Of a stretch of 64,000 bases of DNA, positions 1 through 64,000 are shown piece after piece. Positions within the stretch are counted from its first letter, which is position 1. Every line of letters begins with the position of its first letter. The DNA is from Chitinophaga pinensis (lineage in GTDB: Bacteria > Bacteroidota > Bacteroidia > Flavobacteriales_D > Crocinitomicaceae): contig CAMAZP010000004.1 of NCBI GenBank assembly GCA_945863605.1, positions 1 to 64,000 on the forward strand. The letters run 5' to 3'. The notes below the pieces were generated by a model. The model was given only the letters and a program-made list of their open reading frames with translations. It had not been told where the DNA came from and did not search any database. The translations under genes were made by a program, and so were the position numbers.

Positions 1-90
1 AGGGTCGTGGAAGACTACCACGTTGATAGGCTACAGGTGTAAAGACAGTAATGTCACAGCCGAGTAGTACTAATTACCCGTAGACTTACT
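1..90 (+). rRNA. rrl: 23S ribosomal RNA, 3' end (partial)
   Basis: The sequence matches the conserved 3' end of bacterial 23S rRNA, including the stretch CACGTTGATAGGCTAC and the terminal TAGTACTAATTACCCGTAG segment. The rest of the gene lies left of the window. The end is set near base 90 by analogy with the E. coli 3' end and may be a few bases off. A 5S gene follows on the same strand after about 150 bases, as in a normal rRNA operon. Confidence 0.93.
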
Positions 91-244
91 AACTCGTTAA
101 ACTTTACTTTATTTACTGCTTCAATCGTCCGATATATTTAAGACTTTAAGATATTATGACTTAAAGACTCTATGACGGATTTTATGCAAAGTAACATCTT
201 TGTATCTTAAAATCATCTCGTCTTATTGTCTCAAGTTTAAAGCT
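91..244 (+). other. 23S-5S internal transcribed spacer
   Basis: About 150 AT-rich bases separate the two rRNAs. No tRNA cloverleaf is visible. The spacer holds imperfect short inverted repeats (AGACTTTAAG against CTTAAAGACT near 139-168) that could take part in precursor processing; this is inference. Confidence 0.7.
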
Positions 245-356
<112 letters not shown>

Positions 357-362
357 TTTTTA

Positions 363-397
363 AACCTCAACTAATTTGTTTAGTTGGGGTTTTTTGT
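363..397 (+). terminator. rRNA operon terminator
   Basis: An inverted repeat AACCTCAACTA / TAGTTGGGGTT closes on a short loop and is followed by a T-rich tract, the form of an intrinsic terminator just after 5S. The minus-strand glycosyltransferase gene ends at 426, so the hairpin also separates convergent transcription. Confidence 0.85.
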
Positions 398-425
398 TTT
401 ATTAAAAATACAACTAAAAGACAGA

Positions 426-1535
426 TTATATTGAAGAATGAAATTTCTTGTAATTATTCTGTGCATTTAATTCCTTAGCTGCTAAATCAGATTTTTCCTT
501 GTAGTAAATGATTTTATCAGTAGTGAAAGAATTTACCGTTTCTGCTAAATTCTTAGCATCAAAGTCTTTGGAAATTAATCCTAAATCAAAGTCATTTACA
601 ATTTTTGCCATTTCTGGAGAAGGCCCAATGGCAATTGCCAAACGACCTTGAATGAATTCGAAAAACTTATTTGGTAATGCATGTTTATTGTTGAAATTAT
701 TAGGTTCCAACAAATAAATTCCAATGTCGTATTGAGAAATAAATGGAACAATATCATCTGAACCAACTGGTGGAATCAATCGAACATTCTTCTTTGTTCC
801 GATTAATTGTTCTAGTTCTTTTTTGTATTCCTCTTTTCTGAAAACCAACATTAAATCCAATTCAAAACGATCATCTACAAAATCCATCATTTCGATCATG
901 TTCTCGATTTTACGCTGTGGTAATGCTAAACCATGATGCATGATTCTGATTTTTTCACCCACTTTCATCGAATTGGTATTTTCAAAATAGTCTGCTGCAT
1001 TGGTTAATACCATTGAATTTAAACCAAATTCAGAATTGTATTTTTTTGCAATTCCATCACAAACAGTCAGCATAAAATCTGCTTTATTCGCATACTTTTG
1101 AATGAGGTTGGTTTTGTATTTTTTGAATAAAATTCGCCAACGGAAACTGTCATTATTTTCTTCCGGTGAATATTCGTGCGCATCAAAAATAACTTTCGCA
1201 TTTTCTTTAATTTTTAATGCGACAGGTAATGCATCGGCATCGTTTGCAATGATGACATCAAATTGTTTTTCTTTTATTTTTTCAAGTGTCAATTTGATTT
1301 CTTCTAAATTCCAGTAATAGGATTCAAACATCCCCAACAAAAGCTTTGGTAAAGGAATTATAAAATTCATTTTATTGAAAGGGCTGTAAACATCAATATG
1401 TGTGACGTTTTCAATTTCAGAATCTGCAAGACCAACAGTTGTGATTTCGTAAAATTCTTTGAAATAATTAATTTGTCGTTTTACACGAGGGTCACTTTTA
1501 AGGTTTGAAAACGAAATAAGAAGCATTTTTTTCAT
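426..1535 (-). CDS. Glycosyltransferase, GT4-like (GT-B fold)
   Basis: A 369-residue cytoplasmic or membrane-associated sugar transferase, probably for a surface polysaccharide. The N-terminal half opens with a Rossmann-type strand (KKMLLISFSN) and has DAHEYSPE near residue 120. The C-terminal half has HHGLALPQRK and the acidic donor-binding segment ALPNKFFEFIQG near residue 290, in the position of the GT4 E-x7-E motif. It is the last of three minus-strand genes (asnB, methyltransferase, this one) with 9 bases to the preceding stop, so co-transcription is likely. Donor and acceptor cannot be told from sequence. Confidence 0.85.
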   Translation of the reverse strand: MKKMLLISFSNLKSDPRVKRQINYFKEFYEITTVGLADSEIENVTHIDVYSPFNKMNFIIPLPKLLLGMFESYYWNLEEIKLTLEKIKEKQFDVIIANDADALPVALKIKENAKVIFDAHEYSPEENNDSFRWRILFKKYKTNLIQKYANKADFMLTVCDGIAKKYNSEFGLNSMVLTNAADYFENTNSMKVGEKIRIMHHGLALPQRKIENMIEMMDFVDDRFELDLMLVFRKEEYKKELEQLIGTKKNVRLIPPVGSDDIVPFISQYDIGIYLLEPNNFNNKHALPNKFFEFIQGRLAIAIGPSPEMAKIVNDFDLGLISKDFDAKNLAETVNSFTTDKIIYYKEKSDLAAKELNAQNNYKKFHSSI

Positions 1536-1544
1536 TGGTGCAAC

Positions 1545-2309
1545 TTATTTTTTCTCCATTAAAACAACCATGTGAAAAGGAATTTTTTTCGTTAAAAGTA
1601 CATTTAAAGAATCCATTGCAAAAGCTATTGGGTTGAATTTAAATTCATATTCAAATGCTGTATCACATTTTGGGCAGTGTGCATTTCGCTCTCCTTTTTT
1701 TGCCCAATAATAAGGAATCCAAGCTTTTGCTGGTGTAAGTTTTTGCTTAATATTAGCTATTGAATCCTTGTAAACACGAACGTTGATTCCACATGTTTTT
1801 GTATCAACAACTTTGTATTCTGGAAACAGTTTTTCAATTTTTTGAACGCTAAAACTTTGTTGATGATAGCATCTATGAAAAATCGTGTTACATTTTGGAC
1901 ATTGAATATTTCCTTTATTCAAACTTTCTTGATTAGGAACACCAATAAGTATGTACTTTTTCGCAATTCGTTTGAGTTCCTTTACAGTTTTATCAAAAGT
2001 GGGTGCATCTAAATGTTCTAATAACTCACTTGAAAGAACAAGGTCAAAGGATTGATCTTCAACAGGAACGGAATCACAACTTGCTGCAATTTTATCACCT
2101 TTTACAAATTCCAATGCGGCTTTACTTCTATCCACTCCAACAACTTTAAATTTTTTAGCAAGTTCGTTGGTAATCAGTCCATTTCCGCAACCGATATCTA
2201 TAATTGAATTCACATCTTCTGGAATCAATTGTGCAATTATTTTAAAGTTACTTGAAGAATCTTTAAAACTTGACCAATCAAAAGATTCATAATATTTTTC
2301 ATTATCCAT
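1545..2309 (-). CDS. Class I SAM-dependent methyltransferase with two CPKC knuckles
   Basis: A 254-residue methyltransferase. SAM-binding motif I is IDIGCGNG (residues 37-44), the next acidic strand is VVGVD, and a DLVLSSELLEHL motif follows near 90-100, as in the Methyltransf_11/25 families. Unusually, CPKC occurs twice (137-140 and 212-215), which together could make one four-cysteine zinc site. Its ATG directly follows the asnB stop codon, and the glycosyltransferase begins 9 bases after its end, so the three genes probably form one operon for making or decorating a surface glycan. The substrate is unknown. Confidence 0.85.
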   Translation of the reverse strand: MDNEKYYESFDWSSFKDSSSNFKIIAQLIPEDVNSIIDIGCGNGLITNELAKKFKVVGVDRSKAALEFVKGDKIAASCDSVPVEDQSFDLVLSSELLEHLDAPTFDKTVKELKRIAKKYILIGVPNQESLNKGNIQCPKCNTIFHRCYHQQSFSVQKIEKLFPEYKVVDTKTCGINVRVYKDSIANIKQKLTPAKAWIPYYWAKKGERNAHCPKCDTAFEYEFKFNPIAFAMDSLNVLLTKKIPFHMVVLMEKK

Positions 2310-4139
2310 TTATAGTGTGTTTTTTAACCAATAATTAAGACAAGCTACGCGCCATACTAATTTTGCAAATTTATTATTTCCTTTTTTAAAATCTTCAATA
2401 ACAGATTTTGTTTTTTGTACATCAAGAAAATGAAGTGTGTTGTAATCTATTTCGAGTAAATGAGATAAACATCCCCTTAACCATAAAACTTCTCCAGGAG
2501 TGACAAATCCTTTCTTATCCTTTCTAAATTGTATCTTTTCAGGAATTATTCCTTGCATAGAGTCGCGAAGAACTCTTTTTGTATATCCATCTTTTATTTT
2601 CGCATCAGATTGATTATTAAACATCATTTCAACCAAACGATGATCTAAAAACGGAACTCTTGTTTCTACTGATTTTGCCATTGAAATTCGGTCTTCGTAA
2701 TGCAGAATTGTTGGCAAACTTGAATAACTCATTAAAACCTGATGAAAGGAATCTAATCGCGAGGACTTGAATTCATCAAATACTAATTGAGTTGAACTTA
2801 CACCTTTTTTCATAATGAAAGGAAGGTAATTTTTGAATTCAGCAGTATATAGATATTTTTCTGTCAAAAAAACAGAGAGTAAACTTTTCAGCGCAACTTG
2901 TGTCATTGTTCCAAAAGAAGCTTCTTGGTATTTACGATATAAATTGAATTCTTTTACTAGGCTTACCCATTCTAATTTCGTGAATTTATCAGCGAAAAAT
3001 CTGTAATAACTATGTAAATATCCCCCCATGTAATCGTCAGCACCTTGTCCAGAAATAATAACTTTAATATTATCACTTTCAACCAATTTCATTAGCGCAT
3101 AATGAGAAATACACGATGAACCAGACATCGGAAAGTCAATCATCATTGCAATTTCGTGAAAATCAGTTTCAACTTCAGATGTGGAAGGAGAATAGTAATT
3201 TGGAGTATATTTTCCTTTGTATTTTTCTTCAATCTCAAAGATAAAAGGACGTTCGTCTACTGTGTTTTTACCTTCATAGAAAATTGAAAAAGTATGTAAA
3301 TTATCATTTAAATTCTGCTCAATGATACTACAAACAATGCTTGAACTATCTAGTCCACCACTTAGCGACGCACCCACTGGAACATCACTTCTCATATGAA
3401 GTGCAAGTGTTTCATCAAAGGTACTTTTGAATTTCGATGTAATATTTGGGTCGTTAATCGTATTTGGTGTAATTTTCCAATATGTTTCGAATTGCAATTT
3501 TGAATTCGAGAAAACCATATTTTTTCCTGGCTCCAAAGATTTTACACAATTGAAGTAGGTTTCGTCTCTGTAAACCATCCAACCAAGCTGGAGACCTCTA
3601 CTTATTTGATTTAAGTTCAAATCATTTGAAAAAGAAGGCGTTTTTCTTAACGACTTAATTTCCGAAGCAAAATAGAGCGAGGTACCATCGAAAATGTAAT
3701 AAAAAGGTTTAATTCCAAATCGATCTCTTGAGCAAAATAATTCTTTGGAAACCTTATTGTATATTGCAAAAGCCCACATTCCAATGAAACGATTGACAAC
3801 CTGAGACCCCCATTTGTCAAATCCTTTAAGAATAACTTCTGTGTCTGAATCAGAAACAAAGGAGTAACCAAAAGATTTTAATTCTTCACGAATCTCTTTG
3901 TAATTGTATATTTCGCCATTAAAAACAATCACATATTGTTCAAAGTGCATTGGCTGATTTCCTGAAACTGAAAGGTCTAGAATACTTAAGCGATTGTGTC
4001 CGAAATAACAGTTATCAATTTGTTCCGTACTAGAAAAATCAGGACCACGATGTAGGGTAGAATTGGTCATTTTTTGTATTAACTGATGACCATCGGTAGA
4101 AGAAATTTTGTTATTAATAAAACCGTGTATTCCACACAT
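2310..4139 (-). CDS. asnB: Asparagine synthase (glutamine-hydrolysing) family protein
   Basis: A 609-residue AsnB-type amidotransferase. The mature N-terminal cysteine nucleophile is present (MCGIHGF), followed by the Ntn-glutaminase domain (HNRLSILDLS, FNGEIYNY). The C-terminal synthetase domain has the ATP-pyrophosphatase loop SGGLDSS (residues 260-266). The family converts aspartate, ATP and glutamine to asparagine, but AsnB paralogues in sugar clusters often amidate surface polysaccharides. Here it heads an operon with a methyltransferase and a glycosyltransferase, so a cell-envelope role is as likely as amino-acid supply. Length fits the family. Confidence 0.9.
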   Translation of the reverse strand: MCGIHGFINNKISSTDGHQLIQKMTNSTLHRGPDFSSTEQIDNCYFGHNRLSILDLSVSGNQPMHFEQYVIVFNGEIYNYKEIREELKSFGYSFVSDSDTEVILKGFDKWGSQVVNRFIGMWAFAIYNKVSKELFCSRDRFGIKPFYYIFDGTSLYFASEIKSLRKTPSFSNDLNLNQISRGLQLGWMVYRDETYFNCVKSLEPGKNMVFSNSKLQFETYWKITPNTINDPNITSKFKSTFDETLALHMRSDVPVGASLSGGLDSSSIVCSIIEQNLNDNLHTFSIFYEGKNTVDERPFIFEIEEKYKGKYTPNYYSPSTSEVETDFHEIAMMIDFPMSGSSCISHYALMKLVESDNIKVIISGQGADDYMGGYLHSYYRFFADKFTKLEWVSLVKEFNLYRKYQEASFGTMTQVALKSLLSVFLTEKYLYTAEFKNYLPFIMKKGVSSTQLVFDEFKSSRLDSFHQVLMSYSSLPTILHYEDRISMAKSVETRVPFLDHRLVEMMFNNQSDAKIKDGYTKRVLRDSMQGIIPEKIQFRKDKKGFVTPGEVLWLRGCLSHLLEIDYNTLHFLDVQKTKSVIEDFKKGNNKFAKLVWRVACLNYWLKNTL

Positions 4140-4165
4140 ATTTTAGGCTGATTTTAACTTTTGAG

Positions 4166-4173
4166 CAAAACTA
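4166..4173 (-). promoter_or_regulatory. Candidate -7 box for the asnB operon
   Basis: Read on the minus strand this is TAGTTTTG, matching the Bacteroidota -7 consensus TAnnTTTG about 27 bases upstream of the asnB ATG. No clear TTG -33 element is seen at the expected distance, so this is a tentative call. Confidence 0.4.
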
Positions 4174-4220
4174 TAAAAAATACAGCTTAAAGTAATGCTA
4201 ATATGTTTTGTTTCACGATT

Positions 4221-4291
4221 GTTTACGAACAAGGTTTTGATTTCTATCTAAAGAAACAATGGAAAGCACAAAATATCGTACATTCGTAAAC
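4221..4291. repeat. 9-bp inverted repeat in divergent promoter region
   Basis: GTTTACGAA (4221-4229) and TTCGTAAAC (4283-4291) are perfect inverted copies 53 bases apart, between the divergently transcribed asnB operon and the deacetylase-like gene. They could be two half-sites of a regulator; nothing else supports this. Confidence 0.35.
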
Positions 4292-4308
4292 CACAAAAAC
4301 AAGTAAAT

Positions 4309-5574
4309 ATGATTCCAGTTTATGTGAAAACGGGTGAGATCTATTCGAATGCAATTAAGTATGTTTTAAAATTGATTGAAAAAAATCAGTCAATTACTTT
4401 TGAATTTCAAACTCAAAAATCTGGAACAAAATTAATTTGGGATCATTTGGATTCAGAAAGTCATTACATTCATATAGATTTTTACAATTCAATACGAAAT
4501 AAGGATTTTAAGTTTAAAATCAATGATACTATTTCAATTGCTGATGAAAAAGGAATAATTGATTTAATTGCAAGCATTTTTTATAAAGTAAATTGCCTCC
4601 AAGAATTTGGAAATCCAGCCGAATTAGATGAATACGAACGTTTTAAATATCTTTCATCTTATCAATTTAAATTTAATTTGATAGAGGAGAATTTAGTTCA
4701 AAATGAAATCAATCAATTTTTAAAACAGCATTCATTTGAAGGGGAAAATAGACAAAGTAGATTTTTTATTTCGCACGATATTGACACTATTTATGGTTCA
4801 TTTTTACAAGATGGTTTGTGGGCCGTGAAAAACAGAAAAGTTGGAGTAGTACTAAAATTGATTTTAAATGAAGTAAGTGGAAAACCACATTGGCGTAACA
4901 TTGACAAAATATTGAAAATCAGTAATGAATACGATGTTTACACAACATTTTTTTGGTTAGTGAATCAAGGTGTCGGTTTAGCAAATATCAAGAATTCAGA
5001 TTACAAAATAGATAAACAAAAAGAATTGATTGATTTAGTTGAAAAGTCTGGTTCATTTAATGGTATTCATAAATCTTGTTCTTCTGATTCTTTCGAAACA
5101 GAACTAAAGAAAAGTACTTTGAAAACTACGTTTAATCGTTATCATTTTTTGAAGTTTTTACCAGAAATAGATTGGGAAATACTATCTGAATCCCCAATAC
5201 AACTTGACTGTAGTTTAGGTTTTGCAGAACATTATGGTTTTAGGAATTCATACGGAAAAGCTTTTCAACCTTATGATGTTTTCAACGATCAACCATATAA
5301 TTTTATTGAAGCACCGTTACATTTTATGGATACAACGTTTCATCAATATTTAAAAACTCCTAAATCGAAAATTGGAGATATTGTGATTGATTTTTATGAA
5401 AAGAATAATCAAAATTGTGATTTTTCATTGCTTTGGCACAACACCTATTTTACTGATTACAAATACAACTCTTATTTATCTGAGTATAAAAAAATACTTG
5501 GTTACATTTACGAAAACAAAATTGAGGTATTAAGCCCAAATCAAATAATAGAAGAAAATAAATTACAATGGTAA
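4309..5574 (+). CDS. Polysaccharide deacetylase-like protein
   Basis: A 421-residue protein without an evident signal peptide. Its best feature is a metal-site-like motif SHDIDTIYG (H156, D157, D159), as in NodB-type deacetylases, and a C-terminal block LLWHNTYF followed by a region (YIYENKIEVLSPNQ) that often closes this family. The first 150 residues resemble no domain I can name. The next gene, a GNAT protein, overlaps it by 7 bases, so the two are translationally coupled. Probably removes an acyl group from a polysaccharide or lipid-linked sugar; the substrate is unknown. Confidence 0.65.
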   Translation: MIPVYVKTGEIYSNAIKYVLKLIEKNQSITFEFQTQKSGTKLIWDHLDSESHYIHIDFYNSIRNKDFKFKINDTISIADEKGIIDLIASIFYKVNCLQEFGNPAELDEYERFKYLSSYQFKFNLIEENLVQNEINQFLKQHSFEGENRQSRFFISHDIDTIYGSFLQDGLWAVKNRKVGVVLKLILNEVSGKPHWRNIDKILKISNEYDVYTTFFWLVNQGVGLANIKNSDYKIDKQKELIDLVEKSGSFNGIHKSCSSDSFETELKKSTLKTTFNRYHFLKFLPEIDWEILSESPIQLDCSLGFAEHYGFRNSYGKAFQPYDVFNDQPYNFIEAPLHFMDTTFHQYLKTPKSKIGDIVIDFYEKNNQNCDFSLLWHNTYFTDYKYNSYLSEYKKILGYIYENKIEVLSPNQIIEENKLQW

Positions 5575-6635
5575 CTTATCGACTTGCGACAGCTGCAGAT
5601 TATATAAATATAAATGAATTCCATAATCGAATTGATAAACCATATCGTTCAATTGAGCAATTTTATTGGGAATTTAGGGATGGTCCAATCGGTGCCTCTA
5701 TTTATGTTGTTGCTGAAGATGGTGACAAAATTGTAGGTACAAATTGTGTGATTCCAATTAACTTGATAGACTCAAATGGTAAGTTGATTAAGTCTGGGAA
5801 AAGTGAAGACACCCTTGTTGACCCGACATATAGAGGGCAGAATATTTTCAATAATATTTATGAATTTTTGTTTGAAGAATGTAAAAAACAAGGTGTTTCT
5901 GTCATTTGGGGATTTACCTCTGCCAATAAACCATTTGAAAAGTTAGGTTTTGAAATTCCTTATGATCATCATCAAGGATTGGCAGTGAATCAAGTTTTAG
6001 AAAGTTATAAATTTCTTAAAACATTAAATCCAAAAAATAAACTCAAAGATAAAATTAAGATTTTCGGATTATGTTTGTTTTCTAAACTAAAGTTTAATTT
6101 AAATATTTTACCTGATTCATCTGAATTTCAACTTTCAGAAATTGAAGGTAAATCCTCAATTTCAGAGTCTTTGATTCAATCAAATTTGGAGAAGTATCCC
6201 TATTCTTTTGCAATCCATCAAAACGAATCTTTTCAAAATTGGAGAATCTATTCCAATCCAAATTATTTTAAAACGAATACTTTTATTTTTAAAAATTCAG
6301 ATGGTCAAATAATTGCACTTTTCGAGACTAATACTACAAAATCTAGGGTGAGTTATATTAATCAAAGTTCATTTTCCTCCGATATTAGTGAATTGGAAAA
6401 AGCAAAAATGATAAGACTGCTAACCAAGTTTATGTTTAAAAGAGGAGTAAAGTTAGTTAGGTCTTGGCTGTTTAATACAAATGAATTAAACAAGAACGAA
6501 ATTCAATTTTTTGAAAAAGCTGGACACTTTTATTTAAATAGAGGAATTGGCCTAGTTTGGAAAAAATTGGATGACAATGATTTAAATGCTCTTGATTTTT
6601 ATCTTTCTCGAATAGCTTCTCAAGGAATCCAATAG
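5568..6635 (+). CDS. GNAT-family acyltransferase
   Basis: A 355-residue protein starting inside the deacetylase-like gene. The first 150 residues are a GNAT domain: the opening strand YRLATAADY, then the acetyl-CoA-binding region EDTLVDPTYRGQNIF near 80-95, then a GFTSANKPFEKLGF segment that is standard for the C-terminal part of the fold. The remaining half has no domain I recognise. Coupling to a deacetylase-like gene suggests successive removal and replacement of an acyl group on a sugar. The gene ends two bases before a convergent gene, with no hairpin between. Confidence 0.75.
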   Translation: MVTYRLATAADYININEFHNRIDKPYRSIEQFYWEFRDGPIGASIYVVAEDGDKIVGTNCVIPINLIDSNGKLIKSGKSEDTLVDPTYRGQNIFNNIYEFLFEECKKQGVSVIWGFTSANKPFEKLGFEIPYDHHQGLAVNQVLESYKFLKTLNPKNKLKDKIKIFGLCLFSKLKFNLNILPDSSEFQLSEIEGKSSISESLIQSNLEKYPYSFAIHQNESFQNWRIYSNPNYFKTNTFIFKNSDGQIIALFETNTTKSRVSYINQSSFSSDISELEKAKMIRLLTKFMFKRGVKLVRSWLFNTNELNKNEIQFFEKAGHFYLNRGIGLVWKKLDDNDLNALDFYLSRIASQGIQ

Positions 6636-6636
6636 T

Positions 6637-7521
6637 CTATCGAACCAAATGAATAAATCCATGTTCTGTAAATTTTGAAGAATTGAAATCTTCATATTCT
6701 ATCTTCCAAAAATAAACTCCCTCCGAGCATTCTTTTCCGTTAGATCTACCATCCCAACCTGAAAGTAGATTTGACTCATTGTATATCATATTACCCCAAC
6801 GATTTAAAATAATTAGATTAGCAGACTTGATATTTTTGTAAAAAATTGGTATAAATAGTTCATTCGTTTCATCTTCATTAGGACTAAAAGTATTTGGCAT
6901 TTCAATTATCGGATTACAATCAACTAAACAACTTGGGCAATCAAAATAAATAGAATCAATAATTAATGCATACAATTCTCCAGGTCGATTATATCTAAAA
7001 CTAACTGACGTTAAATTACCTGTCCAATTAACCCATCCAGATGCGTCATTATTATTACTCGGATTGTTATTAAATGGAGTAACACTTCCACTACTTAAAT
7101 AAAGTGGATTAATGTTTCCACCAAGAGGAGTAACGCTAGAAGGAGCTGGATTTATCTGTGAAATTGATTCTTCTGGTTGAGTAAAACCACTTACATTTTC
7201 ATCTAGGTCAATAAATCTAATTTTTAGGTTGTTAATTGGTTGATTAAATGCTATTGTCATGTCAACAAACAAAGGAGTAATATTTATATTTGACGGGAAT
7301 ATTAAACAGTTATTGTTGTAAGGTGGACCATTACTTACTCCTCTTAATGCTTCAGATGTAGTTATTGTGTAATTAATATTTGAACATGAGCCTGCCGTAT
7401 AACTTGGACTTGAAACTGTTGTTGTTGGACTTGTTGATAACCAAGAAAAACCTGAGTTAACAGTTTGACATTCAGCGTTAAAGCAAAAAACAGAAAACAA
7501 AATAAAGATTAATACTTTCAA
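6637..7521 (-). CDS. Secreted protein with CHU_C (T9SS type B) C-terminal domain
   Basis: A 294-residue exported protein. The start is a TTG; it keeps the signal peptide (KVLIFILFSVFCFNAECQ) and no ATG lies nearby upstream. Residues about 205-294 form the gliding motility-associated C-terminal domain: NTFSPNEDETNELF, then LIILNRWGNMIY, then GWDGRSNGKECSEGVYFW. In Bacteroidota this domain sends proteins through the type IX secretion system to the cell surface. The middle portion is a Ser/Thr/Asn-rich beta-type region with no known domain. Function beyond surface display is unknown. Confidence 0.85.
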   Translation of the reverse strand: MKVLIFILFSVFCFNAECQTVNSGFSWLSTSPTTTVSSPSYTAGSCSNINYTITTSEALRGVSNGPPYNNNCLIFPSNINITPLFVDMTIAFNQPINNLKIRFIDLDENVSGFTQPEESISQINPAPSSVTPLGGNINPLYLSSGSVTPFNNNPSNNNDASGWVNWTGNLTSVSFRYNRPGELYALIIDSIYFDCPSCLVDCNPIIEMPNTFSPNEDETNELFIPIFYKNIKSANLIILNRWGNMIYNESNLLSGWDGRSNGKECSEGVYFWKIEYEDFNSSKFTEHGFIHLVR

Positions 7522-7597
7522 CGGATGTAAAATTTAAAAAGCTAAATAGCTTTTTTTGCAAATTTAAATTGAAATTCTGAATAAATTATAGGTAGAA

Positions 7598-8902
7598 CTA
7601 CCTGTTTTCTCTGATTTCACAATTTAATAAACCCGCCATCTCTCCTGTCAAATTCCTCCTTGAGAATTTATGTTTAGAAAGATTGTTCGGTGTATTAGTT
7701 GGTGATGAATTTAAGATAAAATCTATAATTTCTTGCTTTTCACTTGGATATAAAGTGATTGAAACAGCATTTTCATTTAAAATCGTTGCAGCGTCTCCAT
7801 CTTTTGGACCAATATTTAGAATAGGATTTCCTGTTGCTAAGTATTCAAATAGTTTTCCTGTCAAAATTCCTTTGTTGTTTTCAATCACAGGTATGATTAA
7901 TAACAAAACACTTGCTTTAAGCATGAAATCGATTGCTTCCGAGTGATTAACATACGGAACGAAAACAACTGATTTTGAAAGGTTTAATTTTTCAACTAAG
8001 GTTTTAACTCCATTGTGGCAATTCCCAACAAATTGTAGTATCCAATCGCTGTCTTTTTTTACTATTTCTGCAAAGGCTTCCAAAAATCCTTCGACAGGGT
8101 ATTGTTCTCCGAGGTTTCCAACGTAACTTATGATCTTATTCCCCGAATTACTATTCTGGGTTACGTTTTTCTGACTAAGATTATTAGTGAAATCGGTTTC
8201 ATCAAAGCCGTTTGGTATTACGTGGATTTTGTCGAGGATTTCTTTTCGATTAGCACCAAAATGACGTTTGATGTCTTCACTTACAACAACAATTTTGTCG
8301 GCATTTTTCAAGCATAATTGCTCGAGTTTGTAATCTTTTTTCTTTGCAAACGATGTGCGAAAAAGTTCTTGATTGTAATAAATCTCTGTCCAAGGATCGC
8401 GTAAATCTGCCAACCAATGTATGTTGAATATTCGTTTTAATTCTAAGCCAATCAATTGAGTAGAGTGGGGTGGAGAGGTTGTTACAATGCTGTCAATGTT
8501 ATGTAGTTGAATGAGTTCTTTCGCTTTTTCAAACGCAAATTTATTCCATCCAATTCGTGCATCGGGAATAAAGAAATTGCCTCGAATGAAACGCATTGCT
8601 TTATCGACTAAACCTGTCTTTTTTTCTCCAGAAAATCCAGCTTGTGGCGCGTCTTTTTTTCGTACTTTTTTATACAATTCAAAAGGGCTGCTTGCTTGTG
8701 TGGTATGAATCTCAATTCCTTCTGGTATTTCTTCTAAAAGCGAATAATCGTGATTTGGAAAAGTTGCAAATGCAGGGTCAATAGTTAAAACGATGGGTTC
8801 AATTCCAAATTCTCGAAAGTATTTCACAAATTTCAGCCATCTTTGGACGCCACTTCCACCACTTGGAGGCCAGTAATAACTTATGATGAGTACTTTTTTC
8901 AA
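7598..8902 (-). CDS. Glycosyltransferase, GT4-like
   Basis: A 434-residue glycosyltransferase. The N terminus KKVLIISYYWPPSGGSGVQRW is the typical opening of GT4 enzymes with a glycine-rich acceptor loop; a donor-domain segment GKLFEYLATGNPIL near residue 350 holds the conserved glutamate. The start is TTG, two bases after the alaS stop; the motif begins at residue 3 and no ATG precedes it, so TTG is the credible start. It is likely expressed together with alaS, although the functions are unrelated. The sugar substrates are unknown. Confidence 0.85.
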   Translation of the reverse strand: MKKVLIISYYWPPSGGSGVQRWLKFVKYFREFGIEPIVLTIDPAFATFPNHDYSLLEEIPEGIEIHTTQASSPFELYKKVRKKDAPQAGFSGEKKTGLVDKAMRFIRGNFFIPDARIGWNKFAFEKAKELIQLHNIDSIVTTSPPHSTQLIGLELKRIFNIHWLADLRDPWTEIYYNQELFRTSFAKKKDYKLEQLCLKNADKIVVVSEDIKRHFGANRKEILDKIHVIPNGFDETDFTNNLSQKNVTQNSNSGNKIISYVGNLGEQYPVEGFLEAFAEIVKKDSDWILQFVGNCHNGVKTLVEKLNLSKSVVFVPYVNHSEAIDFMLKASVLLLIIPVIENNKGILTGKLFEYLATGNPILNIGPKDGDAATILNENAVSITLYPSEKQEIIDFILNSSPTNTPNNLSKHKFSRRNLTGEMAGLLNCEIRENR

Positions 8903-8903
8903 A

Positions 8904-11519
8904 TTAGTTCAATCTGCTTTTTACCGCTTCAATTGCTGTTTTAAGTCCGTCTGATTTTTTACCTCCTGCTGTTGCGAAAAATGCTTGTCCGCCACCGCCG
9001 CCTTGTATATGTGTTGCCACTTCACGAATAATTTGTGAGGCGTTCCATTTTTTATCTTCTACTATATTGTCTGAAATAATCAAACTCAAAGCGCATTTGT
9101 CGCCTTCAGCATTTCCAAGAATTCCAACGAAATTTTCTGTTTCACCTTTCAATTGGAATAGAATGTCTTTCACTGAATTTGTATCCACGTCAGCTAATTC
9201 TCCTAAGAAATTAATACCGTTGATAGTTGTGATTTTAGCTTTCAACTCAGCCTTAACAATTTTTGCTTTTTCGCGTTGCAATTGCTCGATTTCTTTGGTT
9301 AATTGTAGGTTTTTCTGAATCAAATCTTCTACCGCTTTATTCAAATCTTTTGGATTTTTCAGTAGGAGACTGATGCTATCTAATTTTTCAGCTTTCTCAC
9401 GGAAATAAGCTTCAGCCGCTTCTCCAGTAATTGCAATAATTCTCCTCATTCCAGCTGCAATAGCCGATTCAGAAATAATCTTAAACAAACCAATTTTTGA
9501 AGTAGTTGGAACGTGAATTCCACCACATAATTCAATGGAATCGCCGAATTTTATAACACGAACATTGTCACCGTATTTTTCACCGAACAATGCCATTGCA
9601 CCCAACGCTTTTGCTTCTTCAATTGGACAAGTTCTTCTTTCGTCAAGAACTTCATTTCTCTCAATTGCTTGACGAACTAATAATTCAATTTGAGCTAACT
9701 CTTCGTCCGTAATTTTAGCAAAATGTGAAAAGTCAAATCGTAAGTAATCTGAATTTACAAGTGAGCCTTTTTGTTCAACGTGAGTTCCTAAAACTTGACG
9801 TAGCGCATGATGCAATAAGTGAGTTGCAGAGTGATTTTTAGCTGCGTTTTCACGTTTCGTTTCATTCACTTGTGCATAGAATTCTCCATCTAAATTTGCT
9901 GGAAGTTTATCTGTTAAATGAATGATTAAGTTATTTTCTTTCTTGGTGTCAAAAATAGAAATGGTATCCGTGCCATTCGTTAATTTCCCTTGATCGCCAT
10001 CTTGTCCACCACCTTCCGGATAAAAAGGAGTTTGATTGAGAACGATTTGGAAAAATGATTTTTGTTTTTGAGAAACATTACGGTATTTGATGATTTCAAC
10101 AGTTGCTGTTGTAGTGTCGTAACCGATGAATTCAGTTGTTACATCTGGATTTACTTGTTGCCAATCGTCCGTTTCTACCGCTGTTGCGATTCGTGAACGA
10201 TCTTTTTGAATTTGTAATTCTTTTTCAAAACCAACTTCATCGATTTGTAATCCATTTTCACGAGCAATCAAAGAGGTTAAATCAACAGGGAATCCATAAG
10301 TGTCGTATAATTCAAATACTGCTGTTCCGTTGATGATAGTTTCATTTTTAGACTTTGTTAACGCGATTAAATCGTTGATACGTTTGATTCCTTGCTCTAA
10401 TGTTCTAAAGAAACTAATTTCTTCTTCTCGTATCACTTTGGAAATCAATTCTTTTTGACGAATCAATTCTTCGTAAGGATTGCCCATCAAATCACAAAGA
10501 ACCAATGATAATTCACTTAAGAATGATTCTTTTAAACCCAAAGTCTGATAACCGTAACGTACTGCTCTTCTCAAAATACGACGAATGACATATCCAGCAC
10601 CATTATTTGCAGGAAGTTGACCGTCTGCAATTGAAAAAGCAATCGTTCGCACGTGATCCGCAATTACACGTAAAGCAATATCCGTCTCTTCCGATTTTCC
10701 ATACGGAATTCCTGAAACTTTAACGGCATGTTGAATGAGCGTTTGGAATAAATCCGTGTCGTAATTACTTTGTTTTCCTTGCAATGCCATTGCCAAACGT
10801 TCCAATCCCATCCCCGTGTCAACGTGTGTAGCAGGAAGATTTTCTAATGAACCGTCCGCTTTACGATTGAATTGCATAAAAACGTTGTTCCAGATTTCAA
10901 TCACCTGCGGATGGTCGTTATTTACTAAATCGCGTCCGTTGGTTTTTGTTCTTTCAGCTTCGTCTCTTAAATCTACGTGAATTTCTGTACAAGGTCCACA
11001 AGGTCCTGTGTCGCCCATTTCCCAGAAATTATCTTTTTTAGAAGCCAAAATGATTCGGTCTTCAGCGATGAATTTTCTCCATAAATCAAAGCTTTCTGTA
11101 TCTTTTGGAACGTTGTCTTTCGCATCGCCTTCGAAAACGGTCACATATAAACGATCAACTGGAATTTTATAAACTTCAGTTAATAATTCCCAAGCCCAAG
11201 TAATCGCTTCTTCTTTGAAATAATCTCCAAATGACCAATTTCCTAGCATTTCAAACATTGTGTGGTGGTAGGTATCCACTCCAACTTCTTCTAAATCATT
11301 GTGTTTACCAGAAACACGTAAACATTTTTGTGAATTGGCAACGCGTTTGTTTTTCGGTACTTGATAACCCAAGAAAAAATCCTTGAATTGGTTCATACCT
11401 GCATTTGTAAACATCAGTGTAGGATCGTTTTTAACAACCATTGGCGCTGAAGGCACTATTTGGTGTCCTTTACTAGCGAAAAAATCGAAAAATTGTTGGC
11501 GAATTTCAGAAACCGTCAT
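8904..11519 (-). CDS. alaS: Alanine--tRNA ligase
   Basis: An 871-residue cytoplasmic enzyme that charges tRNA-Ala with alanine. The N-terminal class II catalytic domain starts with the family signature IRQQFFDFFASKGH and MFTNAGMNQFKD; the tRNA-recognition region follows; the editing domain has the metal-binding HSATHLLHHAL and CGGIHV motifs; the C-terminal DHHA1-like region ends in the glycine-rich QGGGGGQAFFA. Length matches the family. A TTG-initiated glycosyltransferase follows immediately. A TAnnTTTG box lies 20-27 bases upstream of the ATG. Confidence 0.97.
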   Translation of the reverse strand: MTVSEIRQQFFDFFASKGHQIVPSAPMVVKNDPTLMFTNAGMNQFKDFFLGYQVPKNKRVANSQKCLRVSGKHNDLEEVGVDTYHHTMFEMLGNWSFGDYFKEEAITWAWELLTEVYKIPVDRLYVTVFEGDAKDNVPKDTESFDLWRKFIAEDRIILASKKDNFWEMGDTGPCGPCTEIHVDLRDEAERTKTNGRDLVNNDHPQVIEIWNNVFMQFNRKADGSLENLPATHVDTGMGLERLAMALQGKQSNYDTDLFQTLIQHAVKVSGIPYGKSEETDIALRVIADHVRTIAFSIADGQLPANNGAGYVIRRILRRAVRYGYQTLGLKESFLSELSLVLCDLMGNPYEELIRQKELISKVIREEEISFFRTLEQGIKRINDLIALTKSKNETIINGTAVFELYDTYGFPVDLTSLIARENGLQIDEVGFEKELQIQKDRSRIATAVETDDWQQVNPDVTTEFIGYDTTTATVEIIKYRNVSQKQKSFFQIVLNQTPFYPEGGGQDGDQGKLTNGTDTISIFDTKKENNLIIHLTDKLPANLDGEFYAQVNETKRENAAKNHSATHLLHHALRQVLGTHVEQKGSLVNSDYLRFDFSHFAKITDEELAQIELLVRQAIERNEVLDERRTCPIEEAKALGAMALFGEKYGDNVRVIKFGDSIELCGGIHVPTTSKIGLFKIISESAIAAGMRRIIAITGEAAEAYFREKAEKLDSISLLLKNPKDLNKAVEDLIQKNLQLTKEIEQLQREKAKIVKAELKAKITTINGINFLGELADVDTNSVKDILFQLKGETENFVGILGNAEGDKCALSLIISDNIVEDKKWNASQIIREVATHIQGGGGGQAFFATAGGKKSDGLKTAIEAVKSRLN

Positions 11520-11538
11520 TTTAAAATATGTTTGGTTA

Positions 11539-11546
11539 CAAATTTA
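11539..11546 (-). promoter_or_regulatory. Candidate -7 box for alaS
   Basis: The minus strand reads TAAATTTG here, a match to the Bacteroidota TAnnTTTG -7 element 20 bases from the alaS ATG. The -33 TTG element is not clear. Confidence 0.45.
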
Positions 11547-11588
11547 GGAAAATGAAAGCACGTAGAAGTTAGTTCAGCTGTTTTTTAC

Positions 11589-11622
11589 GTCCTTCCTTGA
11601 AGAGGGAAAGTTAGAGGTGACT
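11589..11622. repeat. Degenerate copy of the DUF559-associated hairpin repeat
   Basis: TCCTTCCTTGAAGAGGGAAA followed by TTAGAGGTGACT resembles the hairpin units at 53661-53697 and 54285-54325 (CCCTCCTTGAGGAGGGATTA followed by AGGGAGGTGACT). It lies between alaS and the ORF6N gene. Similarity was judged by eye and covers only the hairpin and the GGTGACT tail. Confidence 0.45.
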
Positions 11623-11707
11623 AATAAATAGTTCATTTTTTAACAGTTTAACTTTAAATCTAAATGACTTTTTTTCTTAAATTAGAGTAAAAGGTAAAAA
11701 TTTGGTT

Positions 11708-12283
11708 ATGTTAAACTTAGAAATCATTGAAAAAAAATTATTGGAAATACGGAATAAAAAAGTGCTACTAGATAGGGATGTAGCGTACTTATATGGCATA
11801 GAAACCAAACGTGTAAATGAGGCGGTAAAGAACAATCCAGAGAAATTTCCTGAAGGTTATGTGATTTATTTGGATGAAGAAGAAACAGATTTTCTAAGGT
11901 CGAAATTTTCTACCTTAGAAATAAAAAGTGAACCGGTCGAATTTTTCGACCGGTTCCAAAACTTAAAACATTCTACTGTTCGTCCAAAGGCTTTTACAGA
12001 CAAAGGTTTGTATATGTTAGCGACTATTTTGAAAAGTCCAAAGGCGACTGAAACAACGATTGCAATTATTGAAACGTATTCTAAATTGAAACAGTTTTCG
12101 AAAGCCATTCAATCGATTTCAGTAGATCAAAATGAAAATTCAAAGCAAGATTTGATAAAAAAAGGAAATGATTTATTTTCGGAAATATTGGAGGATGAAA
12201 TACCAATTGACGAAACGGAAACTTCAATAGAATTCAATTTTGCTTTGTTGAAGCTGAAACACACTGTTAAACGAAAAAAGTGA
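11708..12283 (+). CDS. ORF6N domain-containing DNA-binding protein
   Basis: The first 100 residues or so match the ORF6N domain (IRNKKVLLDRDVAYLYG, then KRVNEAVKNNPEKFPEGYV, then AFTDKGLYMLATIL), a DNA-binding domain found in phage antirepressors and in scattered chromosomal genes. The ATG at 11708 is preferred to an upstream TTG at 11702. The C-terminal tail is acidic and then basic with no known domain. It stands alone between alaS and msrA, with a degenerate hairpin repeat upstream. A mobile or phage origin is plausible, but no other phage gene is present. Confidence 0.8.
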   Translation: MLNLEIIEKKLLEIRNKKVLLDRDVAYLYGIETKRVNEAVKNNPEKFPEGYVIYLDEEETDFLRSKFSTLEIKSEPVEFFDRFQNLKHSTVRPKAFTDKGLYMLATILKSPKATETTIAIIETYSKLKQFSKAIQSISVDQNENSKQDLIKKGNDLFSEILEDEIPIDETETSIEFNFALLKLKHTVKRKK

Positions 12284-12329
12284 TTTTGTTTTTGAGTTGT
12301 GTTACTTTTGTTTACAACATTCTAAAAAT

Positions 12330-12860
12330 ATGAAAGAAGAAATTACATTAGGTGCTGGATGTTTTTGGTGCATCGAAGCTTGTTTTAAAGATATTAAAGG
12401 TGTCTTGGAAGTTTATCCTGCTTATGCTGGCGGGCACAAAGAAAACCCAACCTACGAAGAAGTTTGTAATGGCACAACAGGACATGCAGAGGTTGCAAGA
12501 ATTGTTTTTGATTCAACAGAAGTTTCAGTTGAATCGCTTTTAGAAATGTATTGGTTTGTTCACAATCCAACACAATTGAATCGCCAAGGAAATGATATTG
12601 GAACGCAATATCGCTCTGTTATTTTCTATCACAATGAACAACAAAAAGCAGTAGCCGAGTCCTATAAAAATCGTTTAACCGAAGAAAAAGTTTGGGATTT
12701 GCCGATAGTAACAGAAATTTTACCGATTAATAATTTTTACCATGCTGAGAATTATCATCACAATTATTTTGAATTGAATCCGCAAAATATGTACTGTCAA
12801 TCAGTGGTTAGACCAAAAGTGGAGAAATTCAGAAAAGTATTTGCTGAAAAAATTGGCTAG
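12330..12860 (+). CDS. msrA: Peptide-methionine (S)-S-oxide reductase
   Basis: Starting at the ATG at 12330 gives a 176-residue cytoplasmic MsrA, which reduces methionine-S-sulfoxide in proteins. The catalytic motif GCFWC puts the nucleophilic cysteine at position 11, as usual, and a downstream cysteine near the C terminus (NMYCQSVV) can act in resolving the disulfide. YAGG and GTQYRS motifs are present. An upstream in-frame ATG at 12297 would add an 11-residue leader that is not part of the family and is rejected. It lies 46 bases after the ORF6N gene. Confidence 0.95.
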   Translation: MKEEITLGAGCFWCIEACFKDIKGVLEVYPAYAGGHKENPTYEEVCNGTTGHAEVARIVFDSTEVSVESLLEMYWFVHNPTQLNRQGNDIGTQYRSVIFYHNEQQKAVAESYKNRLTEEKVWDLPIVTEILPINNFYHAENYHHNYFELNPQNMYCQSVVRPKVEKFRKVFAEKIG

Positions 12861-12918
12861 TTTTTTTCAATGTACTCTTTTCTCAAATCCAATTTTATTT
12901 AATCCCTAAAACTGAATA

Positions 12919-15381
12919 ATGTACAAATTAATCTTATTCTTCCTATTCATGGCTAATATTTCATTTGCTCAACGAAATTTAAACTGGGAATTTTACAATA
13001 CTGAAAAAAAATCATGGGAAGACTTCGGTCAATCGGGAAGTATTCAAGAAAAACTAATTTCAAATGGTACTTTACCAGACCCGTTTTATGGAAAAAATGA
13101 AGAAAAGTTTGCGTGGGTTGAACAACAAACATGGGAACTGAAATCGACTATTGATTTAAGCGCCGAGGAGGTTGCTAGCGAACATTTGGAATTGTATTTT
13201 CCAAATATTGATTTATACGCAAAAGTTTTTGTAAACGATGTTTTATTATATGAAGCTGGGAATTTCTTTCATCCACATTCGATAAGATTAAAGTTCAAAG
13301 TAAAAGTTGGGCCAAATTCGGTAAAAGTGGTTTTTACACCGCCCGTTTTATATCACAAGGAGCGATATCAAAAAGAAGCATTTCATTATCCAGCTCCAAA
13401 TGATGTAAATGAAATTAAAATCGCACCCTTGACCCGCAAACCACAATATCAATTTGGTTGGGATTGGGCCTTGAGAATGAATACAATTGGATTTAGTAAA
13501 CCAGCTCAAATTCGAATTGGAAAAAAGGCTGAAATTCAGAATTTCGTGGCAAACACCCTTAAGATCAAAGGAAATTCTGCAACTGTTTTATACAGCTTTC
13601 AGATAAAGGATTCTTCAAGAGATTATACCTTAAAGTCGAAGTTGTTTGGAAGTCAAAAATTAAGCGAAACGCTTGTTGAGGGAGATAGAAATATAATTCA
13701 ATTGCCTTTTATTTTACCCAAGGTGCAGCTTTGGTGGCCTATCGGATTTGGTAATCAACATCTATACACTGATACCTTGACTTTAGTTAATAACAAAAAT
13801 GAAGTCGTTGACACAAAAGTTGTTCAATTCGGTGTGCGCACATCAAAATTGGTTCAAAATGCCGACAAATGGGGAACATCTTATGAAATTCATGTGAATG
13901 GCGTTCCTATATTCTGTAAAGGAGCAAACTATATTCCGCAAGAAATTTTCCCTGCAAAGGTTGAAAGTCAAGATATTGTCAAAATGATAGATCAAATGGT
14001 TGAGGCTAATTTTAACATGGTTCGAGTTTGGGGTGGTGGATACTATCCGGATGATATTTTCTACAAAACGTGTGACGAAAAAGGAATTATGGTTTGGCAA
14101 GATTTGATGTTTGCCTGTGCCATGTATCCAGGTGATGACGCTTTTTTAAACAGTGTTAAAAGCGAATTAAACTTTCAAATCCCAAGAATTGCTGCTCATC
14201 CAAGTGTAGTTTTGTTTAATGGAAATAATGAGATTGATGTAGCTTGGAAAAATTGGGGTTTTCAAAAACAGTACAACTTGAAGTCTAAAGATGAAGAAAT
14301 AATCGAAAAAGCATATTACGATTTATTCAAAAGTCTTGCTGATGTTACGATTGCAAATTGGTCGAATATTTCTTATATCCACACTTCACCTCTGAGTAAT
14401 TGGGGAAATGACGACTTTTATAATCACGGTTCACAACATTATTGGGGAGTTTGGCACGGTAAAGATCCAATGTCAAATTTTGCAACAAAAATTGGGCGTT
14501 TCAATGCTGAATATGGATTTCAAAGTTTTCCAGAATATAATACGCTTGAACAATTTTCAGACAAGAAAGATTGGAATTTATATTCAGATGTTATGAAACA
14601 TCACCAAAAAAGCTATGTTGGAAATGGAATGATTGAAAAGCAATCGGATTTGTTATTCGGAAAAGCAAAAGACTTCGAACAGTTTGTTTATTTTTCTCAA
14701 CTGACACAATCTTATGCTGTTTCAACTGCTGTAACAGGACATCGTTTAGATGCACCGCGTTGCATGGGAACTCTTTTTTGGCAATTAAACGATTGTTGGC
14801 CAGCTCCAACTTGGTCGAGTATTGATTACTATGGAAATTGGAAAGCATTACATTATGTGATGAAGGATGATTACAGACAATTGGCAGTTTTGAAAAAAGT
14901 GAATGAAAAAGGTCAAACAAGTTTGTGGTTAAAGTCAGATTTGAAAGATACTACTTCAACAAATGTGAAAATTGAAACTTTTACCTTAGAAGGAAAACTA
15001 ATCAATTCCAAAATCTTAACCGTAAAACTTGCTTATCAAACGAACAAAGAAATTTATAATCAAGTAACTTCGAAATTGAATGATGTACTTATTAAAATTA
15101 CTTTAAACAATAACTATTCGCGCGATTTTCTAATTTCAAAAAAGAAATCTTTTCCAATAAATCCTGTGTTCATGACGATTGAAAAAGTTGATCTTGTCAA
15201 TAAAACAGCCGAAATCAAAATAGTCAATAAAACATTTTTAGCTGATTTTTGGTTATACTCAATCGAGCTCGGAGTTAAGTTTGATCGCAATTTTTTGAAC
15301 TTACTACCAGGAACACATTTTATTAAAATTAACTTTGAAAATGAACCAATACTTGCAGATTTTAAGTTTAAATTCCGTTGA
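12919..15381 (+). CDS. Beta-mannosidase-like glycoside hydrolase family 2
   Basis: An 820-residue exported enzyme (signal peptide ending near ANISFAQ). It has a GH2 sugar-binding domain, an immunoglobulin-like domain and a TIM-barrel catalytic domain. The acid/base glutamate is in FNGNNEI (E438) and the likely nucleophile in NAEYGFQ (E531); WGGGYYPDD and the WQDLMFACAMYP strand are characteristic of GH2 beta-mannosidases. It would release terminal beta-mannose from oligosaccharides or glycoproteins in the periplasm. No SusC/SusD or other glycosidase lies next to it, so it is not part of a polysaccharide utilisation locus here. Confidence 0.9.
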   Translation: MYKLILFFLFMANISFAQRNLNWEFYNTEKKSWEDFGQSGSIQEKLISNGTLPDPFYGKNEEKFAWVEQQTWELKSTIDLSAEEVASEHLELYFPNIDLYAKVFVNDVLLYEAGNFFHPHSIRLKFKVKVGPNSVKVVFTPPVLYHKERYQKEAFHYPAPNDVNEIKIAPLTRKPQYQFGWDWALRMNTIGFSKPAQIRIGKKAEIQNFVANTLKIKGNSATVLYSFQIKDSSRDYTLKSKLFGSQKLSETLVEGDRNIIQLPFILPKVQLWWPIGFGNQHLYTDTLTLVNNKNEVVDTKVVQFGVRTSKLVQNADKWGTSYEIHVNGVPIFCKGANYIPQEIFPAKVESQDIVKMIDQMVEANFNMVRVWGGGYYPDDIFYKTCDEKGIMVWQDLMFACAMYPGDDAFLNSVKSELNFQIPRIAAHPSVVLFNGNNEIDVAWKNWGFQKQYNLKSKDEEIIEKAYYDLFKSLADVTIANWSNISYIHTSPLSNWGNDDFYNHGSQHYWGVWHGKDPMSNFATKIGRFNAEYGFQSFPEYNTLEQFSDKKDWNLYSDVMKHHQKSYVGNGMIEKQSDLLFGKAKDFEQFVYFSQLTQSYAVSTAVTGHRLDAPRCMGTLFWQLNDCWPAPTWSSIDYYGNWKALHYVMKDDYRQLAVLKKVNEKGQTSLWLKSDLKDTTSTNVKIETFTLEGKLINSKILTVKLAYQTNKEIYNQVTSKLNDVLIKITLNNNYSRDFLISKKKSFPINPVFMTIEKVDLVNKTAEIKIVNKTFLADFWLYSIELGVKFDRNFLNLLPGTHFIKINFENEPILADFKFKFR

Positions 15382-15442
15382 TTTTCAAACACTAAAACCA
15401 TTATATTAATTGTTATTTTTACAAAAAAAAATCAGATTGAAA

Positions 15443-16654
15443 ATGAAATTCGATATTGCAGTCATAGGGGGAGGAATAGTAGGAGCGGCAACGTTTTATA
15501 AACTTCAAATTAAAAATCCTAATTTAAAAATCGCTCTTTTTGAAAAAGAGGATATTGTTGCAGATCATCAAACAGGTCATAATTCTGGTGTAATTCACTC
15601 AGGATTATATTACAAACCAGGATCTTTAAAAGCTAAGAATTGCATTGAAGGTCGTCATGAATTGGTCGCATTTGCTAAGGAATATGGGATTCCACATGAT
15701 GTTTGTGGTAAAGTGGTTGTTGCCACGCATGAAAGTGAAATGGCAAATTTGGATAAAGTATTTAATATTGGTTTAGAAAATAAGATTGAAGGAATACGTA
15801 AAATAACAGCAGATGAAGTGAAAGAAATTGAGCCTTTTGTTGAATCTATTGGTGGTATTCATGTTCCAGTTACTGGAATTATTGACTTTCGTGCAGCGAC
15901 AGCTAAAATGGTTCAATTAGGTTTAGCTATTCAACCTGATAGTAAATTGTTTTTAAAACATGAGGTTATAGATATCGAAAAATCAGAAATTACTTCTCAA
16001 ATTATAACTAATAAAGGGAGTTTTGAGGCAGAATATTTAGTATTCTGTGCCGGCTTACAAGCTGACCGATTAGCAAAAAAAGATGGAGTAAATTTAAAAG
16101 AAAAGGTTGTTGGTTTTAGAGGTGATTATTATGAATTAACTGAACAAGCTAAAGAAAAGGTTAAACATTTAATTTACCCAGTTCCAAATCCAGATTTTCC
16201 ATTTCTTGGTGTCCATTTCACTCGAATGACCAATGGAGAAATAGAGTGTGGTCCAAATGCCGTTTTTACCTTTAAGCGTGAAGGTTACGGAAAAACAGAT
16301 TTTTCAATTAGAGACACTTTTGATGCGCTAAGTTATGGTGGAACATGGAAGTTGTTTTTAAACAATATGTCTTTTGGAATAAATGAATACAGAAGAGCTT
16401 TTTCTAAGAAACTATTCTTAAAAACACTCCAGCGAATGATTCCAACTTTAACTATGGATGATATTCACCCTGGGAGAGCAGGTGTAAGGGCACTATTACT
16501 AGCACAAGATGGAGACACAAGAGATGATTTTAGAATTGAGTATCATGGAAAATCAATACATGTTTTAAACGCCCCCTCTCCAGCTGCCACAGCATCTTTA
16601 GCCATTGGTAATTATATTGCAACAGAAGCTGAAAAACAATTTGGTCTTAAATAG
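15443..16654 (+). CDS. lhgO: L-2-hydroxyglutarate oxidase family FAD enzyme
   Basis: A 403-residue FAD-dependent oxidoreductase of the DAO fold. The dinucleotide-binding motif DIAVIGGGIVGAAT is at the N terminus, HNSGVIHSGLYY is the signature of LhgO-type enzymes near residue 45, and GPNAVF and HPGRAGVRA follow in the C-terminal half. The family oxidises L-2-hydroxyglutarate to 2-oxoglutarate and passes electrons to the quinone pool. The ATG at 15443 is chosen because the motif begins three residues later; an upstream in-frame TTG would add a basic leader foreign to the family. Downstream bases to 16838 contain no gene. Confidence 0.9.
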   Translation: MKFDIAVIGGGIVGAATFYKLQIKNPNLKIALFEKEDIVADHQTGHNSGVIHSGLYYKPGSLKAKNCIEGRHELVAFAKEYGIPHDVCGKVVVATHESEMANLDKVFNIGLENKIEGIRKITADEVKEIEPFVESIGGIHVPVTGIIDFRAATAKMVQLGLAIQPDSKLFLKHEVIDIEKSEITSQIITNKGSFEAEYLVFCAGLQADRLAKKDGVNLKEKVVGFRGDYYELTEQAKEKVKHLIYPVPNPDFPFLGVHFTRMTNGEIECGPNAVFTFKREGYGKTDFSIRDTFDALSYGGTWKLFLNNMSFGINEYRRAFSKKLFLKTLQRMIPTLTMDDIHPGRAGVRALLLAQDGDTRDDFRIEYHGKSIHVLNAPSPAATASLAIGNYIATEAEKQFGLK

Positions 16655-16800
16655 TTTAAACAAATCAAAATTAGTCCCAACAAATTTAATTCAGTTAACA
16701 TTACTTTTTACTAAAGAGTAATTTACCAACATAATTTATTTCAAAAAGAAACAATAGCAAATAGATTGACTCTTAATATCTAAGTTTACCAGACAAAAAA

Positions 16801-16828
16801 AAAGAGTTCAATTTGAACTCTTTTTTTA
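16801..16828 (-). terminator. Intrinsic terminator after the Spy-like gene
   Basis: AAAGAGTTC and GAACTCTTT pair around a 5-base AATTT loop, with A- and T-runs on the two sides, so it can work in both directions. It sits just after the stop codon of the minus-strand gene at 16839 and may also stop read-through from lhgO. Confidence 0.85.
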
Positions 16829-16838
16829 ATTTTTATTT

Positions 16839-17246
16839 CTAGTTTTTTTCCTGACTAGAATTTGTTTCAGCCTTTTTTAAATTAGCTTTTTTCAAGTCAA
16901 CTTTTGTTGATTTAATTTGCACTTTCTCTGCTCTTAATGTTTCATATTTTTGAAATTGTTCAGCTGTAAGTGCATCTTTCATCATGGAATCACGAGCATC
17001 TTCAATGTTTTTGTGAGCAGATTTTTTCTCTTCAGCAGTCATTGTAGAATTTCTTACCCCTTCATTTTTTTGAATAATTCCTAAATTGATTATTTTCACT
17101 TTCTCAACTTGTTCAGGAGTTAAAGCTAATTCTGTTTTCATTTTTTCTGTTTGAGCTGTTGCTCTCTCTTCAGGAGTTTTGTCAATTTGACCAAAAGCAC
17201 TTGCGCTGATTAATAATGAGGCAAGTAAAATTTTAATTGATTTCAT
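16839..17246 (-). CDS. Small periplasmic helical protein, Spy/CpxP-like
   Basis: A 135-residue protein with a clear signal peptide (ISASAFGQ end). The mature part is almost wholly helical and charged, with LTPEQVEKVKII and LTAEQFQKYETLRAEK, the LTxxQ-type motifs typical of Spy/CpxP-like periplasmic stress proteins. The C terminus is a lysine-rich tail. Chaperone or metal-stress roles are known for relatives but nothing here proves the function. It is transcribed alone and ends at a strong hairpin. Confidence 0.65.
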   Translation of the reverse strand: MKSIKILLASLLISASAFGQIDKTPEERATAQTEKMKTELALTPEQVEKVKIINLGIIQKNEGVRNSTMTAEEKKSAHKNIEDARDSMMKDALTAEQFQKYETLRAEKVQIKSTKVDLKKANLKKAETNSSQEKN

Positions 17247-17371
17247 AGTTTACTAGTTTGTTTTAGTTTATTTTTCAATAATTATACCAAAGTTTAACGA
17301 AGTTAAGATTTTTTTTGAAATTTATTAAAGCTCACAAAATCAAAGTTATTAACTTAGCTTAAAGTTTTGTC

Positions 17372-17773
17372 ATGAGTAAAATTAATTCATTTTTAGTTTT
17401 TTTATTGATTTTCAATTTATCAAGTTCTTTTAGTTTTTTTAACAAACAAAATAATTTAGAAACTTTGTGTGGTTTAAAAGTTATCGATACCTACACGCAA
17501 GAATTATTCGGTAAAAATATTGGTTTTTATGTTAAATTTCATAACAGTTCAAAAAAATCAATTGATGCAATAGAATATAAAGTTACTTTTAAGGATGGTT
17601 TTAATGAGGTAAAGGGTTCAAAAGTATATACTTGGCAGACTGGAAACTTAGTTGGACCTTTGAAACCAAATAGTGACTTAAGAGACGGAGCAACAAATTG
17701 GATTGATAATGCTAATAAAATTGAAGTGAAAATTATTCGAATTCATTTTACAGATAATACAACTTGTAAATAA
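17372..17773 (+). CDS. Small exported protein of unknown function
   Basis: A 133-residue protein with an N-terminal hydrophobic segment (INSFLVFLLIFNLSSSFSFF) that is probably a signal peptide. The rest looks like one beta-sandwich of alternating strands (IGFYVKFHNSSKKSIDAI, YKVTFKDGF), similar in feel to small extracellular domains that describe added or modified protein interactions, but I do not recognise a named family. Two cysteines, near residue 34 and at the penultimate position, could form a disulfide. It lies upstream of the acyltransferase cassette by 39 bases and may share its transcript. Confidence 0.6.
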   Translation: MSKINSFLVFLLIFNLSSSFSFFNKQNNLETLCGLKVIDTYTQELFGKNIGFYVKFHNSSKKSIDAIEYKVTFKDGFNEVKGSKVYTWQTGNLVGPLKPNSDLRDGATNWIDNANKIEVKIIRIHFTDNTTCK

Positions 17774-17812
17774 AAATCTTCAACAATAAAGCAATAAAAT
17801 CAAGAATAATTT

Positions 17813-18715
17813 ATGTCTAATTTCCGTTCGTTTTTGAAAATTATTCTTCCCTCTTTTTTGTTTGTTTACTACAGACGATACAAAAAGAAAAAAATAAAGG
17901 ACGAATTATTGATACAAAAAGAAAAAGGTCAAATATTGACTAAAGTGTCGCTAATTCAAAATCTTCAATCTATTGGAATTAAAAAAGGTGATTCGATATT
18001 AGTGCATTCGAGTTTGAGTAAAATGGGCTATCTCGAAAATGGACCAGATACCTTAATTGATGCCTTGTTAGAAGTAATTGGAGCAGAAGGAAACTTACTA
18101 ATGCCAAGCTCACCAAATGCGCTACTTCAATTAGATTATATAAAAAGTAACACCTTGTTTGATGTTCAAAATTCACCATCAAAATTAGGTGCAATTACTG
18201 AAGTTTTTAGGAAGAGAAATAGAGTGATTCGTAGTTTAAATGCCACAGAACCCGTTTGTGCGCTTGGCCCCGACGCTCATTTCCTTACAGAAGGTCATTT
18301 TAACGAATTAACTCCTTACACAAAAAAATCTCCCTTTTATCGCTTGACTGAGAAAAATGGAAAAATTCTATATATTGGTGTCACTTTAGCCAATGCAGGA
18401 ACAAGTTTACATTTGTTAGAGGATGCTGTAGATTTCAAATACCCCGTATATTTTTCTGAAGTTTTTGATTTTAAAATTAAAGACGCAACAGGAACTATTC
18501 ACGAGATTAAAACTAAAGTTCACAATCCAGAATATTCTAAAAAACGAAAGTGTGATGAATTATTACCACTATTTTTGGAAGAACAAGTTTGTTCAAAAGT
18601 TAAAATTGGTAATGCAGACTCTTATTTATTCGATTCCAAAAAAATGTTCGATTCAATGCTTAATAATTACTTAGAAAAGGGAATCACAATGTACACTCCA
18701 AATCCATCCAATTGA
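17813..18715 (+). CDS. AAC(3)-family N-acyltransferase
   Basis: A 300-residue protein of the aminoglycoside 3-N-acetyltransferase fold. It shows ILVHSSLSKMG near residue 62, a GNLLMPSS segment near 95, and TSLHLLEDAVDF near 200 with the conserved histidine. Although the family is named for antibiotic resistance, members in polysaccharide clusters acylate amino sugars. Here the gene begins a run of four genes with overlapping ends (deacetylase, FemAB-like, SDR), so a role in acylating a cell-surface amino sugar is more likely than drug resistance. The N terminus (30 residues) is hydrophobic then very basic, hinting at membrane association. Confidence 0.8.
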   Translation: MSNFRSFLKIILPSFLFVYYRRYKKKKIKDELLIQKEKGQILTKVSLIQNLQSIGIKKGDSILVHSSLSKMGYLENGPDTLIDALLEVIGAEGNLLMPSSPNALLQLDYIKSNTLFDVQNSPSKLGAITEVFRKRNRVIRSLNATEPVCALGPDAHFLTEGHFNELTPYTKKSPFYRLTEKNGKILYIGVTLANAGTSLHLLEDAVDFKYPVYFSEVFDFKIKDATGTIHEIKTKVHNPEYSKKRKCDELLPLFLEEQVCSKVKIGNADSYLFDSKKMFDSMLNNYLEKGITMYTPNPSN

Positions 18716-19683
18716 AAATAGCAATTACTTGGGATTACGAGTTTTTTTTTGGCGATCAAAGTGGTTCAGCTCAAAAATGCATGCTTGAACCTGGTGACAG
18801 ATTGCTTGAAATTGCACAAAAAAAAGGAGCAAAATTCACTTTTTTTGTAGATGCAGGAATGCTGGTTTTAGGTGAAAAAGAACCTTCTTTCAAACCAGAA
18901 TTAACTGAAATACAAAACCAAATTTCAAAATGGGACCAGCAAGGACACGAAACGGGATTGCACATTCATCCACATTGGGAAGATGCAATTTGGGAGAATA
19001 GATGGAAGTTTGATTTAAAACGCTATAAATTAGCCGATTTTGAGGATACGGAAGTTGAACAAATTTTCGACAACTACCTAGTGTCATTACAGCAATGGAG
19101 CAAAGAAAAAATTGTTTCTTATCGAGCAGGAGGTTGGTGTATTCAGCCTTTTGGTAAATTGAAACCCTCTTTTTTGAAACATCAACTGAAAATTGAAAGT
19201 TCCATTTTTAAAGGGGGAAAAAATACAACTTTACCCTATAATTATGATTTCACCAATGCACCAAAAAAGGAAAAGTGGTTTTTTGAAAATCACGAATGTG
19301 ATGAAGATAAAAACGGAACTTTTTTAGAAATCCCAATAGCTTCAAAAACATATTCACCATTATTTTTCTGGAAATTATTTGTTCTTGGTAGACTTTTTCC
19401 AAAACATCATAAATCAATTGGTAACGGAAGTCCTGCCAAAGGAGGAGGTTCTAAAAAAGATTTTTTAACCAAATTCAATCTGTTGTGTGTGAGTGCTGAT
19501 GGCTATTTTGTAACTGAAATAGAACGTGCAATTCAAGAGGCAGAAAAAAAAGGGTGGAATTCAATTGTAATAATTGGACATCCAAAAGCTTGTACTTTAT
19601 TTTCGCTCAATTATTTAGATAAATTAATCGCTAAACTTTCAAAAAAACACCAATTTGTATGTCTAAAGGATTTGGCGAAATAA
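18712..19683 (+). CDS. Polysaccharide deacetylase-family protein
   Basis: A 323-residue protein of the NodB-like deacetylase superfamily. The start codon is TTG in a TTGA overlap with the preceding stop; the catalytic-type motif ITWDYE (D8) begins within eight residues, so a later start is excluded and no ATG lies just upstream. The segment GHETGLHIHPHWED supplies H79, H84, H86 and H88 as possible metal ligands. There is no signal peptide, so the substrate is probably a cytoplasmic lipid-linked or nucleotide-linked amino sugar. The overlap on both sides points to coupled translation with its neighbours. Confidence 0.8.
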   Translation: MKIAITWDYEFFFGDQSGSAQKCMLEPGDRLLEIAQKKGAKFTFFVDAGMLVLGEKEPSFKPELTEIQNQISKWDQQGHETGLHIHPHWEDAIWENRWKFDLKRYKLADFEDTEVEQIFDNYLVSLQQWSKEKIVSYRAGGWCIQPFGKLKPSFLKHQLKIESSIFKGGKNTTLPYNYDFTNAPKKEKWFFENHECDEDKNGTFLEIPIASKTYSPLFFWKLFVLGRLFPKHHKSIGNGSPAKGGGSKKDFLTKFNLLCVSADGYFVTEIERAIQEAEKKGWNSIVIIGHPKACTLFSLNYLDKLIAKLSKKHQFVCLKDLAK

Positions 19684-20588
19684 AATTAATCAGTCGGGAA
19701 GAACTTCAAACAGATAAGTGGGAGGAAGTCATTGCCGATTCTGATAATTCAATTTTTTTATCCTTTTGGTACTTAGATGCAGTAATGCAAAATTGGAAAG
19801 CTTTTGTGTTAAATGATTACGAATTGGTTTTTCCGATTTTACCAGCACAAAAAATGGGGTTTAATTACGTTTTGCAACCTCTTTTTTTAAGGGCTTTTTC
19901 TGTTGAAGGGAAAAATAAAGACAAGAAATTGGAATTTCTAACTCAAATCCTTAAGAATTATTATTTTTTTGAAATGAATTTTGTGCAAGAAACAGCCGTT
20001 CCAATTGGAATTGATAGTAATGAATCTGTTTATCAATTCTTAGATTTTGAGAAAGAATATTTACAGACTTTTAAAAAATATGCTGAAAATACGCGTCGAA
20101 AACTAAAGGATTTTCAAAAATCAACTGCTGAGTTTATAGAAATTTCGGATGTTAATTTGTTGATAGATTTGTTTAAGAAAGAAAAGGGCAATCAATTTGC
20201 ACATTTGACAGCTGAATCCTACCAACGCTTGACGAAATTGATGACGAATGCCTTGACAAATAATTCAGGAATTATCAAAGCAATTTCGTTTGAAAATGAG
20301 TTAGTAGCAATTGGATTTTTTATTAAAAAAGGAAATCAACTTCTTTATTTAAAAGGAATCGTGACTAAATCAGGGAAGAAAATCGGTGCGATGCAAGCAC
20401 TTTTTGATAAGGTAATTCAAGAGAATCACGAATTTTGTATAGGTTTAGATTTTGGAGGTTCTTCCGATTCAGGATTGGCTAGTTTCAACAAAAAGTTCGG
20501 CGCTTGTGACCGAAATTACCTAATTTTGAAACAGAATAAATTACCCTGGCCTTTAAATAATGTGGTCAAAAGAAAACTTGGGATATGA
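19659..20588 (+). CDS. FemAB/GNAT-like acyltransferase
   Basis: A 309-residue protein that looks like a double-GNAT (FemAB-type) enzyme: FLSFWYLDAVMQNWKAF near the N terminus, an ENTRRKLKDFQ helix in the middle, then AIGFFIKKGNQLLYLKG and GLDFGGSSDSGLASFNKKFG in the C-terminal GNAT-like core. Related proteins transfer amino acids or acyl groups to peptidoglycan or polysaccharide precursors. Its ATG lies 25 bases inside the deacetylase gene and its stop overlaps the SDR start (ATGA), so it belongs to the four-gene cassette. Confidence 0.65.
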   Translation: MSKGFGEIKLISREELQTDKWEEVIADSDNSIFLSFWYLDAVMQNWKAFVLNDYELVFPILPAQKMGFNYVLQPLFLRAFSVEGKNKDKKLEFLTQILKNYYFFEMNFVQETAVPIGIDSNESVYQFLDFEKEYLQTFKKYAENTRRKLKDFQKSTAEFIEISDVNLLIDLFKKEKGNQFAHLTAESYQRLTKLMTNALTNNSGIIKAISFENELVAIGFFIKKGNQLLYLKGIVTKSGKKIGAMQALFDKVIQENHEFCIGLDFGGSSDSGLASFNKKFGACDRNYLILKQNKLPWPLNNVVKRKLGI

Positions 20589-21292
20589 GAAAAATTGTCT
20601 TGACTGGCGCTTCTGGAGGTTTAGGTTTAGTTATTGCCGAAAATTTATTGGATGAAGGTTATTTTGTACATCTGATTGGAAATAAGAACACTTCCAAATT
20701 GCAAGAGCTTCATTCTAAATTCCCTACAGCTTCTAAAGTGCATTCCGTAGATTTTTCAAAAATGAGTGATTTTGCACAACTAGTAAATGAAATTGGTCAA
20801 ATAGATGGATTGGTCCATGCTTTGGGAGTTTCAAGTGCTGGAATGAGTTGGAAAATTACTTCCGATGAATGGAATCGAGTGATGCATCTGAATTTAACAG
20901 TTCCTTTTCAATTGACGCAAGCTTTTACTCCTCAACTACGAGCAAATAAATTTGGAAGAATTATTTTCTTTTCATCTATCGTTGCTCAAAAAGGATTCAT
21001 TGGCACCTCGACTTATGCATCAAGTAAAAGTGCATTGATTGGTTTGACTCGAACGCTTTCCGTTGAATTGATTAACAGTGGAATAACCGTAAATTGCATT
21101 GCTCCAGGCTATATGGACAAGGGAATGATCGAAGAAGTAACTGATGAATACTTGAGGGAAATACTTGTATTAATTCCTTCAAAAAAGCTAGGAGATTCAA
21201 CAAATATAGCTCATACTGTTTCCTATTTACTTAATGAAAACGCAAGTTACGTAACTGGTCAAATAATTAATGTAAATGGAGGAATGAATTAG
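20585..21292 (+). CDS. SDR-family oxidoreductase, FabG-like
   Basis: A 235-residue short-chain dehydrogenase/reductase. The NAD(P)-binding motif is TGASGGLG (7-14), the catalytic tetrad includes S130/S131, Y144 and K148 (YASSK), and the C terminus has the NVNGGMN closing motif of 3-oxoacyl-ACP reductases. The sequence resembles FabG paralogues rather than the housekeeping enzyme, because it closes a cassette with an acyltransferase, a deacetylase and a FemAB-like protein. It may make a hydroxyacyl group or modify a sugar. Start ATG overlaps the previous stop by four bases. Confidence 0.85.
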   Translation: MRKIVLTGASGGLGLVIAENLLDEGYFVHLIGNKNTSKLQELHSKFPTASKVHSVDFSKMSDFAQLVNEIGQIDGLVHALGVSSAGMSWKITSDEWNRVMHLNLTVPFQLTQAFTPQLRANKFGRIIFFSSIVAQKGFIGTSTYASSKSALIGLTRTLSVELINSGITVNCIAPGYMDKGMIEEVTDEYLREILVLIPSKKLGDSTNIAHTVSYLLNENASYVTGQIINVNGGMN

Positions 21293-21337
21293 TTAATTAA
21301 TTAATTCTATTTCTATAAATGATCAGATTATTTATAA

Positions 21338-21862
21338 ATGAAAGTTCAAGAATTAATTTTGTATCATTACAAGTCACGAGATTTTATTAGTAAACATCGA
21401 TATTTTATTGAAAATCCCGAACTTTTAAATGAACTGATTGAAGTTGCAACCGGTAACTTGAATTATCCACTCCCAGAATATGCATCATGGTGGTTATTTC
21501 ATATTGCGAGAACAAATGCTATTGTTTTAAATCCATTTCATCAACAGTTAATTGATTGCGTTTTAAAAAACGAAAATGGAACTGTGTTGCGAAATTCACT
21601 AGGGGTTTTAAATGAGTTTCCTTTAATCGAATACAAAGAAGGATTACTATTGGACCGATTAATTCATTTACTAGTAGCTGAAAATTACAAAGTAGCAACC
21701 CAGGTTTACTCACTTTATCTGTTAGCATATTTTACGAAGAAATATCCTGAAATCAAACAAGAAGTTCTTGAAATAATCAAAATGAAAGCTGAAAAACCAC
21801 TTACACCTGCACTTAGAATAGGCGTTAAAAATTATTTAAAACATATAAAATCAATAAATTAA
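21338..21862 (+). CDS. Helical repeat-type protein of unknown function
   Basis: A 174-residue protein without signal peptide. It consists of paired helices (ENPELLNELIEVATG, then YASWWLFHIARTN, then LLDRLIHLLVAENYKVATQVYSLYLLAYF), an arrangement like HEAT/adaptin repeats. I do not recognise a family. It lies 45 bases after the SDR gene and could be the last gene of that operon, though no overlap supports this. Confidence 0.6.
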   Translation: MKVQELILYHYKSRDFISKHRYFIENPELLNELIEVATGNLNYPLPEYASWWLFHIARTNAIVLNPFHQQLIDCVLKNENGTVLRNSLGVLNEFPLIEYKEGLLLDRLIHLLVAENYKVATQVYSLYLLAYFTKKYPEIKQEVLEIIKMKAEKPLTPALRIGVKNYLKHIKSIN

Positions 21863-21916
21863 ATATTTTTTTTGTTAACTAACTTTGTTTATATTTAAGA
21901 CTTATTACTATTTCTT

Positions 21917-22483
21917 ATGTACCGACAGTTTTATCTCTTTTCAATTATTGCACTTGTTCTTAGTTCATGTAATAACGCTCAAAATTCTAATAAAGAAAAT
22001 TTAAATATTGAATTGGAAAAGCGTGAAGTTAAAAAACAAGAACCTCAAAAAGTTAAAAAACAACCAACTAAAAATGATTCTTTGAAAGTTAAAAATACTT
22101 TTTCGACAAATAAATTAAATAGAAATACTAAGTTTAAAAAAAATAATATTATTGAAATAACTGAAGACTCATTAAGTAAATTTGAGTTAGAGAAAAACAA
22201 TCAATTAATTCCAATAAAATGGAAAAATACCTATTCTAATGATAAAAAATGGATAGAATTATATGATTCTTCTAGAAGTTTCTTTATGAATGGTTGGAGA
22301 AATGAATTTAATGAACACCCATTAACACAAATAACGAAAGAAGAATTATTACTAGCTTACCGAAAACGAATGGAAAATATTTTCTATGAAACCCCTTCTT
22401 TTATAGAGTTTTGCGTTAATGAGTTGAAAGTTTCAGACGAGTTTTTAACTTTTTGCAAACAATGGGAGAAAAATATAAAGTAG
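21917..22483 (+). CDS. Lipoprotein of unknown function
   Basis: A 188-residue protein with a lipoprotein signal peptide; the lipobox is VLSSC with the cysteine near residue 18, followed by asparagine-rich sequence. A lysine/glutamate-rich linker (roughly 30-75) comes next, then a compact helical C-terminal domain with several tryptophans and aromatic residues. No family was recognised. It is probably anchored in a membrane facing the periplasm or cell surface. Confidence 0.65.
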   Translation: MYRQFYLFSIIALVLSSCNNAQNSNKENLNIELEKREVKKQEPQKVKKQPTKNDSLKVKNTFSTNKLNRNTKFKKNNIIEITEDSLSKFELEKNNQLIPIKWKNTYSNDKKWIELYDSSRSFFMNGWRNEFNEHPLTQITKEELLLAYRKRMENIFYETPSFIEFCVNELKVSDEFLTFCKQWEKNIK

Positions 22484-22531
22484 TGTTTTGTGATTATTTT
22501 TTAATATAAATAAATTTTTCATTCACTCATG

Positions 22532-22547
22532 TGTAACTTTTGTTACA
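22532..22547. promoter_or_regulatory. TGTAAC-N4-GTTACA palindrome (CRP/FNR-like operator)
   Basis: A perfect 6-base inverted repeat with a 4-base TTTT centre, ending 47 bases upstream of the ATG of the SoxB-like phosphoesterase. The architecture (two 5-6 base arms, 4-base spacer) is that of CRP/FNR-family operators. A near-identical site precedes the sqr pseudogene at 26488-26503. The binding protein is not in the window. Confidence 0.55.
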
Positions 22548-22594
22548 GCTTTACCATTTTTTAAACAACAACTTTACAATCCAAACAAAAAAAT

Positions 22595-24301
22595 ATGTCT
22601 GAAAACGATACTAAACGTCGCGATTTTATTAAGTCTCTTGGACTTGTAGGAATTGGTGCAGCATTGACAGGCCCATTGCTTGCGCTAAACGAAAACGTTA
22701 CAACCGATAAAGAGGAATCTAATGTATTACTTCCCGAGAAAACAACCAAAAAAGTCATCACGTTACTGCAAACTACTGATGTTCATTGTCAAATTCATCC
22801 GCACGATGAGTTGTTTTGGGAGAATAACAAATCTGTTTTCAGAAAGACAGGAGGTTATGCGTATATTTCAAGTTATTTGAAGCAATTACGCAAACAAAAT
22901 CCTAATTCTTATTTGATAGATACGGGTGATATGTTTCAAGGAAGTGAATTAAGTGTTAAAACAAATGGGAAAGCCTATGTTCCCATCTTGAATGCCTTGA
23001 ATTATGATTTATATCTACCTGGAAATTGGGAGGTAATTTATGGTAAAAAAGCGATGCAACAATTGATGGGAGCATTGCATGCACCTAAGATTTGTACAAA
23101 TATGTACCATGATTTAGGTGAAGGTAAAAAAGGAGAGTTGATTTTTCAACCTTACACAATTTGGAACGTTGAAGGAATAAAAATTGGATTTATCGGATAT
23201 ACTGATCCTCTAGTTCCGATTCGTCAAAGCCCAAATTATAGCAAAGGAATAATTTACACAAAACCAGAAGAAAACCTTGCTCATTACGTGGATGTTTTGC
23301 GCAACCAAGAACAGTGCGCTTATGTTATTATGATTGCTCATCTTGGTTTGTCGCAACAGATTGCATTAGCAAACATGCCTGAATGTGACGGTGTTGATTA
23401 TATTTTTGGTGGAGATACCCACGAACGTGTGCGCAAACCAATTGTTGCAAAATACGCCAAAGTGGTTGAACCTGGAGCTTTTGGTTCATTTATTGGAAAG
23501 CTTGATTTGACAATCGAAAATGGAAAAGTGGTTGCAGATGCATATGAATTATTAGAGGTAACAAGTTCTAAGTTTAAAGCAGATAAAGAAATGAATGCGT
23601 TATTATTGGAAAATGAAGCGACATTTAAAGCGGACATTGAAAAGATTATAGGCTACAGTAAAGCTCCTCTTTATCGTTATTTTGTGGTTGAAAACCCAAT
23701 TGACACTATGATTTTGGATGCTCTGCATTGGAAATTTCCAACGGTTGATATTGTGCTTTCGAATGGTTTCCGTTTTTGTCCACCACGAACTACACCTGAT
23801 ACAACCGGTAATATACCAATTACTAATGGATTTATCTATGATATGTTGCCAGTTGATAGCACCGTTAGAACAGCCAAAGTTACAGGTAAACAAATTTCTG
23901 AATGGCTAGAAAAAGAGTTGAATAATGTTTTTGCGAAGGATGCATCCAAACGTTTTGGAGGTTGGGTAATTAAATTTCAAGGAATGAAAGTTACTTTCAA
24001 TGCATTTGGAGAACAAGGGAAACGGGTTCAATCTGTTACTGTAAAGGGTGATAACTTAAAAATGGAAGAATATTATTCCATCCTTGCATGTGAACGAGAT
24101 GGTGACCCAACAGATATGCTTTGTCGAATTAAGGGAGTTTCAGATGCCAAAAACACGGACTCAACCTTACATAAAGTTATGATAGAATATTTGGCAAAAA
24201 ATTCTCCAGTTAATCCATTACCACAACAAAATGCAGTTATTTTAGATGGTCCTTCAACTTTGTTGTCGCAAGTTACAGGAGTTGATTATGAGTTTAGGTA
24301 A
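22595..24301 (+). CDS. Tat-exported metallophosphoesterase, SoxB/5'-nucleotidase family
   Basis: A 568-residue exported enzyme. The N terminus has a twin-arginine signal (KRRDFIKSLG followed by a hydrophobic stretch). The calcineurin-type metallophosphatase core has TDVHCQIHP, DTGDMFQG, LPGNWEVIYG and GGDTHERV; a C-terminal 5'-nucleotidase domain with LSNGFRFCPP and LPVDSTV follows. The GNWE block, in place of the GNHE of true 5'-nucleotidases, and the TDVHCQI opening are closer to SoxB, the manganese enzyme that hydrolyses SoxYZ-bound sulfate. No soxYZ or soxAX genes are in the window. A 5'-nucleotidase role is the alternative. Confidence 0.75.
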   Translation: MSENDTKRRDFIKSLGLVGIGAALTGPLLALNENVTTDKEESNVLLPEKTTKKVITLLQTTDVHCQIHPHDELFWENNKSVFRKTGGYAYISSYLKQLRKQNPNSYLIDTGDMFQGSELSVKTNGKAYVPILNALNYDLYLPGNWEVIYGKKAMQQLMGALHAPKICTNMYHDLGEGKKGELIFQPYTIWNVEGIKIGFIGYTDPLVPIRQSPNYSKGIIYTKPEENLAHYVDVLRNQEQCAYVIMIAHLGLSQQIALANMPECDGVDYIFGGDTHERVRKPIVAKYAKVVEPGAFGSFIGKLDLTIENGKVVADAYELLEVTSSKFKADKEMNALLLENEATFKADIEKIIGYSKAPLYRYFVVENPIDTMILDALHWKFPTVDIVLSNGFRFCPPRTTPDTTGNIPITNGFIYDMLPVDSTVRTAKVTGKQISEWLEKELNNVFAKDASKRFGGWVIKFQGMKVTFNAFGEQGKRVQSVTVKGDNLKMEEYYSILACERDGDPTDMLCRIKGVSDAKNTDSTLHKVMIEYLAKNSPVNPLPQQNAVILDGPSTLLSQVTGVDYEFR

Positions 24302-24446
24302 GCTATTTTAAGACCGTTGCAAAACCCATTTCTCGTTGTTAATCCATAAATCTAAGATCCTCATAAATAAGAGTTAACTCAGTTGTTAATTTTTAAAAGC
24401 CTCTATTAATGACTTTTGAAACTGTATTTTTTTTTAAAATATTAAA

Positions 24447-24479
24447 TCCCTACCTGAATCAAATCAAGTAGGGTTTTTT
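24447..24479. terminator. Bidirectional terminator between convergent genes
   Basis: CCCTACCTGA and TCAAGTAGGG pair with one mismatch around a short AT loop, followed by TTTTTT on the plus strand and preceded by A-rich sequence. It sits between the plus-strand phosphoesterase and the minus-strand DUF2892-like gene and could serve both. Confidence 0.75.
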
Positions 24480-24487
24480 AGTTTCAA

Positions 24488-24751
24488 CTATTTCACCTCT
24501 TCAAAAATCACCTCATCATCCAATTCTTTCGTGTTCGATTGTTTTGGTACTGCGCAATTTCTACTTCCAAAACAACCAACGTTTAATAGCGCCATCACCA
24601 TAAAAGTTCCACCCATCATCATTAGTAAAAATTCGCGCGATTGATAACCTTCATAAAGTATAAAAGCACCAAGAATAAATCTTGCACTTCGCATAAAATC
24701 CATTCTTTTTAAGTCTTGAATTGTCTTGTTTTTTATAGTTAAATAAGCCAT
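24488..24751 (-). CDS. Small membrane protein, DUF2892-like
   Basis: An 87-residue protein with two predicted membrane segments (RFILGAFILYEGY and LLMMMGGTFMVMALLNVGCF), followed by a short cytoplasmic or periplasmic tail with two cysteines (CFGSRNC) and an acidic end. Length and layout fit the DUF2892 family, whose members are often found with rhodanese and sulfide:quinone oxidoreductase genes. The broken sqr lies upstream on the same strand, 426 bases away, which agrees with a sulfur-related role. The function is not known. Confidence 0.65.
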   Translation of the reverse strand: MAYLTIKNKTIQDLKRMDFMRSARFILGAFILYEGYQSREFLLMMMGGTFMVMALLNVGCFGSRNCAVPKQSNTKELDDEVIFEEVK

Positions 24752-25177
24752 TTTTTCTGTTTTATTATTAATTTTTACTAATCCTATTCACAAACAAATT
24801 TATTGTAAAAATTTCCTGATATTAATAGTTCTGAGCTATTTCGGCCTTAAATTGCTAGGTTTTACCTTCGTTTTTGCTTGTGCGGTATTTCTTTAATCAA
24901 GCAAAAGGATTACAATTACGCTATCTCCTCACTAATATTTCCGTAAACACAATTTGCATACGATTTTACTTTTGTAATTAAATTATTGTTTAAAATCTCT
25001 AGGTATACAAGGGATCTCATTTTTTTATTTAATTTGAACATTCAATATTACCTTCATCTTTTACAATTCCAATTGTTTTAACTATTTGTATAGATTTTAT
25101 AATTCTAAATTGGCAAGCCAATTTTAATACTGTTTGTGTACCCATCAAATTTCAGATTCTAAAATTGAATAATCATT
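24752..25177. other. 426-base intergenic region, no gene found
   Basis: No credible reading frame is present. The only structure noticed is a perfect 9-base inverted repeat, TTTTGCTTG (24872-24880) with CAAGCAAAA (24898-24906), around a 17-base loop. It could be decayed sequence of the adjacent sqr locus, but no residual protein similarity was recognised. Confidence 0.5.
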
Positions 25178-26436
25178 TTAAATATCAATTCCTTTCATCA
25201 TTTTGTTCCAATATAAATAAGGAAGCATGTATTTTTTAAGTATCCATAATCGCCAATGTTCCTTCGAACTATCCTTGATTAATAACTGTTTCAATTTTGG
25301 ATCCGGCGTAAATTTACTTGCATAATCAAATTCAGCTAACACCATTTTACCGTAACCTGTTACTAAAGGGCAAGAAGAATAGCCATTATAGGTTTTTTCT
25401 GAAATAGTATTGTTTTTCAAAAGTTATTCAATATGTTCAACGATAATTGGAACTTGTTTACGGATTGCTGCTCCAGTTTTTGCCGTTGGAAGTCCTGCAA
25501 CATCGCCAATTCCAAAGATATTTTTGTATTTTAAGTGTTGTAATGTTTGAATATCTACATCTAACCATCCTGCTTCATTTACTAAAGTTGAATTTTTCAC
25601 AAATGCAGGTGCTTCTTGTGGTGGAGCTAAATGAAGAAAATCAAATGGCATTTCAATATTGGAGGTTCCAGAAATCACTTCACCAATGCTTTCATCTGCG
25701 TTAATTATACATTTATTTTCGCTCGGCTCTAGACTTTTAAAAGTGATTATTTTTTTGTCGGCATCTATTTTTATTGGCGTATAACTTGGTTTAAATTTAA
25801 TACCATAACGATTGATAACTTCCATTAAGAGGTTGTTCGTATTTCAGCTACCCCAAAAATTACAGTTCCTGGAGTTGCGAAAACAATATTTGTTGGTTTT
25901 GTAAAGGTTTTATTTTTTAGGTAATCAGCTGCTAAATAGGCAATTTTCTGAGGTGCACCACCACATTTTATAGGTGTTGAAGGTTGTGTGAAAATTGCAT
26001 TCCCACCTTTAAATTCTTGAAGTTTTTTCCAGGTAAATTCCGGGTCGATGTAATTACTACAAACAACCCCTTTTTCAACGGCATCACGTAAGCCTTCAAT
26101 TAAATCGAGATTATTTACTAATCCAGGAGATAATATTAGATAATCATAGGTGATTTTTCCTGATTTTTGAGTTTCTAGCGCATTTTCATCTGGATGTAAT
26201 TCACTAACAAAATCTTTTATCCATTTAGCTCCAGCAGGAATGAGAGAGGCTGTAGTTCTTTTTGTTTTGTCCATATTATAAGCACCTGCACCAACTAAAG
26301 TAAATGCTGGGTGATAATAGTGCATTTCTGCAGGATCTATGATTGCGATGTTTAGTTTGCTATTTTTCTTAATAAGTTGTGCCTCGGTCATAATTCCACC
26401 TGTTCCAGCTCCGACAATAACGATTTGATAATGCAT
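25178..26436 (-). pseudogene. Sulfide:quinone oxidoreductase (SQOR type), two disabling lesions
   Basis: Three fragments make one sulfide:quinone oxidoreductase of about 420 residues. Residues 1-200 (26436-25828) have GAGTGGI and the redox cysteine in TPIKCGGAPQKI. At about 25840 a single base appears lost: restoring one T turns the end into GVAEYTNNLLMEVINRYGI, which joins the next fragment (25825-25427). In the same frame a TAA at 25426-25424 then interrupts; beyond it, YNGYSSCPLVTGYGKM and LPYLYWNKMMKG match the C terminus of mitochondrial-type SQOR, including the second redox cysteine. The two cysteines are thus on separate fragments and no active enzyme is expected. A CRP/FNR-like palindrome lies upstream. 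Confidence 0.85.
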
Positions 26437-26487
26437 AGTAAAGTATTTTAATTTGTGATAAAGTTAAAATACTGTATCGTGGCAAAA

Positions 26488-26503
26488 TGTAACAAAGGTT
26501 ACT
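26488..26503. promoter_or_regulatory. TGTAAC-N4-GTTACT near-palindrome upstream of sqr
   Basis: TGTAAC, AAAG, GTTACT: five of six bases in the arms are inverted copies, with the same 4-base spacing as the perfect site at 22532-22547. It lies 52-67 bases upstream of the sqr start, a normal position for a CRP/FNR-family operator. Confidence 0.5.
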
Positions 26504-26538
26504 AATGATTATTTTAGTTGTTCTTTATTAGTTTCGAA

Positions 26539-27564
26539 CTATTTAAAATCTAATTCTTTAAGTGGAATAATTATATCAATTTTATTTTCTTTGTATTGAT
26601 TGATAATTTGCATGCGCACTTTTTGATTTTTCGGATTTATCGATAACAAGCCAAAATTATTTTCCATTACAGGACCAGCAATACGATTAGAATTAGGAGT
26701 TGCAAAACTCCACGTTTGGGTTAATCCACTGGAAGTCAAATCAAAAATAGGATAGGTTTTTTCATTGAAATACTTTGATAGCTCACCGTAATGAACGTCG
26801 CCTGAGATAAAAATCACACCATTTGCTTTTGTTTTACTGATTACGTCTAGCATTCGTTCGCGTTCATAAGGGAAATTTGCCCAGGCTTCGTAACCGTTAA
26901 AAGAAATTCCAAACTGCGTAGAAGAACCAATAATTCGTACATCTGCTTTTTTGCGCAATTCACCTGTCAACCAATACCATTGTTCATTTCCAAGTAGTGT
27001 TGAATCTTCGTCAACAATCGGTAAGTAATCCAATTGATGGCGAAAAATCGTATCAACACTATATGTCGAATCGTAAAGCTTGAGATCGCTACGGAAAGTT
27101 CTGCAATCTAAAAGAATGATTTGAACGAGCATTTTTTCATGTTCAATCATGTAGGAAGTATAAATTCCTTCATGTGTTCGACGTTCTGAATTTTTAGGTT
27201 CTTCAAAAAAATCCAAGAACAGTTCTTTCGATTCTTGTTTTTTAGGGTAATACTTTCCTGCGTCATTTTCGCCAAAATCATGATCGTCCCATGTAGCAAA
27301 AATTTTTGTTTTTTTCTTTAGTGCTTTGTAGTTTTTGTTATTACCAAGTTGTTGATATTTAGACTCCAAAAGCTTCATATCTCGTGTGTCTCCATAAATG
27401 TTATCACCTAAAAAAATGAAATAATCAGGTTTTGTTTTTGCAACATCTTTTAAAATAGATATCGGTTTGTCCTGATGCCCACAAGAACCAAAAGCAATGT
27501 GTAATTCTTGGCTAACAAAAATGAAACTTTTGATTGTAAATAAAATAAATAAAATAATTTTCAC
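26539..27564 (-). CDS. PhoD-like metallophosphatase
   Basis: A 341-residue exported phosphatase of the alkaline phosphatase D family. The start is GTG, keeping a signal peptide that ends near SFIFVSQ. Metal-site motifs are FGSCGHQD near the N terminus, FLGDNIYGD, ATWDDHDFGENDAG and FISGDVHYGE. The family cleaves phosphomonoesters or diesters outside the cytoplasm with iron and calcium. It is shorter than classical PhoD and lacks the N-terminal Fn3-like domain, as many Bacteroidota members do. The gene stands alone on the minus strand. Confidence 0.88.
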   Translation of the reverse strand: MKIILFILFTIKSFIFVSQELHIAFGSCGHQDKPISILKDVAKTKPDYFIFLGDNIYGDTRDMKLLESKYQQLGNNKNYKALKKKTKIFATWDDHDFGENDAGKYYPKKQESKELFLDFFEEPKNSERRTHEGIYTSYMIEHEKMLVQIILLDCRTFRSDLKLYDSTYSVDTIFRHQLDYLPIVDEDSTLLGNEQWYWLTGELRKKADVRIIGSSTQFGISFNGYEAWANFPYERERMLDVISKTKANGVIFISGDVHYGELSKYFNEKTYPIFDLTSSGLTQTWSFATPNSNRIAGPVMENNFGLLSINPKNQKVRMQIINQYKENKIDIIIPLKELDFK

Positions 27565-27691
27565 GCTATTTTTTTTAAAGTTTTAAATTATAATTCATTT
27601 TTTATAAAAATAACAAATAAAAGTTATGAGATCTTCTACTAAATTAAAAATCATTACTTAATTTCATTGCATTACTTTATAGAAATTAAAA

Positions 27692-28036
27692 ATGAAAACT
27701 GAGCAAAGTTTCAAATCTCTAATGGAATTTTATCCATACTATCTTACTGAGCATTCTAATTTGACCAATCGCATTTTACATTTTTGCGGTTCAGGGATTG
27801 TAATTTCCCTCTTAATTACCGGAATTTTACTTGAAAAATATAAACTTCTTTTCTTAATACCACTTGCTGGCTATGGTTTCGCTTGGTTTGGACATTTTAT
27901 GATTGAGAAAAACAAACCAGCCACTTTTAAATATCCATTCTACAGTTTAGCCTCTGATTTCATTATGTTTTGGCATATTCTCACTTTTCAGATTAATGGG
28001 AAATTGAGAGAAGCGCATGCGAAGTTTGGGAAGTGA
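27692..28036 (+). CDS. Mpo1-like (DUF962) membrane protein
   Basis: A 114-residue protein with the features of the Mpo1/YGL010w family: FYPYYLTEHSNLTNRILHFCG at the N terminus, two hydrophobic segments, then GYGFAWFGHFMIEKNKPATFKYPFYSLASDF. The yeast member is an iron-dependent dioxygenase acting on 2-hydroxy fatty acids; conserved histidines in HSN, HFCG and GHF agree with metal binding. Bacterial members are uncharacterised. It is 78 bases before dnaE. Confidence 0.85.
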   Translation: MKTEQSFKSLMEFYPYYLTEHSNLTNRILHFCGSGIVISLLITGILLEKYKLLFLIPLAGYGFAWFGHFMIEKNKPATFKYPFYSLASDFIMFWHILTFQINGKLREAHAKFGK

Positions 28037-28114
28037 AAAGTAATTTTTAGTTTTCAACAACGACCTATTTTGGCATTTAAAACCGCTAATTTTATACTCC
28101 AATTTTGAAAAATC

Positions 28115-31100
28115 ATGTACCTAATTTTTGATACCGAAACAACAGGTTTACCAAGGAATTTTAACGCTCCAATAACCGATACTAGCAACTGGCCGCGAGT
28201 GGTTCAATTGGCGTGGCAGTTACACGATGAATTGGGAAACATAGTTGAACACAAGGATTTCTTAATAAAACCTATTGATTTCACTATTCCTTTCGATGCT
28301 GAGCGCGTTCATGGTATTTCGACAGAATTGGCAAAACAAGGCGGCGATGAATTGGAAGATGTTCTGTTTCTATTCAAGAAAGTGCTTCAAAAAGCAAAAT
28401 TCATTGTTGGTCACAACTTGAAATTTGATATCAATGTAATGGGTTGTGAGTTCGTTCGTTTGGGCGAAGATTCACCACTTGAAAAAATTCCTGTTTTAGA
28501 TACGTGTTCCGAGGAATCGGCTAAATTGCTAGCTTTAATTGAGTTTTTTAAAAATAGTGACAAGGGTCGAACAAAAACCGATAAATACGATAAACCGATT
28601 CTAATCAATGGACTGCCAGAAATTGAAAGTCAATTTTTTAAGACCTATCCAGCACCAAAAGCGATTTTAGATTTACAAACAAATTATAAAGATTGGGGAC
28701 AAGTTTCACTTGAAAATCGTTTGGAGATTTACCAAGAAATGCGCAAACAAAAATTCCCGACTTTAGGTGAATTACACAGCGCATTATTTAACGAAAATTT
28801 TGCTGAAGCACATAACGCTACAGCCGACGTAGAAGCAACAACTCGTTGTTTTTTAGAACTTATTCGTAAAGAACATTATACGCTTGAAGAGCTACTTCAA
28901 CAACCAGGTTATTTTGAAAATTTCAAAGAGAACAATCCTGCTCTAATCAAGCCAATTGGGTTAATTCACACCAATCTTAAAGAAGAAAGTGCGAAACTTA
29001 AAGAAGTCTTAGAACCCAAGGAAAAACAAATTCAAGTTGTTTCCGATGAACAGTTAAAAGGACTTCACAATTTACCTTTTGCACACTTGCACAATCATTC
29101 GCAATATTCCATTTTACAGTCAACTTCCGAAATTAAATCCCTCATCAATGCTACAGCTAAAATGGGAATGGAAGCAGTCGCTCTGACCGATACCGGAAAT
29201 ATGATGGCGGCTTTTCATTTTGAGAAAGCGGCAAGTGCTTATAATTCAAACCTTATAAAAGAGCGTGCTGAAGCGGAAGAAAAAGGGGAGATTTTTACTA
29301 AAAAAGAGATTTTACCCATTATCGGTTGTGAATTTAATGTTTGTAGAAATCTGAACGATAAAACGCAAAAAGACAATGGTTATCAAATAGTTATATTAGC
29401 TAAAAATAAAGATGGCTATCAAAATTTAATCAAGTTAGCGTCAATCGCTTACACAAAAGGAATGTATTACGTTCCAAGGATAGACAAAGAGGTAATTGAG
29501 CAATACAAAAGTGACTTAATAGTATTGTCAGGAAACTTGTATGGAGAAATCCCTAGTTTGTTACTCAACGTTGGTGAAACACAAGCAGAGGAAGCACTTT
29601 TATGGTGGAAAGCGCAATTTGGTACCGATTTTTACATCGAGCTAAGTCGCCACAACCTTGAAGTGGAAGATCGTGTTAATGTCACTTTGGTAAGTCTTGC
29701 TAGAAAACACGAAGTGAAAATTGTAGCGACAAACAATACATTTTATATCAACCGAGAAGATGCGGAAGCTCACGATGTTTTATTGTGCGTAAAGGACAAC
29801 GAATTGGTTGAAACAGAAAAAGGAAGAGGACGTGGATTCCGCTTTGGTTTAGAGAATGATGAATATTATTTCAAGTCGAAAGATGAGATGATTGCTTTAT
29901 TCAGCGATTTGCCTGAAGCGATTGAAAACGTTGCGGAAATCATTGGGAAATGCGAACATTACGCCTTGGCAAGAAACGTACTTTTACCAGCTTTCGATAT
30001 TCCTGCTGAGTTTACTGACCCGCAAGATGCCGAAGACGGTGGTAAAAGAGGAGAAAATAATTACTTGCGTCATTTAACCTACGAAGGAGCAAAAAAACGC
30101 TATGCTGAAATTACGGATGAAATTCGTGACCGAATAGATTTTGAGTTGGCAACAGTGGAGAAAACAGGTTATCCGGGTTACTTTTTGATCGTTCAAGATT
30201 TTTGTCAAGCTTCCAGAGATATGGGCGTTTCCGTTGGTCCTGGTCGTGGTTCGGCAGCAGGTTCTGTTGTGGCTTATTGCACTGGAATTACGAATGTTGA
30301 CCCCATAAAATACGACTTACTCTTTGAGCGTTTCTTGAATCCAGATCGTGTTTCGATGCCTGATATCGATATCGATTTCGACGATGAAGGTCGAGGTCGC
30401 GTGATTGAATATGTAATCAATAAATACGGAGCAAACCAAGTTGCACAAATCATTACGTATGGAACGATGGCGGCGAAATCATCCGTGAGAGATGCTGCGC
30501 GTGTAATGAATTTACCATTACCAGAGGCGGATCGCTTGGCGAAATTATTACCAGATATTTCACTTAAAAAGTTGTTTTCTTTTACCGATGAACAATTAGT
30601 TGACAAACTTCGAAATCAAGATGAAGTCAACAATGCAAATGAATTGCGTCGAATTGCACAAGGATTTGATTTACAGGGAAAAGTTCTTCAAAGAGCAATG
30701 GCAATTGAAGGTTCAGTTAGAAACACCGGAATTCACGCTTGTGGGGTGATTATTACGCCTGATGATTTAACGAATTTTGTACCCGTTGCAACGGCAAAAG
30801 ATTCGGATATGGTGTGTACGCAATATGACAACTCTGTTGCAGAATCTGCCGGCTTGTTGAAAATGGACTTCTTGGGATTAAAAACCTTGACTTTAATTAA
30901 ACATGCAGTTAAAAATGTCAAACAAAGACATGGAATTGACTTAGATCCAGATACTTTTCCGATTGATGACGAGAAAACGTATGAGCTTTTTCAACGCGGT
31001 GAAACAGTTGGGATATTCCAATACGAATCTCCAGGTATGCAAAAATACTTGAAGGATTTAAAGCCAACGAAATTTGCCGATTTAATTGCGATGAATGCTC

Positions 31101-32662
31101 TTTATCGTCCTGGTCCGATTGAGTATATTCCTTCATTTATTAGGCGAAAACATGGCGAAGAAGAAATCGTTTATGATTTAGCTGATTGTGAAGAAAACTT
31201 GAGAGAAACGTATGGAATTACGGTTTACCAAGAGCAAGTAATGTTGCTATCGCAACGTTTAAGTGATTTCACCAAAGGTGATGCCGATACCTTACGCAAA
31301 GCGATGGGTAAAAAAGACCGACCGACCTTGGATAAAATGAAACCAATTTTCTTGGAAAGAGGAAAAGCAAAAGGTCACGATGTTACAAAATTGGAGAAAA
31401 TCTGGAAAGACTGGGAAGCATTTGCTTCTTACGCTTTCAACAAATCGCATTCCACGTGTTATGCTTGGGTTGCTTATCAAACGGCTTACCTTAAAGCAAA
31501 TTATCCAGCTGAGTATATGGCCTCAGTATTGAGTAACAATATGAACGACATAAAGCAAGTTTCCTTTTTTATGGAGGAATGTAAGCGAATGGGAGTCGAG
31601 GTTTTGAGTCCAGACATTAACGAATCAAATTACACATTTACGGTAAATAAAGAAGGTGCTGTCCGATTTGGATTAGGAGCAATTAAAGGTCTGGGAAGTG
31701 CACCGATAGATGCTATTATTGACGAACGAAAAAATGGAATTTTCAAGTCGATTTTTGACCTTACAAAACGTATAAATCTTGGTATTTGTAACAAACGTGC
31801 TTTTGAAAGTTTGGCTTATGCTGGAGGTTTTGATTCTTTTCAAAATGTACATCGAGCACAGTATTTTGCTGTTGATACCAACAACAGAACATTCTTAGAA
31901 AGCGCTGTTAAATTCGGTGCAAGCTATCAAGAATCGCAAGCTTCGGCACAAAAAATAATATTCGATGATTCAACTGGAACGACAATGCCTGAGCCGCAAA
32001 TACCAAAATGCGAGGAATGGTCTGCTATTTATAAATTGAATCGTGAAAAAGAAGTAGTTGGTATTTTTATTTCTGGTCATCCATTAGATGAATTTAAAGT
32101 AGAAATCGATTCCTTTTGTAAAGGAACGGTAACAGCACTCAACGATGTGAAATCATATCTCAATCAAAATTTGACAATTGCAGCAGTTGTTTCTGCTAGC
32201 GAACATCGTTTCACGAAAAAAGGAGATCCTTTCTCGACTTTGACACTTGAAGATTACACAGATAGTTCACGCCTGTTTTTATTTAGTGAAAATCACTTGC
32301 GCTTCAAACACTTTGCAGAACCTGGAACATTTGTTTTAGTTACAGGGAGAGTGGAAATTCCTCGATATCGGCAAGAACCTGAATTTGTCTTAAACTCTAT
32401 TGAATTATTACAAGAACTGCGTGATAAAAAAGCAAAAGCTGTAAACATTCGAATTTCGAATTCTGATTTATCGTTTCTTTTAATTGAGTCATTAAACGAA
32501 ATTATTAATGAAAATTTAGGAAACGTAAATTTAAAATTTATTGTTTTCGACAGTGTAGAGGGAATTGAAATAGAAATGCCTTCAAGATCAATAAAAGTAA
32601 AACCAAGCAATGATTTGTTTAAAAAACTTGCAAAATTAGGTATTGATTTTAGCTTGAATTAA
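28115..32662 (+). CDS. dnaE: DNA polymerase III alpha subunit with N-terminal 3'-5' exonuclease
   Basis: A 1515-residue replicative polymerase. Residues 1-250 form a DEDDh exonuclease domain (DTETTGLP; HNLKFD at H100; HNATADVEA at H233). The PHP domain begins at HLHNHSQYS (324-332), and the C-family polymerase core follows with GPGRGSAAGS and the catalytic PDIDIDF (749-755). Helix-hairpin-helix and OB-fold regions are in the last 400 residues. The 133-residue distance between the last two exonuclease motifs is about twice the usual, indicating an insertion. Proofreading is therefore built into the polymerase chain. Confidence 0.95.
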   Translation: MYLIFDTETTGLPRNFNAPITDTSNWPRVVQLAWQLHDELGNIVEHKDFLIKPIDFTIPFDAERVHGISTELAKQGGDELEDVLFLFKKVLQKAKFIVGHNLKFDINVMGCEFVRLGEDSPLEKIPVLDTCSEESAKLLALIEFFKNSDKGRTKTDKYDKPILINGLPEIESQFFKTYPAPKAILDLQTNYKDWGQVSLENRLEIYQEMRKQKFPTLGELHSALFNENFAEAHNATADVEATTRCFLELIRKEHYTLEELLQQPGYFENFKENNPALIKPIGLIHTNLKEESAKLKEVLEPKEKQIQVVSDEQLKGLHNLPFAHLHNHSQYSILQSTSEIKSLINATAKMGMEAVALTDTGNMMAAFHFEKAASAYNSNLIKERAEAEEKGEIFTKKEILPIIGCEFNVCRNLNDKTQKDNGYQIVILAKNKDGYQNLIKLASIAYTKGMYYVPRIDKEVIEQYKSDLIVLSGNLYGEIPSLLLNVGETQAEEALLWWKAQFGTDFYIELSRHNLEVEDRVNVTLVSLARKHEVKIVATNNTFYINREDAEAHDVLLCVKDNELVETEKGRGRGFRFGLENDEYYFKSKDEMIALFSDLPEAIENVAEIIGKCEHYALARNVLLPAFDIPAEFTDPQDAEDGGKRGENNYLRHLTYEGAKKRYAEITDEIRDRIDFELATVEKTGYPGYFLIVQDFCQASRDMGVSVGPGRGSAAGSVVAYCTGITNVDPIKYDLLFERFLNPDRVSMPDIDIDFDDEGRGRVIEYVINKYGANQVAQIITYGTMAAKSSVRDAARVMNLPLPEADRLAKLLPDISLKKLFSFTDEQLVDKLRNQDEVNNANELRRIAQGFDLQGKVLQRAMAIEGSVRNTGIHACGVIITPDDLTNFVPVATAKDSDMVCTQYDNSVAESAGLLKMDFLGLKTLTLIKHAVKNVKQRHGIDLDPDTFPIDDEKTYELFQRGETVGIFQYESPGMQKYLKDLKPTKFADLIAMNALYRPGPIEYIPSFIRRKHGEEEIVYDLADCEENLRETYGITVYQEQVMLLSQRLSDFTKGDADTLRKAMGKKDRPTLDKMKPIFLERGKAKGHDVTKLEKIWKDWEAFASYAFNKSHSTCYAWVAYQTAYLKANYPAEYMASVLSNNMNDIKQVSFFMEECKRMGVEVLSPDINESNYTFTVNKEGAVRFGLGAIKGLGSAPIDAIIDERKNGIFKSIFDLTKRINLGICNKRAFESLAYAGGFDSFQNVHRAQYFAVDTNNRTFLESAVKFGASYQESQASAQKIIFDDSTGTTMPEPQIPKCEEWSAIYKLNREKEVVGIFISGHPLDEFKVEIDSFCKGTVTALNDVKSYLNQNLTIAAVVSASEHRFTKKGDPFSTLTLEDYTDSSRLFLFSENHLRFKHFAEPGTFVLVTGRVEIPRYRQEPEFVLNSIELLQELRDKKAKAVNIRISNSDLSFLLIESLNEIINENLGNVNLKFIVFDSVEGIEIEMPSRSIKVKPSNDLFKKLAKLGIDFSLN

Positions 32663-32689
32663 ACTATCTTTCACTCTAATTTGAATTTG

Positions 32690-34867
32690 ATGAACAAGTT
32701 TCTGACTTTAATTTTAATTTTTATTTTCTTTATTAATTCTGGTTTCAATAGGGAGGAGAATGCTCTTTTAAAAAAATCAAAACAAGCTGTTTCTGAAGAG
32801 CAGAAGATTTTGACTTTGATAGATCTAACAAATTTCTATGAACATAACAATTATACCAACTGGCAGAATGGAATAAAGCAATTAGATGCTTATTTTACGA
32901 AAATTAAATCAAAAAAAATAAAGAATAAAATAGCACTTTCTCTTGCTAGCTATTCAGTTTCGTTGGGTAATTTTGATAAATCGAAATCCTATTTTAACAC
33001 AATAAATACAAGACTGTCCCCATTAGATGCAGCGGATATTTGGAAATATAATTTTTTAAAAATTAAATTTTTAGTTTATGAAAATGATTTAAAAAATGCA
33101 AAAAAAATAGCATTTCAATTCTTACAAGAAATTAAGCAAAAACGAAAAAATAGATATATTTCAGAATATTACTCGAGTCTAGCGACAATTTATGCGCTAG
33201 AGAACAATCGTGATTCAGCCTACATATGCGCTAGATATAGTACAAGTTTTGGAAAACGTTCTGATACCAAGCAGCGATTGTTTCAAGCCTTACACCAGCA
33301 AGCCCAAATCTTTGCTCATTTTGAAAATTTTGAGGATGCTGTAAATAAAGAATTACAAGTCTTACAAATGGCTGAATTAGATAATAATTTATATTATCAA
33401 GTGCTTGCTTTTCAAGGTGTTTCATTTTATTGTTTAGAAATAAAAAATATAGATGAAGCTATTATATATCTTTCAAGAGCCAAAGATTTAAACTCCAAAT
33501 TGAGGGATAAGCGAATAAATGCGAATTCTATTTTGATAGAGTCTGGAATTTATATAAATACGGGAAAATATAAAGATGCTTTAAAAACAATTAAATTAAT
33601 TGAAACATATTTTGAGACAAATAACGATTATTTTAACCTAGGAAATTCTGCTTTTTTAAAAGGAGTTATAAATCTTAAATTTAAAAACTACAAACAGAGT
33701 ATTGAAGCGTTTGAAAAGGCAATAATATTATTTAAGCAATCTGGGAATTTAGTTAATATTTCGCTTGTAAATCAATTTTTGGGAGAAGTTTATTTAATTA
33801 AAAAGGATTTTACTAAAGCCGAAAATTTACTAAAACTAACGTTAGCAGAGAATGAGAAAAGAGGTTTTCAATCAATCAAAATCCAGTCTGTTTATAAGCT
33901 ATTAAGTCAGCTTTATTTTAAAAAAAATCAGCTTCAATTAGCGATAAAATACCAACAATTAAATCTCAAGTATTATGAGAGAAATATGGTTTCTAGTGCT
34001 TCTTCGAATGTTGCGAGAATGACAGAAGGTAACCTCAGAGAAGAAAGAGAACGCTTAATAGAATTTCAAAAAGAATCAATTGAAAAACAAACGAAAGAAA
34101 GACAAATTAAGGGATTAAAACAAAGTAGACAATTTTTTATATTTGGTATAATTATAGGTCTTGTTGTTTTTGTTTTTATATTCTATATTTTGCAATTGAG
34201 ACAAGAGAAACTAAAGCAGAAACAAAGAGAAATGGAGTTGTCACAATCATTACTTCGTTCACAAATGAATCCACATTTTATTTTTAATGCAATGTCGGTA
34301 ATTCAAAGTTATATTTATTCGAATGAACCAGATAAATCATCTCAATTCTTAGTTAACTTTTCACGTTTAATTCGTTTGATCTTAGAAAACTCACCAAAAG
34401 AATTCATTCCGATTGAACTAGAGATTGAAATATTGGAAAAGTATTTACAAGCTCAAAAAATGCGTTTTGAAAATCGATTTAGCTATTATATTAATATTGA
34501 TGAATCTTTATTTGTCGATGGTGTAATGGTTCCACCAATGATTACGCAACCTTTTGTTGAAAATGCAATAGAACATGGTCAATTACATACAATAAAAGAA
34601 GGACAAATAAATATTGACATTCGTGAAAAAAATAGTATGATATACATACAAATTTCAGATAATGGAGTAGGGAGGAAGGGTGCGAAAAAGAACAATAAAA
34701 TAAAAACACATAAAAGCATGGCAATAGATATCACAAGAGAACGTATTGAAATTATAAATTTTAAATATAAAAAACAAGGAAGTATTAATATTGAAGATAA
34801 TGATAAAGAAAATCAAACTGGTACTATTGTTACTGTTATACTTCCGATATTAACAAATAAATTATAA
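32690..34867 (+). CDS. Sensor histidine kinase, LytS-type, with TPR periplasmic domain
   Basis: A 725-residue membrane kinase. The ATG at 32690 is preferred to a TTG nine bases earlier and gives a signal-like hydrophobic N terminus. About 400 residues of tetratricopeptide-type helices follow (for example ALKTIKLIETYFETNNDYFNLG), then a membrane helix near 480-505, a coiled linker, the His_kinase domain with MNPHFIFNAM (H529) and an HATPase domain with DNGVGRKG. Partner is the LytTR regulator that starts 9 bases downstream. It starts 27 bases after dnaE. The stimulus is unknown. Confidence 0.9.
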   Translation: MNKFLTLILIFIFFINSGFNREENALLKKSKQAVSEEQKILTLIDLTNFYEHNNYTNWQNGIKQLDAYFTKIKSKKIKNKIALSLASYSVSLGNFDKSKSYFNTINTRLSPLDAADIWKYNFLKIKFLVYENDLKNAKKIAFQFLQEIKQKRKNRYISEYYSSLATIYALENNRDSAYICARYSTSFGKRSDTKQRLFQALHQQAQIFAHFENFEDAVNKELQVLQMAELDNNLYYQVLAFQGVSFYCLEIKNIDEAIIYLSRAKDLNSKLRDKRINANSILIESGIYINTGKYKDALKTIKLIETYFETNNDYFNLGNSAFLKGVINLKFKNYKQSIEAFEKAIILFKQSGNLVNISLVNQFLGEVYLIKKDFTKAENLLKLTLAENEKRGFQSIKIQSVYKLLSQLYFKKNQLQLAIKYQQLNLKYYERNMVSSASSNVARMTEGNLREERERLIEFQKESIEKQTKERQIKGLKQSRQFFIFGIIIGLVVFVFIFYILQLRQEKLKQKQREMELSQSLLRSQMNPHFIFNAMSVIQSYIYSNEPDKSSQFLVNFSRLIRLILENSPKEFIPIELEIEILEKYLQAQKMRFENRFSYYINIDESLFVDGVMVPPMITQPFVENAIEHGQLHTIKEGQINIDIREKNSMIYIQISDNGVGRKGAKKNNKIKTHKSMAIDITRERIEIINFKYKKQGSINIEDNDKENQTGTIVTVILPILTNKL

Positions 34868-34876
34868 TCCTAGACA

Positions 34877-35617
34877 ATGAAAAAAATATTAGTAATTGAT
34901 GATGAAAAACCAACAAGAGATTTTATTAAACGTCTAATTGATTCTTATACTTTTGGTGCTGAAGTTTATACAGATGGTGAGAATGTTATAACAGCAATTG
35001 AATCAATTAGAAGGATACAACCTGATTTAGTTATATTAGATATTCAAATGCCAGATGGAAATGGTTTTGATGTGTTAAAATCAATACCAAATAAGAACTT
35101 TGATGTCATTTTTATAACGGCATACCAAGAATATGCCATTCAAGCAATTAAGTTTAGCGCGTTAGATTACATCTTAAAACCTATCGACTCAGAAGAGTTA
35201 AAAAAAGCAATTGATAATGCTTTGAATAATGTAAACAAGAAAACTGAAGAAAGTCAATTAAATGTGCTTCAACATAATATTCAATTGAATGAAAAGAAAA
35301 AACTTGTTCTTAAAACCCAAGAAAGTGTACATATTGTTGAAATTGAGGATATAATTCGTTGTGAATCTGATAAAAACTACACGTCTTTTTATTTTTCTAA
35401 TGGAAAGAAAATTTTGGTATCTAAAACGTTAAAAGATTATGATGTTTTGTTGACGGGATTAACATTTTTTAGAGCGCAACAATCTCATTTAATTAATTTA
35501 AATTTTATTGAAAGGTATGATCGTCAAGACGGTACAATTATTATGAAAGACGGATCTGCTATACCATTAGCAATTGCACGTAAAGAACAGTTTTTTGAAA
35601 TATTAAATGCGATGTAA
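34877..35617 (+). CDS. LytTR-family response regulator
   Basis: A 246-residue DNA-binding regulator. The receiver domain has acidic DDE (8-10), the phosphorylated aspartate D55 in ILDIQMPDG and the ILKPID lysine near 107. A LytTR DNA-binding domain occupies about 145-245 (IEDIIRCESDKNYTSFYF, then FFRAQQSHLINL). It is nearly contiguous with the kinase gene and so is its likely partner. Targets are often next to such pairs, but nothing obvious is here. Confidence 0.93.
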   Translation: MKKILVIDDEKPTRDFIKRLIDSYTFGAEVYTDGENVITAIESIRRIQPDLVILDIQMPDGNGFDVLKSIPNKNFDVIFITAYQEYAIQAIKFSALDYILKPIDSEELKKAIDNALNNVNKKTEESQLNVLQHNIQLNEKKKLVLKTQESVHIVEIEDIIRCESDKNYTSFYFSNGKKILVSKTLKDYDVLLTGLTFFRAQQSHLINLNFIERYDRQDGTIIMKDGSAIPLAIARKEQFFEILNAM

Positions 35618-35727
35618 ATAGTTTGCTATTAATAAAATTGTGAAAAATTTAGAATGTTTTTAATAGAATAAATCACAGAATCAAAAATGAACTTTATATT
35701 TGCTTGTTTAAAACAATTCTAAATAAG

Positions 35728-36402
35728 ATGAAAGTTATTATTGCAGATGGAAACGATTTAATTCGTATTGGTCTAAGAACTATTCTAGCTGCTGAACGAA
35801 ACTTTTCAATTGTTGGAGAGGCAAGCAATAATGAAGGTTTAATAGCACAAATTAATTCATTTGGCGCTTCGTTGGTTTTAATAGATTATACATCTTCGGG
35901 ATTTGACATTGATGTAGTTCCTAAAATTTTAAATTTAAACAAAAACGTAAAATTTATTGCTATTACTCCAGAACAAAGCGCTCAGACTTTGGTAGACGCT
36001 TTACGTTCAGGGGTTACAAGTTATGTTAAGAAAGATTGTGAATTATCAGAAATCGTAAATGCAGTTTCGGAAACTGGACATGGAAATAAATTCTTTTGTG
36101 GACAAATTTTAGAGACAATCCAGCGAGCAAACATTGATGTAAACGACATAGATTTCGATTCCTTTTCTTGTGAACCAGTTGTACTTTCGGAACGCGAAAA
36201 TGAGATTATCATTTTAATTGCCGAAGGTTTAACGAACGAACAAATTGCTGAACAATTATTTTTAAGCAAACATACAATTAATACACATCGCAAGAATATT
36301 ATGTCGAAATTGGGCGTTAAAAATACAGCTGGAATAGTTATGTATGCTGTGAAAATGAATTTGATTTCTCCGAACAAATTTCTATTTGCACCAACACTTT
36401 AG
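35728..36402 (+). CDS. NarL/FixJ-type response regulator
   Basis: A 224-residue regulator starting at the ATG at 35728, where the receiver strand KVIIADGND begins; the TTG 24 bases upstream would add a leader not seen in the family. The receiver has D53 (LVLIDYTSSG), and the HTH_LUXR domain occupies about residues 155-220 (LSERENEIIILIAEGLTNEQIAEQLFLSKHTINTHRKNI). No kinase is adjacent except the LytS-type one, which has its own partner, so this is an orphan regulator here. It is convergent with gpsA, 7 bases away. Confidence 0.9.
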   Translation: MKVIIADGNDLIRIGLRTILAAERNFSIVGEASNNEGLIAQINSFGASLVLIDYTSSGFDIDVVPKILNLNKNVKFIAITPEQSAQTLVDALRSGVTSYVKKDCELSEIVNAVSETGHGNKFFCGQILETIQRANIDVNDIDFDSFSCEPVVLSERENEIIILIAEGLTNEQIAEQLFLSKHTINTHRKNIMSKLGVKNTAGIVMYAVKMNLISPNKFLFAPTL

Positions 36403-36409
36403 ATTTTTT

Positions 36410-37414
36410 TTAAGAAAGTTTATCTGTTAAAATTTTAATTTCAATAATAGGGGAATTTCGCTCGTACAAAATGTTGTATACGGTTGTAAGTATAGGCATA
36501 TCAATTCGATATTTTTTATTCATTTCCATTAAACACTTTGTCGCATAATAACCTTCTGCAATCATATTCATTTCTAGTTGTGCAGATTTAACAGAGTATC
36601 CTTTACCTATCATAAACCCAAAAGTTCGGTTGCGTGAAAACTTGGAGTAAGCTGTAACCAATAAATCTCCCAAGTAAGCACTTGATTTTGTATCTCTATG
36701 AATTGGACTTACAGCATCAATAAATCGTTCAATTTCTTGAATTGCATTAGAAACTAAAACTGCTTGAAAATTATCTCCATATCCCAATCCGTTAGAAATT
36801 CCTGCAGCAAGTGCATATACATTTTTCAAAACAGCAGAGATTTCAGTCCCAATTAAATCCTCAGAAATAGTCGTTTTGATGTAACGACATACCAAAGCTG
36901 AAGCCATTTCTTTTGCCAATTCAGCTTTACTACAACCAATAGTGAGATAAGACAATCTTTCCATTGCAACTTCCTCAGCATGACAAGGACCACAAATGAT
37001 TCCAATATAACTAAATGGTACATTAAAAGTTTGATGAATAAACTCAGCTGGAATTAGATTTATTTCTGGAATAATTCCTTTTACAGCTGAAAATATTATT
37101 TTATTTGCCCACAATTCTTTTGGTAAGTTTTCAAATGTTTTAGTTAAAAAAGCTGCTGGTGTGGCAACAATAACAAATTCTGTATTGAAAATAATTGTTT
37201 CTAAATCAGTGCTTATGCTCAATTTAGTTAGATCAAACTCAACAGATTGTAAATAGTTGGGATTATGTTTGAATTGTTGAATGTGGGAAACAGCATCATC
37301 ATTTCGCATCCACCAACCTACAGTATTTTGATTATTACATAAAAGTTTAACAATTGCTGTGGCCCAGCTTCCTCCGCCAATAACAGCGAATTTTGTTTTT
37401 TGTAAATTTGACAT
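36410..37414 (-). CDS. gpsA: Glycerol-3-phosphate dehydrogenase [NAD(P)+]
   Basis: A 334-residue cytoplasmic enzyme that reduces dihydroxyacetone phosphate to sn-glycerol 3-phosphate for phospholipid synthesis. The NAD-binding motif AVIGGGSWATA is at the N terminus, FSAVKGI and GPCHAEEV are in the middle, and the C-terminal helical domain has AVLKNVYALAAGISNGLGYGDN with the catalytic lysine. The ATG at 37414 is preferred to a TTG at 37420. Length fits the family. Confidence 0.95.
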   Translation of the reverse strand: MSNLQKTKFAVIGGGSWATAIVKLLCNNQNTVGWWMRNDDAVSHIQQFKHNPNYLQSVEFDLTKLSISTDLETIIFNTEFVIVATPAAFLTKTFENLPKELWANKIIFSAVKGIIPEINLIPAEFIHQTFNVPFSYIGIICGPCHAEEVAMERLSYLTIGCSKAELAKEMASALVCRYIKTTISEDLIGTEISAVLKNVYALAAGISNGLGYGDNFQAVLVSNAIQEIERFIDAVSPIHRDTKSSAYLGDLLVTAYSKFSRNRTFGFMIGKGYSVKSAQLEMNMIAEGYYATKCLMEMNKKYRIDMPILTTVYNILYERNSPIIEIKILTDKLS

Positions 37415-37483
37415 AAACAAAGGTAAAATCTTTTGTAATTATTAAAGCTTAATTGTGATTGCTTAATTTAGAATGTTTGAACA

Positions 37484-37507
37484 CGAATTAAAGAACTGTT
37501 TAATTCG
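37484..37507. repeat. 9-bp perfect hairpin between minus-strand genes
   Basis: CGAATTAAA and TTTAATTCG pair around GAACTG. It lies between the end of the small hypothetical gene and the start of gpsA. No T-run follows on either strand, so it is not a standard terminator. Confidence 0.4.
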
Positions 37508-37516
37508 CAATTGGAA

Positions 37517-37870
37517 CTAATTATAATTCATCACATCTCCTGACTCCAAAGCCTCTACAAATGCTTCTCTCATTTTTTCAAGTTTTAATTTGGAAGTTGG
37601 ATCGCCATTTTTTGCATTTTCTTTTAGTGTGTAATAAACATGAAGTGATTGTCCAAATAAATCTTGTTCGAGTTTACCTTTAATTTCCATTATCTTAGCA
37701 TTAACGCCAATCAGGTAATGTTCAATTTCACCTAAGTTTTTTAGTTCATCTTGACTTAGATCGGACCTTTTTAATAACTGATGATAGTGCGGCAAAATTT
37801 TATTCAACAACTTAACAAATTGTTCTAACTCTTTATCGAGCTCATTTTTTGTGTTTTTAAATTCTTCCAA
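37517..37870 (-). CDS. Small coiled-coil protein of unknown function
   Basis: A 117-residue soluble protein made almost wholly of charged helices, likely coiled coil (NELDKELEQFVKLLNKILPHYH, then LKNLGEIEHYLIGVNAKIMEIKGKLEQD). The C-terminal part has LKLEKMREAFVEALESGDVM. The start appears to be TTG, since an in-frame stop lies just upstream and there is no ATG. No family recognised. It lies upstream of gpsA on the same strand with a 102-base gap. Confidence 0.6.
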   Translation of the reverse strand: MEEFKNTKNELDKELEQFVKLLNKILPHYHQLLKRSDLSQDELKNLGEIEHYLIGVNAKIMEIKGKLEQDLFGQSLHVYYTLKENAKNGDPTSKLKLEKMREAFVEALESGDVMNYN

Positions 37871-38006
37871 AGTTATAATTCTCTATAAAAATAATATTAA
37901 AATCTAGTTGGCAATGTAGTGTATCAATTTTTAACAATTAATATTAAATTTTTATAAAAAACACTTTCCATTCTTTAAATCAAATAAATTTGAGAAAAAA
38001 CAGAAT

Positions 38007-38798
38007 ATGAGAACAAACCACGAAATTGATTATTTCATCCACGGTGAAGAAATGCAAATGGTAGAAATTGAATTAGACCCGAATGAAACAGCGATTGCTG
38101 AGGCTGGAGCGTTTATGTATATGGACGAAGGGATTCAAATGGAAACAATTTTTGGAGATGGTTCACAACAACAGCAGGGATTTATGAGTAAAATCTGGAG
38201 TGCAGGAAAACGTTTATTGACGGGAGAAAGTTTATTCATGACTGCTTTTACTCATACAGGAATTGGAAAAGCGAGAGTGGCGTTTGCTTCTCCTTATCCA
38301 GGGAAAATTATTGCTATTGATTTGTTACAATACGGAGGAAAATTGATTTGTCAAAAAGATTCATTTCTTTGCGCTGCTAAAGGTGTGGCTGTTGGAATTG
38401 AATTTCAACGAAAACTTGGTACAGGACTTTTTGGTGGCGAAGGTTTTATCATGCAAAAATTAGAAGGTGATGGAATGGCGTTTTGTCATGCAGGAGGTCA
38501 CATCATGAAAAGAGTTTTGAAACCTGGTGAAGTTTTGAGGGTTGATACAGGATGTATTGTTGCTTACACCAAAGAAGTAGATTATGATATACAATTTGTA
38601 GGAGGAATAAAAAACACCCTTTTTGGAGGTGAAGGAGTTTTCTTCGCAACACTAAGAGGACCTGGAGAAGTTTGGCTACAAACCTTACCAATTTCTCGTT
38701 TAGCTTCCAGAATTCTACAGTATGGTTCAGGACCACGTAAAGAAGAAGGAAGTATTCTTGGTGGACTTGGGAATTTACTGGATGGTGACGGAAGGTAA
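38007..38798 (+). CDS. TIGR00266/AIM24-family protein
   Basis: A 263-residue protein of the AIM24 family (tryptophan RNA-binding attenuator-like beta fold). Seen are [15 protein letters not shown] near residue 32, [11 protein letters not shown], the glycine-rich segment [19 protein letters not shown] and [28 protein letters not shown]. It has no signal peptide or membrane segment. Bacterial members are widespread but not functionally defined. It is a single gene before the ABC-F gene. Confidence 0.9.
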
Positions 38799-38877
38799 AA
38801 CGCTTAATCTATATTTTATAGCATTTAAAGTGTCATTTTATCTCTAAAGTAAGCTCAATAAAGCCCATTTTTTTCTC

Positions 38878-38885
38878 TATCTTTG
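38878..38885 (+). promoter_or_regulatory. Candidate -7 box for the ABC-F gene
   Basis: TATCTTTG matches the Bacteroidota TAnnTTTG consensus 19 bases upstream of the ABC-F ATG, in the TATCTTTGCGCC form common in Flavobacteriales. The -33 TTG is not obvious. Confidence 0.5.
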
Positions 38886-38903
38886 CGCCAAAATTATCAG
38901 TAA

Positions 38904-40526
<1,623 letters not shown>

Positions 40527-40558
40527 TCAACTTCCAATTTCAGGAATAAATAAATTTT

Positions 40559-40609
40559 ACCACGGATTAACGAATTTACACGAATAAGTGAAATTAGAGA
40601 ATTCGTGGT
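40559..40609. repeat. CCACGAATT-type imperfect palindrome
   Basis: ACCACGGATTAACGAATT at one end and AATTCGTGGT at the other form an imperfect inverted repeat of about 50 bases in the gap between two plus-strand genes, with CACGAAT in the middle. It resembles a repeat family seen scattered in Bacteroidota intergenic regions. Only one copy was noticed in this window. Confidence 0.5.
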
Positions 40610-40674
40610 TTATACTTTCTATTTTGAATTATCTTTAGAACCAATTTAAAAGTTCGCTTAATAATTCAAATAAG

Positions 40675-42414
40675 ATGTCAACACAAACAACCAATTCTCC
40701 CCTTAAATATCAAATCACAATCGAAAATCCACAACAACGCTTTGTGAAGATTCGTGCGGAGTTTCCTGTAAATGATAAAATTACAACAATGAAATTACCA
40801 GCTTGGCGACCGGGACGATATGAATTGGGGAACTTTGCAAAAAACATAAAAGGATTTCGCGTTTTGGATGCGAATTCAAAAGAACTGACTTATCGTAAAA
40901 CAAATAAAGACACGTGGGAAATTGAAAGTGAAAATTCAGATTCTATCACTGTTGAATATTTATACTTCGCGAATGAACTGAATGCAGGATCGACTTATTT
41001 CGATGAACAGCAATTATATGTAAATCCAGTGAATTGTATGGTTTACGTTCCTGAATTGGTAAATACTCCAATTGAATTAAAACTCGAAATCAATTCGGAT
41101 TGGAAAATTGCTTGTGGTTTGAAAAAAGAGAATAATGTCCTTTTTGCAAAAGATTTTGATGAATTAGCAGATTCACCTTTTATTTGTTCTTCGCAAATGG
41201 AATCAGTTGCTTACGAAGTTCAAGGTTATAAATTTTACATTTGGTTCAATGGTATTTCAAACATTCCTTGGGAAAGAGTCGTTGCAGATTTTCAGAAATT
41301 TACAACAAAACAAATCGAACATTTTGGGCATTTTCCAGCTCCAGAATTTCATTTTTTGATTCACGCTTTACCTTATACTGCTTATCATGGTGTAGAACAT
41401 TTGACAACAACTGTGATCACTTTAGGTCCAAGTCATCATGTTTTCAAAGACCTTTACAAAGAATTATTAGGTGTTTCGTCGCACGAGTTGTACCACGTTT
41501 GGAATGTGAAAAGCATTCGCCCAACGGATATGTTGCCCTACAATTTCAGTCAAGAAAATTACTCTGAATTGGGCTACGTTTATGAAGGTGTGACGACTTA
41601 CTTGGGTGATTTGTATTTGCTGAAAAGTGGCGTTTTTGATTTGGCGAATTACTTTTTAGAATTCAACAACCAATTGCAAAAACACTTCGATAACGCCGGA
41701 AGATTCAATTATTCTGTAGCACAATCTTCATTCGATACGTGGTTAGACGGTTACGTTCCAGGAATTCCAGGTAGAAAAACGTCGATTTATACGGAAGGCT
41801 GTTTGTTGGCTTTTGTGAGTGATATTTACATTCGTCGCGCGACTAACAACCAAAAAGGATTGGAAGATGCGATGCGCACGCTTTATACAGTTTTCGCACA
41901 AAAAGGAATTGGTTACGATGCTGAAACCTACAAACACATTTTAGAAACAACTGCTGGAATTTCATTCGACGCTCTTTTTACCAATTATTTCTACGGAACG
42001 GAAGATTATGAGCAAATCTTGAATGAATGTTTGAATTATTTAGGATTGAAAATCGCCAAAATACCGAGCAAATCTTACGCTGAAAGTAAACTTGGAATCA
42101 AAAGTTTACCCAAAAACGGAAACGCTGTCATCACTGCAATTGCCCCCGAAAGTCCAGCTTCATCGGTATGTTCGATTAGTGATGAAATTCTGAGCGTAAA
42201 CGGCTACAAACTCAACAACGACTTAGATAATTGGTTAACTTTTTCAGCATCTGAAACCAATTCATTGTCTATCATTCGCAACGGAAAACTTCTAGAAATC
42301 ACTTTGACAGCAAACGATTCAACTTTTTATCCAAAATACGAAGTGCAACTTCAAGAACAACTTTCAGAGGAACAAAAAGCAGCGTTGAGAGCTTGGGCTG
42401 AGATTAAAAATTAA
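40675..42414 (+). CDS. M61-family metallopeptidase with PDZ domain
   Basis: A 579-residue peptidase of the glycyl aminopeptidase (M61) family. An N-terminal beta domain (MKLPAWRPGRYELGNF) precedes the zinc motif HELYH (H270, E271, H274) in SSHELYHVWNVKSIRP; the third ligand is probably the glutamate of YVYEGVTTY. The C terminus is a PDZ domain (ITAIAPESPASS, then DEILSVNGYKL). No signal peptide is seen, although many relatives have one, so it may act in the cytoplasm on peptides. Confidence 0.92.
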   Translation: MSTQTTNSPLKYQITIENPQQRFVKIRAEFPVNDKITTMKLPAWRPGRYELGNFAKNIKGFRVLDANSKELTYRKTNKDTWEIESENSDSITVEYLYFANELNAGSTYFDEQQLYVNPVNCMVYVPELVNTPIELKLEINSDWKIACGLKKENNVLFAKDFDELADSPFICSSQMESVAYEVQGYKFYIWFNGISNIPWERVVADFQKFTTKQIEHFGHFPAPEFHFLIHALPYTAYHGVEHLTTTVITLGPSHHVFKDLYKELLGVSSHELYHVWNVKSIRPTDMLPYNFSQENYSELGYVYEGVTTYLGDLYLLKSGVFDLANYFLEFNNQLQKHFDNAGRFNYSVAQSSFDTWLDGYVPGIPGRKTSIYTEGCLLAFVSDIYIRRATNNQKGLEDAMRTLYTVFAQKGIGYDAETYKHILETTAGISFDALFTNYFYGTEDYEQILNECLNYLGLKIAKIPSKSYAESKLGIKSLPKNGNAVITAIAPESPASSVCSISDEILSVNGYKLNNDLDNWLTFSASETNSLSIIRNGKLLEITLTANDSTFYPKYEVQLQEQLSEEQKAALRAWAEIKN

Positions 42415-42436
42415 CAATTAATGTTTTATTCATTTT

Positions 42437-43399
42437 TTAATCTTGAATTTTCAAATCCTCTAAACTATTCCCAGCCAAAAACTCTTTGAAATTCATTCGG
42501 CGTTTACCTTCTGGTTGTAATTCAGAAATACAAACGAATCCATCTTTGCAAGGAAAAAGAATTCCGTCTGTATGTTTAACCAATACTTTAGAAGTTGGAA
42601 TTTCGTCAACAAGTTTAGAAGTAAATAATTTGAACGAAATAACTTCGTTTTTCTTTTCATTTTTCAAGGTGCACCAAGCAGCAGGGTAGGGTGAAAGACC
42701 ACGTATTTTATTGTGAATCACTTGTGCGTTTTCGGTCCAATCTATTTTGCAATCTTGCTTAAAAATCTTTGGTGCGTGAGGTAACTCTTTTGCTAAATTT
42801 TCATCTTGTGGAATTGCCTGAATTGTATTATTGGCAATGTCATTCAAAGTTTTTACAGTCAATTCTGCACCCAAATTCATCAACGAATCGTGTAATTCGC
42901 CTGCGTTCATATTTTCAGAAATCGCGACTTTTTCTTGTTCCAAAACTGAACCAGTATCAATTACTTGATTGATGAAAAAAGTGGTCACTCCCGTTTCTTT
43001 TTCTCCGTTAATAATCGCCCAATTGATGGGAGCTGCACCTCGGTATTTTGGCAATAAAGAGGCGTGTAAATTAATCGTTCCTTTTGGTGGCATCGCCCAA
43101 ACAATTTCAGGTAACATACGAAACGCGACCACCACAAAAATATCTGCATTCAAAGCTCCCAAATCGTCGTGGAAATTTTCGTCTTTGAGTTTTTCGGGTT
43201 GTAAAATGAGGAATCCTTTGTCCTTCGAATAAATTTTCACAGCACTTTCACGCAATTGCTGACCGCGACCTGCTGGTTTATCTGCAACAGTTACGACACC
43301 AACCACTTCGTGCTCACTTTGAACAATTGCATCCAAAATGGTTACTGCAAACTCTGGCGTACCCATAAAAATCACACGTAATTTCGAATTTTGACTCAT
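42437..43399 (-). CDS. fmt: Methionyl-tRNA formyltransferase
   Basis: A 320-residue cytoplasmic enzyme that formylates initiator methionyl-tRNA. It shows VIFMGTPEFAV at the N terminus, the formyl-THF-binding block HASLLPKYRGAAPINWAI and the GVTTFFINQVIDTG segment, then the C-terminal OB-fold region. The start at 43399 is chosen because its ATG overlaps the MATE stop codon (ATGA), the usual coupling; the longer reading from 43417 has no such support. It is the last gene of the rlmI-MATE-fmt run. Confidence 0.95.
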   Translation of the reverse strand: MSQNSKLRVIFMGTPEFAVTILDAIVQSEHEVVGVVTVADKPAGRGQQLRESAVKIYSKDKGFLILQPEKLKDENFHDDLGALNADIFVVVAFRMLPEIVWAMPPKGTINLHASLLPKYRGAAPINWAIINGEKETGVTTFFINQVIDTGSVLEQEKVAISENMNAGELHDSLMNLGAELTVKTLNDIANNTIQAIPQDENLAKELPHAPKIFKQDCKIDWTENAQVIHNKIRGLSPYPAAWCTLKNEKKNEVISFKLFTSKLVDEIPTSKVLVKHTDGILFPCKDGFVCISELQPEGKRRMNFKEFLAGNSLEDLKIQD

Positions 43400-44724
43400 A
43401 CAATTTTCTTTTTCCAATCGTAAAAACGTAAATATAACAAGGAGAAAACTCCGAGCAAAACAAAGTAAACATATTCAACGGTCCAAATCCAATAAATGTC
43501 TAAGTTCCAAATCTTAATAAAAGTATATGTGCAACACGTATAAATAAAGACACACGAAAATTCAATTATCATTGAATGTAAGGTGTTTCCGCTACCGTGA
43601 ATTGTTTGGAAATAAACAGAACTAAAGCCAAAAATTAAAATGGAAAGCGTTATCAATCGGAGGATTTCAGCACTTTTTTGAATATAGACTTCTTCCGGAT
43701 TAATCATTCGAATCATTGTTTCTGGATAAAATAGTGCACCGTGGAAAGTGATCAATAGAAACAAAACGGTCATCACTTGAATTTTCCGTTGAATAATTGG
43801 GATTTTATCGAATTCTTTTGCTCCAATGTATTGTGAAATGTAGGTTTTTGTAGTTCCAGCAAAGCCCCAAATCGGAACAAATGCCAAGAAATAAATCGAA
43901 CGGATATTTTGTGAAACCGTCAAATCGAATTGTGCTTTTTGCTCAATCCATGTAAAGAATAAAGTCCAAGTTGCAAGCGCTGAAAAACCTTGTAACATCA
44001 AAGGACTTCCTACTTTCAACAACTCAATCATCGACTTAAAATTGAATGAGAAATATTCAAACAACTTGTAAATGCGACGTTCTTCTGAGAAGATGAGGTA
44101 AATAACCAAAAATAACATTCCCATTCCATCAGCAATCGTTGAAGCCCAAGCTGCACCTTTTAATCCCATTTCAGGAAAGCCCAATTCTCCGAAAATCATT
44201 CCATAATCAAGAACTACGTTACTTAAAGCTGTAATAATCGAAGCCATCAAAACAACCCACGTTTTTCCTTTCGCTAAAAACAGCGCTTGAATTGAAATCG
44301 TTATCATAGCAAAAAACAGTGCGAAACTCCTGATTTGAACGTAATCTCCTTGTAAACTGGCTATTTCTTGGTTTTTTGAATAACCTAAAACTGCTCCCGG
44401 CATTATCCAATAAAGTACAGCGAATAAAATAACTGCCAATAAAAAATGCGTAAGCAAAGAAGTTCCAAAAATTCGACCAATCGCATCTGGACGTTCTTCT
44501 CCAATCCTTCTAGCGATAATGATTTGGGCACCATCTCCCATTCCAAGTAAGGTCATATACATTGTAACGTAAAGTAAACCTCCGTTGCCAACAGCGTCGA
44601 AAGCCTCTGTGGAGTAGCGTGCAATAAATGAAGCGTCAGTTAACAAAACAATGGACTGGATAAAACCAGAAACCATCATGGGTAAAGCAACTGCAATAAT
44701 CGTTTTATAGCGTAGATCTAGCAT
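43396..44724 (-). CDS. MATE-family efflux transporter
   Basis: A 442-residue inner-membrane protein with about twelve hydrophobic segments in two six-helix halves. N-terminal MVSGFIQSIVLLTDASFIARY and the GMGDGAQIIIARRIGEE loop are typical of the family, which exports cationic drugs or metabolites in exchange for sodium or protons. It overlaps rlmI by one base (TGATG) and fmt by four, so all three are probably co-translated. The substrate is unknown. Confidence 0.92.
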   Translation of the reverse strand: MLDLRYKTIIAVALPMMVSGFIQSIVLLTDASFIARYSTEAFDAVGNGGLLYVTMYMTLLGMGDGAQIIIARRIGEERPDAIGRIFGTSLLTHFLLAVILFAVLYWIMPGAVLGYSKNQEIASLQGDYVQIRSFALFFAMITISIQALFLAKGKTWVVLMASIITALSNVVLDYGMIFGELGFPEMGLKGAAWASTIADGMGMLFLVIYLIFSEERRIYKLFEYFSFNFKSMIELLKVGSPLMLQGFSALATWTLFFTWIEQKAQFDLTVSQNIRSIYFLAFVPIWGFAGTTKTYISQYIGAKEFDKIPIIQRKIQVMTVLFLLITFHGALFYPETMIRMINPEEVYIQKSAEILRLITLSILIFGFSSVYFQTIHGSGNTLHSMIIEFSCVFIYTCCTYTFIKIWNLDIYWIWTVEYVYFVLLGVFSLLYLRFYDWKKKIV

Positions 44725-45899
44725 CAGTCAACTTGAATTACAAGACCTTTTAAATATTCGCCTTCTGGGTGAAATGCATTGATTGGATGATCCGCTGGTT
44801 GGTGTAATTGTTCCAAAATTCGTACGTTTCTTCCGGACTCAATCGCTGCTGCAATTACTGTATTTGTAAATAAAAATTTGTCAACTACTTGCGAGCAAGA
44901 GAAAGTAAAAATCAATCCTCCTGGTTTTATTTGACGAATTGCATGTGCGTTCAATCGTTTGTAACCTTGAATTGCTTGGTGACGTTTATCGCGGTGTTTT
45001 GCAAAAGCTGGTGGATCCAAAACGATGATGTCATAATCTTCTTTCAGTTCCTTCATATAATCCATCGCATCAGCTACAATGGAAGCGTGTTCGCCTTTGA
45101 AAGAGTTGATGACAACGTTCGCTTCTGTCAATTCAATCGCTTTTTTTGAACTGTCCAAGGAATGAACCAAATCTGCTCCTTTGTTCAAGGCTTGCAAACT
45201 GAAACCACCTGAATAGCAAAATGTATTTAAAACTTTTTTTCCAAAAGCATATTTTCCAAGCAATGCACGATTTTCGCGTTGGTCGATGAAGAAACCTGTT
45301 TTTTGTCCTTTCACCCAATCAATTTGATAATGCACGCCATTTTCGATTGCTGGATGAGGTGTTTCGCTTGAGCCTATGATGTATTTGTCTTCAGGTGCAA
45401 TGCGTTCAGGTAACGTATCCGATGATTTTGAATAAACAGCAGTTAGATTTTTACCTAAAGCATTTTTCAAAGCGTTGGCAATCAATTCAGTCGCGTTGTA
45501 CATTCCTATTGAATGACATTGAATAACAGCAACTCCATTGTAAAAATCAATTACCAAACCTGGCAAACTATCGCCTTCTCCGTGACAAATTCTGAAAATG
45601 TTATTGTTTTCGTTCAAAAAACCAAGTTTCAAGCGCAAGTTGACAGCGTTTCCAATTTTTTCATTGAAGAAAGCAGCATCGATGTTTGTTTCTTTAAAAC
45701 TTAGGATTCTAACAGAAATCGTGGCGTGTTGAAAGTGACCAATCGCTAAAAAACGACCTTTAAAATCATGCACTTCGACCACTTCTCCATCTTGTAAATC
45801 ACTTACATCTGTGAAAATCGCACCGGAGAACACCCATGGATGATTTCTCAAAATGGATTGTTCTTTTCCTTTACGTATTTGAACGCTTTTATTATTCAT
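44724..45899 (-). CDS. rlmI: 23S rRNA (cytosine-C5) methyltransferase, RlmI-like
   Basis: A 391-residue methyltransferase. An N-terminal PUA domain (VQIRKGKEQSILRNHPWVFSGAI) is followed by the EEHD-like region and a Rossmann domain with motif I NTFCYSGGFSLQAL, VHSLDSSKKAIEL and motif IV VLDPPAFAKH; FTFSCSQVV supplies the catalytic cysteine region. RlmI methylates C1962 in E. coli 23S rRNA. Length agrees with the family. It heads the run rlmI-MATE-fmt. Confidence 0.9.
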   Translation of the reverse strand: MNNKSVQIRKGKEQSILRNHPWVFSGAIFTDVSDLQDGEVVEVHDFKGRFLAIGHFQHATISVRILSFKETNIDAAFFNEKIGNAVNLRLKLGFLNENNNIFRICHGEGDSLPGLVIDFYNGVAVIQCHSIGMYNATELIANALKNALGKNLTAVYSKSSDTLPERIAPEDKYIIGSSETPHPAIENGVHYQIDWVKGQKTGFFIDQRENRALLGKYAFGKKVLNTFCYSGGFSLQALNKGADLVHSLDSSKKAIELTEANVVINSFKGEHASIVADAMDYMKELKEDYDIIVLDPPAFAKHRDKRHQAIQGYKRLNAHAIRQIKPGGLIFTFSCSQVVDKFLFTNTVIAAAIESGRNVRILEQLHQPADHPINAFHPEGEYLKGLVIQVD

Positions 45900-46381
45900 G
45901 GTTGCAAAGGTAATGTTTAGTTAAGAAAGAAGAAGAAAATAGAATTTCTGAATTTAAGGTTTCATTTTTTGAATTTACGCTTGAGTACCACTAAAAAATA
46001 ATACAGCTGTAATTCATACCTTGAAAAAAGATCTTAATTTGAGCTGTCAATAATTTTGTCTTTCTTTTTGCATGATCAAAAAGAAACAAAAAATCTAGGC
46101 TCTGAATTTCTTTTTGTTCGCAAATCTTGGTTTTATTGCTGTTCCCGTGTCGTTGCGAACAATTTTAACTTCTTTCTGAAACTGAAATTTTTTAAAAATG
46201 TTCTTACAGAAATTTTAAAAATTAACAGTTTCAGTGCAGTAGCTAAAAGCTAAAAATTCAAGGCCTAATAGTTTCGCTGACAATTCACTAAATAGATCTA
46301 TTTTCAATTAAATGCTTGATTTTCAGTATTAAAGTGTTTTACTGGTACAGTTAAGGATACACATATTTCATTTTTTGAATT
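45900..46381. other. 482-base intergenic region with stacked inverted repeats
   Basis: Between divergent rlmI and the end of oxyR there is no credible gene. Three perfect inverted repeats follow each other: TTTCTTTTTG/CAAAAAGAAA (46061-46086), TTGTTCGCAA/TTGCGAACAA (46114-46162) and CTGAAACTG/CAGTTTCAG (46176-46234). A reading frame at 46056-46253 runs through them and is judged chance. The block is likely a dispersed repeat or a structured RNA. Confidence 0.55.
46061..46234. repeat. Structured element with three consecutive hairpins
   Basis: Arms of 10, 10 and 9 bases, all perfect, with loops of 6, 29 and 41 bases. The order and compactness argue for one unit of about 175 bases. No second copy was noticed in the window. 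Confidence 0.55.
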
Positions 46382-47299
46382 TCATTTCCAACTTAACAAA
46401 TTAAAATGTTCCAATTTTTTATTTAGTCCATATTTTAACTGAATTTCGCGTAGTATTCGTTCCACGTTTTCCTTTTTAATGGAGCGTTCTGGATACAAAC
46501 CAATGATTTCGCGGGCTGGGACGCCCAAAGAGCTCACCAAATGTTTCAGTTTTTCGGCTTTTCCTTCTAATTGAACATTTTCAGGAACGAGTGTGTAGCC
46601 TCCATTTTGATCCACCATTTTCGTTAAAAGATCAATGTTTCCACCTTGATAATTCCACTCATCAGAAACACCATCATTTAGTTTACAAAAATGAATCATT
46701 TGCGTACGTAAACAATTTCCTTTGCTCAATAACCAAGGATGAAGATTTTGTAATTCTTCTAAAGAAATTTCATCTCCATTTTTAGTTGGGCAATAAATCA
46801 ATATTTCTTCATTGAAAAGAGGAATCGTTCTTAAACGCGGATCGTAATGTGGTCCTGCTAAAATTGCGATGTCTATTTCTTTGTGTTCCATCGCTTCAAT
46901 CAACTCGGTAGTTTTCATTTCTTCAATGGAAAGTTTGACAGTTGTTAGACTTTCTTGCCAAATCCCAAACATATCAGGAACCAAATAATGTGCAATTGTG
47001 GGAATTACACCAATTTTAATTTCTTCCACAAAAGAACCATTTACTCTTTCCTTGAGCAATTTAATTTTTTCATTTTCGCTTAATATTTCCCTAAGAATGG
47101 TCAATAGATTTATCCCGAAATTTGTCAATTTTAGTGGAGAAGAACTTCGGTCGAAAATTAAATGTTCCAATTGCTCTTCTGCTTTTTTGATTTGCATAGA
47201 AAGCGTAGGTTGAGTCACAAAACAACGATCGCTTGCTTTTTGAAATTGTAGTTCTTCGCTTAAAACTACGATGTATTGCATTTGTTGAATGGAAAGCAT
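46382..47299 (-). CDS. oxyR: Hydrogen peroxide-sensing LysR-type regulator OxyR
   Basis: A 305-residue LysR-type regulator. The N-terminal winged helix-turn-helix has FQKASDRCFVTQPTLSMQIKKAE. In the effector domain the redox pair lies in GNCLRTQMIHFC: C196 and C205, eight residues apart, the same spacing and context as C199/C208 of E. coli OxyR. Peroxide oxidation would form the disulfide and switch the protein. It is divergent from dps, with peroxiredoxin and thioredoxin genes beyond, so it probably controls this block. Downstream 46261-46381 has no gene. Confidence 0.93.
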   Translation of the reverse strand: MLSIQQMQYIVVLSEELQFQKASDRCFVTQPTLSMQIKKAEEQLEHLIFDRSSSPLKLTNFGINLLTILREILSENEKIKLLKERVNGSFVEEIKIGVIPTIAHYLVPDMFGIWQESLTTVKLSIEEMKTTELIEAMEHKEIDIAILAGPHYDPRLRTIPLFNEEILIYCPTKNGDEISLEELQNLHPWLLSKGNCLRTQMIHFCKLNDGVSDEWNYQGGNIDLLTKMVDQNGGYTLVPENVQLEGKAEKLKHLVSSLGVPAREIIGLYPERSIKKENVERILREIQLKYGLNKKLEHFNLLSWK

Positions 47300-47314
47300 A
47301 TGTTATAAGTTATT

Positions 47315-47342
47315 TTGATAAAATTATAAATAATATTGATAA
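47315..47342. promoter_or_regulatory. Direct TTGATAA repeats in the oxyR-dps intergenic region
   Basis: TTGATAA occurs at 47315-47321 and 47336-47342, start to start 21 bases (two helical turns), midway between divergent oxyR and dps. This is a plausible binding region for OxyR, but the sequence is not a match to the E. coli ATAG-N7-CTAT pattern. Confidence 0.35.
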
Positions 47343-47363
47343 GATTTATATTTGGTTTCACAT

Positions 47364-47371
47364 TAACTTTG
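47364..47371 (+). promoter_or_regulatory. Candidate -7 box for dps
   Basis: TAACTTTG matches TAnnTTTG and lies 24 bases upstream of the dps ATG. A TTG at 47336-47338 is the nearest upstream candidate for the -33 element, slightly too far. Confidence 0.45.
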
Positions 47372-47394
47372 TCAAACAATTTAAAAATAGAATT

Positions 47395-47850
47395 ATGAAT
47401 CTCTCAGAAAATTATATCAGTCAATTAAACAAACTACTTTCATCGTATCAACTCCATTATCAAAATTTACGTGCTTTACATTGGAACATTCAAGGCGAAA
47501 AATTCTTTGAATTGCATTTGAAATATGAAGAATTATATAATGCTTCTTTATTAACGATAGATGAATTGGCAGAGCGAATTTTGACTTTAGGCGGACGACC
47601 ACTTTCAACCTTCTCTGACTACATTTAAAAAAGTGTGATTAAAGAAAATGAATTAATTACTGAGGGATACAAAGGGATGCAATATATTTTGAACGCACAA
47701 AAACAATTGTTAATTGTTGAAAGAGCATTGTTAAAAGAATCTTCTGAAATTGAAGATGAAGGAACAAATGCTTTTATCAGTGATTTGATACGAGAAAAAG
47801 AAAAAACAAATTGGATGTTTAACGCGTGGTTAGGAAACTCTTTAAAGTAA
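47395..47850 (+). pseudogene. dps: Dps ferritin-like protein interrupted by an in-frame TAA
   Basis: Reading from the ATG at 47395, the protein opens as a Dps iron-storage and DNA-protection ferritin: LRALHWNIQGEKFFELHLKYEEL with the ferroxidase histidine and acidic residues, and IDELAERILTLGGRPLSTFSDYI. A TAA at 47626-47628 then stops it after 77 residues. The same frame continues without shift for 73 more residues (KSVIKENELITEG to IREKEKTNWMFNAWLG), the normal Dps C-terminal helices. Full length without the stop is about 151 residues, as in the family. A single G-to-T or C/A-to-T change explains it. Reinitiation at GTG 47635 is conceivable but would give only a helical fragment. Confidence 0.85.
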
Positions 47851-47867
47851 TATCCACTTCAAAACAT

Positions 47868-47875
47868 TAAATTTG
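47868..47875 (+). promoter_or_regulatory. Candidate -7 box for the peroxiredoxin operon
   Basis: TAAATTTG fits TAnnTTTG 35 bases before the peroxiredoxin ATG. No clear -33 TTG. Confidence 0.4.
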
Positions 47876-47909
47876 TTGAATTAAGTAATCAATTAAATAA
47901 ATATAAACT

Positions 47910-48533
47910 ATGGCAACATTAGTAGGAAGACAATTTCCAGACATTACAGTAAAAGCTATCGACGAAATGGGCGATGCGTTTCAATTAAACGTGCTTCAAC
48001 AAGCAGTTGAAAACAAGAAAAAAGTAGTTTTATTTTGGTATCCAAAAGATTTCACTTTCGTTTGTCCAACTGAGATCCACGCATTTCAAGAAGCAGCTGC
48101 TGAATTTGCAAAAAGAAATACAATCGTTATCGGTGCTTCTTGTGACACAGCTGAAGTTCACTTTGCTTGGTTAAATACAGCAAAAGACAACGGTGGAATT
48201 GAAGGTGTAAAGTTTCCAATCTTAGCCGATTCAACAAGAGTTTTAGCTTACGAATTAGGAATCTTGGATTATGACATGTATGACGAAGATGGACCTGCAG
48301 GTGATAACGTTCCTTACAGAGCAACTTATTTGTTAGACGAAAACGGAACGGTTTTCCACGAATCAGTAAATCATTTTCCAGTAGGAAGAAACGTTCATGA
48401 GTACATTCGATTAATTGATGCATTCACACACGTTCAAACACACGGAGAAGTTTGTCCAGCAAATTGGGAAGAAGGAAAAGATGCGATGAAAGCAACTAGA
48501 ACTGGAACTGCTGAATATTTAAGCAAACACTAA
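47910..48533 (+). CDS. 2-Cys peroxiredoxin (AhpC/Prx1 type)
   Basis: A 207-residue cytoplasmic peroxidase that reduces hydrogen peroxide and organic peroxides. The peroxidatic cysteine is C52 in DFTFVCPTEIHAF and the resolving cysteine C182 in HGEVCPANWEEG; both are in the usual places, so it is a typical 2-Cys enzyme. The C-terminal YLSKH tail resembles the YF-type tail region of overoxidation-sensitive forms but lacks the exact motif. It precedes a thioredoxin gene by 11 bases, its likely reductant, and lies next to oxyR and dps. Confidence 0.95.
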   Translation: MATLVGRQFPDITVKAIDEMGDAFQLNVLQQAVENKKKVVLFWYPKDFTFVCPTEIHAFQEAAAEFAKRNTIVIGASCDTAEVHFAWLNTAKDNGGIEGVKFPILADSTRVLAYELGILDYDMYDEDGPAGDNVPYRATYLLDENGTVFHESVNHFPVGRNVHEYIRLIDAFTHVQTHGEVCPANWEEGKDAMKATRTGTAEYLSKH

Positions 48534-48544
48534 AAATTAAAATT

Positions 48545-48859
48545 ATGTTTTCAGAAATCACAGAAGATAACCTCGAACAATTATTAGCTTCTAACACAAA
48601 AGTAATGGTGCAATATGGCGCTACATGGTGTGGAAACTGTAAGATTACAAAACCGAAATTTAAAAGAATGGCGGAAGAGAATGAAGGAATAGAATTCTAT
48701 TATGTAGATGCAGAGAAGTTCCCAAATTCTCGAAAGTTTGCAAACGTGAGTAATTTACCAACATTTGCTGGTTTTGTAAACGGTGCTTTAGTGAAGGAAG
48801 CTCAAGGAAATAAAATAGAAACCATTCAAGAAGTACTCCATGAGGTTACCGCTAATTAA
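48545..48859 (+). CDS. Thioredoxin-family protein
   Basis: A 104-residue cytoplasmic thioredoxin fold. The redox motif is WCGNC (C29, C32) rather than WCGPC, and the cis-proline loop is VSNLPTFAGF. The asparagine in place of proline should alter redox potential. Placement 11 bases after the peroxiredoxin suggests that it reduces that enzyme. The next gene starts 20 bases before its stop. Confidence 0.92.
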   Translation: MFSEITEDNLEQLLASNTKVMVQYGATWCGNCKITKPKFKRMAEENEGIEFYYVDAEKFPNSRKFANVSNLPTFAGFVNGALVKEAQGNKIETIQEVLHEVTAN

Positions 48860-49094
48860 ACACATTGTCGAGTTCATTGAAGTGAACGACGAGGACTATA
48901 TTATCCAAACGATGGAAACACTTGAAAATCTAATCGAAGCTCCGGGAATTAAAGACGAAGAGCTAGATGTGATTGGCGAGTTGCTTTCTAATTATTCAGG
49001 AGCTTTAGAGGTTCACAAAGAAATTCAAGCAGGAACTCCCAAAAGAGAGGCATTGAACGGATTTATGAAACGAGTTACTGGATCTATCAATTAA
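48840..49094 (+). CDS. DUF6952-family small protein
   Basis: An 84-residue soluble protein (IKHIVEFIEVNDEDYIIQTMETLENLI, then DEELDVIGELLSNYSGALEVHKEI). It belongs to a short Bacteroidota family that sits directly after peroxiredoxin-thioredoxin gene pairs; I know it as DUF6952 but not by function. The overlap of 20 bases with the thioredoxin gene indicates coupled translation. A strong hairpin terminator follows. Confidence 0.8.
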   Translation: MRLPLIKHIVEFIEVNDEDYIIQTMETLENLIEAPGIKDEELDVIGELLSNYSGALEVHKEIQAGTPKREALNGFMKRVTGSIN

Positions 49095-49111
49095 AATTTA
49101 AATATTAAGTT

Positions 49112-49144
49112 TTGAAAGTCGGCTGAAAAGTCGACTTTTTTTAT
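49112..49144 (+). terminator. Terminator of the peroxiredoxin operon
   Basis: AAAGTCGGC and GTCGACTTT form a nine-pair stem (one G-T pair) around six bases, followed by TTTTTT. It ends the prx-thioredoxin-DUF6952 run. Confidence 0.85.
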
Positions 49145-49231
49145 TTAATGAACTTTTATTTAATTGTGTTTAAAATCGGATTTTAAAGTAAATAATCCTA
49201 AGAAATCACGCTTTAATCCTATATTTGTCTT

Positions 49232-49846
49232 ATGAATATTCTTCAAGATTCACTCGAAAAACGTTTAAACAAATCCGTACAAATTATTGAAAATGAATGG
49301 GGAATTTTTTACCTTTTTCAACCAAATCAAGCAAGTACAAGCACTGTTTTAATGACAATTGGACTTTCAGATTTTAAAATGCCGGTTCACGAAAAACACA
49401 TTGGCGAAGAATATAACGAATTGTATTTTCTCCTTCCGAATTATTGGAACATCGAAGCAATTGAAAATCCGAAGTTTAATTGGGTTTTTTCGTGGTTACA
49501 ACGCTTGAAAAATTTCGCAATCGAAAAAAATGCGTGGTATGGTCACGGACACACTTTTCCTTGTGGTAAAGATATGAATCCACTTTCAGAATCGATGCGT
49601 CAAAATCACTTTATTCTTACCCGACCTAATGAATTGGATGAAGATTTAGCCGAAATTGTTTTAGATAATAGAAGTATTGGTTTTCTGGGAGTTATTCCAA
49701 TTTTTGAAGATGAAATGGACTTTAAACAAGGACGTGGAACGGTTAAATTATTCGAGAAATTAAGAACTTTCAATGTCACAGAAAAATTAGATGATTTCAG
49801 AAATACAGTTTTAAAATCGCGTTGGAAATCGTATTTAGGAAGGTGA
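49232..49846 (+). CDS. Suppressor-of-fused (SUFU) domain protein
   Basis: A 204-residue cytoplasmic protein matching the SUFU domain, which is best known from animal Hedgehog signalling but common in bacteria: VLMTIGLSDFKMPVHE, then YNELYFLLPNYWNI, then WLQRLKNFAIEKNAWYGHGHTF and the LGVIPIFEDEMDF block. Bacterial members are often immunity proteins or of unknown role. No toxin gene is adjacent. The following transporter overlaps its end. Confidence 0.85.
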   Translation: MNILQDSLEKRLNKSVQIIENEWGIFYLFQPNQASTSTVLMTIGLSDFKMPVHEKHIGEEYNELYFLLPNYWNIEAIENPKFNWVFSWLQRLKNFAIEKNAWYGHGHTFPCGKDMNPLSESMRQNHFILTRPNELDEDLAEIVLDNRSIGFLGVIPIFEDEMDFKQGRGTVKLFEKLRTFNVTEKLDDFRNTVLKSRWKSYLGR

Positions 49847-50757
49847 AAATAACGAATCTAAAAGCACATTTAGCTTTACTTTTTGTAAACGTTCTTTACG
49901 GAGCAAGTCACGTGTTGGCAAAAGGTGTGATGCCTGAGTATTTAAGTCCAACTGTATTCATTTTATTTCGTGTGTTAGGCGCTACCTTACTTTTTTGGTT
50001 GGTATTACTTTTTACAAAATATGAAAAGGTAAATCGCAAAGATGTTCCCTTGCTAATTGCTTGTGGATTGTTTGGCGTTGCTGTCAATCAATTGTTTTTC
50101 TTTCACGGTTTGAATCTCTCATCGTCTGTAAATTCTGGAATAATCATGGCAATGAATCCAATTATGGTGGTGATATTGTCCTTTTTTATTCTCAAAGAAC
50201 GCATAACAGTACTTCGATCGACTGGAATTGCACTTGGTTTTATAGGTACAATTTTATTGACGTTTAAAGGTGCAACTGCGAAAGGAGATTCTTCCCTTGG
50301 TGATTTGTTTTTGGTAATCAATGCCTTGAGTTACGCGATTTATTTAGTCATTGCAAAGCCGTTGATGCAAAAATACAAACCTTTAACTGTTATTACTTGG
50401 GTTTTCACTTTCGGTTTAGCATTCGTACTTTTATTTCCTCCAACAATTCCTGAATTGATAAAAACTGATTTTTCAACTTTTACTTCTTCAGTCATTTTAA
50501 AAATTGGATATGTGGTTGTTGGAGTGACGTTTTTAACTTATTTATTGACGATGTATGGCTTGAAGTATTTGAGTCCAACTATTTCTAGTTCATATATTTA
50601 CACACAGCCAGTTATAGTTATGTTGTTTGCCTTTTTATTCGCATCTTTACATTGGTCAGACGATTATACAGGTACTATTACAGCACAAAAAATCCTATAT
50701 ATGATCCTAATTTTTGCAGGAGTTTATATGGCTTCCCTCAAACGAAAAACGAATTAA
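49843..50757 (+). CDS. EamA/DMT-superfamily transporter
   Basis: A roughly 304-residue inner-membrane protein with ten hydrophobic segments in two EamA repeats (LFVNVLYGASHVLAKGVMPEYL, then FFILKERITVLRSTGIALGFIGTILL, then LSPTISSSYIYTQPVIVMLFAFLF). I place the start at the GTG at 49843, giving a GTGA overlap with the SUFU stop; an ATG at 49822 inside the SUFU gene would add seven residues and is the alternative. It probably exports a small metabolite. The S9 peptidase begins one base after its stop. Confidence 0.85.
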   Translation: MKITNLKAHLALLFVNVLYGASHVLAKGVMPEYLSPTVFILFRVLGATLLFWLVLLFTKYEKVNRKDVPLLIACGLFGVAVNQLFFFHGLNLSSSVNSGIIMAMNPIMVVILSFFILKERITVLRSTGIALGFIGTILLTFKGATAKGDSSLGDLFLVINALSYAIYLVIAKPLMQKYKPLTVITWVFTFGLAFVLLFPPTIPELIKTDFSTFTSSVILKIGYVVVGVTFLTYLLTMYGLKYLSPTISSSYIYTQPVIVMLFAFLFASLHWSDDYTGTITAQKILYMILIFAGVYMASLKRKTN

Positions 50758-50758
50758 T

Positions 50759-53575
50759 ATGAAGAAATTCATTCTTTTAACTGCTTTAATTTCAGTTTCA
50801 ACAACTGCTTTTTCTCAAAAGAAAATTATAGATCACACTGTTTATAATGATTGGAAACGAACGGAAAAACAGCAACTTTCTTCCAATGGAAACTGGGTAA
50901 CGTATGAAACGGTTCCAGCGCGTGGCGACGGTTATTTGTATATCTACAACGTGAAAAAGCAAAAACTAGATTCTTTTTTCCGTGCTAAAGATGCAAAAAT
51001 CGCTTGGAGTGAGTCGTTCATTGCTTTCAAAGTTACACCAGGATTTGATACGCTCCGAAACTGTGAATTGAACAAAGTTGATAAGAAGAAATGGCCCAAA
51101 GATTCACTTTATATTTTCAATATTAGCAATGATTCCGTAATTAAAATCGCAAAATTAAAACAGTTTTCTGTCGCACAAAAAGGAAGTGTTTTAGCTTACA
51201 CTTTAGAAGGAAATGAACTTGAAAAAGCGACCGACAAAAAGAAAAGTAAAAAGAAAAAAAGCTCCTTTTTTGCCAAAAAGAAAAAAGAAACGAAAGAGGA
51301 AATTAAAAGCAACGGTAACTTGTTTTACGTTCTCAATTCAAAATTAGAAAATGTAATTTCATTAAATAATGTAACTGATTTTTCACTAACAGAAAATGGA
51401 GAAAATATAGCTTTTATTCAACACACGAAGGTAAAAGTTGATTCATTTTCCTTAAAAATACATGTTGCTAATGATGGAAAAGAAGTGATCAGTTTTCCAA
51501 ATAAATTGGCGTACAAGTTACCAATTTGGAATAAAGCTTTAGATAAAATAGCATTTCTTAACTCAATGGATACCAATAAAGTAAAACAATATAATTTAAC
51601 TGTTTACGATTTCAAAACCAAAAAAGAGCGCATCATTGGTGACACAATAGAATTGGATTTTTCACTTGATTTAGGAGTCTCAGAACATCGAACACCGCTT
51701 TTTACAGACAACGGTAAATTCTTATTTTTTGGTGTAAATAAAAGAGTTAAAGCAACTCCAAAAGATTCTTTGCTCGATTCTGAAAAAGTGAATGTGGACG
51801 TTTGGCATTACTTGGATTCACAAATTCAACCCCAGCAATTGGCGGAATTGAAAACAGCCAAAAAGAAGAATATTCTTTACGTTTATCAACTTGAAAATGA
51901 ATCAATTGTACGACTTTCTGAAGATACCTTGGCTATTTCTGTGGATGCTGATTTAGAAGGAAATTATTTGTTAGCTTCTTCCAATGAACGTTATGCAATT
52001 CAAGCTCAGTGGAAATCTCCACGATTAGAAGATTATTACCGCGTTTCTGTTCTCACTGGAGCTAAAGAATTGATTAGCATTGGAATTCCGTTTGCAGGAA
52101 GTATGTCGCCAAGTGGAACTTATTTCACCTATTTCAACCCATCGGATAAAAACCATTATTTGTTGAATCTAAACACGAAAGCGAAAGAATGTGTGACTTG
52201 CACAGCAAACGAAGTAGTTTGGATAGAAGATTTGAACGGTCAACCAACAGAAGCTGGACCATTGGGCGATTATGGATACACGAAAGGCGAAACACATTTC
52301 TTCTTTCGCTCAGAATTTGATGTGTGGGCTTATGAAATTGTAACAAAAAGTTTAAGACCATTAACAGAACGAAAAGGCGAGAAAAGAAATATAGAATTGG
52401 AACTTGTCAAATGGTCGAATGATAGTGTTTATTACGATTTGAAAGATTGCTACATCAAAGGTTTCGACCGAACGACTAAAGGAAATCATTTGTTTGATTT
52501 GTACGATGAAACAGGAGATTTTGGTTTACATTCCAAGTACAAAGGTGATTTCAAGCTACTTTCCGTTTCAACAAATGCAAATCGAAATGCAATTTTATTA
52601 CGCCGTTCGACAGTTGCTGATTATCCAGAAGTTCGTTTATTGACTCGACAATTTACAGATGAAAAAGTGCTTTCAAACACCAATCCGCAGCAAAGTCAAT
52701 TCAATTGGGCAACGACAGAATTAGTTAAATGGAAAGCCTACGATGGAACGCCATTAGAAGGGATTTTGTACAAACCAGCGGATTTTGATGCTTCGAAAAA
52801 ATATCCGTTAATTGCTTATTTCTACGAATTAAATTCTGAAAACCTACACAATTACTTATCGCCACGTTCTTCACCAAGCATTATCAATCCAACGGAATAT
52901 GCTTCTGCAGGATACTTGGTTTTGATTCCAGATATTCGTTACCAAGCGGGACATCCAGCAAAATCGGCTTTTAATTGCATCGTTAGCGGAACGGATTACA
53001 TCGTGAAAAATTATCCAGTTGACTCCACGCGCTTAGGTTTACAGGGACAAAGTTGGGGAGGCTACCAAACCGCACAATTGATAACAATGACAAATAAATA
53101 CGCTGCAGCAATGGCTGGTGCACCTGTTGGAAATATGTTTTCAGCTTATGGCGGCATTCGTTGGGGAATTGGTTTGAATCGTCAATTTCAGTACGAATCC
53201 GCGCAAAGTCGCATTGGTAAAACGATTTGGGAAGCACCAGAATTATACATCGAGAATTCACCATTATTTCATTTACCAAAAGTGAAAACGCCCTTGTTGA
53301 TGATGCACAACGATAAAGATGGCGCAGTGCCGTGGTACCAAGGAATTGAGCTTTACAACGGTATGCGACGCTTGGGTAAACCGTGTTGGCTATTGAATTA
53401 CAACGAAGACGACCACAACTTACGAAAAGAACCTTACAAAATGGATTTAAGCATTCGTATGCGCCAGTTTTTTGACCACTATTTGCAAGGAAAACCAATG
53501 CCTGTTTGGATGAAATCTGGAATTCCCGCAGTCGAAAAAGGGGAGAAGTTGGGGTATGAAACGGAGGAGGAATAG
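50759..53575 (+). CDS. Prolyl oligopeptidase-family (S9) serine peptidase
   Basis: A 938-residue exported peptidase. The ATG at 50759 begins a signal peptide (FILLTALISVSTTAFSQ); the earlier in-frame ATG would put 15 extra residues before it. The N-terminal 600 residues form a beta-propeller-like region with a lysine-rich stretch near 165-195 (KKKSKKKKSS). The alpha/beta hydrolase part has S765 in GQSWGGYQ, an aspartate in HNDKDGA (D852 or D854) and H886 in EDDHNL, the catalytic triad. It likely trims peptides in the periplasm. The stop lies 10 bases before a repeat. Confidence 0.9.
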   Translation: MKKFILLTALISVSTTAFSQKKIIDHTVYNDWKRTEKQQLSSNGNWVTYETVPARGDGYLYIYNVKKQKLDSFFRAKDAKIAWSESFIAFKVTPGFDTLRNCELNKVDKKKWPKDSLYIFNISNDSVIKIAKLKQFSVAQKGSVLAYTLEGNELEKATDKKKSKKKKSSFFAKKKKETKEEIKSNGNLFYVLNSKLENVISLNNVTDFSLTENGENIAFIQHTKVKVDSFSLKIHVANDGKEVISFPNKLAYKLPIWNKALDKIAFLNSMDTNKVKQYNLTVYDFKTKKERIIGDTIELDFSLDLGVSEHRTPLFTDNGKFLFFGVNKRVKATPKDSLLDSEKVNVDVWHYLDSQIQPQQLAELKTAKKKNILYVYQLENESIVRLSEDTLAISVDADLEGNYLLASSNERYAIQAQWKSPRLEDYYRVSVLTGAKELISIGIPFAGSMSPSGTYFTYFNPSDKNHYLLNLNTKAKECVTCTANEVVWIEDLNGQPTEAGPLGDYGYTKGETHFFFRSEFDVWAYEIVTKSLRPLTERKGEKRNIELELVKWSNDSVYYDLKDCYIKGFDRTTKGNHLFDLYDETGDFGLHSKYKGDFKLLSVSTNANRNAILLRRSTVADYPEVRLLTRQFTDEKVLSNTNPQQSQFNWATTELVKWKAYDGTPLEGILYKPADFDASKKYPLIAYFYELNSENLHNYLSPRSSPSIINPTEYASAGYLVLIPDIRYQAGHPAKSAFNCIVSGTDYIVKNYPVDSTRLGLQGQSWGGYQTAQLITMTNKYAAAMAGAPVGNMFSAYGGIRWGIGLNRQFQYESAQSRIGKTIWEAPELYIENSPLFHLPKVKTPLLMMHNDKDGAVPWYQGIELYNGMRRLGKPCWLLNYNEDDHNLRKEPYKMDLSIRMRQFFDHYLQGKPMPVWMKSGIPAVEKGEKLGYETEEE

Positions 53576-53585
53576 GGGGGATAGC

Positions 53586-53700
53586 TTCTGAAAATGTTAA
53601 GAACTTTATTAAGGTTAAAATTACTTGTCTTTTCCAAAAATCTTATTTGACCCACGAACCATTTCCCTCCTTGAGGAGGGATTAAGGGAGGTGACTTTTT
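53586..53700 (+). repeat. Left direct repeat flanking the DUF559 gene
   Basis: About 115 bases, from TTCTGAAAATGTTAAG to the GGAGGTGACTTTTT tail. It contains CCACGAACCATTTCCC and the hairpin CCCTCCTTGAGGAGGG. It aligns over its full length with 54210-54327, roughly three quarters identical by eye with small gaps. Confidence 0.75.
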
Positions 53701-53758
53701 TAAGTACAAAAAAAACCAAACCATTTCCATTCCCCAGAAACTTTCCTTAAATTTAAGT

Positions 53759-54130
53759 ATGCATTCCAATAATCATTACAACCAAAACCTAAAAGAATTT
53801 GCTCGAGAACTTCGAACAGAAACTGTTTCTAAAGCTGAGAAATTATTATGGAATGCAGTTTTATCAAGAAAGCAATCAGGTGAACGATTTTTGCGTCAGC
53901 GACCAATTGATAATTTCATAGTTGATTTCTTTGCTCCTGATTTAGGATTGATTATTGAAATTGATGGAAGTTCGCACGCAAACAAAGGAGAGTATGACTT
54001 TTATCGCCAACAAAAACTGGAAGGTTTAGGATATGTTATGATTCGATTTTCAGAAGGAGAAGTACTGCAGACTGTTGGTTTGGTCAAAGAAAAGATTGAT
54101 TATGCGATTGTTTGTTTGAAAAATGGGTAG
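53759..54130 (+). CDS. DUF559 endonuclease-like protein (PD-(D/E)XK fold)
   Basis: A 123-residue protein of the DUF559/Vsr-like group. The N-terminal helix has LRTETVSKAEKLLWNAV, then RFLRQRPIDNF. The nuclease core is IVDFFAP (D56) followed by GLIIEIDGSSH (E67, D69), the D-x(n)-E-x-D pattern, then YDFYRQQKLEGLGYVMIRFSEGEV. It is complete and well preserved. It stands between two long direct repeats and next to an inverted half copy, which suggests that gene and repeats move or spread together. The target sequence is unknown. Confidence 0.88.
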   Translation: MHSNNHYNQNLKEFARELRTETVSKAEKLLWNAVLSRKQSGERFLRQRPIDNFIVDFFAPDLGLIIEIDGSSHANKGEYDFYRQQKLEGLGYVMIRFSEGEVLQTVGLVKEKIDYAIVCLKNG

Positions 54131-54147
54131 TTGGGTTTGTTTTAAAT

Positions 54148-54184
54148 GGTCATCCCCCTTAATCCCCCTTCAAAGGGGGAAACC
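54148..54184 (-). repeat. Inverted partial copy of the hairpin repeat
   Basis: CATCCCCCTTAATCCCCCTT followed by CAAAGGGGGAAACC is the reverse complement of the hairpin part of the left repeat (GGGATTAAGGGAGGTGA side included). It begins 18 bases after the DUF559 stop codon. Confidence 0.65.
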
Positions 54185-54209
54185 TTAATCTCACTTCGGA
54201 GTTGATTGA

Positions 54210-54327
54210 TTTTGAAAAGGTTAAGGACTTTAGTTGAGTTGAAAATTATAGCTTTTCCAGTGGTTTTAGTTTACCCACGAACTATTTCCCTTCCGTCAAC
54301 AGACGGAGACTAAGGGAGGTGACTTTT
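54210..54327 (+). repeat. Right direct repeat flanking the DUF559 gene
   Basis: Second copy of the unit at 53586-53700: TTTTGAAAAGGTTAAGGACTTTA, CCACGAACTATTTCCC, then a hairpin TTCCGTCAACAGACGGAGA in place of the left CCTCCTTGAGGAGGG, then TAAGGGAGGTGACTTTT. The loop and stem of the hairpin differ between copies while the flanks are conserved. Confidence 0.75.
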
Positions 54328-54421
54328 AAAATTTAATAATACCAAACTATCCAGCTAATAATGCACTGATTCTTTATTATTTTCGACTAATTTTAGGGAT
54401 TTAAAAGAGGATTTTCAGACT

Positions 54422-55309
54422 ATGCGGTTAAATAAGTTTATTAGTGAAAGTGGAATGTGTTCGCGACGCGAAGCTGATAAATTTATTGAGCGAGGATTGG
54501 TACTTATCAATAATCGAAAAGCTGCAATTGGCGATCAAGTGAAAGCAGGGGATAAAGTTCGTGTGAATGGGCATGAGTTAGAGCCACGCGAAGAAGAAGA
54601 TATCGTATTTATTGCATTCAATAAACCTGTTGGAGTTACTTCTACCACCGAAGAAAGTGTTCGAGACAATATTGTGCAGTTAGTGAATCATCCTACAAGA
54701 ATATTTCCAATAGGAAGGCTCGATAAAGATTCACAAGGACTGATATTTTTAACAAACAACGGCGACATTATTAATAAAATTTTACGTGCTGGTAATCAAC
54801 ACGAAAAAGAATACGTGGTAACCGTGAATAAGCCGCTTACCCCAGAAATGATTGCTGCCATGTCGAAAGGTGTTCCGATTTTGGGTGTGAATACAAAAAA
54901 ATGCAAAGTAGTTCAGGAAGCAACAACTGTTTTTCGAATTACTCTTATTCAAGGTTTGAATCGTCAAATACGCAGAATGTGTGAATATTTTGGCTACGAG
55001 GTCGTGAAGTTGGAACGCGTACGAATTATGAACATTGAATTAAAAGGTATGCCACTTGGTGAATGGAGGGATTTATCCGAGAGTGAAATGGAGATTATTC
55101 ATAATTTACTAAAAAATTCCTCGAATGAGGACGATCGAAAACCAGTAAAAAATCAAGCGAAGCAAAAACCTAAATCCACTACCAATGCTGCAAAACCAGC
55201 AAATTCAAACGAGAAGAGAAATAAAACCAGTCATTCGCCAAATAACAAATTGGGTAAAGGACCGAAAATTAGTAAATTTAAAGGTGGGAGTACAAAGAAG
55301 AGAAGGTGA
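54422..55309 (+). CDS. rluF: 23S rRNA pseudouridine synthase, RluF-like
   Basis: A 295-residue RNA-modifying enzyme. The S4 domain begins [22 protein letters not shown]; the catalytic domain has [10 protein letters not shown] with the nucleophilic aspartate, then [12 protein letters not shown] and [17 protein letters not shown]. RluF modifies U2604 of 23S rRNA in E. coli. The C-terminal 60 residues are a low-complexity basic tail ([19 protein letters not shown]) typical of Bacteroidota versions. It may also aid RNA binding. Confidence 0.92.
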
Positions 55310-55931
55310 TAGTAGCTTTAGCTTTTGCAAACTAATTCAGCGAATTAGTTAATTGTATCGCTTGTTGTTGTTTTTAAAGACTACATTTTCTTAAATCGGT
55401 TTGCGCCTATGCGATCGGCGCAAATCTTTTAATAAATTATTGAAACGAAGATAAAGTTTTTTAATTCAAATTTAACGTTGTTTCGAAGTAAGAACTTTGC
55501 GCTGGCACATGAGTCGCTTTTAGTAGCTAGGCGATTTCTATATTTATTAAGTTATTGGTATTATTAAATTTCATCGTTGTTTTATTTTGTCGTATAACTC
55601 ACATTGCGTCCGCTTCCTTGTTTTTCAATCAATCCTATATTTAGCAACTAGCAAGGTTGTATCCATTTTCGATATACCATTTATGAACAACATTACATCA
55701 ATTTCATCTTGGTCAAAATACATCTTCAGAAAGTTTATAAAATAAAATTCCAACATTCAAAAAAAGATAGGAAGCATTAGTAATGAAATCGATTAAACTT
55801 AATCAATCGGCAATTTAATGTTACCACAAAATAACCATATCTTAAACTATTAATTAACAATATATTACTAATTTAATTTCGAGTTTTTTCAAGCTAACAA
55901 TCACTTTATTTTGGGTTTCTTAAAATAAGTG
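55310..55931. other. 620-base intergenic region with palindromes
   Basis: No credible gene. Two hairpins lie near the left end: AACTAATTC/GAATTAGTT (55330-55350, 3-base loop) and TTTGCGCC/GGCGCAAA (55400-55424, 9-base loop). The GC-rich bits in an AT-rich gap suggest a dispersed repeat unit. The last 200 bases are AT-rich and carry the promoter region of the DUF5690 gene (TATTTTG near 55906, one base short of the -7 consensus). Confidence 0.5.
55330..55424. repeat. Pair of perfect hairpins after rluF
   Basis: Nine-base arms with a 3-base loop, then eight-base arms with a 9-base loop, 49 bases apart. The first could terminate rluF but lacks a clean T-run. Confidence 0.5.
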
Positions 55932-57197
55932 ATGAAATTTTTTCAAAAGCCTGTTCTTTTTTTTCTTTGGTCTTTTGCAGCAGCTTTTTTAGCATACGCT
56001 TCTATGTATGCGTTTCGAAAACCATTCAATGCAGCAAGTTATACTGGGTTTGAGTTGTTTAATTTACCACTTAAAGATTTGTTGTTGATCAGTCAAATTT
56101 TAGGATACATGCTTTCCAAATTCATTGGTATCAAAGTGATTTCTGAAATGACAAAAAGCACTCGTGTTGGATTGATTTTCAAATTGATACTTTTTGCTCA
56201 CGTGGCTTTATTGCTTTTTGCAATCGTTCCGGTTAATTTCAAGTTTATTTGTTTATTCGCTAATGGTTTACCGCTTGGAATGGTTTGGGGAGTGATTTTT
56301 TCATTTCTTGAAGGTCGAAAACTCACTGAACTCTTGGCAACTGGAATCGCTGTCGGAGCAATTATTTCATCTGGAATTGTTAAAAGTATCGCGCTTCACA
56401 TCATGGACAATTCCTTCTATTCGGTACCTGAATTTTGGATGCCTTTTGTGACAGGATTATTTTTCTTGCCAGTGCTTTTGATTGCTTCTTGGATGTTGAG
56501 TGTAATTCCTGAACCTAGTGAAGCTGATAAATTAGCAAAAACGGAGCGAATTCCAATGAACAAAGCACAAAAACGAAGCATCTTAAAAAAGTATCTGCCC
56601 GGAATTATCAGTTTAGTAATTCTGTATTTGATGCAAACAATTTTCAGAGATTTCAGAGATAATTTTTCGGTCGAATTGTTTAATCATTATCACTTCACCG
56701 ATAAATCTCAATTTCTAACGATGGAATTTTCCATAGGTTTTATTGTCATTTTTACCACTTCTTTATTAGTGATTTTTAAAAATAATCTGTGGGGATTTCA
56801 AGCATCCTTAATATTATCAGGGTTAGGATTTATAATGATGTTGGTCGCTGAGTTATTATTTGGTTCTGGACAAATCAACTTTTTCTACCTCATGCTATTT
56901 TCTGGATTAGGAATGAGCATAGGTTATGTTCCTTTCCAAATTGCACTTTTTGAACGATTTATTGCCGCCTTCCACATCGCTGGAAATGTTGGTTTTTTAA
57001 TGTATATTTCCGATAGTTTGGGTTATTTGGGAAGCGTTTCCATTTTGTTTTCTAAAAATGCTGGTATAATTTCAATTGATAATATTGCTTTATTTCATAT
57101 GCTAGTTATTGGATGTGGTTCTGTTGGATTAGTAGCTACTTTTTATTCAATTTTTTATTTTAGTTTTAAATTTAACAAAGAAAAAAAACAAGCATAA
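55932..57197 (+). CDS. DUF5690-family membrane transporter-like protein
   Basis: A 421-residue inner-membrane protein with about twelve hydrophobic segments, similar in shape to the major facilitator superfamily. The N terminus (FLWSFAAAFLAYASMYAFRKPFNAA) resembles the opening of sugar-phosphate/organophosphate antiporters, and GLPLGMVWGVIFSFLEGRK is a loop motif of DUF5690. The ATG at 55932 is chosen over the GTG before it. It precedes the phosphonate genes by 92 bases on the same strand, so uptake of a phosphonate across the inner membrane is a fair inference, not shown. Confidence 0.8.
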   Translation: MKFFQKPVLFFLWSFAAAFLAYASMYAFRKPFNAASYTGFELFNLPLKDLLLISQILGYMLSKFIGIKVISEMTKSTRVGLIFKLILFAHVALLLFAIVPVNFKFICLFANGLPLGMVWGVIFSFLEGRKLTELLATGIAVGAIISSGIVKSIALHIMDNSFYSVPEFWMPFVTGLFFLPVLLIASWMLSVIPEPSEADKLAKTERIPMNKAQKRSILKKYLPGIISLVILYLMQTIFRDFRDNFSVELFNHYHFTDKSQFLTMEFSIGFIVIFTTSLLVIFKNNLWGFQASLILSGLGFIMMLVAELLFGSGQINFFYLMLFSGLGMSIGYVPFQIALFERFIAAFHIAGNVGFLMYISDSLGYLGSVSILFSKNAGIISIDNIALFHMLVIGCGSVGLVATFYSIFYFSFKFNKEKKQA

Positions 57198-57253
57198 TTA
57201 ACATTAAATACATTAGCTTTTAATAAAACTATAACGTTTCAGTTCAACCTTTT

Positions 57254-57261
57254 TAGTTTTG
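57254..57261 (+). promoter_or_regulatory. Candidate -7 box for the phosphonate operon
   Basis: TAGTTTTG matches TAnnTTTG 28 bases before the first ATG of the downstream run. No good -33 element was found, and transcription could also start before the DUF5690 gene. Confidence 0.4.
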
Positions 57262-57289
57262 ATATTAGTACTTTTCGGAAATATTTAGA

Positions 57290-58333
57290 ATGCGTTATTT
57301 ACTACCAATCATAACTGTTTTGTTAATTTGCAACGCGAATTTATCTCAAAACAAAGTCTTAATTATTGGTATTGATGGGTGCAGAGCAGATGCACTTGAA
57401 AAAGCGCATACTCCAAATCTTGATTCATTAAGAAAAGCTGGTATTTATTGTCCAACTAGCTGGCAACTAGGTAAAACAAAATCAGGACCTGGTTGGTCGA
57501 GTATGTTGACTGGAGTTTGGGATTTCAAACACAATGTTTCGGATAATCAATTTTCAAATCACAATTTTGAGAAATTTCCTTTTTTTCCAAGTTATGTAAA
57601 ACGCTTAGATGCATCTAAAAAATCGGTACTCGTTGTTGGCTGGAAATCATTATTTAAGGTTTCAAAAAATAAAGGGTGGGATACTTGTATAAAAGGTAAA
57701 AATGATAATGATTGTTTATCTAAAACGATTAATCTATTAAAAAATGATTCATTTGATATCAATATGATTCATCTTAATGACGTTGATTTTTCTGGTCACA
57801 CAACTGGTTTTGAATTAGATAACAAAAAATACATTGAAGCTATCGAAGAAGCAGATCGAAAAATTGGAAAACTACTATATGCAATTAAAAATAGACCAAA
57901 TTTTAAAAATGAAAATTGGTTGATTTTATCAAGTACAGACCATGGAGGAACAAAAAAACATCACTCTGGTAATTCGGTTGAAGAGCGAAAAGTTTGGTGG
58001 ATTGCTTCATCAAATCAAATTCAAAAACTTGAAATACGAGCGAATGACCCCGGTTCTTATTTTTATGAAAATATGCCAACCGACACAAGTATTATTAAAT
58101 TCTATCCAAGTATTGTTGATATTGCAGTAACCGCGATAAACCACCTTTTTCCATCTTTAAATAATTCTGATTTCAAAGCTTGGGGATTGGACGGTAAGTC
58201 ATGGGTGGATTTTAAGGTGAATGATTCTAGAGAATTAATTTCTGAAAATGACTTTACATTTGATAATGATGAACTATTATTTTACAATAATGAATGTTCA
58301 ATAGAAATAAAAATTAACGAATTTAAAAAATGA
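57290..58333 (+). CDS. Exported alkaline phosphatase-superfamily phosphodiesterase-type enzyme
   Basis: A 347-residue protein with a signal peptide (LPIITVLLICNANLS). It belongs to the type I phosphodiesterase/nucleotide pyrophosphatase branch: KVLIIGIDGCRADAL carries the first metal aspartate, KSGPGWSSMLTGVW the likely nucleophile serine region, HLNDVDFSGHTTGF and STDHGGTKKHH the other metal ligands. Relatives cleave phosphodiesters, and phosphonoacetate hydrolase is in the same superfamily. The stop overlaps the phnX ATG (ATGA), so the enzyme is part of the phosphonate operon and may release a phosphonate head group outside the cytoplasm. Confidence 0.82.
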   Translation: MRYLLPIITVLLICNANLSQNKVLIIGIDGCRADALEKAHTPNLDSLRKAGIYCPTSWQLGKTKSGPGWSSMLTGVWDFKHNVSDNQFSNHNFEKFPFFPSYVKRLDASKKSVLVVGWKSLFKVSKNKGWDTCIKGKNDNDCLSKTINLLKNDSFDINMIHLNDVDFSGHTTGFELDNKKYIEAIEEADRKIGKLLYAIKNRPNFKNENWLILSSTDHGGTKKHHSGNSVEERKVWWIASSNQIQKLEIRANDPGSYFYENMPTDTSIIKFYPSIVDIAVTAINHLFPSLNNSDFKAWGLDGKSWVDFKVNDSRELISENDFTFDNDELLFYNNECSIEIKINEFKK

Positions 58334-59124
58334 GTAAATCAATAAAAGCTGTTATTTTTGATTGGGCAGGAACGATGATCGATTTTGGATGTATGGCGCC
58401 TGTTAAAGCATTCATCGGTGCGTTTGAAGAAAAAAACATTCACATCACCTTAGAAGAAGCGCGCGAACCAATGGGTTTAGCAAAACGAGATCACGTGAAA
58501 GCAATTTTAAGTGGAGAAAGGGTAAAAAATGAATGGATTAAATTACATGGATCTCTGCCTACAGAAAGTGATATCGATGAGATTTACCACATTGTTACAC
58601 CAAAAATGATGTTGGAAATTGAAAATAATTCAGAGCCGATTGAAGGAATTATCGAAATCATTGAAAAATTAAAATCACATGGAATTAAAATTGGTTCAAC
58701 AACCGGCTACATTGACATAATGATGGAAAAAATTATTCCTGCTGCAGCAGCAAAAGGTTTAATTGTTGATTCTGCTATCAATTCTTCAGATTGCAAAGAA
58801 GGAAGACCAAGTCCATTTATGATTTTCAGAAATATGGAAAATCTTGGAATTTATGATGTGTGTGAAGTTTTAAAAGTTGGTGACACAGTTGCTGATGTTG
58901 GTGAAGGGGTGAATGCTGGAGCCTGGACAGCTGCTGTTGTTTGTTCTGGAAATGAAATTGGTTTACCTCAATCAAAATTCAATGATTTATCTGAAGATGC
59001 TAAAAATCAAATGGTTAATACAGCTTCTGAAAAACTTAAAATCGCAGGAGCAAATTATATAATTAATAATATGGATGAATTATTTTCAGTAATTGAAGAT
59101 ATTAATAACAAATTAAAAGCTTAA
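58330..59124 (+). CDS. phnX: Phosphonoacetaldehyde hydrolase (phosphonatase)
   Basis: A 264-residue cytoplasmic HAD enzyme that splits phosphonoacetaldehyde into acetaldehyde and phosphate. The nucleophile is D11 in VIFDWAGT, and the cap domain has REPMGLAKRDHV with K52, the Schiff-base lysine that distinguishes true PhnX from other HAD proteins. Later motifs are GSTTGY and DCKEGRPSPFM, then KVGDTVADVGEGVNAG. It normally acts after PhnW converts 2-aminoethylphosphonate; no phnW is in the window but it may lie to the right. Start overlaps the preceding gene by four bases. Confidence 0.95.
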   Translation: MSKSIKAVIFDWAGTMIDFGCMAPVKAFIGAFEEKNIHITLEEAREPMGLAKRDHVKAILSGERVKNEWIKLHGSLPTESDIDEIYHIVTPKMMLEIENNSEPIEGIIEIIEKLKSHGIKIGSTTGYIDIMMEKIIPAAAAKGLIVDSAINSSDCKEGRPSPFMIFRNMENLGIYDVCEVLKVGDTVADVGEGVNAGAWTAAVVCSGNEIGLPQSKFNDLSEDAKNQMVNTASEKLKIAGANYIINNMDELFSVIEDINNKLKA

Positions 59125-59139
59125 CTTAAACCTCTATTT

Positions 59140-60384
59140 ATGAAACGATTAATTCTACTTTCTTTAACATTATTTACTACTTCAACGCTTGTTTATTCTC
59201 AGTGTGAACCGCTTACTTCTGTAACAAACATATATCAACCAGTTGGATTTATTCCTCTACCAACAGATGGAAAATTAGCTCCAAGTCAATTTTTTTGTTA
59301 CCCAGGGCAACCTTTCGATGCAATTTTAACAGCATTGGCTCCTCAAACATTCATAATCGACAATCCAATTGGTTTTCCTCCAACAATTAATGTTAACGTA
59401 AATTGGATTCGACTAACTGATATACAAAACCTACCATCTTGGGTTTCTTATTCTTGTGGTGGACAATTAGATCCAGCTGATCCATGTAAAATGGCATTCC
59501 CAACTTGGAGTTGTGTACGTGCTTTTTCCAATCAACCAGATGGAAAAGTACCTTTGACAGAGGTACCTGGAACAACTTACTCACTTGATGTAATTGTTGA
59601 CGCAGATGTTAATCCACTTGGAACCCAATCAAATTTTAACGGTGGAAGTATTACATTATTCGTGTTGGAAAATATGTCTTTAACTATTGATTTGGATTCG
59701 TGTAACGGTGGTCAAGCTATTGCTAACGCACAAGGTGGATTTGGAGATGCAGCAGCCTACACGTATGAATGGAGTAATGGTGACGATTTACAAGTTTCAA
59801 GTGGTTTAAATAATGGTTGGCTTTCTTGTATTGTTACCGATCAAGTTACTGGTTGGACAGCTATTGATAGTGTATTTGTTGAATCGACATTAGCACCTAT
59901 TATCATAGAGGATGAAATTATAACTCAACCTACTGGTAATAATGGCGCTATCTCAGTGACAGCTTCAGGAGGTCAAGGAAATCTAACTTTTGAATGGACA
60001 GGTCCAAATGGATTTACAGCTTCCTCAGCTTCAATTTCAAATTTGGCTGGTGGTCAATATACACTTACAATTACTGATATGAATGGTTGTAGTATAACTG
60101 AAATCTATAATTTAAGTACTGCTTCAATCATTGAAATGGTTGATAATTCAATAAGTATTTATCCAAATCCAGCATCAGACTTTGTTATAATAAAAAATGC
60201 AAATAACGCACAGACTTTGAAAGTTGAAATCTATTCAATGGATGGGAAAATAGTTCAATCAGAGAAGTTATTCTCAGTAAACTCAGAATATAAATTGATG
60301 TTAAATAACTTGTTTTCAGGAAAATACCTTTTAAAAATAGTGACTGGAGATAAAATTGCTTTGCGTCACATTTCTGTAAACTAA
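59140..60384 (+). CDS. Type IX-secreted SprB-repeat protein inside the phosphonate operon
   Basis: A 414-residue exported protein. Signal peptide to about residue 20 (STLVYSQ). The first 170 residues are a beta-rich domain with paired cysteines (YSCGGQLDPADPCKMAFPTWSC) that I do not recognise. Two SprB-like repeats follow (GGFGDAAAYTYEWSNG; SGGQGNLTFEWTGPNG, then YTLTITDMNGC), and the last 80 residues are a type A sorting domain (SIYPNPASDFVIIK, then YLLKIVTG). It is 15 bases after phnX and 6 before the next gene, so it is co-expressed. Probably surface-bound; role unknown, perhaps substrate capture. Confidence 0.8.
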   Translation: MKRLILLSLTLFTTSTLVYSQCEPLTSVTNIYQPVGFIPLPTDGKLAPSQFFCYPGQPFDAILTALAPQTFIIDNPIGFPPTINVNVNWIRLTDIQNLPSWVSYSCGGQLDPADPCKMAFPTWSCVRAFSNQPDGKVPLTEVPGTTYSLDVIVDADVNPLGTQSNFNGGSITLFVLENMSLTIDLDSCNGGQAIANAQGGFGDAAAYTYEWSNGDDLQVSSGLNNGWLSCIVTDQVTGWTAIDSVFVESTLAPIIIEDEIITQPTGNNGAISVTASGGQGNLTFEWTGPNGFTASSASISNLAGGQYTLTITDMNGCSITEIYNLSTASIIEMVDNSISIYPNPASDFVIIKNANNAQTLKVEIYSMDGKIVQSEKLFSVNSEYKLMLNNLFSGKYLLKIVTGDKIALRHISVN

Positions 60385-60390
60385 AATTTG

Positions 60391-61071
60391 ATGATTTTAG
60401 ATTCAATTAAGTTGGTGGTTTTAGACATGGCTGGTACAACGGTTAACGATACGTTTTCTGTTCATGATGCTATGATTAAAGCATTTCAAGACCATGATTT
60501 AGTTATTGATCGAAAAATTGCTTCGAATGTACTTGCTGTTCCAAAACCAATTGGTATTGAAGGGATTCTTGTGAATAATTTTGAAATTAAAGCTGCTCAA
60601 TTAGTTGAGAATATCCATGATTCATTCAAATTTCACATGAATTCTTATTATAAAAAGAGTGATTTGGTGGCTGAAACAAAAGACACAGAAAAGTTTTTTT
60701 CTTTTTTAAAAGAAAGAAATATTAAAATTGTACTTGATACAGGATTTTCAAAGGAAACAGCGGATTTAATTATTGATCGTTTGCAATGGCATTCAGTTAT
60801 AGATGGTTTAGTTTGTAGTGATGACCCTTCAATTGGTCGCCCAAAACCAGATATGATACATAAAGCAATGCAAATCTCAGGAGTCAAGGATAGCAAACAC
60901 GTGATGAAAGTAGGCGACACCCCAAACGATATGTTACAAGGTAAAAATGCGAATTGTAGGTGGACAATTGGAATTATTTCTGGAGCTTTTACTACAATCG
61001 ATTTACTAAATTCTGGTGCTGATTTTATAGTTGATTATCCATTTGAAATAATTAAGATTAAAGAAATATAA
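60391..61071 (+). CDS. Phosphonatase-like HAD hydrolase (TIGR03351 type)
   Basis: A 226-residue HAD protein from the ATG at 60391. The nucleophile is D12 in LVVLDMAGTT; later motifs are LDTGFSKETADLI, DDPSIGRPKPDM and MKVGDTPNDM. It resembles PhnX but the cap segment (ASNVLAVPKPIGIEGIL) lacks the Schiff-base lysine, so it should not use the PhnX mechanism. This matches the phosphonatase-like family TIGR03351, known to sit beside FAD oxidoreductases of the TIGR03364 type. Its substrate is not defined; a hydroxylated phosphonoacetaldehyde or a phosphate ester is possible. The FAD gene begins two bases after its stop. Confidence 0.88.
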   Translation: MILDSIKLVVLDMAGTTVNDTFSVHDAMIKAFQDHDLVIDRKIASNVLAVPKPIGIEGILVNNFEIKAAQLVENIHDSFKFHMNSYYKKSDLVAETKDTEKFFSFLKERNIKIVLDTGFSKETADLIIDRLQWHSVIDGLVCSDDPSIGRPKPDMIHKAMQISGVKDSKHVMKVGDTPNDMLQGKNANCRWTIGIISGAFTTIDLLNSGADFIVDYPFEIIKIKEI

Positions 61072-61073
61072 CG

Positions 61074-62228
61074 ATGAAAAAATACGATTTAGCTATCGTT
61101 GGTGGCGGGGTTTTAGGTACTTTTCATGCGTATCACGCAGCTTTACTTGGACTTAAAGTAATTGTCCTAGAAAAAGATTTATTTCCAATGGAAGCAAGTG
61201 TTAGAAATTTTGGACAAGTTGTTCCTTCAGGATTTTCGGTCGGAAGATGGCATCATTACGGGCGTTATTCAACTCAATTGTATAAATCTTTTCAAGAGAA
61301 AATCGACATCGGAATCAGAAATAATGGTTCAACTTATATTGCTTCAACTCAAGATGAATTGGATTTATTACATGAGTTAAAAACAAATTTCGAAGCTGCG
61401 GATTACCATTCTGTTATACTTTCCAAAGAAGAATTATTAGCTAAATATCCATCTGTTGATTCAAAATATGCGCTTGGTGCTTTGTCTTTTCCGCAAGAAG
61501 TTTCTGCAGAATCGAGAGAAATGATTCACAGTCTTCATGCCTTTTTAAGAGAAACGACAACAATCGAGTTCAGCTATGCAACGCCAGTAATTGGAATCGA
61601 AGACAAAGAAACGGAGGTTGAATTACAAACTTCTAATCTAGGTAAAATTCTAGCTACAAAAGCAATTGTTTGTAATGGTAAAGACTTTCGTCTGTTGTTC
61701 CCCGATTTGTTTTCAAAATCAGCTATTGAAGTGGTAAAATTAGGGATGATGGTTACAAAACCAATGCCTGAAGTTAAACTACCTGGTAATATTTTAACAG
61801 GTTTGACAATTCGAAGATACGAGAGTTTTAAAGCACTTGAAGGTTACAAAAACTTAAATTGGGAAAATGTTAATCAAGAAGCTTTAAAATATGGAATTCA
61901 CATTCTTTTCAAGCAACGTGTAGATGGAAGTATTGTCATTGGCGATAGTCATTTATACGCTGATGCTTCGCAAAATGAAGAATTAGGTTTCGACATTGAT
62001 ATGTCAATCAATCATATTATTTTGGACGAGGCGAAGAAAATTCTAAACCTTAAAAATTGGGATATTCAACATTATTGGAATGGATACTATTCACAAATGA
62101 AAGGACATGAGGAGATTTTTGATAGTCAGATTACTCCAAACATTAAAGTTGTTACCGCAATCGGCGGAAAAGGAATGACTGCATCAGCTGGTTTTTCTAA
62201 AGAAAGTATTGATAATTTCTTCTTCTAA
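61074..62228 (+). CDS. FAD-dependent oxidoreductase, aminophosphonate-associated (TIGR03364 type)
   Basis: A 384-residue enzyme of the glycine-oxidase-like DAO fold. The N terminus has the FAD motif DLAIVGGGVLGTFHAYHAA, followed by EKDLFPMEASVRNFGQV, and the C-terminal half has HYWNGYYSQMKGH and TAIGGKGMTASAGFS. Members with this placement, next to a phosphonatase-like HAD gene, are proposed to oxidatively deaminate or demethylate aminophosphonates close to 2-aminoethylphosphonate, giving an aldehyde for the HAD enzyme. It lies 2 bases after the HAD gene and 11 before the TonB receptor. Confidence 0.88.
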   Translation: MKKYDLAIVGGGVLGTFHAYHAALLGLKVIVLEKDLFPMEASVRNFGQVVPSGFSVGRWHHYGRYSTQLYKSFQEKIDIGIRNNGSTYIASTQDELDLLHELKTNFEAADYHSVILSKEELLAKYPSVDSKYALGALSFPQEVSAESREMIHSLHAFLRETTTIEFSYATPVIGIEDKETEVELQTSNLGKILATKAIVCNGKDFRLLFPDLFSKSAIEVVKLGMMVTKPMPEVKLPGNILTGLTIRRYESFKALEGYKNLNWENVNQEALKYGIHILFKQRVDGSIVIGDSHLYADASQNEELGFDIDMSINHIILDEAKKILNLKNWDIQHYWNGYYSQMKGHEEIFDSQITPNIKVVTAIGGKGMTASAGFSKESIDNFFF

Positions 62229-62239
62229 TAAAATAGTTT

Positions 62240-64000
62240 ATGAAGTATTTTAAGTTTATTTTACCAACGCTTATAATAGTTTTTGTTTCTAACTTCATTT
62301 TGACACAAACAAGCAGTGTTCAAGGAACTGTTAAAGATAGGAGGGGTGTTATACCAAGTGCAAAAGTTATTATTCAAAATACCGAATTCAAAACGATTTG
62401 TGATTTTGATGGAAAGTTCTATTTCAAAGGAATGAATGCTGGTACTTACACGTTAACGATTGACCTTACAGGTTACACTATTTTCGAAAAATCATTTAGT
62501 TTAAGTAAGGACGAAAATCTAAATTTAGGAGATTTATTTCTAAAAGAGATTCAAGAATTAAATGAAGTTACTGTTACAACTTATGCTAAAACAAGCGAGA
62601 ACAAAGCACTTTATTTAGTCAAAAATTCTCCAACAGTTGTAACAGTCGTTTCTTCTGACATCATTGCTAAACTTCCAAATAGAAATGCATCTGATGTTGT
62701 AGCGCGAGTTCCGGGAGCATCAATAACAAGAAACAAAGGAGAAGGAAGTAATATTTCATTGCGCGGTACTCCCTTGGATTGGACAGCGACTTTTTTGAAT
62801 GGCGACCGTTTGCCTGTTGCAGATGAAGAAAATGCAACGCGTTCGTTTGAGTTTGAAATTCTTCCTGCGGACATGATAGAATATGTATTCGTTTCAAAAA
62901 GCTCAACTCCAGACATGGAATCCGATCAAATCGGCGGAAGTATTAATTTCCTAGCAAGAAATACAGTCCAAGAAAAAACTTTCAAACTGAATGTTGCTGG
63001 TGGTTATAATTTATTGGCAAATAAACCTACAGGTGTTTTTAATTTTTTAGTCGGAAATGTTTCTAAAAACAAGAAATTGAGCTACTTATTAAATGGTTCT
63101 GCTTTTGCTCGCTATTACTCTGCTGATGCTTTCAAAATCATTTATGGTAGTAATTTTAATCATAGTTTAAATCGCTATGAGTTAAAAAAATACGATGGAA
63201 CACGCACCAATATTTCAGCAAACACAGCTATTCAATATAAATTCAGCGATAAGTTCAAAATCGGAACCCACTTTTTGTACAGCTTCATGTTGGATGATAA
63301 ATACCAAAAAAAACAAAGCTACAACTGGTACGAAGGATCAGGACAAAGAATCCGTTTACAAAATATTCATGGGAAATTAGAACGTCAACTTTTTGGTGGC
63401 GACATTTATTCTGAATGGAACATTAACCCTTCGCTGAAATGGTTTTTCAAAGTTGCGAGTTATGATAATAGTTTTCGCTACGGTAAAGTTCCTTTCAACC
63501 AAAGAGACCCGCGAAATGGTTATATGATTACAGAATTCATCAGTCCTTTAATGCAGTTTGAAGACCAATCTTACGTTAGTTTGTATGGCGATCAAATCGA
63601 TATCAACGACCCAAATGGATTTCCAGGGAAGTTAATTGGTCCTGATGACCCGTATGGAAATGGTGACGATCCAAACAATATTCAGCCACAGTATTCAACC
63701 ATTTTTGGAGCACAAACTTTAAATGCAAGTGACTTTGAATTTTATCAAACCTACACAGAAATAAACGAAACAAGAGAACGTGATTTGCCTGTAATTCAAA
63801 CAGATTTGGATTATAAACTAAACAATAACTTGAAGTTTAAATTCGGCTCAAAAGCACGTATAAAAAGTGGTTATCGCAATATTTCAAAATACGAATGGTT
63901 TAAAGATTATTCGATTCCAGGAAATAATCAACCTTTTACCTTAGATCAATTTCCACATGATCCATACACTGATAATAGAAATGGATTTCTTGCGCCATTA
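62240..64000 (+). CDS. TonB-dependent outer-membrane receptor (partial)
   Basis: The first 587 codons of an outer-membrane transporter; the rest lies beyond the window. A signal peptide ends near residue 24, then comes a carboxypeptidase-like domain (VQGTVKDRRGVIPSAKVIIQNT, about 27-105), the TonB-box/plug region (ELNEVTVTTYAK, then NSPTVVTVVSSDII, KLPNRNASDVVARVPGASI and ISLRGTP) and the beginning of the barrel. The frame is open to the last base. No SusD partner is visible before the edge. It is 11 bases after the FAD oxidoreductase gene, so it probably imports the phosphonate compound used by this operon, energised by TonB. Confidence 0.93.
   Translation, partial: MKYFKFILPTLIIVFVSNFILTQTSSVQGTVKDRRGVIPSAKVIIQNTEFKTICDFDGKFYFKGMNAGTYTLTIDLTGYTIFEKSFSLSKDENLNLGDLFLKEIQELNEVTVTTYAKTSENKALYLVKNSPTVVTVVSSDIIAKLPNRNASDVVARVPGASITRNKGEGSNISLRGTPLDWTATFLNGDRLPVADEENATRSFEFEILPADMIEYVFVSKSSTPDMESDQIGGSINFLARNTVQEKTFKLNVAGGYNLLANKPTGVFNFLVGNVSKNKKLSYLLNGSAFARYYSADAFKIIYGSNFNHSLNRYELKKYDGTRTNISANTAIQYKFSDKFKIGTHFLYSFMLDDKYQKKQSYNWYEGSGQRIRLQNIHGKLERQLFGGDIYSEWNINPSLKWFFKVASYDNSFRYGKVPFNQRDPRNGYMITEFISPLMQFEDQSYVSLYGDQIDINDPNGFPGKLIGPDDPYGNGDDPNNIQPQYSTIFGAQTLNASDFEFYQTYTEINETRERDLPVIQTDLDYKLNNNLKFKFGSKARIKSGYRNISKYEWFKDYSIPGNNQPFTLDQFPHDPYTDNRNGFLAPL

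Follow-up and report, generated by a model that had tools for sequence, protein, structure and literature searches.

PbfD1, a protein annotated as TIGR03364, oxidises N-methyl-2-aminoethylphosphonate (N-methyl-AEP) to phosphonoacetaldehyde (PMC10590968). The pairing of TIGR03364 with TIGR03351 proteins is also already known, being stated in an NCBI family note quoted in the same paper. In Flavobacterium, PusCD importers are reported to adjoin phosphonate-degrading genes (PMC8115612). An earlier note on the DNA considered here described TIGR03364 proteins as proposed to act on aminophosphonates; 'proposed' is outdated, since the activity has now been shown for PbfD1.

Results

The window, by which we mean the whole stretch of 64,000 nucleotides that was analysed, and its rightward extension on contig C4 contain a row of eleven plus-strand genes reaching about 73.2 kb (Table 1). 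Seven of these had been placed on the plus strand by the earlier note, and curated profiles bear out all seven; the gaps from the phosphodiesterase gene onward, when recomputed, were exactly those given before (-4, 15, 6, 2 and 11 bases). The DUF5690 and AP1 genes are separated by 92 bases, and TBDR1 and TBDR2 overlap by 4 bases, provided that TBDR2 starts at 65179. Partner genes of the sort that the earlier note advised seeking (SusD, phnW, pbfA and Phn-HD) were found in relatives, but a domain scan of the genes in the 18 kb beyond the window's right end revealed no phnW, phnY/phnZ or SusD. Past the PhoD-like gene lie genes on the minus strand that carry SbcC, calcineurin-like, D-arabinono-lactone oxidase, Ala_racemase_N and HTH/S24 domains; one protein of 169 aa to the right of the row has no Pfam match. 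The G+C content of the row (0.329) is close to that of window positions 1-55000 (0.332), so that composition gives no sign of transfer, and a foreign origin on this ground was rejected. A -33/-7 pattern, which we take to be that of Bacteroidota promoters, occurs at four sites within 54-74 kb, each of them intragenic, and at none upstream of the row.

Table 1. Genes of the row in order of position, with supporting profile matches
Gene	Product	Position	Strand	Evidence
DUF5690	MFS-type transporter	55932..57197	+	DUF5690 profile, 435 bits (cut-off 25)
AP1	Exported NPP-like phosphodiesterase, alkaline phosphatase superfamily	57290..58333	+	PF01663 Phosphodiest, 72 bits (cut-off 23)
PhnX	Phosphonoacetaldehyde hydrolase	58330..59124	+	TIGR01422, 319 bits (cut-off 220); Lys52 kept
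T9a	Type IX-secreted protein with SprB repeat	59140..60384	+	TIGR04183 Por_Secre_tail, 51 bits (cut-off 23); PF18962; PF13573
HAD2	TIGR03351-like phosphonatase-like hydrolase	60391..61071	+	TIGR03351, 152 bits (cut-off 219, below)
PbfD-type	FAD oxidoreductase	61074..62228	+	TIGR03364, 364 bits (cut-off 285)
TBDR1	TonB-dependent receptor, 980 aa	62240..65182 (cut by window end at 64000; complete on contig C4)	+	TonB plug and CarbopepD_reg domains
TBDR2	Second TonB receptor	65179-68082 (contig C4, right of window)	+	
LamG/Fn3	T9SS protein	68207-70201 (contig C4)	+	
AP2	Phosphodiesterase with T9SS tail	70235-71461 (contig C4)	+	
PhoD-like	Phosphatase with T9SS tail	71461-73248 (contig C4)	+	

The core order AP1-PhnX-T9a-HAD2-PbfD-TBDR1-TBDR2 is kept, at about 48-73% identity, in G148, a genome from the same genus, and on a MAG contig (L075), so that the arrangement is more than chance. 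The earlier note had taken the parts for a single system, an idea to be abandoned if the TonB receptor and the secreted protein were missing beside phnX in related genomes; both adjoin phnX in G148 and L075, which may be close kin, and the idea is supported by this synteny and by recurrence elsewhere. T9a is about 50% identical to its counterparts in these two relatives. An AP2-like domain and LamG are fused in one protein at a further locus (L062). The existing annotation of a Hymenobacter plasmid lists a Phn-HD oxygenase, SusC, SusD, sulfatase-like and alkaline phosphatase family proteins, a HAD protein and TIGR03364.

Among 46 DUF5690 loci other than that of the window, 33 carry a phosphonate gene and 13 have no phosphonate neighbour; BLAST labels in this survey miss some genes (PhnX of G543 at L195, PhnA of G420 at L187), the sampled genomes are related to one another, so that p-values calculated from them are overstated. 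An importer belonging to the SusC/TonB types searched for was present at 18 of the 33 marked loci versus 0 of the 13 unmarked, and an exported phosphodiesterase or phosphoesterase at 22/33 versus 1/13; at 15 of the 33 no importer exceeded the threshold, three of the 15 being cut by the end of the stretch. Control stretches taken in 13 of these genomes, thirteen in all, held no marker above threshold. Considered from phnX, a SusC or TBDR1-type importer is found at 12 of 14 non-gut Bacteroidota loci and at none of five gut Bacteroidales loci.

PhnX and the PbfD-type protein both exceed the curated cut-offs (Table 1), as the PbfD-PhnX pathway demands. The latter shares only about 30% identity with TIGR03364 proteins of Acinetobacter, and is predicted from its family to convert an aminophosphonate to phosphonoacetaldehyde. 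The PhnW transaminase of the classic PhnWX pathway is absent at threshold (best match 39 bits, cut-off 401). No match to PhnA (TIGR02335) of the PhnWYA pathway was found in the window's genome at E 1e-30, and AP1 was rejected as a PhnA by the PhnA profile search. Nor has that genome a match to PEP mutase at E 0.001, on which ground a self-made phosphonate was rejected as the substrate. SDH387 was rejected as a PbfF: it matches saccharopine dehydrogenase, whereas PbfF is a relative of D-lactate dehydrogenase, according to the available part of its description (PMC12366243).

DUF5690 is a predicted inner-membrane aminophosphonate permease. Its fold appears closest to that of SLC37A4, and a possible link to GlpT is visible by fold only; in a sequence alignment with GlpT that is too weak for any reliance (probability 1%) the helix-1 RK motif is in register and the helix-7 arginine is about one turn off. 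The family is present in 30 of 33 TIGR03364 genomes, as against 42 of the 395 genomes sampled overall, and a literature search, largely outside subscription papers, found no paper naming it.

AP1 has no sorting tail and, with its signal judged by eye, is probably periplasmic. Its relatives are XacNPP/ENPP, and it has both the PF01663 domain and the metal-site residues of the NPP family: D29, S65, N86, D166, H170, D217 and H218 are invariant in eight aligned sequences, the D, H and N positions presumably forming the metal site. The nucleophile position is Ser, compared with Thr in the aligned ENPP7.

HAD2 scores below the curated TIGR03351 cut-off, as do two of three relatives scanned with this profile (208 and 178 bits; the third, at 241, lies above). 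Aligned with three unrelated HAD proteins as controls, it keeps the DxAGT motif I and the cap lysine, which we assume to be significant for phosphonatase-type HAD chemistry; across HAD2 proteins motif I reads DxAGT or DxSGT instead of DxDG, and all 25 aligned rows retain the Lys. The cap His of PhnX is absent, and the Met and Cys are mostly absent too. Among the 33 sampled genomes with TIGR03364, HAD2 occurs in 27 and PhnA in six, with neither co-occurrence nor joint absence in any; 26 of these 33 carriers (395 genomes sampled) have HAD2 with neither PhnX nor PhnA above cut-off. Because of this exclusivity we take HAD2 to be a candidate third C-P hydrolase, which it looks like, and comparison supports its replacing PhnA or PhnX in other genomes; the window has PhnX as well, so HAD2 is not required there as the sole C-P hydrolase. 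That HAD2 is instead a phosphatase, or a hydrolase of another phosphonate aldehyde (e.g. from hydroxylated AEP), would suit the co-occurrence with PhnX and the missing cap residues, as well as the Phn-HD gene near many HAD2 loci, which fits hydroxy-phosphonates, and the NCBI note on TIGR03364, which suggests 1-hydroxy-AEP (quoted in PMC10590968). This alternative is nevertheless on the unlikely side, given the motif I and the conserved Lys and given that HAD2 alternates with PhnA, whose pathways pass through phosphonoacetaldehyde.

Discussion

We think it reasonably likely that the locus imports aminophosphonates through the outer membrane and mineralises them to phosphate, the substrates being AEP, N-methyl-AEP and probably their esters. 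The type IX-tailed surface proteins (LamG/Fn3 protein, AP2, PhoD-like) would bind material that contains phosphorus and trim it, TBDR1 and TBDR2 would move the phosphonate or a small conjugate through the outer membrane, and periplasmic AP1 would cleave the ester, releasing a head group that the DUF5690 permease would bring into the cytoplasm. There the PbfD-type enzyme would oxidise it to phosphonoacetaldehyde, from which PhnX would free phosphate, HAD2 serving as a second C-P hydrolase. The PbfD and PhnX reactions of this scheme are assigned by analogy, having been shown for these protein families elsewhere; that the genes belong together is supported by comparison; the substrates of DUF5690, of the receptors and of AP1/AP2 (an ester) we infer. 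A large or conjugated substrate is plausible; the earlier note supposed one too large for porins, such as a phosphonolipid or phosphonoglycan, which may be so in view of the LamG domain and of the phosphodiesterases that are exported. AEP itself can pass porins on account of its small size, and for it TonB import is not strictly required. Against the explanation stand the importer's absence from 5/5 gut Bacteroidales and 2/14 other Bacteroidota phnX loci, and the PhoD-like and NPP-like enzymes, which could merely free phosphate from ordinary esters. So do the 15 marked DUF5690 loci that lack an importer above threshold, the 13 DUF5690 loci with no phosphonate neighbour, the rarity of the locus in its own bacterial family, the sub-cut-off score of HAD2 and its company with PhnX, and the low identity of the PbfD-type protein to its Acinetobacter counterparts. 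More tentatively, the locus may represent a widespread Bacteroidota class that combines TonB/SusCD import of phosphonate conjugates, NPP-like head-group release, a DUF5690 permease and TIGR03351-like third phosphonoacetaldehyde hydrolases replacing PhnX/PhnA beside PbfD.

Alternatively, the row may be a general phosphorus-scavenging island, whose surface and outer-membrane parts take ordinary phosphate esters (phospholipid head groups, nucleic acids) and lie beside a pathway for free AEP only through a shared role in phosphate starvation. PhoD-like and NPP-like families act on ordinary esters, AEP itself is small, and strong SusC_phn relatives at two loci (L229, L230) have no phosphonate marker nearby; in addition, Pus loci are scavengers of varied organic phosphorus, according to the available part of their description (PMC8115612). 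We consider such an island improbable, since importers track phosphonate genes and not DUF5690 alone (18/33 versus 0/13), 12 of 15 strong SusC_phn matches adjoin a phosphonate marker, and, across 44 genomes, six of the seven TBDR1 relatives scoring 288 bits or more lie at phosphonate loci. That the genes are chance neighbours is very improbable and already largely refuted: the locus is rare in its own bacterial family (PhnX in 2/150 genomes, the window's included) and the LamG and AP2 genes lie downstream of the core in the window and upstream in G148, but the genes overlap or have near-zero gaps, synteny is kept in G148 and L075, and the same parts recur in other families in a different order.

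If aminophosphonate import and mineralisation is indeed the role of the locus, such loci show how Bacteroidota reach a bound form of phosphonate, and DUF5690 (a likely transporter) and a likely C-P hydrolase family join the markers for counting phosphonate users; a count based on phnX only would miss many, as the 26 carriers with HAD2 alone indicate. New, testable functions are thus put forward for DUF5690 and TIGR03351-like proteins.

Among known systems, the Pus (phosphate utilisation system) loci of Flavobacterium differ in that the present locus has TonB receptors without SusD, none being found among the scanned row proteins or the genes to the right, so the SusC plus SusD pair of Pus/SusCD-type systems is lacking; the available main text on Pus mentions neither DUF5690, PbfD, TIGR03351 or TIGR03364 nor a gene-level phosphonate locus (PMC8115612). 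Our literature search, with its limited reach into subscription papers, found no paper treating phosphonate, SusD and phnX together. The HpnW phosphonatase operons of Achromobacter share a TIGR03364 protein beside phnX, with phnW outside the operon, but have a phnSTU transporter and a LysR regulator in place of DUF5690, and the available part of that report names no outer-membrane parts (PMC11203657). AepP, a GlpT-like 2AEP permease (PMC8316502), resembles DUF5690 in the role predicted for the latter, that of an MFS permease for AEP, whereas DUF5690 is a separate Pfam family with an apparent relation to GlpT by fold only. Closest is the PbfD-PhnX hydrolytic AEP pathway of the Mariniblastus fucicola type (PMC10590968), with which the locus shares a TIGR03364-type FAD oxidase and PhnX without PhnW, and to which it adds HAD2, DUF5690, exported phosphodiesterases, type IX-secreted proteins and TonB receptors.

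Structure of the locus and its continuation

The best account of the locus is an aminophosphonate system that runs from surface to cytoplasm; its catabolic half rests on families with demonstrated activity, the linkage of import to catabolism is suggested by comparison of loci, and our assignment of a substrate to the receptors and to the exported phosphodiesterases AP1 and AP2 is an inference. The window covers the opening 64 kb of C4, a contig of 138 kb from a nearly complete Bacteroidota genome of 3.09 Mb. Curated profile scores place at the locus every gene that the earlier note had listed, the gap sizes it gave are reproduced exactly, and between the genes for DUF5690 and AP1 there are 92 bases. 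The row continues beyond the window, the TBDR2 start being our choice from several in-frame ATGs, and to the right of the PhoD-like gene a Pfam scan found minus-strand genes whose domains are unrelated to the locus. Searches of the genome for PhnW, PhnA and PEP mutase gave nothing that passed the thresholds applied. A 123-aa DUF559 protein (PF04480, 94 bits) is encoded at 53759–54130 of the window, between peptidase and pseudouridine synthase genes.

Genes of the locus, with positions on C4 and profile scores
Feature	Position on C4	Score or description
DUF5690		435 bits, curated profile
Phosphodiesterase (AP1)		PF01663, 72 bits
PhnX		319 bits (cut-off 220)
T9SS tail of type IX-secreted protein T9a		51 bits (cut-off 23)
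HAD2		TIGR03351, 152 bits (below cut-off 219)
PbfD-type FAD enzyme		TIGR03364, 364 bits (cut-off 285)
TBDR1	end at 65182	TonB plug domain
TBDR2	65179–68082	4-base overlap with TBDR1
LamG/Fn3/T9SS protein	68207–70201	
AP2	70235–71461	Second NPP-like phosphodiesterase, with T9SS tail
PhoD-like phosphatase	71461–73248	With T9SS tail

AP1, to judge from its relatives, belongs with the NPP-like phosphodiesterases, and a Ser aligns with the nucleophile position of ENPP7; the structure predicted for AP1 is of no more than fair quality, at pLDDT 72 and under 50 in parts past residue 250. A LamG domain is fused to an AP2-like domain at L062, and in genome G224 (L074) the genes for TBDR1, AP2, a LamG protein and PbfD stand in one row; the LamG partner is therefore not incidental. 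Independent annotation of a Hymenobacter plasmid gives a row of MFS, Phn-HD oxygenase, SusC, SusD, sulfatase-like hydrolase, alkaline phosphatase family protein, HAD (on the opposite strand), XRE regulator and TIGR03364. Another recurrent protein (L020, 8898–11603; L060, L061, L073, L195, L205, L227 and L228) is large and looks exported, combining beta-propeller-like repeats with a PF04185 phosphoesterase domain; its gene mostly adjoins SusCD or Phn-HD.

Recurrence of the locus

PhnX scored above its cut-off in two of 150 genomes of the family and six of 395 of the class, the window's own included in each. The second carrier in the family (G148, same genus) has the order T9lamG-AP2-DUF5690-AP1-PhnX-T9a-HAD2-PbfD-TBDR1-TBDR2, at 48–76 % identity; its LamG and AP2 genes are upstream, whereas those of the window's genome are downstream, and no PhoD-like gene was labelled there. 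A Flavobacteriia MAG contig (L075) carries AP1 through TBDR2 in the window's order, with no DUF5690, LamG or AP2 labelled within its 20.8-kb stretch. G148 and L075 resemble each other and may represent a single lineage.

Across 395 genomes of the phylum, 42 carry PF18943 (DUF5690), at 47 loci in all, with at most four first-look candidates scored per genome. Leaving out the window, 46 loci were examined in stretches of 12–20 kb, genes being labelled by BLAST against reference proteins at bit thresholds that we set. At least one of PhnX, PhnW, HAD2, PbfD, PbfA and Phn-HD was present at 33. A SusC_phn (the SusC type of phosphonate loci) or TBDR1-type importer accompanied 18 of these 33 as against 0 of the 13 marker-free loci (one-sided Fisher P 0.0004; SusC fragments at the stretch ends of L063, L073 and L187 not counted), and an exported phosphodiesterase or phosphoesterase 22 of 33 as against 1 of 13 (P 0.0003), P-values that are only indicative because the genomes are related. 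Thirteen arbitrary control stretches from 13 of the same genomes held no marker or importer above threshold; four had one weak match each, to an aminotransferase or a receptor. A tree built from 55 DUF5690 proteins required five changes of phosphonate linkage as against 11.8 when the labels were shuffled, with none of 500 shuffles as low; some of its long branches are unsure. Seven of the 13 unlinked proteins (L188, L194, L197, L199, L200, L201 and L204) form one clade and perhaps have a different substrate. Among the 12 DUF5690 genomes without TIGR03364, seven have no PhnX, PhnA or HAD2, and no phosphonate marker at their DUF5690 loci. Our literature search found no paper proposing any DUF5690 function. 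On a plasmid of the alphaproteobacterium Novosphingobium (L241, 10761–13901) DUF5690-TIGR03364-PhnX stand together, with TonB-dependent receptor genes nearby; the module crosses phyla.

A profile search of genome contigs gave at least 564 phnX loci, and the best 80 were grouped from record titles. Among these 80, the 14 from non-gut Bacteroidota comprised 11 with a SusC_phn/SusD_phn pair, one with TBDR1 (L075) and two with no importer (L078 and L106); the five from gut Bacteroidales had DUF5690-phnX-phnW and no importer; and the remaining 61 had neither SusC_phn nor DUF5690 above threshold, and a TBDR1-type receptor once (L114). The single PbfA scanned from phnX loci scored 709 (curated cut-off 525), and a Phn-HD example from L020 scored 185, under its cut-off of 215.

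Other genes recur nearby. A saccharopine-dehydrogenase-like protein (PF16653/PF03435) lies next to phnX and pbfA at L079, L082 (8821–9984) and L085, and occurs at five of the 61 remaining loci among the best 80. L089 (6214–7302) and L106 both encode a PHP metallohydrolase of CehA/McbA type that begins in a signal-like manner and scores under the curated CehA/McbA cut-off; phnX, phnW and pbfA are present at both loci, and SusCD at L089. Regulators of about 190 aa, called XRE-like from sequence reading, lie near several loci (L062, 13523–14107; L057, 6579–7157; L068, 15475–16044); none was seen at the window locus.

Genomic location of the receptors

Receptors were sought in 44 genomes with DUF5690 or TIGR03364, the window's own excluded, the best 17–19 first-look candidates per genome being scored. 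Among these candidates seven TBDR1 relatives reached at least 288 bits, the next match having 168; six lie at a phosphonate locus and the seventh (G805, L231) about 30 kb from one, with no marker near. Of 15 SusC_phn matches of at least 630 bits among the candidates, ten lie at a phosphonate locus, two elsewhere adjoin Phn-HD and a phosphoesterase (L227 and L228), one is on a contig end (G865) with its other half seemingly at a phosphonate locus, and two have no nearby marker (L229 and L230). These positions tie the receptors to phosphonate genes mostly, but not wholly.

HAD2 and PbfD

Among the 395 genomes sampled from the phylum, 33 have TIGR03364 (E ≤1e-40), the window's genome counted. Of these, 26 encode a HAD2-type protein with neither PhnX nor PhnA above cut-off, one (the window's genome) combines HAD2 with PhnX, and in six PhnA is present and HAD2 is missing at E 1e-20. 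HAD2 and PhnA never occur together, and every genome has one of them; were the genomes independent, which is not the case, the absence of overlap would have a chance of about 9e-7. HAD2 was counted here as a TIGR01422 match under that family's cut-off, not always adjoining the FAD gene (in G375 it is located away from it). Family f37 includes both HAD2 and PhnA genomes, and f90 does so if G845, which is without TIGR03364, is counted.

In PhnX Lys52 forms the Schiff base, and HAD phosphatases usually have DxD. The aligned lysine is kept in all 25 HAD2 rows aligned, a subset of the HAD2 proteins with some near-identical members, and all 25 read DxAGT or DxSGT at motif I; three ordinary HAD controls, two from the same genome, have neither feature.

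Comparison with known systems

PbfC and PbfD enzymes convert N-methyl-AEP to phosphonoacetaldehyde, and PbfD2 also converts AEP efficiently (PMC10590968). The four pathways listed there all terminate in PhnX or PhnA. TIGR03351 is not named in that paper's main text, but the paper does quote an NCBI note placing TIGR03364 in synteny with phosphonatase-like enzymes; the pairing is thus already known. Our literature search found no functional study of TIGR03351, for which the NCBI family name is already phosphonatase-like. What is added here is the alternation of HAD2 and PhnA and the kept HAD2 residues. Pi-responsive PusCD importers adjoin phosphonate-degrading enzymes according to PMC8115612, the main text of which gives no gene-level detail, and for this reason the kind of system is already known. 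Compared with the PusCD loci as that text presents them, the parts list of the window locus (TonB receptors, T9SS proteins, DUF5690, PbfD and HAD2) is a variant.
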